Below are positions 1 to 64,000 of a stretch of DNA of 64,000 nucleotides, one piece after another (position 1 is the first letter of the stretch; each line of letters opens with the position of its first letter). The notes under the pieces are model-generated. The model saw only the letters and a list, made by a program, of their open reading frames with translations, was not told the origin of the DNA and searched no databases. The position numbers were made by a program, and so were the translations under genes. The stretch spans positions 4,476,296 to 4,540,295 of the forward strand of contig NZ_KI421517.1 in assembly GCF_000473365.1 (NCBI RefSeq), written 5' to 3'. The DNA is from Adhaeribacter aquaticus DSM 16391. GTDB taxonomy: Bacteria > Bacteroidota > Bacteroidia > Cytophagales > Hymenobacteraceae.

Positions 1-122
1 AAAATATTAACCAGCAATATTCTAAGTTTATTTTTTAGATATGATAACCAAATCGCGCGGACGTCTGCGAAAGCATCAAAGTTAGAAACATGAAAAATAA
101 ATTAGGTTGAAACAATAAGTTT

Positions 123-899
123 TTAAGGCAATAACCGCTTTATTATGCGTAAATTATGAGAGTAGCGTCTGCGGGTAGTATTAAATATTCCCTGGTGGTC
201 TAGCGGATCAATACGTACCTCACCGTGGGCATGGATAATCTGGCTGTTTTCTAAAAGAAGGCCCACATGAATAATACGGCCTTCTGCATTATCAAAAAAG
301 GCAAGATCACCGGGCTGCGTTAAGGCGGCAAAATGAACCTCCTCGCCATGCGATACTTGTTGCCAGGCATCACGAGGCAATTGGTACCCGCAAATACCAT
401 AAACCTGTTGCACAAAGCCCGAACAATCCAAACCAAAAATAGACCGACCACCCCACACATACGGAGCTTTGAGATAGTTTAAGGCAATTTTAGTTAAGAA
501 GTTTGCTGTATTAGGTAAATTAGGGTTGGATGCTCTGCCATTGTAAATATAACGTTGCTCTCCTACCCGGATATTGATGCCATCAAAAAAGGGCAAGGTA
601 CTGCCCATTAATATGGGAATTCTGGTTTGGGAATTACTTACGGTTTGCACCACATCAATGGAACGGGGATGAGCCTGTCCTTTCCATTCCTGAAAATAGG
701 TTGCACTTACGGGTGTATGCTGTTTAAAATCAATCCACCCTTCGTAGCCATCACCTGCCATTCGGACCTGGAACCAATTACCCTGCACATTTATCAGGGA
801 ATAACATTCACCAAAAAACAATTCGGTTACCAGTTCACTTTTATCAGATGGCTCATTCCTAACCGGCACATGGCTTAAAGCACAAATTCCAAAATCCAC
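123..899 (-). CDS. C40 family (NlpC/P60) peptidoglycan peptidase
   Basis: Predicted cysteine peptidase that cuts gamma-D-glutamyl-diamino acid bonds in peptidoglycan or recycled muropeptides. The 258-residue protein has SH3-like N-terminal segments (about residues 1-120) and a C-terminal NlpC/P60 domain (about 130-258). The catalytic cysteine is in GLDCSGFV (Cys159), with His211 in HVGL and His223 in IIHAHG as likely partners. I see no signal peptide or lipobox, so a cytoplasmic muropeptide-recycling role like YkfC (dipeptidyl-peptidase VI) fits better than wall remodelling; that is inference. The start is GTG with no closer ATG. It stands alone on the minus strand, 123 bases from smpB. Confidence 0.88.
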   Translation of the reverse strand: MDFGICALSHVPVRNEPSDKSELVTELFFGECYSLINVQGNWFQVRMAGDGYEGWIDFKQHTPVSATYFQEWKGQAHPRSIDVVQTVSNSQTRIPILMGSTLPFFDGINIRVGEQRYIYNGRASNPNLPNTANFLTKIALNYLKAPYVWGGRSIFGLDCSGFVQQVYGICGYQLPRDAWQQVSHGEEVHFAALTQPGDLAFFDNAEGRIIHVGLLLENSQIIHAHGEVRIDPLDHQGIFNTTRRRYSHNLRIIKRLLP

Positions 900-1022
900 T
901 ACTTTCTTTATTACTGATAGGCTTCTAATACAACTACCTAACTGGTAGAATTGCTTTTGCCTAACAAAATTTAATAATTACTTATTTTAATTTATAATTT
1001 ATTATTTGCTTATATAAAAGCC

Positions 1023-1490
1023 CTAAAACCGATCCCGTTGCATTTCCCGTTTAACATCCCGCTCTTTAATATCTTCCCGCTTATCGAACAGTTTCTTACC
1101 TTTAGCCAGGGCTATTTCTACTTTAGCAAAACCCCGATCATTGATAAACAACTTTATTGGTATTACGGTTAAGCCTTGCTCCTGCAGTTTCTTTTCCAGT
1201 TGGTTCAGCTCGCGTTTATTTAATAATAATTTGCGGGTTCGGGTAGGTTCATGGTTGTTATAGGTACCCTCGGTAAACTTGGCAATATTAACCTGGTTCA
1301 GGAAAAGTTCTCCATTAAGGAAGGTACAAAAACCATCCGTTAAGTTTACATTACCTTCCCGAATAGATTTTATCTCGGTTCCGGTTAACATAATTCCTGC
1401 AATATATTTATTTATAAACGAATATTCGTAAGAAGCACGCCGGTTTTGAATAGTAACGGTTTTCTTTATTCTCTCTTTTTCTTTTGCCAT
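1023..1490 (-). CDS. smpB: SsrA-binding protein SmpB
   Basis: Binds tmRNA and delivers it to stalled ribosomes for trans-translation. The 155-residue length is normal for the family. Recognisable features are the AGIMLTGTEIKSIREG segment near residue 35, the FLNGELFLNQVNIAKF strand, and a basic C-terminal tail (KREDIKERDVKREMQRDRF) that enters the ribosomal decoding centre in characterised SmpB proteins. It starts with ATG. The tmRNA gene itself is not visible in this window. Confidence 0.97.
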   Translation of the reverse strand: MAKEKERIKKTVTIQNRRASYEYSFINKYIAGIMLTGTEIKSIREGNVNLTDGFCTFLNGELFLNQVNIAKFTEGTYNNHEPTRTRKLLLNKRELNQLEKKLQEQGLTVIPIKLFINDRGFAKVEIALAKGKKLFDKREDIKERDVKREMQRDRF

Positions 1491-1778
1491 CTAAGCCCGG
1501 TTTGAATTAAAAATCAGGTGATTTTAAACTACAGTTTAACAATTGTATCTCTAATAATTAACACATTCTTGTTAAGGAACATATCTGTTTTTAAAAAAGC
1601 CTCCAGATTAATAACATAATGAAAGGTCTTCTCCTAAAACAATACTAAAACGTAAATATAGCGAATTCAGTAGTTAAATATTGTTTAATGCTTGTTTTCA
1701 AAAATGATAAAATATAAAAGCTAAAAAGCCGGTCACCAATAAAGGTTGCCGGCTTTTCAATAAAATTAAAAATATAAA
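1491..1778. other. Intergenic region between smpB and the GH1/RmlD fusion gene
   Basis: About 288 AT-rich bases with no convincing ORF. The only structure I can support is the terminator hairpin at 1724-1757; the rest presumably holds the smpB promoter, but no TAnnTTTG box is evident on the minus strand. Confidence 0.5.
1724..1757 (-). terminator. Rho-independent terminator of the GH1/RmlD fusion gene
   Basis: Inverted repeat with arms AAAAGCCGGTCACC and GGTTGCCGGCTTTT (mismatched at two inner positions) around a short AT-rich loop, lying 22 bases beyond the stop codon at 1779 on the minus strand and followed by a T-rich run in that direction. Confidence 0.75.
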
Positions 1779-4133
1779 CTAAATACTTAATGCTATTCTT
1801 TTAGAGATTTTAATGCGGTTTACATAACGGATCAAGGCATCTTCCAAAGCCGGCAACAATTGCCCTCGTTCGCTGATTAAGGCACTATAACGGGGTCGTT
1901 TAGCCTGTAGTCCCTGCAGTTCATTGGCGACAAAGCCTTGTACCAGTTGCGGACTTAATCCGGCAATTTCGGCTCCTCTTCGGGCTAAATCGGCCCAGGA
2001 TATTTCACCTTCATTGCTTAAATGCCAAATACCAGATTCTTCATCCACCAATAAATCCAGGCAAGCATTTACCAGATCCGGCACGTAGGTAGGCGAAACA
2101 ATTATATCCTCCGGCGCCAGAAAGGTATTTCCTTTACTTAACTGGTTTAACATCATAGTCAGAAAATTAGAATCATCCCAGGGTCCAAAAAAGGAACTGG
2201 TCCGGACAATTAGAGCCTGCGGGTACATATCCAGCACAAACTTTTCAGCATTCGCCTTGCTTTGTCCATACACATTTATAGGGTTCACCGGGTCACTTTC
2301 GGTGTAGGGTTGTTGTTTTAAACCATCAAAAACCAAATCAGAGGAAAACGTTAAATATTGTACTCCCCTTTTCTGGCAAGCTGCGGCCAGCAACAGGGCC
2401 CCATGCGTATTTACCAGGTGGCAATTTTCCGGATCATCTTCGGCATCATCGACTTTTACATAACCAGCCGCATTTATTACCGCCCAGGGATTATAATAAT
2501 TGATTGCCCGCTCAATGGAGAAGGGGTCGGTTATATTCATTTGTTTGCGCCCCAATAACCGGTAAGGAATATGGCGGTCGCTGCAGATACGGGCAAATGC
2601 ACTGCCTAACGTACCAGTTGCCCCAGTTATTAAAATGGGTTGAGTGGTATTTTCCAGGTGATGGACTTCCTGTTCAGTTAACCCATCACCATCCGGAATC
2701 GTTTCTGTTTCAAAAATGGGATTCCAGTTCAGGCGCCAGTAAGCTTTTGTTCCTCTCCCAAACCTGCTCTCCTCCCGGCGTAAAAATATCTCTGAATGTT
2801 CCTGCCGGGATTCATCTGTAAAAGGATAAAAGAACCTATCGGGCCGCTGCCACCAACCAGGCAAATGAAATAAAGCATGTTCATAGTTTTGTCCGGTTGC
2901 CAGTTTAGTCAACATTTTAGCCAAAGCCGTAGGTCGGGGACTAGGTCCACGAACATCAAATACGCCCGGTTCGTAAAATCCGTCAGCACGTGTTACCAGG
3001 TTTACCCAATCAAAAGTACCTAATAAAGACCAGGCCGCCACTCCTACTATATTTACCCCATTCCTTTTAAGTTCAGTACAAGAATCCCACACGTGTTTAA
3101 ACCATTGTACCTGCTCTTCCCTTGCCCCGCATATATGCACTTCGGTTACGGAAATAGGCAAACCATACCGCTCCCAAGTTTCCTGCAACAATACTTTATG
3201 ACCAGAATAAAACCCGGCTGGATCCTCAGTCTTTACCCGTAATGCCTCCACATCGGCATATTGATGAATGCCATTACCCCCATGCGACCATTCCGGATAA
3301 CCTTCCAATTTTTCATCCAGGTACCGCTCACTGGTAGGGTAATGATTAATACCAATAATGTCGGGCGGACAAGGATTATCCCTGAACCATTGTAAATCGG
3401 CTTCAGGAATGCCATGCGCAACAAAATACTTCCACATGGTATGTTCCGGCGTTAGTTTTCCGGTTAATAAATCTAAGCTAACCCACCTCCGGTCATTATC
3501 CGCCGCCGCCTGGTAAGCTAGTAAAGGGGTACTATAGGTTTTACCTAAATCTTCCGTTTGAACTAATTTGGCGTGCGGAATTATTTCCCGTATAGCCCGC
3601 ATGGCCAGGACCGTAGCCTTACATTGGTGCAATAAGGTTAATCCAAACGTATACCCATCCCGGCCGTGTGGATACCAAACGCCATATAAGCCACTAAATC
3701 GGGCAGTGGTCCACGGTTCATTAACTGGTGTAAAGTATTCTACCCACGGGTAGCGTTCGGCTACAGCCCGGGCATATTCAGCCACTCCTTCCGGAAAAGC
3801 TGGATCTGCCAGATTAGTATGTTGTGGACCACTGCCATGATGTACCAGCCCCAGTATGGGCGTAATATTATGTTCCTGCAGTAGCTTTAAGCGTCGGTCT
3901 CCCCAGCTCCAGTCGGCGGTAGCAGGTCCATTAGGCGCGGTTAATTCCCAAAGCAACGGGTACCGCATTTTTTTTACGCCGATAGCTCCAAATAAAGCAA
4001 TATCTTCTTCCCGGTAAGCATGCCCGTTAAGTTGCATTTGGTCCATATATTCATCACCTACCCGGTTAACTGTACATTCCAACCCAGCCCAAACCTCCGG
4101 GTATTGCGGATTTCTATTGTTACTCTGTTCCAT
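1779..4133 (-). CDS. Fusion: GH1-like glycosidase domain + RmlD-type NAD(P)-dependent sugar-nucleotide reductase domain
   Basis: A 784-residue two-domain protein. Residues about 10-410 resemble glycoside hydrolase family 1 (beta-glucosidase fold): FTPVNEPW supplies the probable acid/base Glu139, and ISVTEVHI supplies a candidate nucleophile Glu331, although the usual TENG is altered. Residues about 497-780 are an RmlD/SDR domain with an ITGATGTLGSA dinucleotide-binding loop (Gly504-Gly510) and Tyr622-xxx-Lys626 in VYGQSKANAEK. RmlD enzymes reduce dTDP-4-keto-6-deoxysugars. The physiological reaction of the fusion is unknown; a role in sugar modification linked to glycan turnover is inference. 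Stop and start are intact, and no frameshift is seen. It is a single-gene unit with its own terminator. Confidence 0.82.
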   Translation of the reverse strand: MEQSNNRNPQYPEVWAGLECTVNRVGDEYMDQMQLNGHAYREEDIALFGAIGVKKMRYPLLWELTAPNGPATADWSWGDRRLKLLQEHNITPILGLVHHGSGPQHTNLADPAFPEGVAEYARAVAERYPWVEYFTPVNEPWTTARFSGLYGVWYPHGRDGYTFGLTLLHQCKATVLAMRAIREIIPHAKLVQTEDLGKTYSTPLLAYQAAADNDRRWVSLDLLTGKLTPEHTMWKYFVAHGIPEADLQWFRDNPCPPDIIGINHYPTSERYLDEKLEGYPEWSHGGNGIHQYADVEALRVKTEDPAGFYSGHKVLLQETWERYGLPISVTEVHICGAREEQVQWFKHVWDSCTELKRNGVNIVGVAAWSLLGTFDWVNLVTRADGFYEPGVFDVRGPSPRPTALAKMLTKLATGQNYEHALFHLPGWWQRPDRFFYPFTDESRQEHSEIFLRREESRFGRGTKAYWRLNWNPIFETETIPDGDGLTEQEVHHLENTTQPILITGATGTLGSAFARICSDRHIPYRLLGRKQMNITDPFSIERAINYYNPWAVINAAGYVKVDDAEDDPENCHLVNTHGALLLAAACQKRGVQYLTFSSDLVFDGLKQQPYTESDPVNPINVYGQSKANAEKFVLDMYPQALIVRTSSFFGPWDDSNFLTMMLNQLSKGNTFLAPEDIIVSPTYVPDLVNACLDLLVDEESGIWHLSNEGEISWADLARRGAEIAGLSPQLVQGFVANELQGLQAKRPRYSALISERGQLLPALEDALIRYVNRIKISKRIALSI

Positions 4134-4521
4134 ACTTTGCCATTTACTGACGAGTAAGTATCGGCACCAAAAATGGGCAAAAAACTTCCACCCCAGCTAA
4201 AAAGCAGGAAAACATCTTCCTTTTTTTTAGCTGGCCAATTGTACTTTTTCGTCAGGAGTTAACTAATTATCTTTTCAAACTGGCTTTAATAAATACTACC
4301 AGTAAGGAAATTACGCCTTGTATAATCGGTGGTTTTGAATGGATTTAAATATACGTGTATGTCACACAAATTTAAGTGTTTTACTAAACACAGCTTTATT
4401 TACTGGATTAATACGGATTTATGCCACCTATACTACCCCAATTAAGGATTTAAATAATCCCCTAAAAATCATAAGTATAGGTTTCATAGTTAAGCAAACA
4501 AATGCAATTAAGAGTATAATT
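4134..4521. other. Intergenic region upstream of the fusion gene, downstream of tsaD
   Basis: 388 AT-rich bases. A short plus-strand open frame (4339-4533) lacks family features, overlaps the tsaD 3' end and is probably chance. The one structure is the inverted repeat at 4193-4234. Confidence 0.5.
4193..4234 (-). terminator. Inverted repeat, possible terminator of tsaD or leader hairpin of the fusion gene
   Basis: Outer arms CCAGCTAAAAA and TTTTTAGCTGG match perfectly over 11 bases, with an inner GGAA/TTCC stem. It lies 288 bases past the tsaD stop and 60 bases before the fusion-gene start, so it could end tsaD transcripts or act in the fusion-gene leader. GC content of the stem is modest. 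Confidence 0.45.
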
Positions 4522-5532
4522 TTAAAGAGATAATTTTAAACGAGGATCAGGGCTGGCATATTGGTTTGCAAATTCACCGGCCAAATATTTATAGTGTGCC
4601 GTTATAGCAATCATAGCGGCATTATCAGTACAATATTGAAAAGCAGGAACATAGGTATTCCATTTATATTTCAGGGCAAACTCCTGCATAGTTTGCCGCA
4701 ACCCGGAATTGGCAGAAACGCCCCCAGCTATGGCTATTTCTTTTATTCCAGTTTCTTTTGTTGCTAATACCAACTTTTTCATCAGGGTTTGAATAAGGGC
4801 CTTTTGAATACTTGCACAGATATCCGGTAAGTTTTCAGAAATAAAATCAGGATTGACTTGGGTATTATTTTTAATAAAATTCAGAATAGAAGTTTTAATC
4901 CCACTAAAAGAATAATCGTACCCAGGCATGTTTACAATGGGGAATGTATATTTATCCGGATTGCCGGATTGTGCTATTTTATCCAGTAACGGACCTCCAG
5001 GGTAAGGTAATCCTAATAATTTAGCTGATTTATCAAAAGCTTCCCCCACGGCGTCGTCAGTAGTCTGACCTAAAATTTCAAAATCCAGGTGATTGTTAAC
5101 CAGAACTATCTGCGTATGTCCACCACTTACGGTTAAGCATAAAAAAGGAAAGGATGGTTGGGGGGCATCAATAAAATGAGCTAAAATATGAGCCTGCATG
5201 TGGTTTACCTCAATAATTGGTAAATGCAACCCCAGCGCAAACGACTTTGCAAAGGAGCAGCCGACTAATAAGGACCCTAATAATCCTGGCCCCCGGGTAA
5301 AAGCTACGGCGTTTAATTCACTTTTTGTTATATTTGCCGTAAGCAATGCTTGAGAAATAACTGGAATAATGTTTTGTTCATGGGCTCGGGAAGCCAGTTC
5401 CGGAACAACACCTCCATATTTTTCATGAACCGCCTGTGTTGCCACAATATTAGATAAGATTTTGCCGTCTTTAATAACAGCGGCAGAGGTATCGTCGCAG
5501 GAAGATTCAATTGCTAAAATTGTAGGACTCAT
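4522..5532 (-). CDS. tsaD: tRNA N6-adenosine threonylcarbamoyltransferase TsaD
   Basis: Transfers the threonylcarbamoyl group from threonylcarbamoyl-AMP to A37 of ANN-decoding tRNAs, with TsaB and TsaE. The 336-residue protein begins ILAIESSCDDTSAAVI, carries the metal-binding HMQAHILAH motif (His111, His115), and contains the ASKAE/ASKA-fold loops FPFLCLTVSGGHTQ and AIAGGVSANSGLR. The length is normal. Its ATG lies only 6 bases from the divergent tamB start, so the promoter must lie inside the tamB coding sequence. Confidence 0.97.
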   Translation of the reverse strand: MSPTILAIESSCDDTSAAVIKDGKILSNIVATQAVHEKYGGVVPELASRAHEQNIIPVISQALLTANITKSELNAVAFTRGPGLLGSLLVGCSFAKSFALGLHLPIIEVNHMQAHILAHFIDAPQPSFPFLCLTVSGGHTQIVLVNNHLDFEILGQTTDDAVGEAFDKSAKLLGLPYPGGPLLDKIAQSGNPDKYTFPIVNMPGYDYSFSGIKTSILNFIKNNTQVNPDFISENLPDICASIQKALIQTLMKKLVLATKETGIKEIAIAGGVSANSGLRQTMQEFALKYKWNTYVPAFQYCTDNAAMIAITAHYKYLAGEFANQYASPDPRLKLSL

Positions 5533-5538
5533 AAGTAC

Positions 5539-8500
5539 TTGGAAAATCAGAATAACTGGCTACTAAAAATAGGAGAAACGGTCTTTACCATTTTTGATCG
5601 GATTCTCGATTTCGTGCTGTTTTTGGCGATAGCTTTGTTTTTTATTATTCGTATACCAAGCGTACAAACCAGAGCTGTTCACGAAATTTCTGAAATTTTA
5701 TCTCAAAAGCTAGGCCACGAGGTAAGTATTGAGCGCGTGGACATAAAATTCTTTAAAGACGTAGTTTTAGACAAAGTTAAGGTACTGGACGATAAGAAAG
5801 AAGTCCTTTTTTATATTGGCCAGCTTCATGCTGATATTGAGGTATTTTCGCTCTTAAACCCTAATAAATTATATATAGGTACTTTAACGTTAGTAGAGCC
5901 GAAAGCCAACCTAATCCACTATAAAAATAGCGAAAGGTTAAATATGACTTCTTTTATTGAAGCCATTAATAAACTTCTTGCAAAAAAAACTCCACCCAAA
6001 ACCCCAAAAGCTCCTTTTGAATTCAGCATAAATAATATAGTAATTCTGAATGGCCATTTTACTTACGACGACCAAAGAAAGCCTTTTATAACCTACAAAG
6101 GCATGGATTACCAGCACATGGTCTATGACAGTATCAACGTAACTCTTTCGGAAATAAGTTTAGGTGATACTATAGGCATGCACATTACCAACTTAAGTAC
6201 GGTAGAATCCCGGTCGAAAACCAGGTTAAAAGAACTTAGCTCTCATATGACCTACTCAGGCACCTACTGGGAGTTTGGAGATTTAACCTTACGCTTAGGC
6301 CGCAGTTACCTGGCCCAGTATGTTCGGTTTGATTTTCGAAAGTTTAGCAATTTTCAGTATTTTAATGATAGTGTAACCGTAACCGCGAATTTACGAAATG
6401 CCGTTTTTTATTCAGATGATATAGCTCATTTTGCCCCTCAGGTTGCCAACCTTCATGATCATATCCAGCTTTCCGGCGATGCACACGGCCAGGTAAAACG
6501 GTTTAGCGCCAAACGGGTAAATGCCTATTATGGCAAGAATTCACATGTAACGGGAAATATCGCCGCCACTGGTTTACCAAACATCCAGGAAACATTCGTG
6601 GAACTGGATCTACAGCCATCTACCATTAATGCCAACGATATTAAGCAATACATTCCCAAAAAAGTATACACCTACTCCCGCAAATTAGGAACTGTAAAAC
6701 TGGAAGGAAATTTCCTTGGCTTCTATGACGACTTTGTAGCCAATGGGTCTTTTGTAACGGCTTTGGGAAACGTAAAAACAGACCTTAACTTAAAAATTAA
6801 CGAAGATACCAAAGCCACAGCCTACAGCGGGTACCTGCATACCGATAATTTTCAGGTTGGCCGATTTCTGGATATAACCAATATTATTAAAGGTATTAGC
6901 CTGGATGGGCGCATTAAAGGAAGCGGGTTCACCTTAGATAAGGCTAACCTCGCAGTAGATGCCACCATAAAAGCCATCCATTTATACGGATATAATTACC
7001 GCAACATCAAAGCCAAGGGAACTTTAAAAAAACAGATTTTAGCCGGCGATGTCCGAATTAAGGATCCAAACATAAACCTTACCGCCAACGGTCAAATCAA
7101 TCTGGTTCAGGAAGACCCTGTTTATAATCTAACTACCGACATCAATGAATTGAACTTGCGCCAGTTAGGGTATGCCGATTATGATTTTAAAATAAAAACA
7201 AAAGCTACCGTAAACTTTACCGGATCCCGGTTAGATAACTTATTGGGTAAGGGTTATTTCGCTCAAACTACCTTATTCATAAAAAATACAGTTATTCCCC
7301 TGGATACCACCTCCATCCTATCTGATTACCAGAATGGCACCCGTACCCTGAGCTTTAATTCCGAATTAGCTGATTTTAAAGCTACTGGCAACTGGCAATA
7401 CAGCACCTTATTTCGAGATTTAAACATTCTAATAAAAGAGTACAGGCTCAATTTCGAAAGTAATGATCCGGTTACCAACGCTTACTACCGGCAAAAACCA
7501 CAGTATGAAAACGATCAATACGAAGTAAATTATAATATAAATTTAAAATCGTTTAATTCTGTTATTCAAGCTTTTATTCCTGAAGTCCGGATTTCAAGAA
7601 ACACTCAGGTAGAAGGAAACTTCCGCCAGGGAGCAAACGCTATTTTTACCTTACATAGCAACATCGATACCGTTTTTTATGGAAAGAATGTTTTCTTCGG
7701 CAATGAAATTGATTTAAATACTTCTAAACTACCTTATAGCCCAAGCGTGCTGGCTAATGCTGTAATTTCTTCCAGGAATGAGGTATTGACCACCGGGGGC
7801 AACACCGAAAACTTATATGTAGAAGGCGTTTGGAACGATAGTACCATCCAGTTTACCTCTAATATAGCTCAATCCAATTCTACTAACCGAATTAATTTAA
7901 ATGGTGTTCTCTCTTTCCAGGAAAATCATTTAGATATAATATTCAATAATTCCCGAATAAACATTTTGGGCAAAGACTGGACCATTGTCCCCAACAATAC
8001 TCTGGGCATTGCTGGAGAAGGAAAAGAGATCAGCTTTGAGAATTTTGTTATTTACCAAGGGAATCAACAATTAAGCTTTAATGGCCTTCTATCGCAAAAT
8101 CCTAAAAATGAATTAAATATTTCAGTTAAAGATTTTCGACTGGAAACCCTTAACCCATTGCTGGCACAGCATCTGGGTGGGGTATTAAATGCCACCATTT
8201 CCATAACAGATATTTATCGCCAAGCCAAAATTACCAGTAACCTAACAGCTGATTCCGTTATGATGGATAAGTTTTTGGTGGGAACAATAGCCGGCACCAC
8301 TAATTGGGACAACCATGACAACCACCTGGATATAAATTTAGGGATAACTCGGGATAACATGAAGGTGCTAAACGTTACGGGTGATTACAACGCCAATAAT
8401 AAAACCAATCAATTAGATTTATTGGCAGTCATGGATAATGCTCCTTTAAAGCTTATAGAGCCGCTGATAAATTCCTTATTTGGCGATTTAGAAGGAACCA

Positions 8501-10098
8501 TGGAAGGCCGGCTTAAGATTACCGGCGAATTAGATGCCCCACTGCTGGCAGGGTCGGCTCTTATTACCAACGGCCGGTTCAACTTTAAATATTTAAACAC
8601 GATTTATACTTTTTCTGATCGCATTTATTTTACGGAAAATGATATTACTTTCAGAGATGTTAAACTAACGGATGTACTTAATAATACCGGTACAGTTAGC
8701 GGCAGTATTATCCATCAGGGCTTCCAAAACATGATATTGGATTTACGAGGGGTGTTCCGCCGGTTTATGGTTTTAAATACTACCCGGGAGCAAAACAATG
8801 TTTACTATGGTACTGCTATTGCTACCGGTTCTGCTACGGTTTTAGGTACCCCTTCTAATTTAGATATAAAAATTGATGCCCGCAGTGAAGCCGGCACCCG
8901 CATGTCTATCCCTTTAGATAATAATAACACTATTAGCCGCCAAAGTTTTATTAAGTTTATAAACCATAATGCCTCTGATTCTGCCAGTGTAACCGAAGCT
9001 GCTCACACCGAAATAGCCGGTATCAATATGAATTTTAATTTGAACGTGACACCAGACGCTTATATTGAAATTATACTGGATGAAGCTACCGGGGATATTG
9101 TTCGGGGTTCTGGCAACGGACGTATCCGGATGAATATTGACACCAGAGGCGATTTTTTTATGGAAGGCCAGGTGGAGATCGTTCGGGGGGCTTATAATTT
9201 TAATTTGTATAACATTATTAATAAAGAATTTTTAATAAGGCCGGGTGGCACCATTACCTGGACCGGAGATCCTTACCAGGGAGTAATGAACATTACGGCT
9301 ACCTACACGCAAAATGTTAATTTAACTCAAAATATAATTCCTGGGCTTACTAATGTTAATGGTAACACTAACATCCGGTTGCCGGTAACGGCCGTTATGA
9401 TTTTAACAGGAAATTTATTAACGCCTCAAATTAAACTGGATTTAGAATTTGTAAATACGCCTTCCGATCAGCAAGCAGTGCTTTCAGCTTTTTTAACCGA
9501 TATTCGAAACGACCAGGATGAGCTAAACCGCCAGGTATTTAGTTTACTTATTTTAAAGCGTTTATCGGAACGTAATAACTTTGGCAACAACGCGGTATCA
9601 CAAGGAATAACCGGCAGCATTAGCGAATTGGTTACCAACCAGTTAAGCAACTGGTTGTCTCAGGTAGATAATAATTTAGAAGTAGATATTGGTGTTCAAG
9701 GCGCCATTGATCAATCCTTGATTAATAATTTACAGGTGCGGTTAAGTTATAGCTTGTTAGAAGGCCGTTTGCGTTTAACCCGGGAAGGCGGCGTAAATAA
9801 CAATTACCTTTCTAATCAGGGCTTTACCGGCAACCAGTCTTCTTTAGCCGGCGACTGGCGAGCTGAGTATTACTTAGGCCGCAACGGAAAAGTACGTCTT
9901 CGATTAGAATATAATACTACCCCCCGAATGTTTAGTACAACGAACAGCACCGTTACCCGGGCCAGTGTTTTACATACCGAACAGTTTGATAACCTTCGGG
10001 AATTATTTGGCCGGAGACGGTTACGCAGAAGGTATCAGCAAGCGCAAAGAGAACGGTTAATTCTGGATTCAGACATCAGATTTGACCAAGTACAGTAA
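5539..10098 (+). CDS. tamB: TamB-family translocation/assembly module protein (DUF490), AsmA-like
   Basis: Very long (1519 residues) envelope protein. An N-terminal membrane anchor (about residues 20-40, FVLFLAIALFFIIRI) precedes a long beta-rich, AsmA/TamB-like groove and a C-terminal DUF490 region (about 1100-1480; EIVRGAYNFNLYNIINKEF near 1220, NQLSNWLSQVDNNLEVDIG near 1370). TamB-like proteins bridge inner and outer membranes and are tied to lipid transport or outer-membrane protein assembly. The start is TTG: the frame opens just after a stop at 5515-5517, and no ATG occurs before the anchor. Bacteroidota often lack a separate TamA next to this gene; none is seen here. Confidence 0.9.
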   Translation: MENQNNWLLKIGETVFTIFDRILDFVLFLAIALFFIIRIPSVQTRAVHEISEILSQKLGHEVSIERVDIKFFKDVVLDKVKVLDDKKEVLFYIGQLHADIEVFSLLNPNKLYIGTLTLVEPKANLIHYKNSERLNMTSFIEAINKLLAKKTPPKTPKAPFEFSINNIVILNGHFTYDDQRKPFITYKGMDYQHMVYDSINVTLSEISLGDTIGMHITNLSTVESRSKTRLKELSSHMTYSGTYWEFGDLTLRLGRSYLAQYVRFDFRKFSNFQYFNDSVTVTANLRNAVFYSDDIAHFAPQVANLHDHIQLSGDAHGQVKRFSAKRVNAYYGKNSHVTGNIAATGLPNIQETFVELDLQPSTINANDIKQYIPKKVYTYSRKLGTVKLEGNFLGFYDDFVANGSFVTALGNVKTDLNLKINEDTKATAYSGYLHTDNFQVGRFLDITNIIKGISLDGRIKGSGFTLDKANLAVDATIKAIHLYGYNYRNIKAKGTLKKQILAGDVRIKDPNINLTANGQINLVQEDPVYNLTTDINELNLRQLGYADYDFKIKTKATVNFTGSRLDNLLGKGYFAQTTLFIKNTVIPLDTTSILSDYQNGTRTLSFNSELADFKATGNWQYSTLFRDLNILIKEYRLNFESNDPVTNAYYRQKPQYENDQYEVNYNINLKSFNSVIQAFIPEVRISRNTQVEGNFRQGANAIFTLHSNIDTVFYGKNVFFGNEIDLNTSKLPYSPSVLANAVISSRNEVLTTGGNTENLYVEGVWNDSTIQFTSNIAQSNSTNRINLNGVLSFQENHLDIIFNNSRINILGKDWTIVPNNTLGIAGEGKEISFENFVIYQGNQQLSFNGLLSQNPKNELNISVKDFRLETLNPLLAQHLGGVLNATISITDIYRQAKITSNLTADSVMMDKFLVGTIAGTTNWDNHDNHLDINLGITRDNMKVLNVTGDYNANNKTNQLDLLAVMDNAPLKLIEPLINSLFGDLEGTMEGRLKITGELDAPLLAGSALITNGRFNFKYLNTIYTFSDRIYFTENDITFRDVKLTDVLNNTGTVSGSIIHQGFQNMILDLRGVFRRFMVLNTTREQNNVYYGTAIATGSATVLGTPSNLDIKIDARSEAGTRMSIPLDNNNTISRQSFIKFINHNASDSASVTEAAHTEIAGINMNFNLNVTPDAYIEIILDEATGDIVRGSGNGRIRMNIDTRGDFFMEGQVEIVRGAYNFNLYNIINKEFLIRPGGTITWTGDPYQGVMNITATYTQNVNLTQNIIPGLTNVNGNTNIRLPVTAVMILTGNLLTPQIKLDLEFVNTPSDQQAVLSAFLTDIRNDQDELNRQVFSLLILKRLSERNNFGNNAVSQGITGSISELVTNQLSNWLSQVDNNLEVDIGVQGAIDQSLINNLQVRLSYSLLEGRLRLTREGGVNNNYLSNQGFTGNQSSLAGDWRAEYYLGRNGKVRLRLEYNTTPRMFSTTNSTVTRASVLHTEQFDNLRELFGRRRLRRRYQQAQRERLILDSDIRFDQVQ

Positions 10099-10127
10099 AC
10101 CTTTTTTTCTACTGTAGTTTTTATTCT

Positions 10128-10135
10128 TAATTTTG
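10128..10135 (+). promoter_or_regulatory. Candidate Bacteroidota -7 box of ftsX operon
   Basis: TAATTTTG matches the TAnnTTTG consensus and lies 17 bases before the ATG of ftsX. No clear -33 TTTG is present at the standard distance. Its position supports ATG 10153 over the TTG at 10147. Confidence 0.5.
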
Positions 10136-10152
10136 CAGGCAACACGTTGGGC

Positions 10153-11052
10153 ATGGCACAAAATCAATTGAAACCAATCCGGAAAAAGAAGTTGGGTAAT
10201 TACCCGCATACCATGGTAATATTTAGTATTACCCTATCTCTCTTTGTGATTGGTTTATTTGGAATCTTATTAATTCATGCAGGCAAACTTTCTAAAATAA
10301 TCAAAGAAAGTATTGAGGTTCAGGTTTATCTGGACCGCGACCTAACTCAACCTCAATTAGCTGCTTTAAAAAAGACATTATCTAAAAAAGAATACATTGC
10401 TTACAAAGAGAAAGAAGCCCAGGTAAGATTTTTTTCTAAAGAAGAAGGCGCTAAAGAATTTATAAAAGAAAGTGGCGAAGACTTTTTAACCTTCTTGGGT
10501 GAAAACCCTTTACGGGATGCTTATATTCTTAAAATAAACCCAGACTTTTCTGAATCAAATCAATTAAAAGAAATTAAAAGCGACCTTGAAAATATTCCTG
10601 GAGTTTTTGAAGTACAATACGTAGAAAGCTTGATTACCTCAATCAATAAGAACCTTCAAAAATTAAGTATTATTCTAATCAGCTTTGCTGGTATTCTAGT
10701 ATTGGTTGTTATTATTTTAATCAATAACACTTTAAAACTGGCATTGTTTTCCCAGCGCTTTTTAATCAGGAGTATGCAATTAGTAGGTGCTACTTCTTAT
10801 TTTATCCAACGGCCGTTTTTAAACAGAGCTACTTTTCAGGGCATTATTAGTGGCATACTGGCATCTCTTTTATTAATGGGTTTGTTAAAGTATGCTTATT
10901 ACCAACTAAATGAACTGTATGTGCTCCGCGATGAACTCCAAATTGTCATATTGTTTGGATGTCTTATTGCTTTAGGCTGTATTTTAGGCTTTTTCAGCTC
11001 TTACCGGGCTGTAAAAAAGTACCTGGGCATGTCGCTGGATGAGCTGTATTAA
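10153..11052 (+). CDS. ftsX: Cell division ABC-transporter-like permease FtsX
   Basis: Membrane partner of FtsE; together they couple septum formation to peptidoglycan hydrolase activation. The protein (299 residues from ATG 10153) has the family layout: one N-terminal membrane helix (about 22-46), an extracytoplasmic domain (about 50-165), and three C-terminal helices (about 173-193, 225-245, 263-285). A TTG six bases upstream would add two residues but falls too close to the likely transcription start. The gene leads the run ftsX-DUF3098-uppP-truB-ribF. ftsE lies about 50 kb away at 61325-62035. Confidence 0.93.
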   Translation: MAQNQLKPIRKKKLGNYPHTMVIFSITLSLFVIGLFGILLIHAGKLSKIIKESIEVQVYLDRDLTQPQLAALKKTLSKKEYIAYKEKEAQVRFFSKEEGAKEFIKESGEDFLTFLGENPLRDAYILKINPDFSESNQLKEIKSDLENIPGVFEVQYVESLITSINKNLQKLSIILISFAGILVLVVIILINNTLKLALFSQRFLIRSMQLVGATSYFIQRPFLNRATFQGIISGILASLLLMGLLKYAYYQLNELYVLRDELQIVILFGCLIALGCILGFFSSYRAVKKYLGMSLDELY

Positions 11053-11103
11053 ACTCAAAAATTACTTTACATAATAGTTACCAAACTTTTTTCAAAGTTT
11101 AGA

Positions 11104-11319
11104 ATGGAGAATAAAAATAATTTTGCCTTCGGCCGGAAAAACTATATCATCATGTTTATCGGTATTGCGGTGTTAGCATTGGGCTTTATCATTATGTCAA
11201 TAGATAAAGAACAATACGGATTGGGCTTTTTTGGCTTAACCTTGGGCCCCCTTGTTGTTTTCTTAGGTTTTATAATTGAATTCTTTGCCATCATGGTTAA
11301 AGATAAAAAAGACGTTTAA
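11104..11319 (+). CDS. DUF3098 small membrane protein
   Basis: 71 residues with two predicted membrane helices (about 14-34 and 43-64) separated by a short SIDKEQYGLG turn. The layout and its place between ftsX and uppP match the DUF3098 family of Bacteroidota. The molecular function is unknown. The stop codon abuts the uppP start (no spacer), which suggests translational coupling and co-transcription. Confidence 0.88.
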   Translation: MENKNNFAFGRKNYIIMFIGIAVLALGFIIMSIDKEQYGLGFFGLTLGPLVVFLGFIIEFFAIMVKDKKDV

Positions 11320-12159
11320 ATGAGTTGGTGGCACGCTATTATTCTGGCTATTGTTGAAGGCCTGACAGAATTTTTGCCGGTTTCTTCTACCGGACACATG
11401 ATTATCACTTCCAGCCTGATGGGCATAAGTGCTTCTGAATACACAAAGATGTTTACGATAAATATCCAGTTCGGAGCAATTTTATCTGTAGTAGTACTGT
11501 ACTGGAAACGTTTCTTTCAATCTGTTGATTTTTATAAGAAATTATTAATTGCTTTCATCCCAGCTATTATAATAGGGTTTGCCTTAAACGATGTAATTGA
11601 TGAGCTCCTGGAAAGTGTTACTACGGTAGCCATTTCTTTAGTACTTGGGGGTATTGTTTTGCTTTTTATTGACAAGTGGTTTAACAACGATCCTACTCAT
11701 ACCACCCCCTCTAACCGACAGGCTTTTGTTATTGGGTTAGCCCAATGCATTGCCATGGTTCCAGGCGTTTCCAGATCAGCTGCTTCTATTATTGGTGGTT
11801 TGGCTCAGGGCATTTCCCGGAAAGCTGCCGCCGAATTTTCTTTCTTTCTGGCAATTCCTACCATGCTGGCCGCTGCTTCCTATAAATTCTTAACTGATTT
11901 TTTGCACCTGGATTTAAAGGATGATATTCTGAAAATGAATTTACCTAAAATTCAGGCTAGTTTAGATTTATTAAGCGCACATGACTTACAGGTGCTATTA
12001 CTAGGAAATGTGGTGGCGTTTGTGGTGGCTATGTTAGCAATTAAATTTTTTATAACCTTTTTAACCAAAAACGGCTTTAAAATATTTGGCTATTACCGCA
12101 TTATAGTAGGCGTGTTGTTATTGGTATTGTTACTCATGGGTGTAGACCTAAAAGTATAG
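11320..12159 (+). CDS. uppP: Undecaprenyl-diphosphate phosphatase UppP (BacA)
   Basis: Integral membrane phosphatase that recycles undecaprenyl pyrophosphate to the monophosphate carrier for peptidoglycan and surface polysaccharide synthesis. The 279-residue protein shows the two signature motifs: [15 protein letters not shown] (Glu13, Glu17, His26) and [10 protein letters not shown] (about 148-157). About eight hydrophobic helices are visible. It starts directly after the DUF3098 stop and ends two bases before truB. Confidence 0.97.
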
Positions 12160-12161
12160 AC

Positions 12162-12854
12162 ATGAAGTTTGATTTTGAAAGTGGAGAAATACTTTTAGTA
12201 AATAAACCCCTCTCCTGGACATCTTTTGATGTTGTAAAAAAAGTTCGGAATATTTTACGGGTGAAAAAAATTGGCCATGCCGGAACCTTGGATCCGTTGG
12301 CAGAGGGCTTATTAATTTTATGTACCGGTAAATTCACCAAAAAAATTGAAGAAATTCAGTCGCAGGAAAAAGAATATACCGGGCACTTTACTTTAGGGCA
12401 AACCACTCCTTCTTTTGATTTAGAAACAGAAGTGGATGAGGTAAAAGACTATACTTACTTAACACCAGAAGCCATTAAAGCCGCAGCAAAAAGCTTTGAA
12501 GGATTAATCCAACAAACGCCTCCGTTATACTCCGCCGTTAAAATAAATGGTGAAAGGGCTTATACTTTGGCGCGTAGAGGCGATACGGCTGAAATAAAAT
12601 CCAAAGAAATAGAAATAAAAGCCTTTGAAATAACCGGAATTGAGTTACCCTTAGTTTCATTTAAAGTTATTTGTTCTAAAGGCACTTATATCAGGAGCTT
12701 AGCCCGCGACTTTGGTCAAAATTTAGGCTGCGGAGCCCATTTATCTAAATTAGTGCGTACCCGTATAGGTGCTTATGAATTGCAGAAAGCTTTAACTCTT
12801 GATGATATTTTAGCCTTGCGAAAAGAAATAATCCAGGATGGAAGTCATTCGTAA
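12162..12854 (+). CDS. truB: tRNA pseudouridine(55) synthase TruB
   Basis: Makes pseudouridine at position 55 of the tRNA T-loop. The catalytic aspartate is Asp44 in GHAGTLDPLAEGLL; KINGERAYTLARRG and CSKGTYIRSLARD are further family motifs. At 230 residues it lacks the C-terminal extension of the E. coli enzyme, which is usual in this phylum. The last 17 bases overlap ribF in another frame, so the two are probably translationally coupled. Confidence 0.97.
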   Translation: MKFDFESGEILLVNKPLSWTSFDVVKKVRNILRVKKIGHAGTLDPLAEGLLILCTGKFTKKIEEIQSQEKEYTGHFTLGQTTPSFDLETEVDEVKDYTYLTPEAIKAAAKSFEGLIQQTPPLYSAVKINGERAYTLARRGDTAEIKSKEIEIKAFEITGIELPLVSFKVICSKGTYIRSLARDFGQNLGCGAHLSKLVRTRIGAYELQKALTLDDILALRKEIIQDGSHS

Positions 12855-13770
12855 TCTTCAGGATTTTCCGGAATTAGCACATGCAGTTGTTACCAGTGGC
12901 ACCTTTGATGGTGTGCACCAGGGCCATCAGAAAATAATTAACCGGCTTGTTCAATTAGCCAGCCAATCAGGAGGTCAAAGTGTGGTGATAACCTATTGGC
13001 CCCATCCCCGGCAGGTACTTAATCCAGGTGATGCTTCTTTGAAATTATTGTCTACTATTGAAGAACGTATTTTCCAGTTAAGTACTTATCCTATTGATTA
13101 TTTACTCATTATTCCTTTTACCAGTGATTTCGCTAACCTTACTTCAGAGGAATATATCCAGCAAGTATTAGTGCAGACTATTAAAAGTAAGGTGCTGGTG
13201 ATTGGCTATGATCACCGTTTCGGGAAAAACCGCGAAGGCAGCTTTGACTATTTAAGTAAAAATGCCCACCGGTATGGCTTTCAGGTAGAGGAGATACCGG
13301 AGCATGACATTGAGCATGTGGCCGTTAGTTCTACCAAAATAAGAGCCGCTTTAGGGTCTGGTAAAATAGCTACAGCCAATAAATATTTGGGCCGGCCCTA
13401 TTCACTTACCGGCCAAGTTGTTCACGGCAAGAAATTAGGCCGAACCATTGGCTACCCAACAGCCAACATTCTGGTACCGGAAGCCTACAAACTTATTCCG
13501 GCTCAGGGCATCTATGCCGTACAGGTACAAGTAAATAACAACTTATATTGTGGCATGTTAAGTATAGGAACCAACCCTACAGTAGGTGGCACTACAGAAA
13601 CAGTGGAGGTTAATATTTTTGATTTTAATGAGGAGATTTACGATCAGTTTATAACCATTCATTTTATCCAGTACCTGCGTCCAGAAGAAAAATATAATAG
13701 CTTAGAAGCACTAAAAGCCCAACTTCTTATAGACAAACAAAACTCATTGCTAGCCTTAAGCAATCATTAA
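12838..13770 (+). CDS. ribF: Bifunctional riboflavin kinase/FAD synthetase RibF
   Basis: Converts riboflavin to FMN and then FAD. The N-terminal adenylyltransferase half carries GTFDGVHQGHQ (about 22-32) and the SSTKIR motif (about 165-170). The C-terminal flavokinase half has GRTIGYPTANI and the MLSIGTNPTVGG loop. The 310-residue length is standard. It starts inside the end of truB and appears to be the last gene of the ftsX run; no strong terminator follows. Confidence 0.96.
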   Translation: MEVIRNLQDFPELAHAVVTSGTFDGVHQGHQKIINRLVQLASQSGGQSVVITYWPHPRQVLNPGDASLKLLSTIEERIFQLSTYPIDYLLIIPFTSDFANLTSEEYIQQVLVQTIKSKVLVIGYDHRFGKNREGSFDYLSKNAHRYGFQVEEIPEHDIEHVAVSSTKIRAALGSGKIATANKYLGRPYSLTGQVVHGKKLGRTIGYPTANILVPEAYKLIPAQGIYAVQVQVNNNLYCGMLSIGTNPTVGGTTETVEVNIFDFNEEIYDQFITIHFIQYLRPEEKYNSLEALKAQLLIDKQNSLLALSNH

Positions 13771-13913
13771 ACCTTCACTCTTTTGTTTTTTATCATCTCC
13801 TTAATCTGCTTTAAAGGTTAAATTATTTTTCCCAAAAGGTGGAGTTCTGCCGCTATTTTTAAAAATATTTTAATTCTTCAAAGAGCCTTATTTACCAAAT
13901 AAGAACTTTATTC

Positions 13914-13929
13914 TAACAGCCTGCTGTTA
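13914..13929. promoter_or_regulatory. 16-base palindrome upstream of the GNAT/nitrilase fusion gene
   Basis: TAACAGCCTGCTGTTA has perfect 7-base arms around a 2-base centre, 49 bases before the start codon at 13978. The size fits a dimeric repressor operator, but no regulator is linked to it, so this remains a candidate only. Confidence 0.3.
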
Positions 13930-13977
13930 TCAATTAAACAAATCCCTATTATTGCATAAAACAGATATTACAGGGCT

Positions 13978-15540
13978 ATGGCTGAAAAAAATAGAGAAAC
14001 TGAACATAAATTAACCCTCCGCCAATTACGCTTATCCGATTATAAGGCTATAAAAGCTATCATGGATAAAGTGTATTCGAACTTGGGTGGTTCCTGGACT
14101 AAAAACGAGTTTGCTAATTTACTAGGAGCTTTTCCCGAAGGACAAATATGTATTACAGATAAAGGTAAAGTAGTTGCCGGCGCATTAAGTATAATTGTAA
14201 AATACTCCGATTATGGAGATAATCATACCTATGAAGAAATTGTAGGTAAAGGTGAATTTAATACGCATAACCCGGATGGCGATACGTTGTATGGCGTGGA
14301 TGTTTTTGTTCATCCTGACTACCGGAACCTACGCCTAGGCCGGCGTTTATATGATGCCCGTAAAGAAATGTGCGAAAACCTGAATTTAAGAGCCATTATT
14401 GCGGGCGGAAGAATTCCAGGTTACCAGGAGCATTCGGAAAAAATGTCGCCAAAAAAGTACATCCAGATGGTGCGCAACAAAGAAATTTATGATCCCATCC
14501 TAACCTTCCAGCTGAGTAATGAATTTCACGTTCGGAAAATACTGAAAAGTTACATGCCGAGCGATTTAGAATCGAAGGCCTATGCCACTTTGCTGGAATG
14601 GATTAATGTGTATTATGAACCGCGGGAGGAAATTATTGGCGGGCAGAAAAAAGTAGTTCGGATTGGTATTGTGCAATGGCAAATGCGTAGCTTAAAATCA
14701 ATTGATGATTTGCTGCAGCAGATTGAATTTTATGTTGACACGGTAAGTAGCTACAAAGCCGACATTGTTATGTTTCCGGAGTTTTTTAATGCTCCGCTTA
14801 TGGCTCTTTCCAATGACCCCTCTCCTTCTGCAGCTATTCGTACGTTAGCAGATTATACCACAGAGGTTCGGGAAGCCATGATTCATATGGCTTTGTCTTA
14901 TAACATAAATATTATTGCCGGCAGCATGCCGGAGTATAACAACAAGCAATTACATAATGTAAGTTATTTATGCCGCCGGGATGGCACTTACGATAAGCAA
15001 TATAAACTACACGTTACCCCGGACGAAGCACATTACTGGGGTTTACGGGGAGGCCATAAATTACAGGCTTTCGATACGGATATAGGGAAAATTGGTATTC
15101 TGATTTGTTATGATGTCGAGTTCCCGGAATTAGCGCGGATGCTCTCAGACGAGGAAATGAAAATTTTATTTGTCCCTTACTGGACAGATACCAAAAATGC
15201 TTATTTACGGGTACGCCGTTGTGCACAAGCCAGGGCAATCGAAAATGAATGTTATGTGGCCATAACCGGTAGCGTAGGCAACTTGCCAAGGGTGGAGAAT
15301 ATGGATATTCAATACTCGCAATCGGCTGTTTTTTCACCGTCTGATTTTGCCTTTCCTCATGATGCCGTGGTAGCGGAAGCTACTCCCAATACCGAGATGA
15401 CTTTAATTGCGGACTTAGACTTAGACTTACTTAAAGATTTAAATTCTACTGGTAGTGTAAGAAACCTGCGCGACCGCCGGAAAGATCTATACAGCCTAAG
15501 CTGGGTATTGAAGAAAGAAATTACAGATACAGTGTTTTAA
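13978..15540 (+). CDS. GNAT acetyltransferase-carbon-nitrogen hydrolase fusion
   Basis: A 520-residue fusion. Residues about 10-215 form a GNAT N-acetyltransferase domain (VDVFVHPDYRNLRLGRRLYD is the acetyl-CoA loop). Residues about 226-515 form a nitrilase-superfamily amidohydrolase with the complete Glu-Lys-Cys triad: Glu268 in MFPEFFNAP, Lys343 in DKQYKLHVTPDE, Cys377 in GILICYDVEFPE. Such fusions are known as a conserved family of unassigned substrate; acyl transfer plus amide hydrolysis on one small metabolite is inferred. It stands alone with its own terminator. Confidence 0.92.
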   Translation: MAEKNRETEHKLTLRQLRLSDYKAIKAIMDKVYSNLGGSWTKNEFANLLGAFPEGQICITDKGKVVAGALSIIVKYSDYGDNHTYEEIVGKGEFNTHNPDGDTLYGVDVFVHPDYRNLRLGRRLYDARKEMCENLNLRAIIAGGRIPGYQEHSEKMSPKKYIQMVRNKEIYDPILTFQLSNEFHVRKILKSYMPSDLESKAYATLLEWINVYYEPREEIIGGQKKVVRIGIVQWQMRSLKSIDDLLQQIEFYVDTVSSYKADIVMFPEFFNAPLMALSNDPSPSAAIRTLADYTTEVREAMIHMALSYNINIIAGSMPEYNNKQLHNVSYLCRRDGTYDKQYKLHVTPDEAHYWGLRGGHKLQAFDTDIGKIGILICYDVEFPELARMLSDEEMKILFVPYWTDTKNAYLRVRRCAQARAIENECYVAITGSVGNLPRVENMDIQYSQSAVFSPSDFAFPHDAVVAEATPNTEMTLIADLDLDLLKDLNSTGSVRNLRDRRKDLYSLSWVLKKEITDTVF

Positions 15541-15546
15541 CCTTAA

Positions 15547-15595
15547 TTATAAATAAAAAAGGCTCCTGAATTGCAGGAGCCTTTTTTATTTATAA
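15547..15595 (+). terminator. Rho-independent terminator after the GNAT/nitrilase gene
   Basis: Hairpin with the GC core GGCTCCTG/CAGGAGCC, a 5-base loop, and A-run/T-run flanks that extend pairing to about 22 base pairs. It starts 7 bases past the stop codon. Confidence 0.92.
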
Positions 15596-15692
15596 GCACC
15601 AAAAATACTTTTCGCAAACCTATTTATATACTACCAAATATTCTAAAGTTTAAATTCTGCCTACTATTTACAAAACACTAAAATCAAATAAC

Positions 15693-15700
15693 TAAATTTG
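15693..15700 (+). promoter_or_regulatory. Candidate -7 box of hisS
   Basis: TAAATTTG matches TAnnTTTG and sits 20 bases before ATG 15720. The GTG at 15702 is only two bases past the box, so it cannot be the start if this promoter is used. Confidence 0.5.
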
Positions 15701-15719
15701 CGTGCTATTATTAGAGAGC

Positions 15720-17093
15720 ATGAGCAAAGAGAAACCTTCTATTCCGAAAGGAACCCGTGATTTTGGTCCGCAAGTAGTTGTAAAGCGGAATTATATATTT
15801 TCTACAATTCGTAAGACATTCGAGAAGTTTGGTTACCAGCCATTAGAAACACCAGCCATGGAAAATTTATCAGTACTTACTGGTAAATATGGCGAGGAAG
15901 GCGATCAACTTATCTTTAAAATATTAAATTCTGGCGACTATTTAACTAAAACTACGGCAACCGACTACGAAGCCGGTAGCAAAAACCTGTTGCGCAAGAT
16001 TTCAGAAAAAGCTTTACGCTATGATTTAACGGTACCCTTTGCCCGCTTTGTGGTAATGAACCGGAACGAAATCAGTTTCCCGTTTAAGCGGTACCAAATT
16101 CAGCCGGTATGGCGGGCTGACCGGCCACAACGGGGCCGTTACCGGGAATTTTACCAATGCGATGCCGACGTAGTGGGCACCAGATCCTTGCTTTGTGAGG
16201 CAGAGATTGTGCTGATGATGGATGAAGTACTTAGTAATTTAGGTATAACCGATTTTACTATTAAAATAAACCACCGTGGCATTTTAGCAGGTATTGCCGA
16301 AGCTATTGGCCAAAAGGGACGGGAGGCTGAAATTTGTGTAGCCATTGATAAACTCGATAAAATTGGACTGGAAGGCGTACAAAAAGAACTTCTTGAAAGA
16401 GGCATTACAGCAGAATCCATCTCGGCATTAGAACCAATTTTAAATATTGCCGGCGATAATACCTCTATCTTAAACGCACTAACTGAAATTTTAAAAGATT
16501 CGGAAGAAGGGCAGCGTGGTTTAAGCCAAATACAGGAGGTATTTGCCTACCTGAAGAACTTCCAAATTAAAAATGCCAATGTTTCGCTGGACATTGCCTT
16601 AGCACGCGGACTCTCCTACTACACCGGTTGCATATTTGAGGTTAAAGTTAATAATGCCAATATGGGCAGTATTAGCGGTGGCGGCCGGTACGATAACTTA
16701 ACCGGTATGTTTGGTTTGCCCGATGTATCTGGTGTTGGTTTTTCTTTTGGTGTAGACCGTATTTACGATGTAATGGAAGAACTAAATCTATTCCCGGCTT
16801 CCGGCCAAACCATTACCAAACTGCTCATAATAAATTTTGATAAAGCTTCTGAACAATACTCGTTGCCGTTGTTGCAGCAATTCCGGCAAGGTAATATTGC
16901 CACAGAACTTTACCCGGAAGCGGCCAAGCTTAAAAAGCAAATGACTTATGCTGATCAGAAGAAAATACCTTTTGTATTATTGGTTGGTTCTGAAGAAATG
17001 CAAACCGGGATTTTACAATTAAAGAATATGCAAACCGGTGAACAACAAGCTTTAAGGGCTGAAGAAATTATATCCATCCTGCAACAGCAATAA
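15720..17093 (+). CDS. hisS: Histidine--tRNA ligase HisS
   Basis: Charges tRNA-His. The class II synthetase is 457 residues from ATG 15720 and begins SKEKPSIPKGTRDFGP. Motif 2 is in FKRYQIQPVWRADRPQRGRYREF; the histidine-specific signatures ARGLSYYTGCIFEV and GGGRYDNL are intact, and the C-terminal anticodon-binding domain follows (about 365-457). A GTG at 15702 would add six residues but is less likely given the upstream -7 box. The stop is two bases before the next gene, so the three following genes probably form one transcript. Confidence 0.97.
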   Translation: MSKEKPSIPKGTRDFGPQVVVKRNYIFSTIRKTFEKFGYQPLETPAMENLSVLTGKYGEEGDQLIFKILNSGDYLTKTTATDYEAGSKNLLRKISEKALRYDLTVPFARFVVMNRNEISFPFKRYQIQPVWRADRPQRGRYREFYQCDADVVGTRSLLCEAEIVLMMDEVLSNLGITDFTIKINHRGILAGIAEAIGQKGREAEICVAIDKLDKIGLEGVQKELLERGITAESISALEPILNIAGDNTSILNALTEILKDSEEGQRGLSQIQEVFAYLKNFQIKNANVSLDIALARGLSYYTGCIFEVKVNNANMGSISGGGRYDNLTGMFGLPDVSGVGFSFGVDRIYDVMEELNLFPASGQTITKLLIINFDKASEQYSLPLLQQFRQGNIATELYPEAAKLKKQMTYADQKKIPFVLLVGSEEMQTGILQLKNMQTGEQQALRAEEIISILQQQ

Positions 17094-17095
17094 CT

Positions 17096-18229
17096 ATGGC
17101 TTTAGCTATTACCAATAGGCAGCTTACCTTGGCCAATCTGACCAGTGTTGTGAAGGAAAAACCTTTACTGGAATTAGACGCTGATTCGTTAACCAGGAAA
17201 CAAGAAGAACCGCAAGCAGACAAGCAAGTACAGACGGCAGTTGCCGAAGCCTACCTGGAGGCTCATGTAATAGGTTTTGAGGCGGAGTTGCCAGAAGATA
17301 TCATCCGATTAGCTTTAACTCTGCAGATTTACCTGCTTGGTAAAACGCCTGATTCGCCGGTACCTGATTCCATATTAAACCGGCTGTTGGCTTTTTATAA
17401 CCGGGAGGTATTTCCTATAGTTTTGAAACCTGCCCCGGAAGCAAGCCTTTTAGCACAATTGGCAGCGCCTTTATTGGGCAAAGGGAAAGTGCGTTTCCAG
17501 AGTTATGAATTGAACGCAGCAGATGTACTGGAAATGTTCAGTTGGGATCCGTTACCTTTATCGCCAGCAGAAGTTCAAATGTTTGTCCGGACAAAAAGTT
17601 TTAGGTTTACTTTCCTGGCCCATTCGCTTATTCAATTAAAACCATATCTAAATTGGTATACCTATCTATCAAAGGTATTTGAGCAAATTGCCTCACCAGT
17701 GGAAGGTAAAAATAAAGGAGCCTCGGAACTGACTACTGCTTTTGAGGCACTACAAGAAGCCGTAGAGGCTGAATTAGCAGCTCCGGATCAAAGTAAAAAT
17801 TTAGAAAGCCTTCTCAACCATTTTTTGGTTACGCTTTCAGAATCTGTTAATTTAATAGCTTCTTACACAGCAGAAACGTTTACTAATTTAATGGCTACTT
17901 CGGAGCCTCCTGCCCTTAGCAGCTTTTCTTTAGCGCATGAATTAACAATATTCCTGCAACAACAAGTTACCAGCATTAGCTTAACCCAGCAGAACATGCC
18001 GGTACTAAATGAACAATTTAACATCTTAGTTAAGCTAACCGAACAAGTTATGGCGTTAGGCTTCTGGTCTGTAACGCAGGTAGGAAAAGTATTTAATTTA
18101 GCCGAAGGAAATTTAACCTTAGGTACATATTATCATTCCAGTTTATACGTTCCTAAAGAAACAGTAAAAGACCAATTGGTAAAAGTCCAAACGTTTATTA
18201 CAAATACAACTCCTATTGCATTAACTTGA
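17096..18229 (+). CDS. Aromatic amino acid (histidine ammonia) lyase-like protein lacking the catalytic MIO motif
   Basis: A 377-residue soluble protein. Its first part follows the HAL/PAL pattern: ITNRQLTLANL and LELDADSLTR at the N-terminus, YLEAHVIGFEAELPEDIIR like the LLxSHAxGxGxPLPxxxxR segment, then an RLLAFYNREVFPIVLKP block and an LLGKGKVRFQ strand-like block. In true lyases the Ala-Ser-Gly in a GxVGASGDLAPLAH loop cyclises to the MIO cofactor. Here the loop reads PAPEASLLAQLAAPLLG (Glu115, Ala116, Ser117, Leu118), with Gly-Asp replaced by one Leu, so MIO should not form. The protein is also short (family about 500). I read it as a probable pseudoenzyme, remote homology only, function unknown. 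It follows hisS by two bases and overlaps the next gene by four. Confidence 0.65.
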   Translation: MALAITNRQLTLANLTSVVKEKPLLELDADSLTRKQEEPQADKQVQTAVAEAYLEAHVIGFEAELPEDIIRLALTLQIYLLGKTPDSPVPDSILNRLLAFYNREVFPIVLKPAPEASLLAQLAAPLLGKGKVRFQSYELNAADVLEMFSWDPLPLSPAEVQMFVRTKSFRFTFLAHSLIQLKPYLNWYTYLSKVFEQIASPVEGKNKGASELTTAFEALQEAVEAELAAPDQSKNLESLLNHFLVTLSESVNLIASYTAETFTNLMATSEPPALSSFSLAHELTIFLQQQVTSISLTQQNMPVLNEQFNILVKLTEQVMALGFWSVTQVGKVFNLAEGNLTLGTYYHSSLYVPKETVKDQLVKVQTFITNTTPIALT

Positions 18230-20127
18230 GAAGATTAGCCTTATTCTTTTTATTTCAGGTTTGGATCTGCCAATTTGCAATAGCCCAATCATGCCCAAAT
18301 GGTTTTCGCTTCTTTAACAGTTTAGGTCAGGAAACCACGGTTATTTGTGTGGGAGAAAAACTTCGGGCGAAATCTTGCTTGCCCAACAGTCAGCCGGATA
18401 AAGAATATTATGATTTTGAAGCCAAAAATGGTCTCCAATTCTCAACCGATACAACTAAAAATGTAACCTATAATACTCCTGGCACCTATACGGTAACGCA
18501 ACTGGTAAATTTAGGAGCAGAAGGCATAAAACAGCATGAACGTACTATTACTGTTATAGCCTTACAGGAACCGGAATACACCGTTAGTGCCTGTGCCAAT
18601 GGCTTGGTTCTGGTTAAAATTACGGATACAAAGCTTAATCAATTTTCTGTAAATTTTAATGATAATACGCGGGTACAAGTAGTGGGCCAAGGAGCATTCA
18701 TTAACCACCAATATGCGCCGGGCACTAGCAGTAAAATTACAGTAACCGGTAAATTTACCGGAGCCACCTGTGAAATATCTAAGGAAACCAGGGTTCAGGC
18801 TTTACCAACAGCCCCTACTCCTTCCTTGCAACAAGTCCAAATTACTAATTTAAATACTTCTGGCAGCGTTGCTATTACTTTTGGCAATTTACAGGCAGAA
18901 TATTATTATATTGTTGAAAAACAAAGCAATAATAATTTCATCCCGATTGATACAGTAAAAAATCCCACTTCAGGAGTTGTTACCAGAACTATCCAAGACC
19001 TGAATACCCAGAACTCCTCCAGCTTTAGAATTCGGGTTACAGATGTATGTAATTCTGCTTTACCTGCTTCCAACAGTATTAGCAGTTTGCCACTAACGGT
19101 TGTAGCCGGAAATAACAAAATAAAACTAAGTTGGTCGTCGGTTCCCAATGCCTCGGGGTACGTGCTTAAACGAAATGGAACCGACTACCAAACTGCTATT
19201 CATCCTGACTCAATTACTTTTATTGATAGAAATGTTACCTGCGGTACAAATTACCGCTATCAACTAATAGCCAGGTTAGGCAGTAATACTTCTACTTCCA
19301 ACGAAGTAACTATTACTGCCAATTCCACTCAAAAACCTGCCGGAGGTTTTTTAATAAGTACCTTCACCCCCAATAATCAGGTACAATTAACGGTGATACC
19401 TCCTACTTCCGAAAGCCCGAAGTCTTATTCCTTTCAAAAAAGTGCGGGCAGCAATACTTTCGTTAGTTTGGCTACCGGCGAACAAAATATTACGATAGAT
19501 AATAAAGTAACTTTAACCGGACCTACACCTTGCTACCAGGCATTTTTTACTAATAACTGTGGGCAAGCCTCAGAATTAACCAATATTACCTGCCCAATTT
19601 TCCTGACGGGCACTTTCACCTTAGGTAATATAGAACTATCCTGGACGCCATTTCAGGGGTTCCCAAACGGTATTCAGCAATATCTGGTTGAACAGGTAGA
19701 TGCTTCAGGCCAGGTAACCACCAGCAGTGTTGCGAGCGGCAATACTTTTACAACCACAAACAACACAGAACAACAAGTAAATTTTAGAATTAAGGCGGTT
19801 GGTAATCATGCAAATGAGATAAGCTATTCCAATACCCTAAACTTAAAAAGAGAGACTCAGCTACTGATACCTACCGCCTTTACTCCTAATGGCGATGGTC
19901 TCAATGATAAGTTTGAGGTAAAAGGACAGTTTATCAGATCTTTCAAAATGGTGATCTATAACCGGTGGGGCGAAGGGATATTTGAAAGCACCAATCAAAA
20001 CCATTCCTGGGATGGAAGGATTAATGGCAAGGAAGCGACTCCCGGTGTTTATTCGTATGCTTTAAACGCTACAGATGATAACGGCAAAATATACAATAAA
20101 ACAGGTACCATTACCTTATTACGATAA
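18226..20127 (+). CDS. T9SS type B secreted protein with PKD/fibronectin-like repeats and gliding-motility-type C-terminal domain
   Basis: 633 residues. A signal peptide (about 1-20, ending IAQS) is followed by a PKD-like domain (about 25-120), fibronectin type III-like modules (about 200-530), and a C-terminal gliding motility-associated domain beginning IPTAFTPNGDGLNDKFEV (about 545) with YNRWGEGIFES and SWDG. That domain directs export by the type IX secretion system and attachment to the cell surface or release. It starts at TTG 18226, which overlaps the stop of the preceding gene (TTGA). The binding target is unknown. The position downstream of hisS appears to reflect shared transcription only. 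Confidence 0.9.
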   Translation: MRRLALFFLFQVWICQFAIAQSCPNGFRFFNSLGQETTVICVGEKLRAKSCLPNSQPDKEYYDFEAKNGLQFSTDTTKNVTYNTPGTYTVTQLVNLGAEGIKQHERTITVIALQEPEYTVSACANGLVLVKITDTKLNQFSVNFNDNTRVQVVGQGAFINHQYAPGTSSKITVTGKFTGATCEISKETRVQALPTAPTPSLQQVQITNLNTSGSVAITFGNLQAEYYYIVEKQSNNNFIPIDTVKNPTSGVVTRTIQDLNTQNSSSFRIRVTDVCNSALPASNSISSLPLTVVAGNNKIKLSWSSVPNASGYVLKRNGTDYQTAIHPDSITFIDRNVTCGTNYRYQLIARLGSNTSTSNEVTITANSTQKPAGGFLISTFTPNNQVQLTVIPPTSESPKSYSFQKSAGSNTFVSLATGEQNITIDNKVTLTGPTPCYQAFFTNNCGQASELTNITCPIFLTGTFTLGNIELSWTPFQGFPNGIQQYLVEQVDASGQVTTSSVASGNTFTTTNNTEQQVNFRIKAVGNHANEISYSNTLNLKRETQLLIPTAFTPNGDGLNDKFEVKGQFIRSFKMVIYNRWGEGIFESTNQNHSWDGRINGKEATPGVYSYALNATDDNGKIYNKTGTITLLR

Positions 20128-20164
20128 GCGGATAAATCTATTTTTACGTTTAGCTAAAACAGCG

Positions 20165-20172
20165 TATTTTTG
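20165..20172 (+). promoter_or_regulatory. Candidate -7 box of ybaB
   Basis: TATTTTTG matches TAnnTTTG and lies 25 bases upstream of the ybaB ATG. A -33 element is not obvious. Confidence 0.45.
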
Positions 20173-20197
20173 AGTTTAAATAAAAGAAAGGAAATTT

Positions 20198-20533
20198 ATG
20201 TTTGATATGTTTAATATGATGAACAAGCTGAAAGAAGTACAGGGCAAAATGAAAGAGGCCCAGGACAGCTTGCAATTTATTACCGTAACTGCCGAATCGG
20301 GTGCCGGTTTGGTTAAAGCAAAAGTTAATGGTCTTAAACGAGTAATCAGCATTGACATAGATGAATCTTTATTAAATAAAGAGGATAAGGATATGGTTAC
20401 GGATTTGGTGGTAGCGGCCGTTAACAAAGCTATGGACGAAGCCAGTGAAAAGGCAAAAGATGAAATGAAACGGCAGACGGAAGGCTTAATTCCTAATATC
20501 CCTGGTTTTGATTTAGGTAATCTTGGTTTCTAA
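20198..20533 (+). CDS. YbaB/EbfC family nucleoid-associated protein
   Basis: Small DNA-binding dimer of the nucleoid, 111 residues. The family pattern is clear: MNKLKEVQGKMKEAQ coiled start, VTAESGAGLVKAKVNGLKRVISIDIDESLL core strands, then the DLVVAAVNKAMDEASEKAKDEM helix and a Gly/Pro-rich tail. It often sits by dnaX or recR, but not here. The last 11 bases overlap the next gene, a glycosyltransferase. Confidence 0.95.
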   Translation: MFDMFNMMNKLKEVQGKMKEAQDSLQFITVTAESGAGLVKAKVNGLKRVISIDIDESLLNKEDKDMVTDLVVAAVNKAMDEASEKAKDEMKRQTEGLIPNIPGFDLGNLGF

Positions 20534-21575
20534 TCACTTTCCAAACGTAGCAATAGTAATCTTAAATTGGAATGGCCGGAAATTTCTGGAACAATTCCTG
20601 CCTGGTGTTTTGGCTCAGTCAGCTGGCGCCCAGGTAATTGTGGCTGATAATGCCTCTACTGATGATTCTGTTTCTTTTTTAGAAAATTACTTTCCAGAAG
20701 TAAAACTAATCCATCATAAACAAAACCTGGGGTTCTGCGAGGGCTACAATACGGCCCTAAAACTAGTGGAGGCAGAATTCTATGTCTTGTTGAACTCAGA
20801 TGTTGAGGTAACTCCCAATTGGATAGCCCCTATTCTACAATTATTGTCCGGTGATGTATCTATTGCCGCTTGCCAGCCTAAAATTAAATCTTTTTTTGAC
20901 CGGGCGTATTTTGAATATGCCGGAGCCGGTGGCGGTTTAATAGATTTCTTGGGTTACCCTTTTTGCCGGGGACGTGTATTTGAAACCCTGGAAAAAGATA
21001 ACGGGCAATATAATGATATACAACCCGTATTTTGGGCTACCGGGGCCTGTATGTTTGTTAGAGCAAAAGCTTTTTGGGAACTAGGTGGCTTGGAGCCAGC
21101 CTTTTTTGCCCACATGGAAGAAATTGATTTGTGCTGGCGCTTACAAAATGCCGGTTATAAAGTTATGTACTGCGGGCATAGCGAAATTTATCATGTTGGC
21201 GGTGGCACTCTCCATAAATCTAACTCCCGGAAAACTTACCTAAATTTCAGAAACGGGTTGGCTTTATTTTACAAGAATAGTTCTGATCCAAACCTGTACT
21301 TCCTGCTGTTAATCCGCATCATATTAGATTGGATTGCAGCCTTGAAGTTTACCAGTGAGGGCCAGTGGCGCGATGGATTAGCCGTTTTCAAAGCACACTG
21401 GCATTTAGTAAAAAATAGAAAGTATTGGTACAAGCAAAGGCAATTAAGTCCTAAAACCAGTAATCAGCCGGCACAAATAATTTATAATAAAAGTGTGGTC
21501 TGGCAATATTTTATAAAAGGAAAACGCTTTTATAAAAGTTTAGAAGTCCCAGATAGTGCTACGCTGCCTTCTTAA
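20523..21575 (+). CDS. Family 2 glycosyltransferase (rhamnosyltransferase-like)
   Basis: Transfers a sugar from an activated nucleotide donor to a glycan acceptor. The 350-residue GT-A protein opens VAIVILNWNGRKFLEQFLPG, has the LLNSDVEVTP metal-binding region (a DxD-type motif), and the ATGACMFVRAKAFWELGG and EEIDLCWRLQNAGYKV acceptor-side motifs that mark the WbbL/dTDP-Rha transferase-like branch. No membrane segment is convincing. It starts at TTG 20523, inside the end of ybaB. Donor and acceptor are not determined; it lies outside the main polysaccharide loci. Confidence 0.9.
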   Translation: MVSNHFPNVAIVILNWNGRKFLEQFLPGVLAQSAGAQVIVADNASTDDSVSFLENYFPEVKLIHHKQNLGFCEGYNTALKLVEAEFYVLLNSDVEVTPNWIAPILQLLSGDVSIAACQPKIKSFFDRAYFEYAGAGGGLIDFLGYPFCRGRVFETLEKDNGQYNDIQPVFWATGACMFVRAKAFWELGGLEPAFFAHMEEIDLCWRLQNAGYKVMYCGHSEIYHVGGGTLHKSNSRKTYLNFRNGLALFYKNSSDPNLYFLLLIRIILDWIAALKFTSEGQWRDGLAVFKAHWHLVKNRKYWYKQRQLSPKTSNQPAQIIYNKSVVWQYFIKGKRFYKSLEVPDSATLPS

Positions 21576-21758
21576 GCATTTCCGGATATTTATCCAAAAT
21601 GCTAACATCAGGTACACGATTAACGGAGAACCAAACGTTAAAAACGATAAGTAAATAAAGGATAAGCGTATGCTGCTGGTAGCAAAACCAAGTTTTTCAC
21701 CGATTTTAGTGCAGACCCCAAACGCTTGCGATTCCAGAAAATATTGTAAACGTTCCAT
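21540..21758 (-). CDS. PspC domain protein
   Basis: 72 residues: a PspC-type domain with SQAFGVCTKIGEKLGFATSSIRLSF and a hydrophobic helix (about 33-57, YLSFLTFGSPLIVYLMLAFWI). PspC proteins act at the inner membrane in envelope-stress responses. It is convergent with the upstream glycosyltransferase and their 3' ends overlap by 36 bases. No pspA partner is seen here, so the stress role is from the family only. Confidence 0.85.
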   Translation of the reverse strand: MERLQYFLESQAFGVCTKIGEKLGFATSSIRLSFIYLSFLTFGSPLIVYLMLAFWINIRKCLRRQRSTIWDF

Positions 21759-21887
21759 CCGCGGTAAAAATAATGTGTAAGATAATATATAAAAGGAAGC
21801 TGGCCAATAAATTAACCAAACTTTAATTATTTACTAATTTGTAGTATTGCACAATGTGCCCTATACGCAAATAAGTGCTACCAGGAT

Positions 21888-23678
21888 ATGAAAAAATACG
21901 TTAAATACCCCTTCCGGCAGACTTTTTTATTTCTTACCTTATTGGTTCCTTTCATACATGGCTGCACATTATCTAAAATGATAACCTTAAGCCGGAATCA
22001 AAAAATATGGGTTGAGCCAAAGCTGTTAGAGGTTTCCGGGGAAAATGTATTGTTTGAGGTAAAAGCTCAGATACCTCCCGCCATGATCCGGAAGAAAGCC
22101 TTTTATAGCTTAGCATTTTTTTACCGCTATGACCTTAATAAGGAAGATCCTGTTGGTCAGCTGGTTTTTCTGCCCGGCGATTTTATTTATGAAAATAAAA
22201 AACCTACTATAACGCAACAGTTTTCCTTTCCTTATTTGCCTCAAAAAAATCCGGGCCGGCTGTGGGTACAAGGAGTTGCCAGTACCCCTAAGGGCCGTAG
22301 TAAAAGAACTACCATGTTCCCGCTGGCGAATGGCATTGTAACAACATCTAAGTTAATAGCTCACAACAACCAGGTAAATTTTGTAACGGATGCTTATAAA
22401 CCAGATAATGAGGAAACTAATACTTTAACTGTTTTCTATGAAAAAGGAGAATTAAATCCCAGGAGTTTTATGGGATCCAGTATATCAATTTTAAATGATT
22501 TTATAGAAGCTAATTACAAGACCAATAAAGTAGAAATAATAGGTTTTCAATCTTCAGAGAAAGAAGAAACTCAAAAAGGAAACTTAGCTCAGAGACGGGC
22601 CGCCTATCTGGAAAAATTTTACCGGCATAAACTAAAAGTAAGCAATTACACCAACACGGCCAATAATATTTCCTTCCAAACCCATGGTATTTCGAGTTCC
22701 TGGGATCTTTTTGTTCAAAAAATTCAAAGTTCTGCTTTACCAAAAGATGAAATTCAACAAATAGTAGCTATTGCAACTGGTCCGGGAGATGACGCTGAAA
22801 AAGACAGGAAATTACAGAAGCTGGAATCTTACGAGTATATAGATTTATATGTATACCCGGTACTCCGCTTTGCGGAAGTGAAAATAGAATTTATACCTGT
22901 TCAGAAGAAAAATTACGAAATATATCTGCTTTCCAAAAAAATTGTAGAAGAAAAAGTAGACCAGGAAGCCTTATCAGAGGAAGAATTACGTTATTCCGCT
23001 ACCTTAACCCCGTTATTAGCTGAAAAACAAAAAATTTATGAAAAAGCAGTCACTACATCAGACTATTGGCAGGATTATCATAATCTGGGAATAGTTTACT
23101 TCCAGATGGCCAAGCGGCAAAATAAACCGGTTTCCAAAAAGGCTATGTTAGAGGCCGCTATTAAAAACTTAACGTATGCCAGCCACCGAAATCCGAACGC
23201 CGAAAACTTTTACCATTTAGCTTCTGCCCACCAAACGCTTGGCAATTTTCTTGAAGCACTTCAGGCCTATGATTACGCCATCAAACTAGGAGGATCTCTG
23301 CCGCTGCTTCAGCAAATTTTTTCAGATAAAGCCGCATTAGAAATAGAAATTGGTCAGGTAGATGATGCGTTGAATAGTTTATCGTATGCGGGCACCAGTT
23401 ATCAGAACTATATTAATAGAGGTTTGTGCTACATGCTAAAAGAAAATTATGACCAGGCAACTAAATTTTACGAAGAAGCGCTGGCCTTAAAACCTAACGA
23501 TGCCTTAGCTTATTATTCACAAGCTATTCTGGCCGCCCGTACTAAAGATAAAAACCTACTGGCGTATAACCTGAACAAAGCCATAAGAGCCGATAAATCT
23601 TATGTAAGAAAAGCCATTGAAGATTTAGAATTTAAACCTTATATGCAACAACCATTTTTTAAAGCTGCTCTTAAATAA
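21888..23678 (+). CDS. Lipoprotein with OmpA-like middle domain and C-terminal TPR repeats
   Basis: 596 residues. A lipoprotein signal ends at Cys26 (VPFIHGCTLSK). A beta-rich N-terminal region (about 40-150) is followed by an OmpA-like peptidoglycan-binding module (about 165-345: KVEIIGFQSSEKEETQKGNL, LAQRRAAYLEKFYRHKL, then YEYIDLYVYPVLRFAEVKIEF). Residues about 385-590 hold tetratricopeptide repeats (YYFQMAK-, ENFYHLASAHQTLGNFLEALQAYDYAI-type). This combination suggests an outer-membrane anchor that links peptidoglycan to a protein scaffold. It resembles PorE-like gliding/T9SS lipoproteins in parts but has a different domain order and I cannot assign it. Confidence 0.82.
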   Translation: MKKYVKYPFRQTFLFLTLLVPFIHGCTLSKMITLSRNQKIWVEPKLLEVSGENVLFEVKAQIPPAMIRKKAFYSLAFFYRYDLNKEDPVGQLVFLPGDFIYENKKPTITQQFSFPYLPQKNPGRLWVQGVASTPKGRSKRTTMFPLANGIVTTSKLIAHNNQVNFVTDAYKPDNEETNTLTVFYEKGELNPRSFMGSSISILNDFIEANYKTNKVEIIGFQSSEKEETQKGNLAQRRAAYLEKFYRHKLKVSNYTNTANNISFQTHGISSSWDLFVQKIQSSALPKDEIQQIVAIATGPGDDAEKDRKLQKLESYEYIDLYVYPVLRFAEVKIEFIPVQKKNYEIYLLSKKIVEEKVDQEALSEEELRYSATLTPLLAEKQKIYEKAVTTSDYWQDYHNLGIVYFQMAKRQNKPVSKKAMLEAAIKNLTYASHRNPNAENFYHLASAHQTLGNFLEALQAYDYAIKLGGSLPLLQQIFSDKAALEIEIGQVDDALNSLSYAGTSYQNYINRGLCYMLKENYDQATKFYEEALALKPNDALAYYSQAILAARTKDKNLLAYNLNKAIRADKSYVRKAIEDLEFKPYMQQPFFKAALK

Positions 23679-23747
23679 ATCTGTTACAAATATTCATTTT
23701 AAGAGTAAAATATTTAGCAAAAGGGTAAAAAATTACATTTTCATTTT

Positions 23748-23755
23748 TACCTTTG
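23748..23755 (+). promoter_or_regulatory. Candidate -7 box of pdhB
   Basis: TACCTTTG matches TAnnTTTG, 63 bases before the pdhB ATG, implying a roughly 55-base leader. No -33 motif at usual spacing. Confidence 0.4.
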
Positions 23756-23818
23756 AGGGATGAATTAGCTTTAAGCTTTCAATTATTTAGCTTACAAAAT
23801 TTTTGATAACCATATAAC

Positions 23819-24799
23819 ATGCGAACAATACAGTTTAGAGAAGCCCTACGCGAAGCCATGTCAGAAGAAATGAGACGTGACGAACGTATTTTTCTGATGG
23901 GTGAAGAAGTTGCCGAGTACAACGGAGCTTATAAAGTAAGCCAAGGAATGCTTGACGAATTTGGTCCGGAACGCGTAATCGATACCCCAATTGCCGAATT
24001 AGGTTTTGCCGGTATTGGTGTAGGTGCAGCCATGAATGGTTTACGTCCTATTATTGAGTTCATGACTTTTAACTTTTCTTTAGTAGCCATAGACCAAATC
24101 ATCAACTCTGCTGCTAAAATAATGTCAATGTCAGGTGGTCAATATACTGCACCAATGGTTTTCCGCGGACCAACTGGTAGTGCAGGTATGCTTTCATCTC
24201 AGCACTCACAAAACTTTGAAAATTGGTTTGCTAATACTCCTGGATTAAAAGTAGTAGTACCAAGCAACCCATACGATGCAAAAGGTCTTTTAAAAGCCTC
24301 TATCAGGGATGAAGATCCGGTTATTTTTATGGAGTCGGAACAAATGTATGGCGACAAAGGAGAAGTGCCAGAAGAAGAATATGTTATTCCGATTGGTGTA
24401 GCTGATGTGAAACGTGCCGGTAACGATGTTACGATTGTTTCTTTCGGGAAAATGATGAAAATTGTAATTGCTGCTGCCGAAGAACTGCAGAAAGAAGGTA
24501 TTTCAGCGGAAGTAATCGATTTACGCACCGTTCGTCCGATTGATTATAAAGCTATTAACGAATCGGTAAAGAAAACCAACCGATTGGTAGTAGTGGAAGA
24601 GGCCTGGCCTTTAGCATCTATCTCATCTGAAATTGCATTCAACGTTCAGCATAACTCATTTGACTATTTAGATGCTCCAGTTAAACGTGTAACCTGCCGC
24701 GATGTACCTTTGCCTTATGCGCCTACCCTAATTGAAGCCTCTTTGCCTAATATAGAAAGAACTGTTAAGGCTGTTAAAGACGTATTATATAAAAAGTAG
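23819..24799 (+). CDS. pdhB: Pyruvate dehydrogenase E1 component, beta subunit
   Basis: Beta chain of the thiamine-diphosphate-dependent E1 that decarboxylates pyruvate in the pyruvate dehydrogenase complex. The 326-residue protein contains [18 protein letters not shown], the [20 protein letters not shown] helix, and the transketolase-type C-terminal [15 protein letters not shown]. Length and motifs are standard. The alpha subunit is not adjacent. Codon use here looks more constrained than in the neighbours, as expected for a highly expressed gene. A strong bidirectional terminator follows. Confidence 0.95.
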
Positions 24800-24802
24800 A
24801 AC

Positions 24803-24866
24803 TAATCTACTACAAAACTAAAAAGGCTTCCCAAACAGGAAGCCTTTTTAGTTTTGTAGTAGATTA
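24803..24866. terminator. Bidirectional terminator, 29-bp perfect stem
   Basis: Two 29-base arms (24803-24831 and 24838-24866) are exact reverse complements around the 6-base loop CAAACA, with GGCTTCC core and A/T-run flanks. It lies between convergent pdhB and the sugar-phosphate transferase gene and gives a T-run in both directions. Confidence 0.95.
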
Positions 24867-24887
24867 ATAAATTAAAACCTTATTTTG

Positions 24888-26270
24888 CTAATAAGCGTTC
24901 TTATCGCCTTTAAATGCATTAAAAATAGTAATAAGGATTATTTTTATATCGAATAAAAAAGTCCAGTTTTCTACATAAAACACATCAAATTTAATTCTGT
25001 TTTTCATTTGATGCGGCTCTGAAGTTTCTCCTCTATAACCCATTACCTGAGCCAGTCCGGTAACACCAGGTTTAATTAAATGCCGCGACATATACCGGTC
25101 GATGATACGGCGATAATTTTCATTTAATTTAATTGGGTGTGGCCTTGGTCCAACAACTGACATATCGCCAATTAATACATTAAAAAACTGAGGCAATTCA
25201 TCTAAACTGCTTTTGCGAAGAAATGCTCCTATCTTAGTAATTCTACCATCACCTTTAGTCGCCTGTTTAGTATCTGCATCGTCATTTATATACATACTTC
25301 TAAACTTAAAACAGGCAAAAGCTTTATTATTACGCCCGTTTCGCATTTGCCTAAAGAAGATGGGTCCCGGAGAATCTATTTTTATTATAATTCCTATTAA
25401 TGGAATAACCCAGGATAGAAGAAATAAAATTACCAGAGAAGAAAACACAATATCAAAACTTCTTTTAGCAAACTTATTAAACACATCGTCCAAAGGAATT
25501 GGACGCAAATTCATTACAGGCAATAAATCGTAAAAATCTACGCTTAATTTCCTGGACTGAATCAGGTTAGACTCCGGAATAAATTTCAGTCTTACAAAAT
25601 TATCTTCAGCAAAATCAATTAGTTGCGTAACCTGGGTGCTTGTTAAATTAAAGGCTGAACAATAAATTTCATCCACTTCATACTCTTTAACAAAACTCTG
25701 AACAGCGCTTATGGAACCTAAAAATTTACTGTTATTCCTAGTATTATCATCAAAAAAACCAAGATACCGGTAGCCATACTCGGGATTATTCTCAAAATAT
25801 TTACGCAGTTGATTGGAAGCTTTATTAAAACCAACAATAACAACTTTTTTATAATTGCCGCCTCTAATCCGATGGTGCTGTAATAAAAAGGTTAAACCAA
25901 TTCGCCACAGGGTCATAAACAGAACCATTAGCAGGTAGGTATGGGTCAAGTATGTCCTGGATATAGAATACTCTTGGGTTATATTCAAACTGGCTTCTAT
26001 TATCAGAATAAATAAAACGATATGTTTTATCAGGTTACTGACAATATAAGTTATCCGGGTCGTTCTTTTAATATTATAAATATTAAGAATAGATGCAGAA
26101 ACTATCCAGGCCAGGTTAAAGTAAATAATAAGATTTAAATAGTTTGGATACTTATAATGCTCTGTATTACCAAAACGAGTAAAATTACTTGCAAAGGCTG
26201 CAAGATTTAATAAGGCAAGATCGCCTAAAGTATTTATAATTTTAATGTACTTTTCGTTTTGTGCAGGCAT
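24888..26270 (-). CDS. Undecaprenyl-phosphate sugar phosphotransferase (WcaJ-like polyprenyl glycosylphosphotransferase)
   Basis: Attaches the first sugar-1-phosphate to undecaprenyl phosphate to start exopolysaccharide repeat-unit assembly. The 460-residue protein has four to five N-terminal membrane segments (about 10-130), a nucleotide-binding-like domain (about 140-240), another helix (about 272-295), and the bacterial sugar transferase domain with FKFRSMYI, KSSLDELPQFFNVLIGDMS and VVGPRPH. The length is standard for the WcaJ/CpsE group. The substrate sugar cannot be read from sequence. It is the 3'-most gene of the minus-strand polysaccharide locus. Confidence 0.93.
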   Translation of the reverse strand: MPAQNEKYIKIINTLGDLALLNLAAFASNFTRFGNTEHYKYPNYLNLIIYFNLAWIVSASILNIYNIKRTTRITYIVSNLIKHIVLFILIIEASLNITQEYSISRTYLTHTYLLMVLFMTLWRIGLTFLLQHHRIRGGNYKKVVIVGFNKASNQLRKYFENNPEYGYRYLGFFDDNTRNNSKFLGSISAVQSFVKEYEVDEIYCSAFNLTSTQVTQLIDFAEDNFVRLKFIPESNLIQSRKLSVDFYDLLPVMNLRPIPLDDVFNKFAKRSFDIVFSSLVILFLLSWVIPLIGIIIKIDSPGPIFFRQMRNGRNNKAFACFKFRSMYINDDADTKQATKGDGRITKIGAFLRKSSLDELPQFFNVLIGDMSVVGPRPHPIKLNENYRRIIDRYMSRHLIKPGVTGLAQVMGYRGETSEPHQMKNRIKFDVFYVENWTFLFDIKIILITIFNAFKGDKNAY

Positions 26271-26320
26271 TAAGTTTTTAAGATGAATTGATAGTGCAAA
26301 TATTAAAATTTATAAGGAAT

Positions 26321-27460
26321 TTAAGTAACTATAAGCTTTTTGTTTTCCTTAAACTTTGCATTAACAAAATTGCGTATTCTATCAATAAACTTACCTTCAT
26401 CAAATTGAAGGGCATTTTCTCGAATAAATGTAGGATCAAAATTTAAATAAACTTCTTCCATTTTTTGTATCGCCTGAATTAAACTATTCACTTCTTGTTC
26501 TTTAAAGAAAATTGCCGTGCTTTCCTTTATTTTATCAACCAGTGGAACCATAGTATCTAACACACCTCCTTGCCCAAAAGCAATTACCGGTCTGCCGGAG
26601 GCATTAGCCTCTAAGGCTGTTATACCAAAATCTTCATATTGCGGAAATACAAGGGCTTTACACCCGGCATACAATTTTTGCAATTCTGTTTTAGATAACC
26701 CACTTTTAAAAATAATATTCGATTTAGCTTTCTTTTTTAATTCTTCGCCTTTGGTGCCTTTCCCAACAATTATCAATTTATAACCTAAGGTATTGAAAGC
26801 GTCAATGGCTAAATCGACACGTTTATAATACTCTAAACGCGTAACCATTAAATAATAATCTTCTATCTTCTCAGCTATTGCAAAATTATTTACCACTACT
26901 GGCGGGTAAATTACAGGTATATGGCCCTGATACTTGTATTTTTCTTTTATCCTCTGGCTGGTTTCCTCTGTATTAGCCAGATAAAAATCTGTGCGTTGGG
27001 CAGCCTGGTAATCTATGTATTTTAAATTAGCTACCATGGTTTTCATTACCAACTTTTTTAAACCTGTGGCGTGTAAATATTCAGTGTATGATTCCGGAAA
27101 CCAGGCCAATCGGAAAGGCTGGTGACAATAATTAATAACTAAAGCCTTATTAGAAACCTTTATATACTTGCCGCAATAAGTAGAAGAAATTAAAACTACA
27201 TCATAATCGGTCACATCCAGTTGTTTCATAGCTAAAACTCCCAATGGGAAAAATAGCTTTTTCATTTGGTTCTCGTTTTTAACCACTTTCTGGTACCAGG
27301 AAGTCCGAACATCACATTCTTTAAAATCTGGGTAAGTATCTTCCGGTTGGTAACAAAGTGTAAATAAAGGTGCTTCTGGAAAAGCATAATGAAAACAACG
27401 GGCTACTTGTTCCGCTCCTCCCCGTCTCATTAAATCATCGTGAACAATTGCTAATTTCAC
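26321..27460 (-). CDS. Family 4 glycosyltransferase
   Basis: GT-B retaining transferase, 379 residues. The N-terminal acceptor side begins IVHDDLMRRGGAEQVARCFH; the C-terminal donor side has a PQYEDFGITALEANASG segment containing the E-x7-E motif (Glu of EDFGITALE). No membrane helix. The start is GTG. It lies 51 bases 5' of the sugar phosphotransferase gene and probably shares its transcript. Sugar specificity is unknown. Confidence 0.9.
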   Translation of the reverse strand: MKLAIVHDDLMRRGGAEQVARCFHYAFPEAPLFTLCYQPEDTYPDFKECDVRTSWYQKVVKNENQMKKLFFPLGVLAMKQLDVTDYDVVLISSTYCGKYIKVSNKALVINYCHQPFRLAWFPESYTEYLHATGLKKLVMKTMVANLKYIDYQAAQRTDFYLANTEETSQRIKEKYKYQGHIPVIYPPVVVNNFAIAEKIEDYYLMVTRLEYYKRVDLAIDAFNTLGYKLIIVGKGTKGEELKKKAKSNIIFKSGLSKTELQKLYAGCKALVFPQYEDFGITALEANASGRPVIAFGQGGVLDTMVPLVDKIKESTAIFFKEQEVNSLIQAIQKMEEVYLNFDPTFIRENALQFDEGKFIDRIRNFVNAKFKENKKLIVT

Positions 27461-27490
27461 TTATATATCTTTTTAAAAGTCAAAAGAAAT

Positions 27491-28723
27491 CTAAACTGTG
27501 GTAGCTAACTCATTTTCCTTTTTATTATAGGAAAAGGAACTGAGTAAAAGTGCATTAAAAAAAGCGTAAAAAATCACACCTTTTTGCCTGCTTAAAGCTG
27601 TTTCGCTAATACAAACAACTATAAAAATCAATAAAAAATAGACATAAAGCCAGTTCTTTTGGCGCCAGGCTATAATCAATGGGTAAAATAATACAACCAA
27701 GAAAACTAAAAGCCCCAGCACCCCATGCCGCACCATCTCTTCCAGGTATTCATTATGCGCATTATAATTATATAAAGCCCCCCAAAATTTTTTATCCTGA
27801 TAACAAGCAACTAGGTTAGGTGCCACATCCCCGGTTCCCACCCCCCAAATAACAGCATTTTTATTCCGGATCACATCAAAACAACATTCCCACTGTATTA
27901 ATCTAGGAGTAAAAGGAGAATGGACTCCTCGTAAATAAATAAATTCATTAAGCTTAGTTCGGGTAGTGGGCAAAGCTAAAACACCTATTACACCTAATAC
28001 ACCTACTCCGGCTACAATGGCTAAAGCCTTAAAATTCTTACGCTGAATAGAGTATTGAATTACCTGTAGGCCTAATAATACAAATGAAACAAATAACGCC
28101 ATTCTGGCTCCTAACACTACTAACTCAACATATAAAAAGAAAACAGCTAGTATGATTAAGCTTCGATAAAAAACTTTTGTCTCGAACCAAAAATTTGTTA
28201 AATAAAACAAAGCCCCTATAATGGCAAAAACCAGGTACATACCAGAATAAGCATGATGCATGTTAACAAAGTCATCAATCTTTTCTGTTAGTATGGTGCC
28301 TTCTAGAATGCCATCAGTATAGGTTAAAACATTATATATAGCATACCCAAGTACAGCCAAACAGGAAAAAGCAAATAGAAAAATAAGGTTGAATACCTGC
28401 TGCCTTGTCAGTTTGGGGGCACTTAAAATAACCAGCGGAAGTAATACCAAACCCATCTTCTTCTCCAGGATATTCAGGGCATATTTGGTATCAGTGCTGT
28501 AAAAAAGGCCAATTATTTGCAGAAGGTATAGTGCTAAAACTGAAATGAAATATTTATTAGCAAGAGCATTCTTAACCTTATCATAAAGGTTTCCAGATAG
28601 TAGCCAATAAAGGACCAATAACCCAACAGCTACATTATTTATTTTATTACTTAGTGGAAGCGTAATGGCAACTACCAACAACAGTATAAAATATGCTTTA
28701 TTAATATAGGTTTTAAAATCCAT
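27491..28723 (-). CDS. O-antigen ligase family protein (Wzy/WaaL-like)
   Basis: 410 residues, about eleven hydrophobic helices, and the large periplasmic loop typical of the O-antigen ligase/polymerase family. The C-terminal signature NAHNEYLEEMVRHGVLGLLV is present. Such proteins polymerise or ligate lipid-linked glycan repeat units at the periplasmic face. Sequence alone does not separate Wzy from WaaL. It is 13 bases from a second family member, oriented the same way. Confidence 0.88.
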   Translation of the reverse strand: MDFKTYINKAYFILLLVVAITLPLSNKINNVAVGLLVLYWLLSGNLYDKVKNALANKYFISVLALYLLQIIGLFYSTDTKYALNILEKKMGLVLLPLVILSAPKLTRQQVFNLIFLFAFSCLAVLGYAIYNVLTYTDGILEGTILTEKIDDFVNMHHAYSGMYLVFAIIGALFYLTNFWFETKVFYRSLIILAVFFLYVELVVLGARMALFVSFVLLGLQVIQYSIQRKNFKALAIVAGVGVLGVIGVLALPTTRTKLNEFIYLRGVHSPFTPRLIQWECCFDVIRNKNAVIWGVGTGDVAPNLVACYQDKKFWGALYNYNAHNEYLEEMVRHGVLGLLVFLVVLFYPLIIAWRQKNWLYVYFLLIFIVVCISETALSRQKGVIFYAFFNALLLSSFSYNKKENELATTV

Positions 28724-28735
28724 GGAAATCTAAAA

Positions 28736-29980
28736 CTATAAAACACCATTAGTAGTTAATGCTGCTTTTTTTTGGTAGTTCACAAACAGGTAATATAGGC
28801 AAAAGGAAAGCACGAATGGCAGCGCATTGGAGGGAGTAGTTATCCGATGTTCGGTAAAACTCATGATGGTAAGGTTAAAAAAAGACACCAATAAAAAATC
28901 TCTTATTTTAGGTTCCTGATTGTTTTTTAGCAGAAACTTATAAACAGACCTCCAAAAGCATAAAAATACCCCTAATCCCAATAACCCCAACTCCCCTAGA
29001 AAATGTAGAAAAGAGTGATGCGCATGAGAATCGTTAAAATCTTTTACCTGCTGCTGATTTGAACTGTAAATGAATGGAATAGTATTATCAAAAATAAAAG
29101 GAACATCATTAACAGATCCAAATCCGGTACCAAGCAGAGGAGAATGAAAAAAGCAATCTACTGCTCTTGGCCAGGTCTCATAAGAACGGATCAGTACATT
29201 TTTATATTTGGTGGAGACGTTCCCAAACCTTTCATAAACATAATCATCTAAATTCCGATAAATATCGGCGGTTGGGCTATTCATTATATGCCGTTTATAT
29301 TCGGGATAAGTACCAACTAATATGTAAATTTGAATGGCTGAAATGCCAATAATTAAAAAACTTATCAAATAAGATTTATGCTTCTTTAATAAGAATAAAC
29401 ACATAAGGCCTACTCCTAAACCTAATATAGAGCCTCGGGAATAAGTAGCATACAAAAAAAAGGCATTTAATGCCAGAAGAAATAGATTAGTATAAGTTTT
29501 TCGCTCTAAAAAGTAAATAAAAGCTAAGGAAGTAACAATGCTGTAAAAGCCTCCCGCTGCATTATTTGCTATAAACAAGCCACTAAAACCATCCTGAAAC
29601 TTTAATCCTTTAGCAATAAAAGCCAGAATACTGATAAAGGAGGTTATGTAAAGAAAATTCCGGAATAATTTTCCAATATTAAAATTGAAACTAAAGAACG
29701 GTAGCACTAATAAAGGCAAATAGGAAATGATGAAATTTCCATCGTACCTATAAAATTTAAAATTTGAGAAAGACCCAGGATGATACAAGGAGGTGCTGAT
29801 AAGCACAAATAAGAAAAATACGAATAACCAGAAAACCGGTAAAGGGAAATGGTTTTTGTGCGTAAGAATTAATGGAAAAAAAATGGCAGCGAATAAAGAA
29901 GGAATAGGGCTAATATAAACTAAGTTAGTTACGGTTCCTATTAATCCTATTATAGTAATTATAACAAGAAGTTTTTTCAT
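28736..29980 (-). CDS. Second O-antigen ligase family protein (Wzy/WaaL-like)
   Basis: 414 residues with about eleven membrane helices and the periplasmic motif DSHAHHSFLHFLGELGLLG near residue 320, a family hallmark. It resembles its neighbour only in topology, so recent duplication is unlikely from inspection. The pair may divide polymerase and ligase roles, or serve two glycans. The gap to the next upstream gene is six bases. Confidence 0.85.
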   Translation of the reverse strand: MKKLLVIITIIGLIGTVTNLVYISPIPSLFAAIFFPLILTHKNHFPLPVFWLFVFFLFVLISTSLYHPGSFSNFKFYRYDGNFIISYLPLLVLPFFSFNFNIGKLFRNFLYITSFISILAFIAKGLKFQDGFSGLFIANNAAGGFYSIVTSLAFIYFLERKTYTNLFLLALNAFFLYATYSRGSILGLGVGLMCLFLLKKHKSYLISFLIIGISAIQIYILVGTYPEYKRHIMNSPTADIYRNLDDYVYERFGNVSTKYKNVLIRSYETWPRAVDCFFHSPLLGTGFGSVNDVPFIFDNTIPFIYSSNQQQVKDFNDSHAHHSFLHFLGELGLLGLGVFLCFWRSVYKFLLKNNQEPKIRDFLLVSFFNLTIMSFTEHRITTPSNALPFVLSFCLYYLFVNYQKKAALTTNGVL

Positions 29981-29986
29981 TCTTTT

Positions 29987-31063
29987 CTATAAATACTTTG
30001 TAATAACCGCCTCTACCTGCTTTGCCGACTTTTCCCAACTATATTTTTGGATTTGCTTTAAGCCTTTTTCTGTAAGAGTTTTTTGCAAAGCAACATCAAA
30101 ATATAATTGACTTATTCTCATCATTATTTCTTTTACATCCAGCGGATTTACATACAAACTTGCTTCTCCACATATTTCAGGCAAAGAAGCCGTATTAGAT
30201 ACAATAGTAGGGCTTCCACTAGCCATAGCTTCTAAAGGTGGTATGCCAAATCCTTCATAGATGGAAGGATAAACAAATATTTTAGCTTTCCGATATAAGG
30301 TAGCTAATTCCGTATCTGGCAAATATCCGGTAAAAATAATAGAAGGGCAATTCTGAATTTCCTCTTTCAGGTTAGTATCCGAAAACACTTTTGATTCTGA
30401 CCCTACTACCACCAGATTTAATCCTTTTATATTTAGCCCTTTAAAAGCTTTTACTAAAGAAATAAAATTTTTCCGGGGATCAATGGAAGAAACTGCTAGT
30501 ATAAAATCTTCCGGAACAGCTTTATTTCCTTCACCATTCAGTGTAGTAAAAACTTTTGAAATCCCATTATAGATAACATTAACTTTTTCTTCCGGAATTT
30601 GTGTGTATTCTACTAGTGCTTGTTTAGAACAATTACTTACTGTAATTACCTCAAGACTTTTCTTAGCTATTCTGGGTATTAAAAAATTATAAAGCTTTAC
30701 AAAAGCAGGAGAAAACCATTGCGGATTAATTTGGAAGGCAATGTCGTGTATGGTTACAATATTTCTGTTATAAAATAAAGGAGCTGTATTACACAAGTTT
30801 AATAAAACAGCATTCTTCTCTTTTTTAAGAAAAAAAGGCAACTCCAACTGCTCCCAAAGGTGACTGGTAAACCGTCCAAAAGTTTGAACATTAAGTTCTA
30901 GAGCAATGTCTTTTTGCAGGATATTCTTTGGGGATACAAAAATAATATTAGGTAGTAACCTTTTTAATTGCAAACTTATTTCAACGGCAAACCTTTGTAC
31001 ACCGGTTAAAGGTTGTGTTAAAAATCTGGCGTTTACAATTAATAAAGATTCTGTATTACCCAT
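29987..31063 (-). CDS. Family 4 glycosyltransferase
   Basis: 358-residue GT-B enzyme. The N-terminus NARFLTQPLTGVQRFAVEIS is the mannosyltransferase-type acceptor side; the C-terminus has VYPSIYEGFGIPPLEAMASG with the E-x7-E motif and the AVSSIDPRKNF loop. It probably adds one residue of the repeat unit on the cytoplasmic face. It is co-directional with the ligase pair. Confidence 0.9.
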   Translation of the reverse strand: MGNTESLLIVNARFLTQPLTGVQRFAVEISLQLKRLLPNIIFVSPKNILQKDIALELNVQTFGRFTSHLWEQLELPFFLKKEKNAVLLNLCNTAPLFYNRNIVTIHDIAFQINPQWFSPAFVKLYNFLIPRIAKKSLEVITVSNCSKQALVEYTQIPEEKVNVIYNGISKVFTTLNGEGNKAVPEDFILAVSSIDPRKNFISLVKAFKGLNIKGLNLVVVGSESKVFSDTNLKEEIQNCPSIIFTGYLPDTELATLYRKAKIFVYPSIYEGFGIPPLEAMASGSPTIVSNTASLPEICGEASLYVNPLDVKEIMMRISQLYFDVALQKTLTEKGLKQIQKYSWEKSAKQVEAVITKYL

Positions 31064-31123
31064 TAATACTTAAATAAGTGAAGATGATAAAATGAAAAAT
31101 GTTATTGTTGCAGGCAGTAAAAG

Positions 31124-32251
31124 CTAAAATTCCCCATTTAAATAGGATTGAAGTTTCCTAATAACATATTCTCTATTATACTCTTCAACTCTTTTAAATC
31201 CTGCTTCAATATAGGAATCTCTATTTAAGTAAACTTTATTTATTGTTTTAACCCAATCAACCTTATCCCAAGAACTTACTGTTTCTCCGGCCCCTGCCAC
31301 TACTTCTACCATAGCTGAATTATGAGGTGAAACAACCGGACAACCACAAGCCATTGCTTCCAATTGCGGCATCCCAAAACCTTCATTTAAGGATGTAGAT
31401 ACATACACAGATGCAACATTAAAAATCTTTATTAACTCATCCGTAGTTAAAAATCCAGCAAACTTTACCTTCTCCTTAGGAAATCCTTCGGCTTCAACTA
31501 CGTTTTTTATTTTTGTTTCTCCCCAACCATTAGCTCCAACTATCAATAAGTCAAAACCTAATAAAGCCAACTGGGGCATGAGCGATAAAAGGAAAGTTAA
31601 GTTTTTTCTGGGCTCTAATGTTCCTACAAAAAGTAAAAATTTATCGTTAAGGTTGTGCTTTAGACAAATTTCCGCTTTTTCTTCTGAATTTATTTCATCT
31701 TTTTTAAAAATAGAAGTATTAATAAAAAAACCTGAAAAGATGTCTTTACATTTCCTTTCAGGAAAATATTTAATAATACCCTCTTTTGTAAACGTTGAGT
31801 TTGACCATAAAAAATTCGCATTTTTAATGGATATGTCATGAAAAAGATCAAAATAAACTCTATTAGCCAATGACATAGTTTCTTTATGTTCTTTATAAAC
31901 CATATCATGAACTGTTACTAGGGTTTTTATATTTGAAGGTATAAAAGGTGGGGTCAGGAAAGCAGGCGCCCAAAAAAGGTCAGGTTTAATTTGTTTTAAG
32001 ATGGTCCTTACTTTGAACACTAACCAAATTAATGCAATTTTCTTTGCTACAAAAAAAGGTTGAATAATAATTTTTATATTATCACTTATAAGAAGTTGCT
32101 TTTCAAGTTCAGGGTTGAAAGGTTCATTACTCAGTAAAAATAAAGTCCAGGAAGGATTTAAAGTGGCTATAGAATTAATTGCAGAAACTAAAAAATTCGG
32201 TATTCCGGATGGTGATTTCCGCAAGGAACGGCAATCAATAGCAACTTTCAT
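31124..32251 (-). CDS. Family 4 glycosyltransferase
   Basis: 375-residue GT-B enzyme that begins KVAIDCRSLRKSPSGIPNF, has a VGTLEPRKNLTFL donor-side loop and the STSLNEGFGMPQLEAMACG region with E-x7-E. It is related to the preceding transferase, and both are of the mannosyltransferase-like GT4 subgroup. It is probably the first gene of the co-transcribed group on this strand after the 203-base gap to the ThuA gene. Confidence 0.9.
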   Translation of the reverse strand: MKVAIDCRSLRKSPSGIPNFLVSAINSIATLNPSWTLFLLSNEPFNPELEKQLLISDNIKIIIQPFFVAKKIALIWLVFKVRTILKQIKPDLFWAPAFLTPPFIPSNIKTLVTVHDMVYKEHKETMSLANRVYFDLFHDISIKNANFLWSNSTFTKEGIIKYFPERKCKDIFSGFFINTSIFKKDEINSEEKAEICLKHNLNDKFLLFVGTLEPRKNLTFLLSLMPQLALLGFDLLIVGANGWGETKIKNVVEAEGFPKEKVKFAGFLTTDELIKIFNVASVYVSTSLNEGFGMPQLEAMACGCPVVSPHNSAMVEVVAGAGETVSSWDKVDWVKTINKVYLNRDSYIEAGFKRVEEYNREYVIRKLQSYLNGEF

Positions 32252-32454
32252 TCTGCAATTTTATTAAAATATTTCCAACTTCTCCATCTCTTCCTCAAAG
32301 CTTATGCGCTTACCTAACCCTTTTAATGGGAGTGTCAAAAATAGTAATTAAAGTTTTAAACTTGAAAAAGAATTGGCCCAACAGTATCCATAATTCTTTT
32401 CAGGATATTTATTTAATATTGAGAAAAAAAAGTTTAGGTAATTTAGGAATTGAA

Positions 32455-33189
32455 CTATCTACCTAAGGCATATGCGATGCCGCCAGTAATATGTTTCAAA
32501 AATAAAGGGTCCTGATAACTTTCTTCTGTATGTCCGCCTGCAGTATAAAAAGCACGTCCTCCGTCATATTCATGATACCAGGCAATGGGATGGTCCTCGC
32601 CGTGTGTTCCACCAGAATAACTGCTTTCATCAATTTCAATTAATACCATTAAATCAGGAAGTACATCCTTAAAATTATACCACTCATCTTCCCTCTCCCA
32701 CGTTTCTCCTAAAAATTTGGTAGCCGGATGATCTTTAATTTTCACTTTTAAAGTTCCTTTCTGAATAACTGAGTGACTTGCAAAATAGGCACCAACCAGT
32801 TTATGATACCAAGGCCAATTATATTCCGTATCCGTTGCTGAATGAATACCCACAAAGCCGTTTCCAGCCTGAATATATTTCTCAAAAGAAATTTGTTGCT
32901 TTAAATCTAAAACATCTTGGGTAGTATTAAAAAAAACTACTGCCTTATATTTCTTAAGTGAATCTGGTACAAAAACATCGGCGTTATTTGTTGTATCCAC
33001 TAAAAAATTATTTTCCTTACCAAGTGTTAAAATAGCTTTTAAACCGGCTGGTATAGAAGTATGATAGAACCCATTCGTTTTATAAAAAACGAGAACCTTG
33101 GGAATTGGGTTCGCTGTTGTGTTTCCTTCTGATTTACAAGCATAAAAACTTAAAAAAACACAAAGTATACAAATATTAAACAGCTTCAT
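32455..33189 (-). CDS. ThuA-like domain lipoprotein
   Basis: 244 residues from ATG 33189: a lipoprotein signal ending at Cys18 (VFLSFYACKSEG), then a ThuA/trehalose-utilisation-like, glutamine-amidotransferase-fold domain with LVFYKTNGFYHTSIPAGL, FVGIHSATDTEY and IAWYHEYDGGRAFYTAGGH. ThuA proteins are linked to sugar metabolism, but the reaction is not established. A start at 33240 would add 17 residues before the signal peptide and is less likely. Its place within a polysaccharide locus suggests a sugar-related role, which is inference. Confidence 0.87.
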   Translation of the reverse strand: MKLFNICILCVFLSFYACKSEGNTTANPIPKVLVFYKTNGFYHTSIPAGLKAILTLGKENNFLVDTTNNADVFVPDSLKKYKAVVFFNTTQDVLDLKQQISFEKYIQAGNGFVGIHSATDTEYNWPWYHKLVGAYFASHSVIQKGTLKVKIKDHPATKFLGETWEREDEWYNFKDVLPDLMVLIEIDESSYSGGTHGEDHPIAWYHEYDGGRAFYTAGGHTEESYQDPLFLKHITGGIAYALGR

Positions 33190-33328
33190 TTTTTGTACCT
33201 TATCCCGTAAGATGTTCATAAAAATGGAGCTCAAGCTCATAATTAAAAAACTATAAGTTTAAATTTATTTAAGAAAAGTTATCTATATCTCATCAAAAGG
33301 AATGGTAAAATGAAAGTATTTAATTCTT

Positions 33329-34267
33329 TTATTTATGCCGAGCATAAAGTTTTATTTGATATACGGCCCGACGTAACCTATTCTTAATCCTGGTTGATAT
33401 GGACGGAGGGTTGAAAACTTCTGTATTGGAAAAGTAATCAGCATCCATGTCCGCTACAAATTCTGTTGGATGAATAATTTCATTTATTGATTCGGTAGGT
33501 GTATTTGCTAATTTATCTGTCGGATCAGTTGGATGTGTAGAATCGATGCCAAAACCAATGTTAGAAATTAAATTTACGTTTGGAATAATACAAAGACTGT
33601 TATGTATAAAATTAGTATAAGACCATTGGTAATCCCAAGTGTTATGGCCATTATAAATCCTATACATTACTTTTATCCATTCCTTCTGCACTTTTTCTCC
33701 TTTAAATACATCTGCTATTTTATTACTTCTAACAAATTCCGGAAAAGAAGCCATATTTACATCATATAAATCCCAAGCTCTACGCCAAGTAGCCCACCCC
33801 CAAACATGTGGAATCCTAGAAAAATAATAAGAGGCGTCTCCTCTTTTTCTGCCATATTGATGATTACTTCCAGTTATGTGCATGATTCTAGAATCATTCC
33901 TGTACTTTTCAAGTAATTCTTGGCAAAACCAAAAGAAACTCTGATCAGGCAAACAATCATCCTCCAGAATAATACCTTCCTCCACATTTTCGAAAAACCA
34001 ATCTATAGCAGAACTTACAGCAACTCGGCAACCTAAATTTTGATCCCTTATAAGCGTAAAAACCTCACATGGCCAATCAATTTGGTCTATTACTCTTCTC
34101 GTTAACTCACATTTTTCGGTTTCACCAGGTCGACTGGCTCTTGGCCCATCGGCAGCAATAAATAACTTTTCAGGAGCTGCCTTTCTTATTTCATTAAAAA
34201 CAAGTTGAGTATTTTCAGGCCGATTGAAAATTAAAAATAAAACTGGGGTTATAAGTTTTTCAGGCAT
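33329..34267 (-). CDS. GT-A nucleotide-sugar transferase (HlpA-like)
   Basis: 312 residues from ATG 34267 (a TTG one codon earlier is possible). It begins EKLITPVLFLIFNRPENTQLVF, has the LEDDCLPDQSFFWF acidic donor-binding motif, and HVWGWATWRRAWDLYD, features of the nucleotide-diphospho-sugar transferase group sometimes called HlpA-like. No membrane helices. The sugar and acceptor are unknown. The box CAAATCTA immediately 5' of the start may be a minus-strand -7 element very close to the start. Confidence 0.8.
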   Translation of the reverse strand: MPEKLITPVLFLIFNRPENTQLVFNEIRKAAPEKLFIAADGPRASRPGETEKCELTRRVIDQIDWPCEVFTLIRDQNLGCRVAVSSAIDWFFENVEEGIILEDDCLPDQSFFWFCQELLEKYRNDSRIMHITGSNHQYGRKRGDASYYFSRIPHVWGWATWRRAWDLYDVNMASFPEFVRSNKIADVFKGEKVQKEWIKVMYRIYNGHNTWDYQWSYTNFIHNSLCIIPNVNLISNIGFGIDSTHPTDPTDKLANTPTESINEIIHPTEFVADMDADYFSNTEVFNPPSISTRIKNRLRRAVYQIKLYARHK

Positions 34268-34484
34268 CAATACAAATCTATTTAATAGATTTTTCTAAGT
34301 TACAAATTTAAGAAATAAATTTTTTGAATTCAGATAAAGTCAATTTCTTAAATAATAAATGATGAAAAGAAGAATTCAACATAACTACTCAAAAAAATTA
34401 AATCAAAGATTAATAAGAAGTCCTTTGTGGGTCTTTTTATATTTATTATATTAGGTATTCAATAAACTATTAATCAGCAAATTA

Positions 34485-35276
34485 ATGCTCAAGGAGAAAA
34501 TAAAAAGGTTCTTAAAGGGGAAGAGTGGCTTTTCTAATTTGGGTGAAGAAATAATTATCAAAAAATTTCTAAATCAATTAGACCATAAAAAAATTGCTGT
34601 GGACATAGCTGCTAATGATGGAATTTTTATGTCTAATACCTATCAATTGTATAAAGATGGATATGGTGGTTTAGCTGTTGAATGTGATAATACTGCCTTT
34701 GCCTCCCTATCTAATTCTTATAAAAAATTTGACAAGGTCTTTTTGAGTAAGGCCTATATTTACCCTGAAAATGTTGTTAGTTTACTAGAAGGATATGAAA
34801 TTCCAGCTGATTTTGGTTTTTTAAGCTTTGATATTGATGGGTATGACTATTTTGTCATGAAAGAATTGCTTAAAAAATTTAGACCGAGTTTAATTTGCGT
34901 AGAAATAAATGAGAAAATTCCTTACCCGATCAAATTTACTATAAAGTACAATAGAGATTATGTATGGGGAGTAAACCATTTCTTTGGCCAGTCCATAGGG
35001 CAAGTTGAGCTCTTATGTAAAGAATACAATTATGATTTAGTAGAAGTTTATTATAACAATGCTTTTTTAATTCCTACTGAAAAAAACAAAAATTTTAACA
35101 AACTGGAACCAGGGCAGGCTTATTTGGATGGTTATGTTAATAAACCAGATAGGACTTCAAAATTTCCTTATAATAAAGATGTTGATGCTTTATTAAACAT
35201 GAAATCTGAAGAAGCCCTAATCTTTATTAAAAAATATTTTGAGTCATATGAGGGTAAATATGAACTCTCTCTTTAA
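34485..35276 (+). CDS. FkbM-like SAM-dependent methyltransferase
   Basis: 263 residues. SAM-binding motif I is VDIAANDGIFMS (about 38-49), followed by GLAVECDN and the FLSFDIDGYDYFVMKEL segment typical of FkbM-type O-methyltransferases. It stands on the plus strand between minus-strand polysaccharide genes. The gene is notably AT-rich, more than its neighbours. Methylation of a glycan sugar is the likely role, inferred from context. I cannot assign a symbol. Confidence 0.7.
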   Translation: MLKEKIKRFLKGKSGFSNLGEEIIIKKFLNQLDHKKIAVDIAANDGIFMSNTYQLYKDGYGGLAVECDNTAFASLSNSYKKFDKVFLSKAYIYPENVVSLLEGYEIPADFGFLSFDIDGYDYFVMKELLKKFRPSLICVEINEKIPYPIKFTIKYNRDYVWGVNHFFGQSIGQVELLCKEYNYDLVEVYYNNAFLIPTEKNKNFNKLEPGQAYLDGYVNKPDRTSKFPYNKDVDALLNMKSEEALIFIKKYFESYEGKYELSL

Positions 35277-35335
35277 ATTCTTTGGCCTGTCTGAATCCTG
35301 AAAAGGACAAACACCCATTGATGATAAAATTCTTA

Positions 35336-36685
35336 TTATTTTTTACTTAAATAATGGATCAAATCTTTAAGGGTTATAACATTTAATAATGCTTTTGTCT
35401 GCATTATAAAAATAGGATAAGTTTTACTATTAAAAAGGTTAAAAAAATAGGAAGCTGTAAATTGAGAAAAAAGGGTCGCAATTGCTGCTCCAAGTCCACC
35501 ATACCTTGGAATCAATAGTAAATTTAATGTTACATTGATAATTGCGCCAGCCAAAGTTCTAAAAAATACATATTTCTGAAGATTTTCTACTACAAACCAG
35601 TTGCCGGACGCAAAACCTAAAAAAACGAATACACTTGTCCAGGTATGAACAGATAAAATAACGCCAGCGCCTTCAAATTCTTTACCATACAAAAGATTAA
35701 TAATAAAAGAAGAAAAAAAAGTAACAATTATGGCAGTTAATACACCTAAATAAGCCATAATTCTAAATGATTGCTTTAATTTATTTAGGTACCCTTCATT
35801 ACTTATTTCTTTTTCTTTAATTAATACAGGTAGTATGGAGCTTGTAATAATGGATGGAACAAACCACCAGGCTTCAGACAGTCTAACTGCCGCGGAAAAA
35901 ATACCAACCTCATTGTTATTGATTAAGCTACCTAACATTATTTGGTCTGTTCTTGTGTAAACCAATATAAGCATTACAGATAATGCCATAGGATAGCCCT
36001 CTTTTATCAATCTTTTTGTGAAAGTCCAATTTATTTTCCACTTAACTATTGAGCCATAATTTTGCTTATACATTAAAACAAATATTATAGCAGTTAGGAT
36101 AGCTTCTAATAAAGAAGCCCAAACAAATAAAATTAATGAACCTTTGAGAACTAAGATTCCAATCTTTAACAAACCAGATAGTAAAAATGCTAAATTTCTA
36201 GAGTATACAACAAACTTAGATTGCAGTTTTGACTGGTAGAAGTAGTCAATAACATCAAAAGATTGGAAAACTAAAATTCCAGAAGTTAATAGGACCATTT
36301 GGTGTGTCAATGTTTCACCTGACCTTAAAAGGAAGATTGATATTATAGATAAAATTACAGCAAACAAGCTTCCAACCAATTTAAGTATGAATGCAGCCCC
36401 TAAAATATAATCTGTATTATTTTCTTCTTTTATTAAGTATTTTGTTACTATACTATCTATTCCAAGAGTAGAAAGAATACTAAATAAGGCAACAAAAGCT
36501 ATAACATAGTTCCATAACCCAAATAGATCTGCCCCTAAATACCTGGCAATTAGAATGGTCAACAGAAAATTTAACCCAACTCTGAAAACCTTATCTATAA
36601 ATAACCAACTTATATTTTGAATTACTCCTTTAGATAGAAAAATTTGAGATAATTTCTTTTTTAAGGACACGTTAGCCACCAACAT
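35336..36685 (-). CDS. Polysaccharide repeat-unit flippase (Wzx-like)
   Basis: MOP-superfamily membrane protein with about twelve to fourteen helices over 449 residues, including NYVIAFVALFSILSTLGIDSIV and TRTDQIMLGSLINNNEVGIF. It flips undecaprenyl-linked repeat units to the periplasm. AT-rich, like its neighbour. The Wzz gene is divergent on the other side of a 371-base gap. It probably serves the locus whose initiator is at 24888-26270. Confidence 0.9.
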   Translation of the reverse strand: MLVANVSLKKKLSQIFLSKGVIQNISWLFIDKVFRVGLNFLLTILIARYLGADLFGLWNYVIAFVALFSILSTLGIDSIVTKYLIKEENNTDYILGAAFILKLVGSLFAVILSIISIFLLRSGETLTHQMVLLTSGILVFQSFDVIDYFYQSKLQSKFVVYSRNLAFLLSGLLKIGILVLKGSLILFVWASLLEAILTAIIFVLMYKQNYGSIVKWKINWTFTKRLIKEGYPMALSVMLILVYTRTDQIMLGSLINNNEVGIFSAAVRLSEAWWFVPSIITSSILPVLIKEKEISNEGYLNKLKQSFRIMAYLGVLTAIIVTFFSSFIINLLYGKEFEGAGVILSVHTWTSVFVFLGFASGNWFVVENLQKYVFFRTLAGAIINVTLNLLLIPRYGGLGAAIATLFSQFTASYFFNLFNSKTYPIFIMQTKALLNVITLKDLIHYLSKK

Positions 36686-37056
36686 TCTTATAAAATATAG
36701 GAAGACTTTGATTTAGATTTCATCTTCGCTTCTGAACCCTCAAAAGTAACAATACTTATTATTTAAAAGAATCAATAGTCATAATTTTAAATTCAATTCC
36801 AAAATTCATATCAATTCATTTACCCTAAAATCGAATATGGGCTTAATAACTTTCTTTTGTAAAAAGGCTGTCAAGAACAAAAAATAATTATTTCTTTTAT
36901 TTTTGTAATATTTTAATTTTTAATCTACCAAATAAGGAAAAGATAATTTATCTCATTCTATATTAATATTGAATAGACAACTATATCAAATAATAACTAC
37001 TCCTCTTAAATTCCATTCTATTATTTATCTTTGAACCTGAATGAACTAAATTACTA
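36686..37056. other. Intergenic region between flippase and chain-length gene
   Basis: 371 very AT-rich bases between divergently transcribed genes, so it holds both promoters. Only the -7 box at 37026-37033 is recognisable. No ORF or RNA is supported. Confidence 0.55.
37026..37033 (+). promoter_or_regulatory. Candidate -7 box of the Wzz-like gene
   Basis: TATCTTTG matches TAnnTTTG and ends 23 bases before the ATG at 37057. A -33 element is not clear. Confidence 0.5.
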
Positions 37057-38085
37057 ATGGAATCTAAGGATTATAAAAAATTTAATGACCCCATAAAACC
37101 TTCCAATAATGATGAAATTGATTTATCATTACTCTTTTCTAAGGTGATGAATGGTATTGCTTATGCCGGTAAGCAATTGGCGCTATTTATCTTTTTAGTT
37201 ATTGATAGAATTCTAAAGAACTTCAAATTATTAATTCTTGCCACCCTTATTGGTGGGATATTAGGAGTAGGCTATTTTTTTGCTAGGGAGCCTTATTACC
37301 ATTCTGATATGACCATTAGTTCTGCCTATCATAACGGTGCTTTTCTAACTAATTCTATTAATACGTTAGATAGGTTATGTAAAGAAGGAAATTATCCTGT
37401 TTTGGCTCAGATGTTAAAAATACCAACAGCAAAAGCAAGAACAATAAGAAGACTGGAAGTAGAGAAAACCATGTCTCCTAACTTACAGTTACTAATAGAT
37501 ATTTATAAAGAAAAAGAAGGCGGCCAGCACGCCATAGATTCATTAATTCTTTTTCATAATGATTCAACCTTCCATATAAATGCACAGGTATACGACACAA
37601 CCACTTTTTTTGGTTTAGATACTGTATTAGTTAATTATATTAAAAACAATAAATTTATAAACCGGCGGATTGCTATTGAAAGAAGAAACCTTTTAGCCAG
37701 GAAAATTAAATTAGAAAGAGAATCCCGGAATCTGGATACGCTTAAAAATTATATGGCTCGGAGTTACCTGAACCAAAAAAGCGGTCCTGCAAATCCAGCT
37801 GGTACGCAGGTAACTTTAAACAGTAAAGATGTAAATCCTATTGAAGTTTATCGAGAAGATTTCCGGCTCTATGACCAGCAATTGAAAATAGATAAGGTTT
37901 TAAACACTAATTCAGAAATAGAAATCATTGAACCATTCACCCCTTTTAAAGAACCAGCAAGTGGAACATTATTAAAGAATAGCCTTAAAGGTGCCCTAGT
38001 AGGTTTATTAGTTGGGTTACTTTATATCTTCTTTAAGATTTTAGAACTTGGAATCTCTAAATTAAGAACTAACCTGGGTGAATAA
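37057..38085 (+). CDS. Wzz-type polysaccharide chain-length determinant protein
   Basis: 342-residue inner-membrane protein with a cytoplasmic N-terminus, a membrane helix (about 57-76), a periplasmic domain with helical stretch (about 195-245), and a C-terminal helix (about 310-330) after KEPASGTLLKN. Proteins of this class control chain length of Wzx/Wzy-dependent glycans. There is no fused or adjacent tyrosine kinase and no Wza-like exporter in this window. The terminator at 38098-38140 follows. Confidence 0.82.
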   Translation: MESKDYKKFNDPIKPSNNDEIDLSLLFSKVMNGIAYAGKQLALFIFLVIDRILKNFKLLILATLIGGILGVGYFFAREPYYHSDMTISSAYHNGAFLTNSINTLDRLCKEGNYPVLAQMLKIPTAKARTIRRLEVEKTMSPNLQLLIDIYKEKEGGQHAIDSLILFHNDSTFHINAQVYDTTTFFGLDTVLVNYIKNNKFINRRIAIERRNLLARKIKLERESRNLDTLKNYMARSYLNQKSGPANPAGTQVTLNSKDVNPIEVYREDFRLYDQQLKIDKVLNTNSEIEIIEPFTPFKEPASGTLLKNSLKGALVGLLVGLLYIFFKILELGISKLRTNLGE

Positions 38086-38097
38086 TATAGATAAAGA

Positions 38098-38140
38098 ATT
38101 AACTAAAAAGGCCGGTTTAAAACCGGCTTTTTTAGTTAAT
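38098..38140. terminator. Bidirectional terminator between the Wzz-like gene and the LuxR-type regulator
   Basis: Stem arms GCCGGTT/AACCGGC with a short loop and A-run/T-run flanks that extend pairing to AACTAAAAA/TTTTTAGTT. The stop codon of the minus-strand regulator (38132-38134) lies inside it. Confidence 0.9.
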
Positions 38141-38782
38141 AATACCATTACTTAAAGCGTATTTCACTAACGCCGCCGTATTTTTGGCTTGAGTTTTTTC
38201 AATAATTCGCTGCCGATGCGAATCTATAGTACGCTTACTGGTAAATAGTTTTTCTGCTATTTCAGCGTTTGTTAACCCATCTGTAATTAGCTTTAGAACT
38301 TCTAGCTCCCGCTTGGAAAGCTCAACAAACTCTGTTGATTCATTTTGATTTTCAGTACTTGCAGTGCTATTATTTTTCTTTAATAGATTTATGGTTATTT
38401 CTGCTGAAATATAATTTTTCCCGTTGGCGATCATTTGAACAGCGTGCACAAGTTCCTCTCTGGTTATATTTTTAAGGATATATCCCTGGGCGCCCACCTC
38501 CAACATTTTATTAATATAATTTTCGCTTTCAAACATAGAAAGTGCCAGAACTTTAACTGATTGAAAGTTTTTAGTTAAAAACCGAGTGGCATCAAAACCA
38601 TCCATATGTGGCATTTTGATATCCATAATGACCACGTCAGTTTCAACTGTTTGTAACAAATCTATTAGTTGCGAACCGGACTCTGCTTCGCCTACCACCT
38701 GAACAGTTAATTCTTCTTCTAAAAGCGAGCGTAAACCTTTCCGGATTAACCTGTGATCATCAACTAATATTACTCTAATCAT
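38132..38782 (-). CDS. NarL/FixJ-family response regulator
   Basis: 216 residues: receiver domain (about 1-120; Asp54 in VIMDIKMPHMDG is the phospho-acceptor) and a LuxR-type helix-turn-helix (about 150-210; LSKRELEVLKLITDGLTNAEIA). Cognate kinase candidates are the HisKA_3-type kinase at 39354-40757, since this kinase class typically pairs with NarL regulators. Target genes are not seen; the polysaccharide locus next door is a plausible but unproven target. Confidence 0.93.
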   Translation of the reverse strand: MIRVILVDDHRLIRKGLRSLLEEELTVQVVGEAESGSQLIDLLQTVETDVVIMDIKMPHMDGFDATRFLTKNFQSVKVLALSMFESENYINKMLEVGAQGYILKNITREELVHAVQMIANGKNYISAEITINLLKKNNSTASTENQNESTEFVELSKRELEVLKLITDGLTNAEIAEKLFTSKRTIDSHRQRIIEKTQAKNTAALVKYALSNGIIN

Positions 38783-39025
38783 GCTATTGATTTTTTCTGC
38801 CTACAATATTAAAAAATTATATTATTTAACATCACACTTTTGTTATATAATATGAAATTTTATTATCTTAAGGAATAGAGTATAAAGTAGCAGGTCGTCA
38901 AATATTTAAGTATTAATACGAGCCTTTAATTAGGTATAATAGCTGACGCTATCTACAAAATATTGTAATACTTTTATTATTATATACATAATACTTAACC
39001 TAATGCATTCTGCACTACTTAAATT

Positions 39026-39364
39026 ATGGAAATTTTAACACACAAGGATAAAGAGTCCTACATCATTAAGCTGCGGGGAGAATTGGATGCCAACACTGCT
39101 GAAGTCGCCGAAAAAATTTTAGATGAAGTGGTGAAACTCCATCCTAATACTATCCGAGTTGATTGCAAAGACCTTAAATATATTTCTTCCAGAGGATTAG
39201 GAGTTTTTATTTCCCGGTTTCAGGAAATTCAGGACAAAAAAATCAATTTTTCTTTATTTAATATGAGCAATCATATCCGCCATATTTTCAAAATAATAGG
39301 ATTGGATGAATTAATGGAAATTCATTCGGAAGTTGTACCAAACTCAAATATTGTTAACCAGTAA
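39026..39364 (+). CDS. STAS domain anti-sigma factor antagonist-like protein
   Basis: 112 residues, one STAS domain. The conserved loop KYISSRGLGVFISRF has Ser55 at the usual phospho-serine position while the preceding Asp and following Ser are replaced by Ser54 and Arg56. Family members bind anti-sigma kinases in partner switching; none is adjacent, so partner and output are unknown. The 3' end overlaps the convergent kinase gene by 11 bases. Confidence 0.85.
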   Translation: MEILTHKDKESYIIKLRGELDANTAEVAEKILDEVVKLHPNTIRVDCKDLKYISSRGLGVFISRFQEIQDKKINFSLFNMSNHIRHIFKIIGLDELMEIHSEVVPNSNIVNQ

Positions 39365-40757
39365 AATAATTTATTGGTAACTCCACTTTTATTAAAGTTC
39401 CTTTGCCGACCTGGCTACTAATTTTCAGGTCTCCACCAAATAATTTCAGGCTGTTTTTAATATTGCGTAATCCTGTACTTTTGGAGGCAAAAACTATTTC
39501 TCCTTTTTCGAAACCTACTCCATTATCTAATATTTTTAACGTAACAGCTTTATCAGAAGCTTTTAAAGAAAGACTAGCCTTAGTTGCTCTAGCATGTTTA
39601 ACAATATTATTAAAAAACTCCTGGACAACGCTAAAAATTAAAATTTGCAGTTTTTCATCTAGTTTACTGGCGTAATCATCTACCTGAAGCGTTATTTTTA
39701 AGGTAGAGCTGCTACATTTTTTCACCAGTTCCTCTAAGGCGGCAATTAAACCAAAATCTTCCAGCATGGCTGGCATTAATTCAAAGGCCAACGTCTTGGT
39801 TTCTGATATTGCTTCTTCAATGATTTCCGTTATGGTTTCTTTGATGCCGGGTTCCAGATTAACCTCATGGCGCTGAAACTCCATTTTTAAACCAAACAAA
39901 ATTTGTCCTAAGCTATTGTGAATTTTCTCTGCTATTCGTTTCCGCTCCTCTATTTGCGTAACCCAGATAGCTAGTCTGGCTTTTCTTTTTGCTATCTTTT
40001 TCCGCCGTAAATCAGTATTTTCTAAGTTTCCTGAACTCAATTTTTTAAAAATAGCTACTCCCCCTGCCCCGGTATTTATTTTATCTTTTATTAAATGCAG
40101 AATAACCGCATAAGTCTTATTTTCAAAAGGCAATTCAAAATTTATTTGTTCATGATGCTGCCCGGACAGAACTTCTTCTAATTTTGATAATAATACTTCG
40201 GAATTTATTTTTTCAGCAAAATCAGTTAAGCTTTTTGCTTTTATTTTTGAGCTTTCAACCTTAAACTCCTCTTCTAAAAATCTATTTATTAAAGTAATTC
40301 TCCCTTCCTGGTCAAAAATTATAACTCCATCTGAATTATAATTTACCAGATGTGCTATTAATACTTGGTTTATATCCAAATCTGCCAGGGAAACAGGAAA
40401 GTTTAAAGGAGTTTTACTTATCCTCTTTTTACTATCTTCTTTCCTATAAATAAAAGAAATTGAACCCCCTAATAATTTATCGTCAACTCCAATAAATGGA
40501 GACACCTGCAAATAATAGGATTTATATATTATTTGGTTAAAGGAAGAAATAGCCTCATGCGTTAAGGGCAATGGTAACAAACCCGGAAAAACCGAATCTA
40601 CTGCCCGGTTAAAAATTTGTTCTGGAGGCAATTGTAAGATTTTAATCCCCTTCTCATTAATGGCCACAATTTTTAGGTAATTATCAAAAAGTACCACTGG
40701 CTCCGAAAATTGCTCCAGAAGAATTTCTGTAAATTGGTGCCAGGAATTTTTTAACAT
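39354..40757 (-). CDS. PAS-domain sensor histidine kinase (HisKA_3 type)
   Basis: 467-residue soluble kinase. Two PAS-like domains (about 10-105 and 125-240) are followed by a HisKA_3 dimerisation domain whose phospho-acceptor is His280 in ERKRIAEKIHNSLGQ, and by a HATPase_c domain (about 365-465; KILDNGVGFE, STGLRNIKNSL). No membrane segment, so it senses an intracellular signal. Its class fits the NarL regulator 570 bases downstream, separated by the STAS gene. Confidence 0.92.
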   Translation of the reverse strand: MLKNSWHQFTEILLEQFSEPVVLFDNYLKIVAINEKGIKILQLPPEQIFNRAVDSVFPGLLPLPLTHEAISSFNQIIYKSYYLQVSPFIGVDDKLLGGSISFIYRKEDSKKRISKTPLNFPVSLADLDINQVLIAHLVNYNSDGVIIFDQEGRITLINRFLEEEFKVESSKIKAKSLTDFAEKINSEVLLSKLEEVLSGQHHEQINFELPFENKTYAVILHLIKDKINTGAGGVAIFKKLSSGNLENTDLRRKKIAKRKARLAIWVTQIEERKRIAEKIHNSLGQILFGLKMEFQRHEVNLEPGIKETITEIIEEAISETKTLAFELMPAMLEDFGLIAALEELVKKCSSSTLKITLQVDDYASKLDEKLQILIFSVVQEFFNNIVKHARATKASLSLKASDKAVTLKILDNGVGFEKGEIVFASKSTGLRNIKNSLKLFGGDLKISSQVGKGTLIKVELPINYFTG

Positions 40758-40857
40758 GTATAAGTATTGGTCCTTTAATAATTAAATAAATATAAAAAGG
40801 GAAAGCAAGTAAATCAAAAGTATTCGAAATACTTAACTGGTTATCCTCCAAAATTTC

Positions 40858-41577
40858 TTACTCCTTTACCACCAGCTGCATTAAATAATGATAATGCTCA
40901 TCTTCCTGAATAAAATTTACTTTAAATCCCGCCTCTTCGGCATACTCCTGAAACAAAGGGAAATCAATAAATAACCATTTAAATGGAAGACCCTTCTCTC
41001 CTTTATAAATCATTTGATAGGTAACTACACCACGATAGTCGGCATTTAAATCAAGGCATAAAGCTCCTTCTTCGTCATAAAACATGTATGTTATATCAGA
41101 AGAATCTACTACAATAGCCCCACCTGGTTTAAGTTTGTTTTTTATGTTAAATAAAAATTGCTTAAGTCCATCCAAATCACCAACCAAACCAATACCATTC
41201 ATCAACATTAATATGGTATCATATCGCTCATCATCTAAATCAACAAAATTTGCCTCTTTTACCTTTTTTACTCCCCGGGCTCTCATGATGGCACACGCTC
41301 CGGCTGAATGGTCCATTGCGGTTACATCCAGGCCTTGTTGCTGTAAATAAAGAGAATGACTTCCGGCGCCGGCTCCCACATCTAATACTTGTCCCCTGCA
41401 CATTTCCAGAGCCCGCTGTTCAATTTCTGGCATTTCCTGGTGACTTCTAAAAAAATAAGCAACTGGTACTTTCTCTGTTTCAGTAATACTTGATTCTACC
41501 TCAATAAAAGCGTCTTTTTCTCCTGAAAAATAATCCTGTAACGCATTACCCAAAACATCCGAATTTGTTTTTCTCAT
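40858..41577 (-). CDS. Class I SAM-dependent methyltransferase
   Basis: 239 residues with a Rossmann-type motif I, VLDVGAGAGSHSLYLQQQG (about 80-98), motif II-like VTAMDHSAGACAIM and the YDTILMLMNGIG post-motif. The substrate is not evident; quinone, lipid or small-molecule methylation are all possible. It precedes the kinase gene on the same strand by 100 bases. Confidence 0.88.
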   Translation of the reverse strand: MRKTNSDVLGNALQDYFSGEKDAFIEVESSITETEKVPVAYFFRSHQEMPEIEQRALEMCRGQVLDVGAGAGSHSLYLQQQGLDVTAMDHSAGACAIMRARGVKKVKEANFVDLDDERYDTILMLMNGIGLVGDLDGLKQFLFNIKNKLKPGGAIVVDSSDITYMFYDEEGALCLDLNADYRGVVTYQMIYKGEKGLPFKWLFIDFPLFQEYAEEAGFKVNFIQEDEHYHYLMQLVVKE

Positions 41578-41764
41578 TCTACATCAAAAAAATAAAGGTA
41601 TATATCAAATATGTTTTATTTATATTAACTTTAAAATTTTAAACTTTGCAAAAGCCTCTTTGTTTACAAGCATTAGCAAAGTTAAATCAACTAAACCCTG
41701 GTGGCCTGTTGTCTTAATCTGAAATTTCAATTTAATAAATGGCTTAATGTCATAGATTTTACTC

Positions 41765-43282
41765 ATGAAACTTATTACCAAAATTTATGTAAGCGTTGGG
41801 CTCATTTTAATAACCTTTGTCTCATCCACCATTATTTATTTTCAGCAAAACCGCAATGTAATTACCACCTTTAACCAAACGCTTCAATCAGCTGAAATAA
41901 TAAAATCTACTTTAAATATTTATAGGGCAGTTATTAATGCGCAGGTTGGGTTGCGGGGCTACCTGTTAACCAGTAATGAAAATTTCCTTGATTCTTTTTA
42001 TGAAGGTCAGGCAGATTACCTGATAGAAATAAACCTGCTTAAAAAGCGATGCAAGGATAATCCAAATTATTTAAAAACAATAAAAGAAATAGAAATAGAA
42101 TTCCTGAATTGGAACTCCAACATATCTGAGCCTATTATTGAAGCGAAAAGAAATTTTAATAGTAGCCCGGAATCTCGCATTGCTTATGATAAATTATATG
42201 ACTCTGCTTACAACAAGCAAACCGCCAAAATTAGTATAGATAAGATAAAAGGAAAGCTAAAAAATATTGAAAAGAGTGAAATTGGTTATAAAAACCAGTT
42301 GGTAAATGAATTACAAAATTCCTTAGAATTTACAGATCTTCTGGGATTAGCCCTTACCATATTTGCTTTAATTATCGGAATTATTACCACAATAGTTTTG
42401 GGTAAAACCATTACCAGAAGGATAAACAGCATGAAGAAGGTTGCCCGAAATTTGGCGCAAGAGAACTTTGAAGTAAATCTTACTGATAATTACCACGATG
42501 AGTTAAGCGGTTTGGAGGCAAGCATGAATGTAATGGCCAAAAAACTGCAAAAGAGTTTTATGCGCCTGAACAAAATGAACCAGGAATTGGATCAGTTTGC
42601 TTATGTAGTGTCACATGATTTAAAAGCTCCCTTACGGGCCATTAATAACTTAGCAGAATGGATTAAAGAAGACATTGGTGAGGTGGAAGACCCCGAAATT
42701 AAACAAAATCTGGACTTAATGCGGGGGCGCGTGCACCGGATGGAAAACCTGATTAATGGAATTTTAGAATACGCGCGAGTAGGTCGTAAAAAATTAGATA
42801 AGGTTACTATTAATGTGCAGGATATACTTTTAGAAATTGTAGATTCTTTGGCCATCCCTTCCCATATTCAGGTAATATTACCAGAAACCAATGTTTTATT
42901 AACCACCGAAAAAATTTTACTACAACAAGTTCTGGCCAACTTAATTGGGAATGGAATAAAATATAATGATAAACCAGCGGGCGTGGTACAGGTAGCCATA
43001 CAAGAAAAAGCCAAAGAGGTAGAGATAGCAGTAAGTGATAATGGCCCTGGTATACCACAAGAATTTCATTCCAGAATATTTGGTGTTTTTCAAACCATTG
43101 AAGCCCGGGATACAAAAGAAAGCACGGGTATTGGCTTAGCCATTGTAAAAAAAATTATAGAAGATAAAGGCGGTAAAATTTGGTTGGATTCTGAAGTTGG
43201 AGTTGGAACTACTTTTTATTTTACCTGGCCAGTAAAATCTTCTACCGAAGTTGAACTGTTATCAAATTCTTATGCAATCTAA
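41765..43282 (+). CDS. CHASE3/HAMP sensor histidine kinase
   Basis: 505 residues: membrane helix (about 8-27), extracytoplasmic CHASE3 domain (about 35-185), second helix (about 190-212), HAMP (about 213-265), HisKA with phospho-acceptor His284 in YVVSHDLKAPLRAI, and HATPase_c (about 380-495; VSDNGPGIPQEF, GIGLAIVKKI). CHASE3 kinases sense an external or membrane-derived signal. The next gene starts 11 bases inside its end. The five following genes on this strand form a co-directional run. Confidence 0.94.
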   Translation: MKLITKIYVSVGLILITFVSSTIIYFQQNRNVITTFNQTLQSAEIIKSTLNIYRAVINAQVGLRGYLLTSNENFLDSFYEGQADYLIEINLLKKRCKDNPNYLKTIKEIEIEFLNWNSNISEPIIEAKRNFNSSPESRIAYDKLYDSAYNKQTAKISIDKIKGKLKNIEKSEIGYKNQLVNELQNSLEFTDLLGLALTIFALIIGIITTIVLGKTITRRINSMKKVARNLAQENFEVNLTDNYHDELSGLEASMNVMAKKLQKSFMRLNKMNQELDQFAYVVSHDLKAPLRAINNLAEWIKEDIGEVEDPEIKQNLDLMRGRVHRMENLINGILEYARVGRKKLDKVTINVQDILLEIVDSLAIPSHIQVILPETNVLLTTEKILLQQVLANLIGNGIKYNDKPAGVVQVAIQEKAKEVEIAVSDNGPGIPQEFHSRIFGVFQTIEARDTKESTGIGLAIVKKIIEDKGGKIWLDSEVGVGTTFYFTWPVKSSTEVELLSNSYAI

Positions 43283-43994
43283 TACTGAAGCTTTCTACCA
43301 GGAGCAGCTAAAACGGGTAACCAACGAATTTGAGGATTTCGTTTATATTGTTTCCCACGACTTAAAAGCCCCAATTCGAGCCATCAATAATTTATCGGTC
43401 TGGATAGAAGAAGACCTTGGAGATAACATTCCGGAAGATGTAAAAGATAACCTCAGGTTATTGCGGGACCGGACCGAGCGGATGGAAAAAATGATGAATG
43501 CTATTTTACAGCTTTCCCGCGTTGGCAGGTATGATTTAGACATAAAGCCAGTAGATTTAGGCCAGATATTAGATGAAATTAAAGCAGCTAATACTGCTGA
43601 GCATGTGTCTATTCATATTCATCAAGATGCTCATAACCAACTTTTTAACACTTATTTTAAAAAGTTTAAAACTGTAATAGAAGAACTTGTAAAAAATGCT
43701 GTTATCCATAATGATAAGGAAGCAGTAGAAATTACCATAACCTTACATTATCCCGAAAATAACTTAGCAGAAATATTAGTATCTGATAATGGATCGGGTA
43801 TTTCCGCTCAGGCCTTAGATAAGGTTTTCGATATTTTTTACACTGGTAAATCTAAAGATCGCCATAATACCGTTGGCGCGGGACTTGCTATAAGTAAGAA
43901 AATTATTGATTTTATTGGGGGCTCTATCACCCTTGAATCCTCGGAAAATAGCGGCACGAAATTTTTAATTAAATGGCCGGCTAGTACTAATTAA
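43272..43994 (+). CDS. Soluble histidine kinase
   Basis: 240 residues from ATG 43272, with the phospho-acceptor His29 in YIVSHDLKAPIRAI and HATPase_c (VSDNGSGISAQALDKVF). No sensor or membrane segment, so it depends on a partner for input. Its kinase core resembles that of the preceding gene (AINNLSVWIEEDLGDN versus AINNLAEWIKEDIGEV), which suggests an old duplication. A TTG start at 43251 is possible but would overlap more deeply and lacks support. Confidence 0.9.
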   Translation: MQSNTEAFYQEQLKRVTNEFEDFVYIVSHDLKAPIRAINNLSVWIEEDLGDNIPEDVKDNLRLLRDRTERMEKMMNAILQLSRVGRYDLDIKPVDLGQILDEIKAANTAEHVSIHIHQDAHNQLFNTYFKKFKTVIEELVKNAVIHNDKEAVEITITLHYPENNLAEILVSDNGSGISAQALDKVFDIFYTGKSKDRHNTVGAGLAISKKIIDFIGGSITLESSENSGTKFLIKWPASTN

Positions 43995-44012
43995 AAATAT
44001 TATATTTATCCT

Positions 44013-44435
44013 ATGATCCAAAAAGTTTTAAATGTACTATTGGTTGAAGATGATGAAGTTGACATCATGAATGTGCAGCGAGCCTTCAAAAAAAATAACA
44101 TTACCAATCCGCTTTTTATTGCCCGCAATGGTTTAGAAGCTTTGGAAATGTTACAAAATGGGAAAGTACCCATGCCCCAAATTATCATCCTGGATATTAA
44201 TATGCCCAAGATGAATGGGATTGAATTTCTGAAAGAATTGCGGAATGATGCTAACCTAAAGCATATCAGTGTTTTTGTTATGACAACTTCCAATGAGGAT
44301 AGTGATAAGATTAATGCCTATAATTTAAACATAGCAGGCTATATTTTAAAACCCTTGTCCTTTGAGAAATTCATCACCTCAGTTGCTACTTTAAATAGCT
44401 ACTGGCAGCTCTGCGAACCACCAACCACAACCTAA
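44013..44435 (+). CDS. Single-domain response regulator (Rcp1-like)
   Basis: 140 residues, receiver domain only: acidic pocket VEDDEVD, phospho-acceptor Asp61 in ILDINMPKMNG and the conserved Lys in ILKPLSFEKF. With no output domain it probably shuttles phosphate in the adjacent kinase-rich cluster. Starts 18 bases after the soluble kinase gene. Confidence 0.93.
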   Translation: MIQKVLNVLLVEDDEVDIMNVQRAFKKNNITNPLFIARNGLEALEMLQNGKVPMPQIIILDINMPKMNGIEFLKELRNDANLKHISVFVMTTSNEDSDKINAYNLNIAGYILKPLSFEKFITSVATLNSYWQLCEPPTTT

Positions 44436-44461
44436 TCTATATCACTAATTTTCTTTTTACC

Positions 44462-44899
44462 TTGGAAAACAAGTTAACCAATATTTTGTTAATAGAGGAC
44501 GATGAAGTAGATATTCAGAATATTTTGCGTGCCTTTAAGATCAATAATATAACTGCCAACCTGCACTTAGCTAAAAATGGCAAAGAAGCCCTGGAAATGC
44601 TAACCGGTAAAGGTGCCCCTATTATCAAACCCACGCCTAACATCATTTTATTAGATATAAAAATGCCGGTTATGGATGGGTTAGACTTCTTAAAAGTACT
44701 CCGCGAATACCCGGAATTAAAATCATGTAGTATTTACATTCTGACCAGCTATAATGAAGAGGAACTAAAAGCCCGTGCATACAATTTAAATGTTGCTGGT
44801 TATATTCTCAAAAGCTCGGACCAGGCAGAATTGGTTCAGAAAATAAAATACTTAAAAGATTACTGGCAGTTAATAGAGCTGCCCAACAGCCAGAATTAA
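44462..44899 (+). CDS. Single-domain response regulator (Rcp1-like), second copy
   Basis: 145 residues, receiver domain only, with IEDDEVD, phospho-acceptor Asp65 in LLDIKMPVMDG and the GYILKSSDQAEL lysine region. Clearly paralogous to the upstream receiver (shared N-terminus, same DDEVD and NGLEALEML/NGKEALEML pattern). The start is TTG 44462; the frame has no ATG that preserves the domain. Confidence 0.9.
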   Translation: MENKLTNILLIEDDEVDIQNILRAFKINNITANLHLAKNGKEALEMLTGKGAPIIKPTPNIILLDIKMPVMDGLDFLKVLREYPELKSCSIYILTSYNEEELKARAYNLNVAGYILKSSDQAELVQKIKYLKDYWQLIELPNSQN

Positions 44900-44923
44900 A
44901 TTATAATAACTGCACAAGAATTT

Positions 44924-47900
44924 ATGTCCGAAAATATCCGCTTGTTGATAATTGATGATGATGAAGTAGACCGGATAACTATTCAACGCTCATTACGCAA
45001 GGTAGATTTTCCTGCCACTATTGATATGGCCGAAAGAGGAGAAGAAGGGTTGGCTATGCTTCTGGAAAACTCCTACAACTGTATTTTAGTTGATTACCGA
45101 TTGCCAGATACTGATGGGGTTGAATTATTAAAGAAAATACGCGCCCAGGGAATAGACATTCCCGTTTTAATTGTAACCTCCCAGGGCGATGAAAGAATTG
45201 CTGCTGAAGCTTTACGAAGCGGTGCTTCTGATTACCTTTCAAAAAGCTTTCTAACGCCTGACGGTGTTTTACATAGTGTTAGAAACGCCATTAAAGTTTA
45301 TGAAGTTGAAAAAGAACGGGTAGCCACCGAGAATGCTTTACGAGTAAGTAAAGAACGCTTAAAAGAAGCGCAGAACCTAGCTAAAATAGGCAATTGGAAT
45401 TTAGATCTGAAAAATAATAAAGTTTTTTGGTCTGAAGAATTATATAATATTTTAGAAGTAGATACTGAATTTGATATTACTTTAGAAAGTTTCAGAAGTT
45501 TTATTCACCCGGATGACCAGGAAATTTGGAAGAAAATTTATAAGGAAGCAATTCTTACTAAAAGACCTTATCAGCAGGATTACCGGCTTGTTTTTCCTGG
45601 TAATAAAATAAAATACGTTAATACCCACGGCACTCCCATTTTAAATGATGCCGGTGAAGTTATTGGGCTGGCAGGTACTTTACAGGATATCTCGGATCGT
45701 ATTAATACCCAAATTGCGCTAAAGGAAAGTGAACAGCGCTACCTTAACCTTATTGAGACAATGAATGAGGGGGTATTGCACGTTGATAATGAACAAAATA
45801 TTTTATTTGCCAATAAGCGTTTCTGCGAAATGCTTGGTTATACCAAAGAAGAAGTAATTGGCAGCTCATTTTATCAATACATTCCGAATGAAGTAGTTCG
45901 GGAGTTAATCTACAATAAAACATTACTACGGCATAAACAGGTAACCGATCAATACGAAATAGAACTTAGAACCAAAGATGGTACATTAGATTGCTTTTTA
46001 GTCGGTGGCAGCCCTTTAATTAACAGAAAAGGTGAGGTAATGGGTTCTCTTGGCACCTTTACTAAAATAACCGAACGTAAAAAGATTGAAGAGGCCTTAG
46101 CTTCCAGGGAAAAGCTTTTCCGTACTCTTTTTGAAAATGCCCAGGGCTTTATTTGTACTCACAGCCTTGACGGCACGATATTATCGATTAACAAAGCCGG
46201 TGCCGATATTATTGGCCTTAGGCCATCTGATATGATTGGCCGTAACTTCAAAGACTTCATGAAACCTCATGTTCATGCTGATTTTGATGAGTACCTGGTA
46301 AATATTCAGGAAAGTAAACTTACCACAGGTATTTTCAGGGTTAGTAATAACTTTCATAAAACGGAACATTATTTATTATACCGCAACATATATTTCCAGG
46401 AAGAAGGAAAAGAAGCGTATGTAATTGCCAGTGCTCAGGATATTACAGAACGGATAACCATCGAGCGGGAATTAAAACAAGCTAAAATTGTGGCCGAAAA
46501 TTCGGCCAAGGTTAAAGAACAATTTCTGGCAAATATGAGTCACGAAATTCGTACTCCAATGAATGGAATTATTGGTTTAACCTCGGTTTTGGAACGAATG
46601 ATTACCGATGAAGAGCAAAAAAACTATTTGCATGCCATTCAATCCTCAGCCGATAAGTTACTTGTTATAATCAATGATATCCTGGATTTTTCTAAAATAG
46701 AATCAGGCAAAATAGAATTTGAAGAAACCAACTTTAATCCCAAAGCTTTACTGCTCGAATGCATAAACCTTTTTGAAGCCAAAGCTTCCGAAAACAATAA
46801 CCGGTTAAAAGCTATAATTGACTCGGAAGTGCCTGAAATAATAAAAGGCGACCCAGGTAAACTGAGTCAGATCCTGAATAATTTAATTGGCAATGCCATT
46901 AAATTTACGCAGGATGGTCAGGTAAAAATATTTACGGAAGTTTGTTCTATAAACCGGGATACAGTTGTGATAGAATTTACGGTTCAGGATACAGGAATCG
47001 GTATTCCGGAAGATAAAATTTTAACTATTTTTGATAGTTTTACTCAGGCCCGAAGCGATACCACCCGCCGTTATGGTGGCACTGGATTGGGCTTAAGTAT
47101 TACCAAAAAACTGATTGAATTACAGGGAGGTACTATTTCTGTTAAAAGTATTCCGAATGAAGGCAGCTCCTTTATATTTAGGATTCCATTTAAAAATTCT
47201 GACACCTCAGCCGAAAGCCCTATGATCAAAACTGAAGAGCCTATTCTACATGCAGAAGAGCTAGGTCAGCTAAACATTCTTTTAGCTGAAGATAACCTGA
47301 TTAACCAGCTATTGGTAAAAAAAGTCATGCAGGACTGGGGCTTTAATTTAGATACTTCGGAAAATGGAATTGAGGCCTTAGAATTATTTAATGAAAAAAA
47401 TTATCATGTAATTTTAATGGACATTCAGATGCCGGAAATGGATGGCTATGAAGCCATTGATTATATTCGGAAAAGCAAAGGTCCTAAAAGCAATGTACCC
47501 ATAATTGCCCTTACAGCCCATGCAACCAAAGGAGAAGCCGATAAATGTATAAAAGCCGGTGCCGATGCTTATGTTTCCAAACCTTTTAAACCGGAAGCCT
47601 TGCTTCAGGAAATTGCGTCCTTAGTTCGCAAAGACGTTAACTTTAAACCTGTTCTGCCTAAACCAAAAGAAACAGTTGAAAATAAAGACTCATCTGCAAC
47701 TGGCTACACCTTAAACCTGGACTATTTAAAAGAAATGGCTTGTGGCGATAACATGTTTATGACCGAAATCATTACGATGTTTATCCAACAAACTCCAGAC
47801 AATATCAATACCTTAATGGGTTACGCCAATAAGAAAAGCTGGCAGGAAGTTAAAACGTTAGCTCATAAAATGAAATCGTCGGTAGTATTGGTAGGTATAG

Positions 47901-48052
47901 CTGAATTAATTGATATTTTTGAGAATTTACAGAAATACGCCCTTAATCCGGAGCAAACCCATCTCGTTCCTGGCCTAATTGAGCGGGCAAAAATTATATG
48001 CGACTCCGCAATAATTGATCTAAAGGAGGAATTAAAATTATTAAAAGATTAA
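44924..48052 (+). CDS. Hybrid sensor kinase: receiver-PAS-PAS-PAS-HisKA-HATPase-receiver-Hpt
   Basis: 1042 residues. Order: N-terminal receiver (about 5-125, Asp57), three PAS domains (about 145-265, 270-390, 395-515), HisKA with His540 in MSHEIRTPMNG, HATPase_c (about 645-765; GGTGLGLSITKKLI), a second receiver (about 785-905, Asp833 in LMDIQMPEMDG) and a C-terminal Hpt domain (about 940-1035, His981 in TLAHKMKSSVVLVG). All four phospho-relay residues are present, so a complete phosphorelay could run in one polypeptide. It ends the signalling run, with a strong terminator behind it. Confidence 0.93.
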   Translation: MSENIRLLIIDDDEVDRITIQRSLRKVDFPATIDMAERGEEGLAMLLENSYNCILVDYRLPDTDGVELLKKIRAQGIDIPVLIVTSQGDERIAAEALRSGASDYLSKSFLTPDGVLHSVRNAIKVYEVEKERVATENALRVSKERLKEAQNLAKIGNWNLDLKNNKVFWSEELYNILEVDTEFDITLESFRSFIHPDDQEIWKKIYKEAILTKRPYQQDYRLVFPGNKIKYVNTHGTPILNDAGEVIGLAGTLQDISDRINTQIALKESEQRYLNLIETMNEGVLHVDNEQNILFANKRFCEMLGYTKEEVIGSSFYQYIPNEVVRELIYNKTLLRHKQVTDQYEIELRTKDGTLDCFLVGGSPLINRKGEVMGSLGTFTKITERKKIEEALASREKLFRTLFENAQGFICTHSLDGTILSINKAGADIIGLRPSDMIGRNFKDFMKPHVHADFDEYLVNIQESKLTTGIFRVSNNFHKTEHYLLYRNIYFQEEGKEAYVIASAQDITERITIERELKQAKIVAENSAKVKEQFLANMSHEIRTPMNGIIGLTSVLERMITDEEQKNYLHAIQSSADKLLVIINDILDFSKIESGKIEFEETNFNPKALLLECINLFEAKASENNNRLKAIIDSEVPEIIKGDPGKLSQILNNLIGNAIKFTQDGQVKIFTEVCSINRDTVVIEFTVQDTGIGIPEDKILTIFDSFTQARSDTTRRYGGTGLGLSITKKLIELQGGTISVKSIPNEGSSFIFRIPFKNSDTSAESPMIKTEEPILHAEELGQLNILLAEDNLINQLLVKKVMQDWGFNLDTSENGIEALELFNEKNYHVILMDIQMPEMDGYEAIDYIRKSKGPKSNVPIIALTAHATKGEADKCIKAGADAYVSKPFKPEALLQEIASLVRKDVNFKPVLPKPKETVENKDSSATGYTLNLDYLKEMACGDNMFMTEIITMFIQQTPDNINTLMGYANKKSWQEVKTLAHKMKSSVVLVGIAELIDIFENLQKYALNPEQTHLVPGLIERAKIICDSAIIDLKEELKLLKD

Positions 48053-48114
48053 TCTATAGAAAAGGTTAACTAACTATAAAAAGTAAGTTTTTGCTTTAAG
48101 CTAAAGATTAAACA

Positions 48115-48149
48115 AATAAAAAAGGCCTCTTTCGGAGGCCTTTTTTATT
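48115..48149. terminator. Bidirectional terminator between the hybrid kinase and ffh
   Basis: Arms AGGCCTC/GAGGCCT with a 5-base loop and matching A-run/T-run flanks give a 15-bp stem between two convergent genes. Confidence 0.95.
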
Positions 48150-48165
48150 ATAATATTTGGTCTAA

Positions 48166-49497
48166 TTATTTACCAAACATTTTCATTTTGGATAAAGCGC
48201 CGCCTTTTCCGGTTAGCTTATTCATATTCTTCATCATTTTGCGCATGTCGTTAAACTGCTTCATCAGGTTATTTACCTGCTGAATAGAGGTACCACTACC
48301 CTTTGCAATTCGGTTCCGACGGCTTCCGCTAATAATATCTGGATTAGCCCGTTCTTCTTTAGTCATAGATTTGATGATTGCTTCAATAGGTTTAAAGGCA
48401 TTTTCATCAATTTCCACATCCTTCATGGCTTTCCCAACTCCCGGTATCATACTAACCAAATCTTTGATATCCCCCATTTTCTTAATTTGCTCTAATTGAG
48501 AAAGGAAGTCGTCAAAATTAAATTGGTTTTTACGAATCTTTTGGTTAATCCGACGTGCTTCATCTTCGTCGAAGGTTTGCTGGGCCCGTTCTACTAAAGA
48601 AATCACGTCACCCATACCCAAAATACGTTGGGCCATCCGGTCAGGATAGAAAAGGTCTAAAGCCTCCATCTTCTCCCCAGTACTAATAAACTTAATCGGC
48701 TTCTCTACTACCGCCCGGATAGATAAAGCAGCTCCCCCGCGGCTATCCCCGTCTAATTTGGTTAAAACCACGCCATCAAAGTTGATGCGTTCGTTAAAGG
48801 TTTTAGCAGTATTAACTGCATCCTGGCCAGTCATGGAGTCAACCACAAATAAAGTCTCAGTAGGCTTGATAGCGTTTTTAACTTCTGCTATTTCGCGCAT
48901 CATGGCCTCATCTACTGCTAAACGACCAGCCGTATCTATAATTACTACTTTTTTATTATTCTTTTTCGCGTATTCAATCGCATTTTTAGCAATTTCAACC
49001 GGATTTTTATTATCCGTTTCAGAATAGACTTCTACCCCTACTTGCTCGGCTAAAACCTTTAACTGGTCTATCGCAGCCGGACGGTAAACGTCGCAGGCGG
49101 CTACCAATACATTACGGTTTTGCTTTTTCAGGAAATTAGCCAATTTACCGGTAAAAGTTGTTTTACCAGAACCTTGTAAACCAGCAATTAAAATTACCGC
49201 AGGATCGCCTTTTATATTGATATCCTGCTTTTCGCCACCCATTAATTCGGTAAGCTCTTCGTGTACGATCTTAACCATTAACTGGCCGGGAGAAACCGCG
49301 ATCAACACGTCTCTTCCCATGGCTTCGTCTTTTATTTTATCCGTTACCGTTTTGGCTACCTTGTAGTTAACGTCCGCATCCACCAACGCACGGCGCACTT
49401 CTTTTATCGTTTGTGCAACGTTAATTTCAGTAATGCTGCCCTGGCCTTTAAGGGTTTTAAAAGCTCTGTCTAATTTATTACTTAAATTATCAAACAT
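48166..49497 (-). CDS. ffh: Signal recognition particle GTPase Ffh
   Basis: Binds signal sequences and delivers ribosomes to the membrane with FtsY. The 443-residue protein has the N domain (about 1-90), the G domain with P-loop GLQGSGKTTFTGKLA, IIDTAGRLAVDEAM and KLDGDSRGG, and the methionine-rich M domain (about 300-443; GSRRNRIAKGSGTSIQQVN). Its RNA partner, the small SRP RNA, is encoded at 63097-63188 in this window. A -7 box on the minus strand lies at 49520-49527. Confidence 0.98.
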   Translation of the reverse strand: MFDNLSNKLDRAFKTLKGQGSITEINVAQTIKEVRRALVDADVNYKVAKTVTDKIKDEAMGRDVLIAVSPGQLMVKIVHEELTELMGGEKQDINIKGDPAVILIAGLQGSGKTTFTGKLANFLKKQNRNVLVAACDVYRPAAIDQLKVLAEQVGVEVYSETDNKNPVEIAKNAIEYAKKNNKKVVIIDTAGRLAVDEAMMREIAEVKNAIKPTETLFVVDSMTGQDAVNTAKTFNERINFDGVVLTKLDGDSRGGAALSIRAVVEKPIKFISTGEKMEALDLFYPDRMAQRILGMGDVISLVERAQQTFDEDEARRINQKIRKNQFNFDDFLSQLEQIKKMGDIKDLVSMIPGVGKAMKDVEIDENAFKPIEAIIKSMTKEERANPDIISGSRRNRIAKGSGTSIQQVNNLMKQFNDMRKMMKNMNKLTGKGGALSKMKMFGK

Positions 49498-49519
49498 AAT
49501 TTTTTATTGCTTAGAAATA

Positions 49520-49527
49520 CAAAAATA
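49520..49527 (-). promoter_or_regulatory. Candidate -7 box of ffh
   Basis: On the minus strand the sequence reads TATTTTTG (TAnnTTTG), 22 bases before the ffh start. The window also has an opposite-facing box at 49552-49559. Confidence 0.5.
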
Positions 49528-49551
49528 CGCAAAAAATCAATACTTAAGGGA

Positions 49552-49559
49552 TATTTTTG
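49552..49559 (+). promoter_or_regulatory. Candidate -7 box of the family 4 glycosyltransferase
   Basis: TATTTTTG matches TAnnTTTG and lies 16 bases upstream of the TTG at 49576, which favours that start over the TTG at 49507. No -33 partner at standard spacing. Confidence 0.45.
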
Positions 49560-49575
49560 TAAGAACCTACGTATA

Positions 49576-50925
49576 TTGGCTCGACTTAAAAACATTTCAG
49601 GATTGGCTTCTTTAACGGAAAATCAAACAAAACAGGTATTATTTATTACATATTATTGGCCTCCTTCTGGCGGTGCCGGAGTACAACGGTGTCTTAAATT
49701 TGTAAAGCACCTGCCTGAGTTTGGTATTACCCCTACAATAGTCACTGTTTCTGAAAAAGAAGCCTCCTACCCGGTTTTGGATAGATCGTTGGAAGCCGAT
49801 ATTCCTGCTGGTGTCAGAGTCATCAGAACATCTACCAGCGAGCCATTTGAATTTTATAAAAAATTAACGGGGCGAAAGGAAATTCCTTATGGCGGTTTTG
49901 CTAATGAAAAAAAAGATAGTTCTGTTCAGAAATTTTTTAAATTTCTCCGGGGTAATTTATTTATTCCGGATGCCCGCGTTGGCTGGAATAAATATGCCAT
50001 AAAAGCCTGCAGCGAATTATTAGCCAATGAAAAATTTGAAGCCATTATTACAACCAGCCCGCCGCACTCTACCCAACTTATTGGTTTAACCTTGCAAAAA
50101 AAGTTTGGCGTAAAATGGATTGCTGACTTACGTGATCCCTGGACGGATATTTATTATTACAAGGACTTGCAGCATACCGCCTGGGCTAAGAAAAAAGATG
50201 CCGAATACGAGAAAGCGGTTATCGAAAATGCTACTAATTTATTAGTTACCAGCTCGGATACCAAGCGGCTACTTTTAGCCAAATCGCCGGATATTAAAAC
50301 CAAGAAAATAAAAGTAATACCTAACGGGTACGATGAGGAAGATTTCCAATATCTGTCTCAACCACCTCAGGACGCATTTTTAATTACCTATACCGGCACC
50401 ATAACCGAAACATATAATATTGAAGCTTTCTTAAAAGCTTTCGCCCTGGTTGCTTCGCGCCACCAGGACATAGCTTATAAATTAAGATTTGTCGGAAAAA
50501 TTTCCGATGAAATAAAAAATCAAATTGAGGCTACTGGATTACTGCACCTGACAGAAATTGTTCCTTTTGTGCCCCATAATGAATCAGTGCGTTACCTCAT
50601 GAATACAACAATATTGCTGATGGGGATACCAGACGTGGAGAATAACTATTGTATTCTGCCGGGTAAGCTATTTGAATATTTAGCTTCCAATAAACCCATC
50701 ATCTGCATCGGCCCCATTCATAGTGATGCCGACAAAATAATTGACGAATGCGGAGCCGGTCGTGTTTTTCATTACTCAGCTTATGATTTAATGGTAGATT
50801 ATTTGGATCAGCTAAGCCAGGGCTGGAAGATTAACCATAACCTGGATCTTCCTTTTGTAAATTACCAAAGGTACTCCCGTCGAAATTTAGCTGGCAAACT
50901 GGCAGAGATTATAACTAAGAAATAA
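49576..50925 (+). CDS. Family 4 glycosyltransferase
   Basis: About 449 residues from the TTG at 49576 (49603 is also possible). The GT-B protein opens QVLFITYYWPPSGGAGVQRC, an N-terminal Gly-rich loop, and its donor domain carries NGYDEEDF, TGTITETYNIEAFL and CILPGKLFEYLASNKPIICIG. The longer frame reaches TTG 49507, but the added residues are low-complexity, overlap the -7 box and are probably not coding. It is divergent from ffh. The acceptor is not known. Confidence 0.87.
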   Translation: MARLKNISGLASLTENQTKQVLFITYYWPPSGGAGVQRCLKFVKHLPEFGITPTIVTVSEKEASYPVLDRSLEADIPAGVRVIRTSTSEPFEFYKKLTGRKEIPYGGFANEKKDSSVQKFFKFLRGNLFIPDARVGWNKYAIKACSELLANEKFEAIITTSPPHSTQLIGLTLQKKFGVKWIADLRDPWTDIYYYKDLQHTAWAKKKDAEYEKAVIENATNLLVTSSDTKRLLLAKSPDIKTKKIKVIPNGYDEEDFQYLSQPPQDAFLITYTGTITETYNIEAFLKAFALVASRHQDIAYKLRFVGKISDEIKNQIEATGLLHLTEIVPFVPHNESVRYLMNTTILLMGIPDVENNYCILPGKLFEYLASNKPIICIGPIHSDADKIIDECGAGRVFHYSAYDLMVDYLDQLSQGWKINHNLDLPFVNYQRYSRRNLAGKLAEIITKK

Positions 50926-50937
50926 TTAAGATTATCA

Positions 50938-52047
50938 CTAATTTTCTTTTACCAGCAGCTTCCCCAGCATTACACGGAAAGCTTCCACCTCTATGGAAAA
51001 GCTTTGGTTTTCATCAGATTTACTACCCAGCAAATACTGATAAGCAAAGCCTAGGCCTTTGCAAAGCATAAAGTAATGAGATTTTACTATATCAGATGGA
51101 TGCAGCTCCAATACGGCAGCTTTTTTACTAAATAAGGTATTGGTTAAGCCTGCTCCATGAGCTCCTATTATGTATTCAGCATTATAAAATAACTGTACCT
51201 GCTGCTGATAAGTTAAATCTTCCGCAAAAATTAATTCAAAACCGTGTTGTTTAGCTACTGCAAAAAGCTCAACCTCATTTAAAATCTGCCTTTTACTGGC
51301 TTTTTGCCGACTAATAAAAATTCGTTTTGGTTTATCTTCTGGAATAACCTTGTACCCTTCCCAGATTTTCTTCCGGATAGGCTCCACAATATCTGGTGGC
51401 AAATAACCACTGTAATGGTTATTGATAAAAGAGGGCATTATAAATTCTTCCAGTTCCCACTTTTCTTGTTTACCAATATACACGAGCTTTATTTCTGGTC
51501 TATCGGCAAGAAAAAATTTAAGAGTTTCTAACTGATAAGCAGGAATATTTTTAGGCACAATGAGCTCCATGGGTCTGGCAGGTTCCTGTAATAAGCTCAT
51601 TAACCGGGGCAAACAATCCAGAAACCAATGGTAATTACTGCTTGCGGCCCAGGGCAAATGCATAATAGAAGAAAATACTCCCCGCTTCTGTTGCTGCTGC
51701 ATTTTAGCCGGGCTTCTGAAAGCAGGCGATTTAGTAAGTCGTAACTGATCAAACACTGACTCCACCACAACTTTATTATTTACAATAATAGCCCCCGAAT
51801 TACCTAAAAAGGAAATATTTTTAAGTGTAACGACAAAGATCTCTTTTTGCCGGTACCCCCTGGAATAGTCTACATCGTAATTAAAAGAATAGGCACACAA
51901 TTCTAAAACAGATTCCTCTTCCGCTGTAAAACGAACCAAGTAACCACGCTTTATTACTTTCTTTTGCGGATAGTGAAAAACAGAAGTAAACGTGTAATAA
52001 TAATTAAGCCAGGAAGATAGTTTTGGAAATATTTTTTTAAGAACCAT
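50938..52047 (-). CDS. Family 61 glycosyltransferase
   Basis: 369 residues. The C-terminal half has the GT61 signatures RIFISRQKASKRQILNE and YIIGAHGAGLTNTLFSKKA (GxHGAGL motif), with PWAASSNYHWFLDCLPRL in the middle. It is convergent with the GT4 gene at its end (12 bases). Its N-terminal region is less typical. In plants GT61 includes xylosyl and arabinosyl transferases, but the sugar here is not predictable. Confidence 0.82.
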   Translation of the reverse strand: MVLKKIFPKLSSWLNYYYTFTSVFHYPQKKVIKRGYLVRFTAEEESVLELCAYSFNYDVDYSRGYRQKEIFVVTLKNISFLGNSGAIIVNNKVVVESVFDQLRLTKSPAFRSPAKMQQQQKRGVFSSIMHLPWAASSNYHWFLDCLPRLMSLLQEPARPMELIVPKNIPAYQLETLKFFLADRPEIKLVYIGKQEKWELEEFIMPSFINNHYSGYLPPDIVEPIRKKIWEGYKVIPEDKPKRIFISRQKASKRQILNEVELFAVAKQHGFELIFAEDLTYQQQVQLFYNAEYIIGAHGAGLTNTLFSKKAAVLELHPSDIVKSHYFMLCKGLGFAYQYLLGSKSDENQSFSIEVEAFRVMLGKLLVKEN

Positions 52048-52184
52048 GCCACCAAAATTCAGGAGGGTAAATATAGAGGTTATCCCGTATGGCTTGCAAA
52101 ACTAGTCGGATAATTTATGTATCTTGCCCCTTATTTAAAATGCCGGTTTTATTAATCAACTGGCTTATTTAATTAAAGTTTTAA

Positions 52185-53207
52185 ATGGATTTGAACCTTA
52201 ATCATAAATCAATATTAGTAACCGGCGGTACCGGCTCATTTGGGAAAAAGTTTGTTCAAACTATATTTGAGCGGTTTCCTGATGTAAAACGTTTGGTTAT
52301 CTATTCGCGCGATGAATTAAAACAGTTTGAAATGGCGCAGTTATTTCCGCATAGCCAATACAAAGCCATTCGTTTTTTTATTGGTGATGTACGGGATGGC
52401 GAGCGGATGCGCCGCGCCTGCGAAGGGATTGATATAATTGTGCACGCCGCTGCATTAAAGCAAGTCCCTGCTGCCGAATACAACCCCATGGAATGTATTA
52501 AAACCAATATCTGGGGAGCGGAAAACGTAATAAATGCAGCCTTGGATTGTGGCGTGAAGCAAGTTGTAGCCCTTTCTACTGATAAAGCTGCAGCCCCCAT
52601 TAATTTATATGGTGCTACCAAATTGTGCTCCGACAAATTATTTGTGGCAGCCAATAACATGAAAGGTTCCCGGGATTTAACCTTCTCGGTAGTACGGTAT
52701 GGCAATGTTATCGGCTCCCGGGGTTCGGTGGTACCTTTCTTCCTGAATAAACGCCAGGAAGGAGTACTTCCCATTACCCACCCGGATATGACCCGCTTTA
52801 ATATTTCTTTAGAAGAAGGCGTAGACCTGGTATTGCATGCCCTGCAATATTCCTGGGGAGGTGAAATTTATGTACCCAAAATTCCTTCCTATAAAATTAC
52901 GGATGTGGCAGAAGCCATTGGTCCAAATTGCCGCCAGGAAATAGTTGGTATCCGGCCCGGCGAAAAATTACATGAAGAAATGATTACCGAAACAGATTCT
53001 TACTTAACTGTGGAGCTGGATAAGTATTATGTAATTTTACCTTCCACGCCAAATAAATGGACTACGGAGGAGTTCATTCAGGCATTTAATGGCAGAATGG
53101 TAGAACCTGGTTTCCGGTACAATTCCCAAACCAACAATGTTTGGTTAACGCCGGAACAAATCAGAGAACAAATCCGCTTACACGTGGATCCAAATTTCAC
53201 GGCTTAA
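52185..53207 (+). CDS. pseB: UDP-N-acetylglucosamine 4,6-dehydratase (inverting), PseB
   Basis: First enzyme of pseudaminic acid synthesis: UDP-GlcNAc to the 4-keto-6-deoxy-altrose derivative with C5 inversion. The 340-residue SDR carries the GGTGSFGKKFVQ NAD-binding loop, VHAAALKQVPAAEYNPMEC and STDKAAAPINLYGATKLCSDK. Length and motifs fit PseB rather than FlaA1-like long forms. It opens a plus-strand run of pse genes and pseC starts 11 bases after its end. Confidence 0.95.
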   Translation: MDLNLNHKSILVTGGTGSFGKKFVQTIFERFPDVKRLVIYSRDELKQFEMAQLFPHSQYKAIRFFIGDVRDGERMRRACEGIDIIVHAAALKQVPAAEYNPMECIKTNIWGAENVINAALDCGVKQVVALSTDKAAAPINLYGATKLCSDKLFVAANNMKGSRDLTFSVVRYGNVIGSRGSVVPFFLNKRQEGVLPITHPDMTRFNISLEEGVDLVLHALQYSWGGEIYVPKIPSYKITDVAEAIGPNCRQEIVGIRPGEKLHEEMITETDSYLTVELDKYYVILPSTPNKWTTEEFIQAFNGRMVEPGFRYNSQTNNVWLTPEQIREQIRLHVDPNFTA

Positions 53208-53218
53208 GCATACTTTAC

Positions 53219-54394
53219 ATGAAACCGATTCCGTACGGCCGACAACACATAACTGAAGAAGATATTCAGGCAGTAGTACAAACGCTGCATTCTGATTTTC
53301 TGACGCAAGGCCCTAAAGTAGAGGAATTTGAACAAGCCTTTGCCAACTATGTAGGAAGTAAATATGCCGTGGCCGTGGCCAACGGAACAGCTGCCTTGCA
53401 TTTATGTGCTTTAGCTTTAGGGGTTTCGGTTGGTACAAGAGTTATTACTACTCCTATTACGTTTGCAGCTTCTGCAAACTGTATTAAGTATGCAGGCGGT
53501 GAAGTATATTTTGCCGATATCGATCCTGAAACAGCTTTATTGGATATAGATAAAGTACGGAGCCTGCTTCAAAGCAAACCCAAAGGTTATTTTAGCGGCA
53601 TAATACCCGTAGATTTTGCTGGTTACCCGATAAATTTAGAAGCTTTCCGAAACTTGGCCGATGAATATGGGTTGTGGATTATTGAAGATGCGTGCCATGC
53701 GCCGGGTGGTTATTTTATAAACTCCGAAGGAGATAAACAGCTTTGTGGCAATGGCAATTACGCCGACTTAGCCATTTTTTCCTTCCATCCGGTGAAACAC
53801 ATAGCCACCGGCGAGGGCGGCATGGTAACAACCAACAACAGGGAGCTTCATGAAAAACTGTTGTTGTTACGCACGCACGGCATTACTAAAAATCCTGAAT
53901 TGCTGCAAGAAAATCACGGAGGCTGGTACTACGAGATGCAAACCTTAGGGTACAATTACCGCATGCCCGATATGTTAACGGCCTTAGGAATCTCCCAATT
54001 AAAACAAGCAGAAGCTGGTCTCAGAAAGCGTCAGGAAATAGCAAACCGTTATGATACCGCCTTCCGGACCAATGCCAAAATCCAAATATTGAATCCGGCT
54101 GCTAACCAACCGGGTTTAAAAAATGAACTCTACCACGCCTACCATTTATATGTAATTTTAATTGAATATCGTAAAGGTCTGTACGATTACCTGCGGGCAA
54201 AACAGATATATGCTCAGGTACATTACATTCCGGTACATACCATGCCTTATTATCAGGACCTGGGCTTTAACAAGGGTGATTTCCCTTTGGCTGAAAATTA
54301 TTATGCTCAGTGTCTAAGCCTGCCTATGTTTCCAAGCTTAACCAAGGAAGAACAGGAGTATGTTATTCAGAGGGTACAAGAGTTTTTAAATTAA
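53219..54394 (+). CDS. pseC: UDP-4-amino-4,6-dideoxy-N-acetyl-beta-L-altrosamine transaminase PseC
   Basis: PLP-dependent DegT/DnrJ/EryC1-family aminotransferase that aminates the product of PseB at C4. The 391 residues begin KPIPYGRQHITEEDIQAV; the PLP lysine is in SFHPVKHIATGEGG, and the DAC in IIEDACHAPGG lies in the cofactor pocket. The longer frame starts at 53141 inside pseB; ATG 53219 is better. Confidence 0.95.
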   Translation: MKPIPYGRQHITEEDIQAVVQTLHSDFLTQGPKVEEFEQAFANYVGSKYAVAVANGTAALHLCALALGVSVGTRVITTPITFAASANCIKYAGGEVYFADIDPETALLDIDKVRSLLQSKPKGYFSGIIPVDFAGYPINLEAFRNLADEYGLWIIEDACHAPGGYFINSEGDKQLCGNGNYADLAIFSFHPVKHIATGEGGMVTTNNRELHEKLLLLRTHGITKNPELLQENHGGWYYEMQTLGYNYRMPDMLTALGISQLKQAEAGLRKRQEIANRYDTAFRTNAKIQILNPAANQPGLKNELYHAYHLYVILIEYRKGLYDYLRAKQIYAQVHYIPVHTMPYYQDLGFNKGDFPLAENYYAQCLSLPMFPSLTKEEQEYVIQRVQEFLN

Positions 54395-54434
54395 TGCGGG
54401 TAGAGCAATTAGCTTATCCATTAAACATATAAAT

Positions 54435-55166
54435 ATGGCTAAACCTAAAATAGGTATTATAACTCAAGCCAGAATGACCAGTAGCCGGCTGCCCGGCAAA
54501 GTTTTGCTTCCTGTTAATAATATTCCGGTGCTACAATACCATCTGCAGCGACTTCAGGAAAGCAAATTACCAATTTTTATAGCTACCACCATTAATGCCA
54601 CCGATGATCCTATTGTGGCTTTTGCCGAACAGCAAAATATTCCAGTTTTTAGAGGTGATGAACAAAATGTTTTAAGCAGGTACTATGGTTGTGCCATTGA
54701 ACATCAATTAGATATTATTATTCGGGTTACTTCCGATTGCCCGCTGATAGATGGCAACATCATAGCTACTGCCGCCCAAGAATATGTTAAAAAAAAGGAT
54801 AACTTTCTATACTTATCCAATTGCCTGGAGCGAACATTTCCCCGAGGCTTCGACTTTGAGATTTTCTCTTTTACTCTTTTAAAGGAAGCTTTTCAGCAGG
54901 CTAAGCTTCCGGCAGAACTCGAACATGTAACCCCATATATTAATCAGAATAAATCTGGTAGAGTCCATTTTCAGCATGTTACCCAAGAAAAAGACAAAAG
55001 CCACTACCGGATTACTTTAGATACGCCAGAGGATTTTGAATTAATTAAAATCCTTATAGAACAATACCAAGCTCATAATTTACCTGTTGCCGAGATTATT
55101 CAGATTTTAGACAACCATCCGGAACTGGTAGAAATAAATGCACAAGTAGAACAAAAAAAAATATAA
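54435..55166 (+). CDS. pseF: Pseudaminic acid cytidylyltransferase PseF (SpsF-like)
   Basis: Activates pseudaminic acid as its CMP derivative. The 243-residue nucleotidyltransferase has IGIITQARMTSSRLPGKVLLP (nucleotide-binding loop), RVTSDCPLIDG and a C-terminal domain of the SpsF type. Gene order makes PseF the likely role. The NeuA-type CMP-Neu5Ac synthetases differ in length and motifs, so SpsF/PseF is favoured. Confidence 0.85.
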   Translation: MAKPKIGIITQARMTSSRLPGKVLLPVNNIPVLQYHLQRLQESKLPIFIATTINATDDPIVAFAEQQNIPVFRGDEQNVLSRYYGCAIEHQLDIIIRVTSDCPLIDGNIIATAAQEYVKKKDNFLYLSNCLERTFPRGFDFEIFSFTLLKEAFQQAKLPAELEHVTPYINQNKSGRVHFQHVTQEKDKSHYRITLDTPEDFELIKILIEQYQAHNLPVAEIIQILDNHPELVEINAQVEQKKI

Positions 55167-55178
55167 AAGGCAAACAAG

Positions 55179-56654
55179 TTGGGCTTCACAAACAGGATCA
55201 TTTTTCGAGCAGATGGTAACAGCCAGATAGGTTTGGGCCATGTTATTCGTTCCTTAGCTCTGGCTACTATTTTAAAACCTGACTTTAAATGTTTGTTTGC
55301 TATTCAGGCGGCTACTCCATCATTAAATAATCAGCTGCAAGAAGCTTGTACTCAGATCATAAATTTACCAGAGACTAAAGATTACTTAAAAGAAGCAGCA
55401 TTTTTAGTAGAGCAAATTTTAACGGAGTCTGATATAGTTGTCTTGGATGGATATTTGTTTGATACTGCCTATCAGGAGCAAATTAAAAAGAAGTGCTTTA
55501 AACTGGTTTGCATTGATGATATTCATGCATTCCCATTTGTAGCTGATGTGGTAATTAATCAAGCTGGTGGCTTAACACAACAACAATACAGGGCTACACC
55601 GGAAACCAGATTTTGCTTAGGCCCCAATTATGCCTTGCTGCGGCAGCCATTTTTAATGGCAGCACAACAAACCAGGGAATTTTTAGGAGTCAGCCGGATT
55701 TTCATTAATATGGGTGGTGCTGATCCGGAAAACCATACTTATAAAATAGTAAGTAATCTTTCTAAAAACCATCCGGCGCTACAATTGGAGGTTGTTACCG
55801 GAGGTGCTTACCAATTTTTACCTGAATTAGAAGCATTAGAAAAAACAACCGCAAATATACATTTGTACCAGCAGCTTTCGGCCGAGGAAATTTGCAGCCT
55901 GATGCAACAATGTGATGCAGCAGTTATTCCCCCCAGCTCTGTATCCTACGAGTGGTGCTCCATACAAGGCGCTCTTTTCCTTCACCAAACAGCTGATAAT
56001 CAAACAAACTTAGGTAATTTTTTAATAAAGGAAGGTTTAGCTTTTGCTTTTACAGATTTTCAGGAGATAATAACTCATCCTGATTTACTTACCTTGAGAA
56101 AAGAGCAGGTAAAAAAACAGCAACATTACTTTGATGGGCGAAGTGCTAATCGACTGCGCAACATCTTTTACCAATTTGTTTTTGAAGCTGGAGTAAAGCT
56201 ACGGCCAGCTACAGCCGATGATACATTAATTTTATATGATTGGATAAATGATCCGGCAGTTCGGGCAAATTCATTTAATCCGGACGCCATCCCCCTGGAG
56301 GTACATAAAATCTGGTTTAAAAATAAAGTAGCGGCTGCAAATTGCGTTATTCTTATTGTAGAAGTAGAAGATCAGAAAGCAGGCATGATTCGCTATGATA
56401 TCCGTGATAAAATAGCTACCATTAGCTACTTACTACAAGCAAATTTTAGAGGTAAAGGTTTGGGCTCATTGGTTTTACAAAAGGGAACCGAATACATCCA
56501 AACCCTTTCCCCTTCCTTAATTAAACTGGTTGGACATGTTCAGAAAGAAAATTTAGCATCGGTCAATTCTTTTTATAAAGCTGGTTTTGTTGTTTCACAA
56601 ACTATACCCGCTGCCATACCAAATGCGTTGGCATTTGAGAAGTACTTAAATTAA
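55179..56654 (+). CDS. pseG: Fused PseG (UDP-2,4-diacetamido-sugar hydrolase) - PseH (N-acetyltransferase)
   Basis: 491 residues. Residues about 1-325 match PseG, a GT-B-type UDP-sugar hydrolase, with FRADGNSQIGLGHVIRSLALA (His21 is the counterpart of the catalytic His) and IFINMGGADPENHTYK. Residues about 335-491 form a GNAT domain with YLLQANFRGKGLGSLVLQKG and the LGLGH/ASVNSFYKAGF core, fitting PseH, the acetyltransferase that acetylates C4 of the same intermediate. In Campylobacter and Helicobacter the two functions are separate genes. The start is TTG 55179. The fusion would couple two consecutive steps, inferred from domain order and operon place. Confidence 0.88.
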   Translation: MGFTNRIIFRADGNSQIGLGHVIRSLALATILKPDFKCLFAIQAATPSLNNQLQEACTQIINLPETKDYLKEAAFLVEQILTESDIVVLDGYLFDTAYQEQIKKKCFKLVCIDDIHAFPFVADVVINQAGGLTQQQYRATPETRFCLGPNYALLRQPFLMAAQQTREFLGVSRIFINMGGADPENHTYKIVSNLSKNHPALQLEVVTGGAYQFLPELEALEKTTANIHLYQQLSAEEICSLMQQCDAAVIPPSSVSYEWCSIQGALFLHQTADNQTNLGNFLIKEGLAFAFTDFQEIITHPDLLTLRKEQVKKQQHYFDGRSANRLRNIFYQFVFEAGVKLRPATADDTLILYDWINDPAVRANSFNPDAIPLEVHKIWFKNKVAAANCVILIVEVEDQKAGMIRYDIRDKIATISYLLQANFRGKGLGSLVLQKGTEYIQTLSPSLIKLVGHVQKENLASVNSFYKAGFVVSQTIPAAIPNALAFEKYLN

Positions 56655-56698
56655 TAGTAATTTTATTCCGCATCTGCTGTATTTGGTGAAATTTATTC

Positions 56699-57739
56699 AT
56701 GCAAGAAATTCAAATTGGCCCTGTTAAAGTAGGCCCCAACCATAAACCTTTCATTATTGCCGAAATGTCCGGCAATCATAACCAATCGCTAGAAAAAGCT
56801 TTGGCTATTGTAGATGCGGCAGCTGATGCCGGAGCCCATGCTATTAAACTACAGACTTATACGCCTGATACCATGACCATGGAAGGAGCATATACCATTG
56901 AGGATGAGGGTTCTTTATGGCAAGGCCGGGAGTTGTATGATTTGTACAAAGAAGCTTATACCCCTTGGGATTGGCATCAAATTATTTTTAACCGGGCTAA
57001 AGAAAGAGGCATCTTAGCTTTTAGTTCACCGTTCGATGAAACGGCCGTTGATTTTCTGGAAAGCTTGCAGGTACCCTGTTACAAAATAGCTTCTTTCGAG
57101 AATACCGATTTGCCATTATTAAAAAAAGTAGCTACTACCGGCAAACCTGTAATTGTTTCAACAGGGGTAGCTCAAATAGCCGATATTGATGAAGCAGTTA
57201 GGACGTTACGGGATAACGGCTGCCAGGAAATTATTTTATTAAAATGCACCAGCACCTACCCTGCTTCCCCGGAAAACACTAACTTACGTACTATTCCGCA
57301 TTTAGGTCAACTATTTAAGGTGCCGGTTGGTTTATCTGACCATACTATGGGCATTGGGGCTTCAGTTGCGGCCGTAGCATTAGGTGCTTGTGTTATTGAA
57401 AAACATTTTACCATTAGCCGTGCCGAAGGCGGTGTAGATTCAGCCTTCTCGCTAGAACCACAGGAATTACAAGCCTTAGTAACTGAATCAGAAAGAGCTT
57501 ATTTAGCTTTGGGAAATATTCAATATGGCGTACAAAAGGCCGAGCAAAAAAGCCAAAATTTTAAACGGTCCATTTTTGTTTCCAAAGCTATTAGAGCCGG
57601 TGAAACATTTACAACTGAGAATACCCGAATCATCCGACCGGGTACAGGCTTAGCTCCCAAATATTATGAGCAGGTTTTAGGCAAAATTGCTAAAACAGAA
57701 ATAAAAGCCGGTACACCTTTAACCTGGGAGTTATTATAA
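56699..57739 (+). CDS. pseI: Pseudaminic acid synthase PseI
   Basis: Condenses 2,4-diacetamido-2,4,6-trideoxy-L-altrose with phosphoenolpyruvate to give pseudaminic acid. The 346-residue NeuB-family enzyme has FIIAEMSGNHNQSLEKALAI at the start, KCTSTYPASPENTNL, VGLSDHTMGIGAS and a C-terminal SAF (antifreeze-like) domain (about 285-346). Within the operon it follows pseG-pseH by 44 bases. The next gene starts two bases past its stop. Confidence 0.96.
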   Translation: MQEIQIGPVKVGPNHKPFIIAEMSGNHNQSLEKALAIVDAAADAGAHAIKLQTYTPDTMTMEGAYTIEDEGSLWQGRELYDLYKEAYTPWDWHQIIFNRAKERGILAFSSPFDETAVDFLESLQVPCYKIASFENTDLPLLKKVATTGKPVIVSTGVAQIADIDEAVRTLRDNGCQEIILLKCTSTYPASPENTNLRTIPHLGQLFKVPVGLSDHTMGIGASVAAVALGACVIEKHFTISRAEGGVDSAFSLEPQELQALVTESERAYLALGNIQYGVQKAEQKSQNFKRSIFVSKAIRAGETFTTENTRIIRPGTGLAPKYYEQVLGKIAKTEIKAGTPLTWELL

Positions 57740-57740
57740 C

Positions 57741-59039
57741 ATGTTTAAGAAGCTGGTAGAAACGTACGCCAACATTCTGCACATCCGGTTTACAGATACT
57801 TTTGCGAATCTTCCCCCAGCCACTCTTAATCAAATTTCCCGAAATAATGTCTTGGCCCGTCTATGGTGGGTAGTTCAATTTTTGCTCGGCCGGTTGGTTC
57901 TTAATTTGATTTTGCCAGGAGCTAAAAATGAGAACATAACCGGAAAAGTCTGGCTTTATGTTTTAAGTAAAAACAATTATGAATCGCTGCGCTTTATAAA
58001 AGAACAACTACCAGAAGCTGTTTTTGTTGCCGGGCAAAATAAAGACGTGGGTATTTACAGGAGAAGTGTCAACAGGCTTTCCACCCGCTATAAAATCTTT
58101 TATTACTACAAATTTCCCATCCTGGTTTGGGGCTTATACAAATTAAAAGGTAAGCGAGCTTTACGTTTTTTTGATTTAATTTTTCTGGCTACCGGGTACT
58201 ATGAATTATCGCTGCGTTATTTAAAAAAGTATAAGCCTAATGCTATAATTTTTGCAAACGATCATAATACCGATGCCAGGGCGTTACTTTTGGCCGCTAA
58301 GAAATTAAAAATCCCGACTATTTACATCCAGCATGCCAGCGTCAGTACCAGCTTCCCTCCCCTTCAGTTTGATTTAAGTTTATTGGAAGGCGAAGATTCC
58401 TTAAATAAGTACCGGCAATGCGGGTCTATAAAAGGAGCAGTAAAATTAATTGGCATGCCAAAAGCTGATAGTTTTTTACCTCTTAAAAATACTGGAACAA
58501 CCATACAGAATTTAGGTATTTGCGCTAACATAATTGATGATACTCAAGCCATTAAAGAATTGGTGGAGGCAGTCAGCAGGCATTTTCCGGAATTGACCAT
58601 CACGTTTCGGCCTCACCCCGGAGACCGTCGGGATTTTAGCTTCATTAATAATATCAACCCATCCATTATTTTCTCGGATGGTAAACAGGAACAGGTCTTT
58701 GATTTTCTTATAAAACAGGATGCCCTAATTGCAGCTGATTCTTCCATTCATTTGGAGGCCACTATGCTAAATATTTTAAGTTTGTATTATCGCTTTGGAA
58801 CAAGCAATTTCACCTATGATTACTACGGTTTTTTAAAGCAGAACCTCATAGAAGCAGCATCCGATATAAAAGATCTTATAACAAAATTGGAAAAATATAA
58901 AGCCAACCGACCAGAAGTTTACCAACGGGCAAAATATTACAATGCCATATTAGGCTCCGAATTTGAGGGCAGAAGCCATGAATTGGCACTAAACCAAATC
59001 AAAATATTTTTAGCGGAAAAACAAGCTATTAATGCCTAA
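57741..59039 (+). CDS. GT-B-like protein of unassigned function, candidate pseudaminic acid transferase
   Basis: 432 residues. I do not recognise a precise family. A first half with ATGYYELSLRYLKKYKPNAIIFANDHNTDARA and a GKVWLYVL strand, then IYIQHASVSTSFPPLQF, LTITFRPHPGDRRDF, and ALIAADSSIHLEATMLN resemble CDP-glycerol/polysialyl-type GT-B transferases, where HP and SS(x)xE motifs bind the CMP-sugar donor. It sits two bases after pseI and before a flippase, which points to the CMP-pseudaminic acid user. That role is inferred from context and weak motifs only. No membrane helix. Confidence 0.6.
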   Translation: MFKKLVETYANILHIRFTDTFANLPPATLNQISRNNVLARLWWVVQFLLGRLVLNLILPGAKNENITGKVWLYVLSKNNYESLRFIKEQLPEAVFVAGQNKDVGIYRRSVNRLSTRYKIFYYYKFPILVWGLYKLKGKRALRFFDLIFLATGYYELSLRYLKKYKPNAIIFANDHNTDARALLLAAKKLKIPTIYIQHASVSTSFPPLQFDLSLLEGEDSLNKYRQCGSIKGAVKLIGMPKADSFLPLKNTGTTIQNLGICANIIDDTQAIKELVEAVSRHFPELTITFRPHPGDRRDFSFINNINPSIIFSDGKQEQVFDFLIKQDALIAADSSIHLEATMLNILSLYYRFGTSNFTYDYYGFLKQNLIEAASDIKDLITKLEKYKANRPEVYQRAKYYNAILGSEFEGRSHELALNQIKIFLAEKQAINA

Positions 59040-59162
59040 TCAGTTACAAGTAGTACTTTTAGCTTCGGAACACTGGTTTCCCTATTACTAAGCATATCCA
59101 TTCCTTAGATAGATATTAAAAAACAATCAGCAATGTTGGTTCTTTAAAATTTTAACGCATAA

Positions 59163-60647
59163 ATGGGCATAATTAAACGCCAGGGAATTCAAAACAGTAT
59201 TATTTCTTACGCCGGAGTAGTTATTGGCTATATAAATGTAATGGTGCTGTTTCCGCGTGTTTTAGCGGTTGACCAGGTAGGACTAACCAGATTATTGCCG
59301 AATGTGGCTATTATTCTGGCTCAGTTATCAGCCTTGGGTTTTGGCAGTGCTGGTATTAAATATTTTCCTTTTTTTCGGGATAAAGCAAAAAGGCATAATA
59401 ACTTTTTACTTTTACTGTTCGGGATTCCCTTACTTGGCTTTCTTTTTATTAGCGGTATCTTCTATGGTTTTAAGCCTTATATCTTGAATTATTTTGGTAA
59501 AGAGGACCAACTTTTACGCTCTTATTCTTATTATATATTGCCGCTTAGCTTTTTTACGCTGCTTTATAATTTATTTACCTCCTACCTTACTTCGCTTTAT
59601 AAAACAGTAATCCCTTCTTTTACAAAAGACTTTTTACTTCGGGTTGGTACCAGTGCCTGTGTCTTGCTTTATTATTTTAAATTAATAACTTTTGAAACTT
59701 TCCTTTTCTTATTTATTGCTGTTAACTGCAGCATTACCATGGTTCTGTTGGTATATGTTGTCTTTTTAAAGCAGCTCCATTTTAACTTAGACACTGCTCC
59801 GCTTCAGGATAAGCCCATAAAACCAATGATCCGGTATGGCCTTTATGCCTTTATGGGAAATATTTCCAGCATGGTTATTACTTTAATTGATTCAGTAATG
59901 ATCAGTCACTACCGGAATTTAGCATCAGTTGGTATATATACGACAGCTACCAATGTAGCCAGCATTATTTTAATTGCCGGAAGCTCCATTTTTAAAATTG
60001 CATTACCTCAGATTGCTGATTTCTGGAAGAGCGAAAATATGGTGGCCATGTTAAAACTTTATAAACAAGTAACCCGCATTAATCTGGTTATTGGCGGTTT
60101 GTTGTTCATTGGGATCTGGGCAAATATTAATAATTTATTTAGTCTTTTACCTCAGGAGTATGCTTCTGGCAAATATGTAATCTTTTTTATTTGTGCCGCC
60201 AGGTTATATGATTTGGCAACTGGAATTAACGGACACATTCTACTTACTTCCGCAAAGTACCGCTATGATTTGATTTTTAACCTTTTGTTATCGGGTTTAA
60301 CTATTGTAGCCAATATGTACTTTATTCCTAGATACGATATTGCCGGGGCAGCTTTTGTTTATCTGATGGTGTCGGGTTTAATAAATAGTTTGCGTTTAGT
60401 AGCTGTTTGGTATTTTTATAAAATGCAACCTTTCACTTCTTCTTCCTTAAAAATTATAGCTATTGCATTAGCTGCCTATGGGGCTGGTTTCTGGTTGCCT
60501 TATTTAGGAAATACTTTGCTGGATTTACTGGGCCGATCTGCTTTGATAACTATAATTTATGGAACGGGTATTTGGGTATTTGAGTTGGCACCTGAACTAA
60601 CTGATAAATTTCAAACCATCCTTCTTAAGAGAAAAATTAAAAATTAG
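59163..60647 (+). CDS. Second polysaccharide flippase (Wzx-like)
   Basis: 494-residue MOP-superfamily transporter with about fourteen helices (VIGYINVMVLFPRV, RYGLYAFMGNISSMVITLIDSVMISHYRNLASVGIY). It probably exports a lipid-linked oligosaccharide built with pseudaminic acid. A distinct subgroup from the flippase at 35336. It closes the pse run after a 123-base gap. Confidence 0.9.
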   Translation: MGIIKRQGIQNSIISYAGVVIGYINVMVLFPRVLAVDQVGLTRLLPNVAIILAQLSALGFGSAGIKYFPFFRDKAKRHNNFLLLLFGIPLLGFLFISGIFYGFKPYILNYFGKEDQLLRSYSYYILPLSFFTLLYNLFTSYLTSLYKTVIPSFTKDFLLRVGTSACVLLYYFKLITFETFLFLFIAVNCSITMVLLVYVVFLKQLHFNLDTAPLQDKPIKPMIRYGLYAFMGNISSMVITLIDSVMISHYRNLASVGIYTTATNVASIILIAGSSIFKIALPQIADFWKSENMVAMLKLYKQVTRINLVIGGLLFIGIWANINNLFSLLPQEYASGKYVIFFICAARLYDLATGINGHILLTSAKYRYDLIFNLLLSGLTIVANMYFIPRYDIAGAAFVYLMVSGLINSLRLVAVWYFYKMQPFTSSSLKIIAIALAAYGAGFWLPYLGNTLLDLLGRSALITIIYGTGIWVFELAPELTDKFQTILLKRKIKN

Positions 60648-60829
60648 CTATCCTGTATTTCGTCCTATTTCATACTTGTTCTAAGTAAGTTAAAAATCTA
60701 CTATTTAGGTGCTTTCACATCCACTAAAAGTTTTTAATCCCTTCTAATTTAGCGCAAAAATTTATCAGCGTAACCCTTCATGGAGGCAACCGTTATAATA
60801 CAGCAATAAAAACAAAGGCGAATAGAACT

Positions 60830-61156
60830 ATGAAAAGTATAAAATCATTATCAGCTCTTTTGGTTGGGGGATTAGTTACCTTTAACGTTGTACAGGCAGC
60901 TCCGCTTCAGGATAGACCTAATAAGGAAAGAGCCAAAGACGGTGTAGAACAAATAGGTGATGGTGCCAAGGACATGGGAAAAGGCACTAAAGACTTAGCA
61001 GTTAGCGGTGCTCACGCTACTGCACATGGAGCCAAGAAAGTTGGCAAGGGTGCCGTTAAAGGCACTAAAAAAGCTGGTAATGCTGTGGGCCAAACTGCCA
61101 AAAAAGGAGCACGAAAAGTAGATAACAAAATAGATAATGATCAAACGGAAGACTAG
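60830..61156 (+). CDS. Small secreted Lys/Gly/Ala-rich repeat protein
   Basis: 108 residues: a signal peptide (about 1-23, ending VVQAAPLQ) and a low-complexity repetitive mature part in which 11-residue-like units of GAKDMGKGTKDL, GAKKVGKGAVKG and GTKKAGNAVGQ recur, all rich in Lys, Gly and Ala. This is the pattern of LEA-like/hydrophilin proteins associated with dehydration or surface stress. Composition alone cannot prove that. Alone on the plus strand, ended by a 24-bp hairpin. Confidence 0.65.
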   Translation: MKSIKSLSALLVGGLVTFNVVQAAPLQDRPNKERAKDGVEQIGDGAKDMGKGTKDLAVSGAHATAHGAKKVGKGAVKGTKKAGNAVGQTAKKGARKVDNKIDNDQTED

Positions 61157-61207
61157 ATTCAAACCTTTATAGATAACTCTATATTTCTTGAGAGTCATTT
61201 TCTGAAT

Positions 61208-61261
61208 AGAAAAACAAAGGCCAAAATTTTCTGTCTTGAAAATTTTGGCCTTTGTTTTTCT
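61208..61261. terminator. Bidirectional terminator with a 24-bp perfect stem
   Basis: A 24-base arm and its reverse complement surround the 6-base loop TGTCTT, with GGCC in the middle and an A-run at one end and T-run at the other. It separates the convergent small repeat protein and ftsE. Confidence 0.93.
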
Positions 61262-61324
61262 GGAAAACCAGCACTAAAAGAGTAAGCTAAATTAAACCTT
61301 TAACAAACTTTATTAAGAGACTAC

Positions 61325-62035
61325 TTAAATACCGTCAGTTAAAGTAAAAGCTACTTTAGCAGAATCCAGCACTTTCCCGTTTTCACATTTAAGAATACGT
61401 TTAGGATATTTGTTGATTATCTGGTGGTTGTGTGTTGCCATTAAAACAGCGGTACCTGAATTATTTATTTCCATAAATATCTGCATGATACCTTCCGATA
61501 CATCCGGATCCAAATTTCCAGTTGGTTCATCAGCAATTAAAATTACAGGTTCGTTTAGTAAAGCCCGGGCTATTACTATGCGTTGCTGTTCACCGCCCGA
61601 TAATTGATGTGGCATTTTGGGACCAGCTGATCCCATTCCTACCCGCATTAATACTTCTGATACCCTATTTTTAATTTTTGATTTTTCTTTCCACCCGGTT
61701 GCTCTCAAAACGAAAGTAAGGTTTTCGGTTACAGTACGGTCTGAGAGAAGTTGGAAATCCTGGAAAACTATACCTACTTTACGCCGCAGGTAAGGTACCT
61801 GGCTTGACGAAACTTTAAATATTTTAAAATCAGCAACGGTCGCTTGTCCACTTAATAAAGGTAAATCGGCATATAAGGTTTTTAACAAAGAACTCTTACC
61901 ACTACCCGTTCTGCCTATTAAATAAACAAATTCCCCTTTTTCAATATCAAAAGATACTCCACTTAATATTGTATGCACATCCTGGAAAATGGCAACATCT
62001 TTTAAACTTACTACTACGGAAGAAGAAAAAGTCAT
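61325..62035 (-). CDS. ftsE: Cell division ATP-binding protein FtsE
   Basis: ABC ATPase partner of FtsX, 236 residues. Walker A IGRTGSGKSSLLKTLY, Q-loop QDFQLLSDRTVTENL, signature LSGGEQQRIVIARALL and Walker B ILIADEPTGNLD are intact. The length and the LSDRTVTENL segment are typical of FtsE rather than LolD, though LolD-like cannot be fully excluded. It is separated from ftsX by 50 kb. The upstream 67-residue gene is 3 bases away. Confidence 0.88.
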   Translation of the reverse strand: MTFSSSVVVSLKDVAIFQDVHTILSGVSFDIEKGEFVYLIGRTGSGKSSLLKTLYADLPLLSGQATVADFKIFKVSSSQVPYLRRKVGIVFQDFQLLSDRTVTENLTFVLRATGWKEKSKIKNRVSEVLMRVGMGSAGPKMPHQLSGGEQQRIVIARALLNEPVILIADEPTGNLDPDVSEGIMQIFMEINNSGTAVLMATHNHQIINKYPKRILKCENGKVLDSAKVAFTLTDGI

Positions 62036-62038
62036 TTA

Positions 62039-62242
62039 TTATAATTCAAGTTTCTGCAATTTCCCAAATTCCAGGTTTTGGATTAAAGCTGCCAATGCCT
62101 CTTCTTTTCCTGCCAGGCCGTACCGATCCATATTCTTTAATGGCCGATCAGCTCTAAAATAGGCAATCAAAACAAAATGCTCATCGCGTAACTGGATATA
62201 ATCCGGAATTTTGGCTTTGCCTTTAACTTTTATGATATACAT
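62039..62242 (-). CDS. Small uncharacterised protein in an ftsE operon
   Basis: 67 residues, no membrane helix, no family recognised: MYIIKVKGKAKIPDYIQLRD, then YFRADRPLKNMDRYGLAG and a helical LIQNLEFGKLQKL tail. It ends three bases before ftsE on the same strand, so it is likely co-transcribed. The coupling suggests a conserved partner or accessory factor, but no function can be given. Confidence 0.75.
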   Translation of the reverse strand: MYIIKVKGKAKIPDYIQLRDEHFVLIAYFRADRPLKNMDRYGLAGKEEALAALIQNLEFGKLQKLEL

Positions 62243-62244
62243 AT

Positions 62245-62328
62245 TTTAGTTGTCGGTGTCAGTTGTTGGTTACTGGTCTCAGATTTTATTATTATCTGAC
62301 TACCCATAACCAACAACCGGCAACTAAA
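62245..62328. repeat. Imperfect long inverted repeat between fsa and the small ftsE-operon gene
   Basis: Left arm 62245-62272 (TTTAGTTG...TTGTTGGTTA) and right arm 62307-62328 (TAACCAACAACCGGCAACTAAA) are reverse-complementary apart from a 6-base insertion and one T/C change. It fills the gap exactly between the two genes. It could terminate fsa or be a copy of a REP-like family; the GTTGTTGGTTA and CCGGCAACTAAA pieces look like those of dispersed repeats. Confidence 0.6.
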
Positions 62329-62985
62329 TTAAATATTTACTTTTTTATGATCGGCTAAAAATTTAGCTAAACCACTATCAGTAAGCGGGTGATTCAGAAG
62401 AGACGTAATTACATTTAATGGACAGGTAACAACATCGGCTCCTACTTCGGCACACTGTAATAAGTGGATTACGTGACGTACAGAAGCTGCTAATACCTGA
62501 GTTTGAAAGCCATAGTTGGAATAGATCTGAACTATTTGTTCAATTAAGGACATACCATCGGTTCCAACATCATCTAAACGACCAACAAACGGCGATACAT
62601 ACGTAGCGCCTGCTTTAGCAGCTAATAATGCCTGACCAGCTGAGAAAATTAAAGTACAGTTAGTTTTAATGCCTTTTTCAGAAAAATATTTAATGGCTTT
62701 TACACCATCTTTAATCATTGGCACTTTAACTACAATATTTGGGTGTAGTTCTGCCAGCATTTCGCCTTCCCGAATAATGCCTTCGTAATCTACCGCAATA
62801 ACTTCAGCACTAATATCACCATCAACAATATCGCAAATAGCTTTATAGTGTGCCATTACGTTGTCATGACCACTTATGCCTTCTTTAGCCATTAAAGACG
62901 GATTAGTAGTTACACCATCAAGAACGCCTAAATCGTAGGCCTCCTGAATGTCTTTTAGGTTTGCAGTATCAATAAAGAATTTCAT
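62329..62985 (-). CDS. fsa: Fructose-6-phosphate aldolase / transaldolase-like protein (TalC/Fsa)
   Basis: Class I aldolase of the small transaldolase branch, 218 residues. [17 protein letters not shown] opens it; Lys87 in [10 protein letters not shown] is the Schiff-base lysine; [20 protein letters not shown] and [11 protein letters not shown] are standard. Either cleavage of fructose 6-phosphate or transaldolase activity is possible; sequence does not settle it. A minus-strand -7 box lies at 63011-63018. Confidence 0.93.
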
Positions 62986-63010
62986 ATCAAAGATTAATGG
63001 GTTTAAGCCA

Positions 63011-63018
63011 CAAATCTA
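63011..63018 (-). promoter_or_regulatory. Candidate -7 box of fsa
   Basis: On the minus strand this reads TAGATTTG (TAnnTTTG), 25 bases upstream of the fsa ATG. No matching -33 element is evident. Confidence 0.45.
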
Positions 63019-63085
63019 AGGTATATCTTCAGTATTTAAATAATAAAAAGAAAAGAATTTAATTGGGAGTACCTGTGGAGAGGAT

Positions 63086-63096
63086 AAAAAAAAAGT
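63086..63096 (-). terminator. T-tract terminator of the SRP RNA gene
   Basis: On the minus strand the closing stem of the RNA is followed at once by AC and a run of nine T residues, so the terminal stem and poly-U probably end transcription. Confidence 0.75.
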
Positions 63097-63188
63097 GGCA
63101 AACCGAACATCGCACCGCTTCAACCGCCTACCCTTGCTTCTTTCCAGACCTGGGGGAGTTCAGCAGGAGCTGGTCGTGCCGATTTGCC
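63097..63188 (-). ncRNA. ffs: Small signal recognition particle RNA (4.5S-type)
   Basis: On the minus strand the segment begins GGCAAATCGG and ends CGGTTTGCC, terminal arms that pair. The apical part has CCAGGTCTGGAAAGAAGCA, which matches the conserved 4.5S/SRP Alu-less loop with AGGTCnGGAAnGnAGCA, followed by AGGGTAGGCGG and GGTGCGATGTTCGG. The 92-base size fits a small bacterial SRP RNA, the partner of Ffh (48166-49497). The promoter fits too: TTTG (63224-63221), 20 bases, TACTTTTG (63200-63193), five bases before the RNA. Confidence is high from motif, pairing and promoter. Confidence 0.93.
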
Positions 63189-63192
63189 GGTG

Positions 63193-63224
63193 CAAAAGTA
63201 GGTCAGGTTTTCGGATTATGCAAA
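63193..63224 (-). promoter_or_regulatory. Promoter of the SRP RNA gene (-33 TTTG, -7 TACTTTTG)
   Basis: On the minus strand a TTTG -33 element (63224-63221) is followed after 20 bases by TACTTTTG (TAnnTTTG, 63200-63193). The RNA 5' end falls five bases further on, at the expected distance for a Bacteroidota primary sigma factor. This is the only promoter in the window with both elements clear. Confidence 0.85.
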
Positions 63225-63469
63225 TACTTTTTATTTTTTTACCTGTTTATTTTCCAAGTTCCTTGTTAACCTCAGAAAATCAGGCCAGTAATTTTTCCGT
63301 TTACCCCTCTAAAATATCTTATTTATTTAATATCAATATAGAATATTATATACAGTTACTGAATAATATCTTTAATTTTGCACCCACTAATTTTACAGGC
63401 TCCTTACCTGAACTTGTAATAAGATTTTTAGATTTAATTTATTCGATTTTATAAAGATTTTCGCTTAGA

Positions 63470-64000
63470 ATGCTAACAGTAGAAAAAATTGGCGGCACCA
63501 GCATGAGTGCGCTTCAGGATGTTTTAGACAATATTATATTGTACCAACGGTCCGGAGATGCGTTGTATAACCGTATCTTTGTAGTATCTGCTTTTTCAGG
63601 TGTTACCAATTGGTTATTAGAAAATAAAAAAACCGGTGAACCTGGTGTTTATCACCGGATAGTAGAACATAAGGATTTTCATCATGCCTTAAATGATGTA
63701 TCGGCCAAACTACAGGAAATAAATAAAAAATATGAATCACTGGGTTTAGATGTGGCCGCAGCTGACGCTTTCATTAGTCAGCGCATCCAGGAAGCCCAGC
63801 AGTTTTTAGAAAATCTGGTTAATGTATTGGCTTCCGGTTATGTAAGTTCGGAAAGTATTTTACAGGCTGCGCGGGAAATTTTAGCTTCTATTGGCGAATC
63901 TCACTCTGCCTTTAACCTGGTAAATATTTTACAAAACCGTGGTATAAACGCTACCCTAGTTGACTTAAGTGGTTTTCATGACCATGAGCCCTATACCATT
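63470..64000 (+). CDS. Aspartate kinase, N-terminal part, truncated by the window edge
   Basis: 177 codons from ATG 63470 run to the window end with no stop. The N-terminus TVEKIGGTSMSALQD replaces the common KFGGTSVA loop and is followed by IFVVSAFSGVTNWLLENKKTG and a helical stretch, then SIGESHSAFNLVNILQNRG. This pattern matches the aspartate kinase branch related to Ask_Ect enzymes. It catalyses the first step of aspartate-family amino acid synthesis; feedback control cannot be judged because the C-terminal ACT region is off-window. The 282 bases upstream of the ATG contain only the SRP RNA promoter and AT-rich sequence. Confidence 0.88.
   Translation, partial: MLTVEKIGGTSMSALQDVLDNIILYQRSGDALYNRIFVVSAFSGVTNWLLENKKTGEPGVYHRIVEHKDFHHALNDVSAKLQEINKKYESLGLDVAAADAFISQRIQEAQQFLENLVNVLASGYVSSESILQAAREILASIGESHSAFNLVNILQNRGINATLVDLSGFHDHEPYTI

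Follow-up and report, generated by a model that had tools for sequence, protein, structure and literature searches.

δ-Crystallin is an inactive argininosuccinate lyase that arose by gene sharing followed by duplication, HisZ is an inactive paralog of histidyl-tRNA synthetase (HisRS) that regulates HisG, and ergothionase is a lyase of the histidine ammonia-lyase (HAL) fold that works without the MIO cofactor. In this study, we analyzed a locus of Adhaeribacter aquaticus DSM 16391, contained in a stretch of 64,000 nucleotides (the window), that encodes a HAL-derived protein of 377 amino acids without MIO, and we conclude that this protein is probably a HAL pseudoenzyme under selection for an MIO-independent role. 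With HutH (PF00221/TIGR01225), including the intact orthologs that occupy the same slot in related genera, the window protein shares its predicted fold, the order of its segments, its gene neighborhood, and its descent; it differs in lacking the MIO tripeptide, the inner-loop tyrosine, and other substrate residues, in being about 120 residues shorter, and in belonging to a genome that has no hut pathway. Like δ-crystallin, whose fold is related to that of HAL, it would be a lyase kept for a noncatalytic job; unlike δ-crystallin, it is present as one copy per genus genome and appears to have been converted in place, several times within one family. HisZ is a parallel in being a pseudoenzyme connected with histidine and paired with a regulatory partner, but the window protein has an unrelated fold and its partner is only a candidate. 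Ergothionase (PDB 6s7j, from Treponema denticola), with 497 residues, is a full-length enzyme, unlike the trimmed window protein. We found no description of an MIO-less HAL of this kind in the titles and abstract openings of the openly licensed literature and, among the literature matches listed for ergothionase with ammonia-lyase and MIO, no paper on ergothionase.

RESULTS

A shortened HAL ortholog in a conserved gene block

The features of the locus, in window coordinates, are the following.

15702..17093, + strand: hisS, histidyl-tRNA synthetase, two bases upstream of the HAL-like gene
17096..18229, + strand: HAL-derived protein without MIO, 377 amino acids (open reading frame list and PF00221 match)
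17222..17665, + strand: retained scaffold, residues 43 to 190 (Lyase_aromatic profile match; conservation in alignments)
17438..17443, + strand: codons 115 and 116 (Glu-Ala), the junction that lacks the MIO-loop residues Gly-Ala-Ser-Gly-Asp of intact HAL (alignment)
17486..17545, + strand: residues 131 to 150 (KVRFQSYELNAADVLEMFSW), the densest invariant run among the eight genus proteins (alignment)
18226..20127, + strand: CHU_C gene (type IX secretion CHU_C domain), downstream of the HAL-like gene (Pfam)
20198..21575, + strand: ybaB-like gene and family 2 glycosyltransferase gene, the remainder of the conserved gene block

The HAL-like open reading frame is the only PF00221 match in the genome. 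The stop codon of hisS (TAA) ends at 17093 and the ATG of the HAL-like gene stands at 17096, which confirms the two-base gap given by an earlier, sequence-only reading of this DNA; on the other side, the first possible start of the CHU_C gene overlaps the HAL-like 3′ end by four bases, as it does in three closely related Adhaeribacter loci (L052 to L054). Between 15400 and 20300, seven promoter-like sites were counted against 11.0 expected, and no terminator-like site against 5.2 expected. The DNA between hisS and the HAL-like gene was viewed in five loci, as raw frames. Upstream of hisS, at 13978 to 15540, lies a gene for a GNAT acetyltransferase fused to a carbon-nitrogen hydrolase, which is 88 to 93% identical in the seven other genus loci and is the most conserved gene compared there.

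The sequence-only reading had assigned the protein to the HAL/PAL fold and had proposed a profile search as a check, and both are borne out: the window protein matches Pfam Lyase_aromatic (PF00221) with 48.4 bits, above the curated gathering score of 27.3 (E value, 7.4e-13), and profile and fold comparisons together place it in the HAL/PAL fold, as judged on a predicted model whose alignment included two intact HALs and whose last 51 residues (327 to 377) have a pLDDT below 50. The active enzyme is a homotetramer whose active sites are shared, and the modeling covered single chains. The match to the hutH model TIGR01225 is partial (E value, 6e-9) and, with 34.9 bits, stays under the NCBIfam equivalog cut-off of 539.15 bits. 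HAL of Pseudomonas putida (PDB 1b8f) is matched by the window protein with an E value of 3.4e-8 and by a profile of the eight genus proteins with an E value of 1.1e-10. A DYH2-5-8_CC Pfam match in the window protein, below its cut-off and in a helical region, was set aside. Searching the genome contigs with the window protein alone gave no match, and an alignment-based search returned five named loci.

The same reading had called the homology remote, and this is the point on which gene order says otherwise. The window genome groups with those of Adhaeribacter rhizoryzae and A. aerolatus in a genus that NCBI assigns to the Hymenobacteraceae, and in most related genera the slot (hisS, HAL, CHU_C, ybaB, glycosyltransferase) is occupied by a HAL that has the MIO motif and about 500 residues. 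Rufibacter ruber and R. roseus are among the relatives whose HAL was read as intact. Because an intact HAL fills the same slot, the window protein is most simply a HAL ortholog converted in place rather than an acquired paralog.

Loss of the MIO loop and of the active site

In the smaller alignment, the segment KPAPE-----ASLLAQLAAP of the window protein faces QQGSLGASGDLAPLAHLCLP, so that Gly-Ala-Ser-Gly-Asp, five residues in all, is missing from the window protein; the "AS" of EASLLAQLAA sits after the gap and is not the MIO Ala-Ser. The 94-protein family alignment shifts the gap slightly, with a proline at Gly144, but again shows no residue opposite Ala142 and Ser143, which means that the whole MIO tripeptide is gone and not just Gly-Asp; the loop loss noticed from the sequence alone stands, whereas its restriction to Gly-Asp does not. 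We then consider Tyr53, His83, Asn195, Gln277, Tyr280, Arg283, Phe329, and Glu414, which we take to be the catalytic and substrate residues (P. putida HAL numbering). In the 94-protein alignment, the window protein has gaps at Tyr53, Ala142, Ser143, Gln277, Tyr280, Arg283, Phe329, and Glu414 and replacements at Gly144 and Asn195, and the equivalent of His83 is the sole checked residue that is kept. With the tripeptide and most substrate-site residues gone from the alignment, the earlier view that the MIO cofactor would not form and that the protein would be a pseudoenzyme gains support.

Across the family, Ala-Ser-Gly is present in 61 of the 94 proteins, all of which have all 11 checked residues, and the MIO serine is absent from each of the 33 MIO-less copies. 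The seven other genus proteins are without Ala-Ser-Gly-Asp, and four genus proteins (L032 to L035) are also missing the His83 equivalent. The residues conserved among the MIO-less copies include those flanking the lost loop and a Q.Y.L run. All of 32 MIO-less copies share the Gln and the Tyr of this run, compared to 77% and 72% in intact ones, a difference that may be a sampling effect.

Since ergothionase, an MIO-less enzyme of the same fold, is in the PDB, absence of the cofactor is not by itself proof that catalysis is lost, and it is the possibility of a new lyase of this kind, with the scaffold reused for another reaction, that keeps our main reading at probable and no firmer. Ergothionase is in fact the top row of the fold comparison, with fumarase C further down. 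By sequence, however, the genus profile lies nearer to HAL than to ergothionase, which it matches with 19 bits (E value, 0.0053) compared to the 178 bits between ergothionase and an intact HAL sequence, and this speaks against an ergothionase identity. A new enzyme is further at odds with descent in place from HAL, with the absence of the His83 equivalent from L032 to L035, and with the 10 columns that are invariant in the 32 MIO-less copies: in each of them, the invariant residue is the one that intact HAL most often has as well, and no new active-site set stands out. We therefore regard reuse as an enzyme as quite improbable.

Distribution of HAL, hutU, and the MIO motif

All eight Adhaeribacter genomes (G000 to G007) have exactly one PF00221 match, which is MIO-less; hutU has no match in any of them and hutI stays below its cut-off, so that neither the urocanase nor the imidazolonepropionase that would go with an active HAL was found above cut-off. 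Among 60 Hymenobacteraceae genomes, hutU was above cut-off in 43, hutI in the same 43, and a HAL with Ala-Ser-Gly was present in every one of these. We extended this to 192 Hymenobacteraceae genomes, each at least 95% complete: a HAL homolog occurs in all 192 and hutU is above cut-off in 144, and the 48 genomes without hutU hold an MIO-less HAL in 31 cases and one with Ala-Ser-Gly in 17, with the gene lost in none. These 48 are the 192 HAL rows minus the hutU-match rows (25 genomes without a match were unlisted in the hutU search), and genomes with weak hutU remnants (G085, G092, and G104) count as hutU-less. The HAL loops were read in all 48 and in G007 (78% complete and outside the 192-genome sample); among the 144 hutU-positive genomes, loops were read in 45, 44 of which have Ala-Ser-Gly, and the other 99 were judged by score. 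The 33 MIO-less copies are thus 31 from hutU-less genomes plus those of G007 and of the one exception, G161, which is hutU positive and has an MIO-less copy before CHU_C, with a separate Ala-Ser-Gly HAL on the contig of an atypical hutU.

The 17 hutU-less genomes that retain Ala-Ser-Gly indicate that loss of hutU and loss of MIO were not one event. They keep a HAL with a complete site (G062, G074, G090, G133, G154, G163, G171, and G176 are examples), and in them urocanate would be the end product, or catalysis would be still to be lost. In seven genomes (G085, G092, G104, G199, G142, G143, and G075), hutU is weak, split, or interrupted by in-frame stops and the HAL matches are without stops, as if loss of the pathway were under way or the assembly were faulty. 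In G030, G204, G161, G047, and G054, no hutU passes the cut-off except a divergent urocanase, with 407 to 430 bits compared to about 810 to 950 for full-length matches elsewhere; in G161, it lies close to the second, distant HAL on the same contig. A second PF00221-type protein was also seen in G093, which is without hutU and has an MIO-less copy next to CHU_C: this protein (L129, on contig 2) has Ala-Ser-Gly, is 36% identical to HAL, and may be a lyase that acts on a different amino acid.

Selection on the MIO-less copies

A functionless gene that is being lost could still show an open frame simply because decay is recent, and MIO-less copies do evolve faster than intact HAL, are shortened in many cases (353 to 404 amino acids), and include one with a broken frame (G098, an assembly of about 450 contigs). 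The frame is open, however, in the other 32 of the 33 MIO-less copies read, and the gene is absent from none of the 192 family genomes. Decay by stops does occur in these genomes, as the stop-ridden hutU remnants of G085 and G092 demonstrate, yet in both the HAL frame is open and has Ala-Ser-Gly. A dN/dS estimate was obtained for 23 of the 25 MIO-less pairs selected, with values from 0.10 to 0.58 and no more than 0.30 in 19 pairs; the A. rhizoryzae/A. aerolatus pair (G002/G001) has a dN/dS of 0.11 at a dS of about 1.5, and other close pairs have 0.21, 0.12, 0.27, 0.27, and 0.20, compared to 0.03 to 0.11 in three intact HAL pairs. The block flanking the lost loop has a dN/dS of 0.05 to 0.23 in the seven pairs, out of nine, that allowed an estimate and is the most constrained part in most pairs with estimates for both parts. 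Over all pairs with a dS of 0.2 to 1.2, the median dN/dS is 0.55 for MIO-less copies (119 pairs, mostly across lineages; maximum, 0.79) and 0.22 for intact ones (296 pairs), so the constraint on the MIO-less copies is real but looser than in intact HAL. Because the synonymous sites of the window protein are saturated in both pairs tried, the argument for selection draws on the congeneric copies, and on this basis the window gene appears to be kept by selection. Given these values, we hold it very unlikely that the gene is a decaying relic.

Parallel conversions within the family

The damaged loops differ from one another (GSLGAYGDQ, GSLGAGHDQ, GAGDQ, QQGGDQ, QQGTSAALAH, EQGTAETPLAH, and others). 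Lengths of roughly 350 to 400 residues occur in the genus and in other lineages as well, and the family also has proteins of nearly full length whose MIO loop is broken. A hisS tree was built from 82 of the 94 family loci, after 12 with fewer than 250 hisS residues (nine of them MIO-less) had been dropped; many of its branches are weakly supported. It shows 10 or more switches of the MIO state and 11 of the hutU state. An independent-pairs test of hutU against MIO over the supported branches of this tree was underpowered, with five pairs and a median P value of 0.5. Among 22 genomes from other families of the order, 11 are hutU-less, of which seven have no PF00221 match and four have a full-scoring match (judged by score only), and no reduced form of HAL was seen in the 22, some of which are small. 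Retention in 48 of 48 hutU-less family genomes, compared to 4 of 11 outside, suggests that the second role is peculiar to Hymenobacteraceae, 22 genomes being few for this comparison.

Gene order and candidate partners

The CHU_C gene is directly downstream of the HAL-like gene or HAL in all 94 family loci, where it was recognized by its resemblance to the proteins encoded at this place in the window and in relatives (Pfam was used on the window's own). Such constancy, together with the four-base overlap in the window and in L052 to L054, is what one would expect if the frame were kept for translational coupling to the CHU_C start or for an internal promoter, with the protein itself irrelevant. 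This explanation has little to recommend it in view of selection on specific residues of the protein, and of the many relatives that have tens to hundreds of bases between the two genes and still keep the frame. Neither a pure spacer nor a dying relic accounts well for amino-acid-level selection combined with universal retention.

The position behind hisS had led to the proposal of a regulator linked to histidine or HisRS, an idea that overlaps with our main reading as far as the partner is concerned. The proposed check of the linkage in relatives gave a split result: it holds in the genus, where the gap is −4 to 2 bp in eight of eight genomes, and not in the family, where hisS lies within 150 bp upstream in 65 of 94 loci, farther away in 21, and was not seen in the 1.3 to 1.9 kb examined upstream in eight. 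The HAL-like gene is kept in all of these, and hisS is therefore, in contrast to CHU_C, ruled out as a constant partner in the family. A histidine sensor that uses the old pocket is unlikely, since the substrate site is gone, and the suggested histidine-sensing role finds no support when only the His83 equivalent is left of eight residues. On balance, a regulator of this kind seems doubtful, although less so than a relic, a spacer, or a new enzyme.

DISCUSSION

The HAL pseudoenzyme with an MIO-independent role that we favor would have come about through loss of the histidine degradation pathway first and of catalysis afterwards. What is left would be a cytoplasmic protein that serves for binding or as a scaffold (no signal peptide is evident by eye in the N terminus of the window protein), with the scaffold presumably built from the N-terminal and MIO-flanking module of HAL plus a helical bundle. 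The second role may have existed already in the intact enzyme, which would be the reason why the gene was not dropped once catalysis had become useless. Under this reading, gene order makes the CHU_C system the first candidate for a binding partner, at a probability of perhaps one in four, and HisRS the second, at a slightly lower one.

We further speculate, with about even chances of being right, that the Hymenobacteraceae HAL that precedes CHU_C is a two-job protein, a maker of urocanate that also has an indispensable, MIO-independent structural role. After the hut pathway was lost, catalysis would have been discarded and the scaffold trimmed alike to some 350 to 400 residues in several lineages, amounting to parallel births of pseudoenzymes at one locus. 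The repeated loss of the active site in Hymenobacteraceae suggests, at any rate, a second, noncatalytic job.

For annotation, the locus is a warning: a match to the aromatic-lyase profile is common to the genes of this slot, but 33 of the 94 that were read are without the residues for urocanate formation. Pseudoenzymes are usually studied as single cases, whereas here one locus in one family has intact enzymes, full-site enzymes in hutU-less genomes, proteins of almost full length whose loop is broken, and trimmed forms. This series makes the question of whether a hidden second function was present before catalysis was lost directly testable in environmental bacteria.
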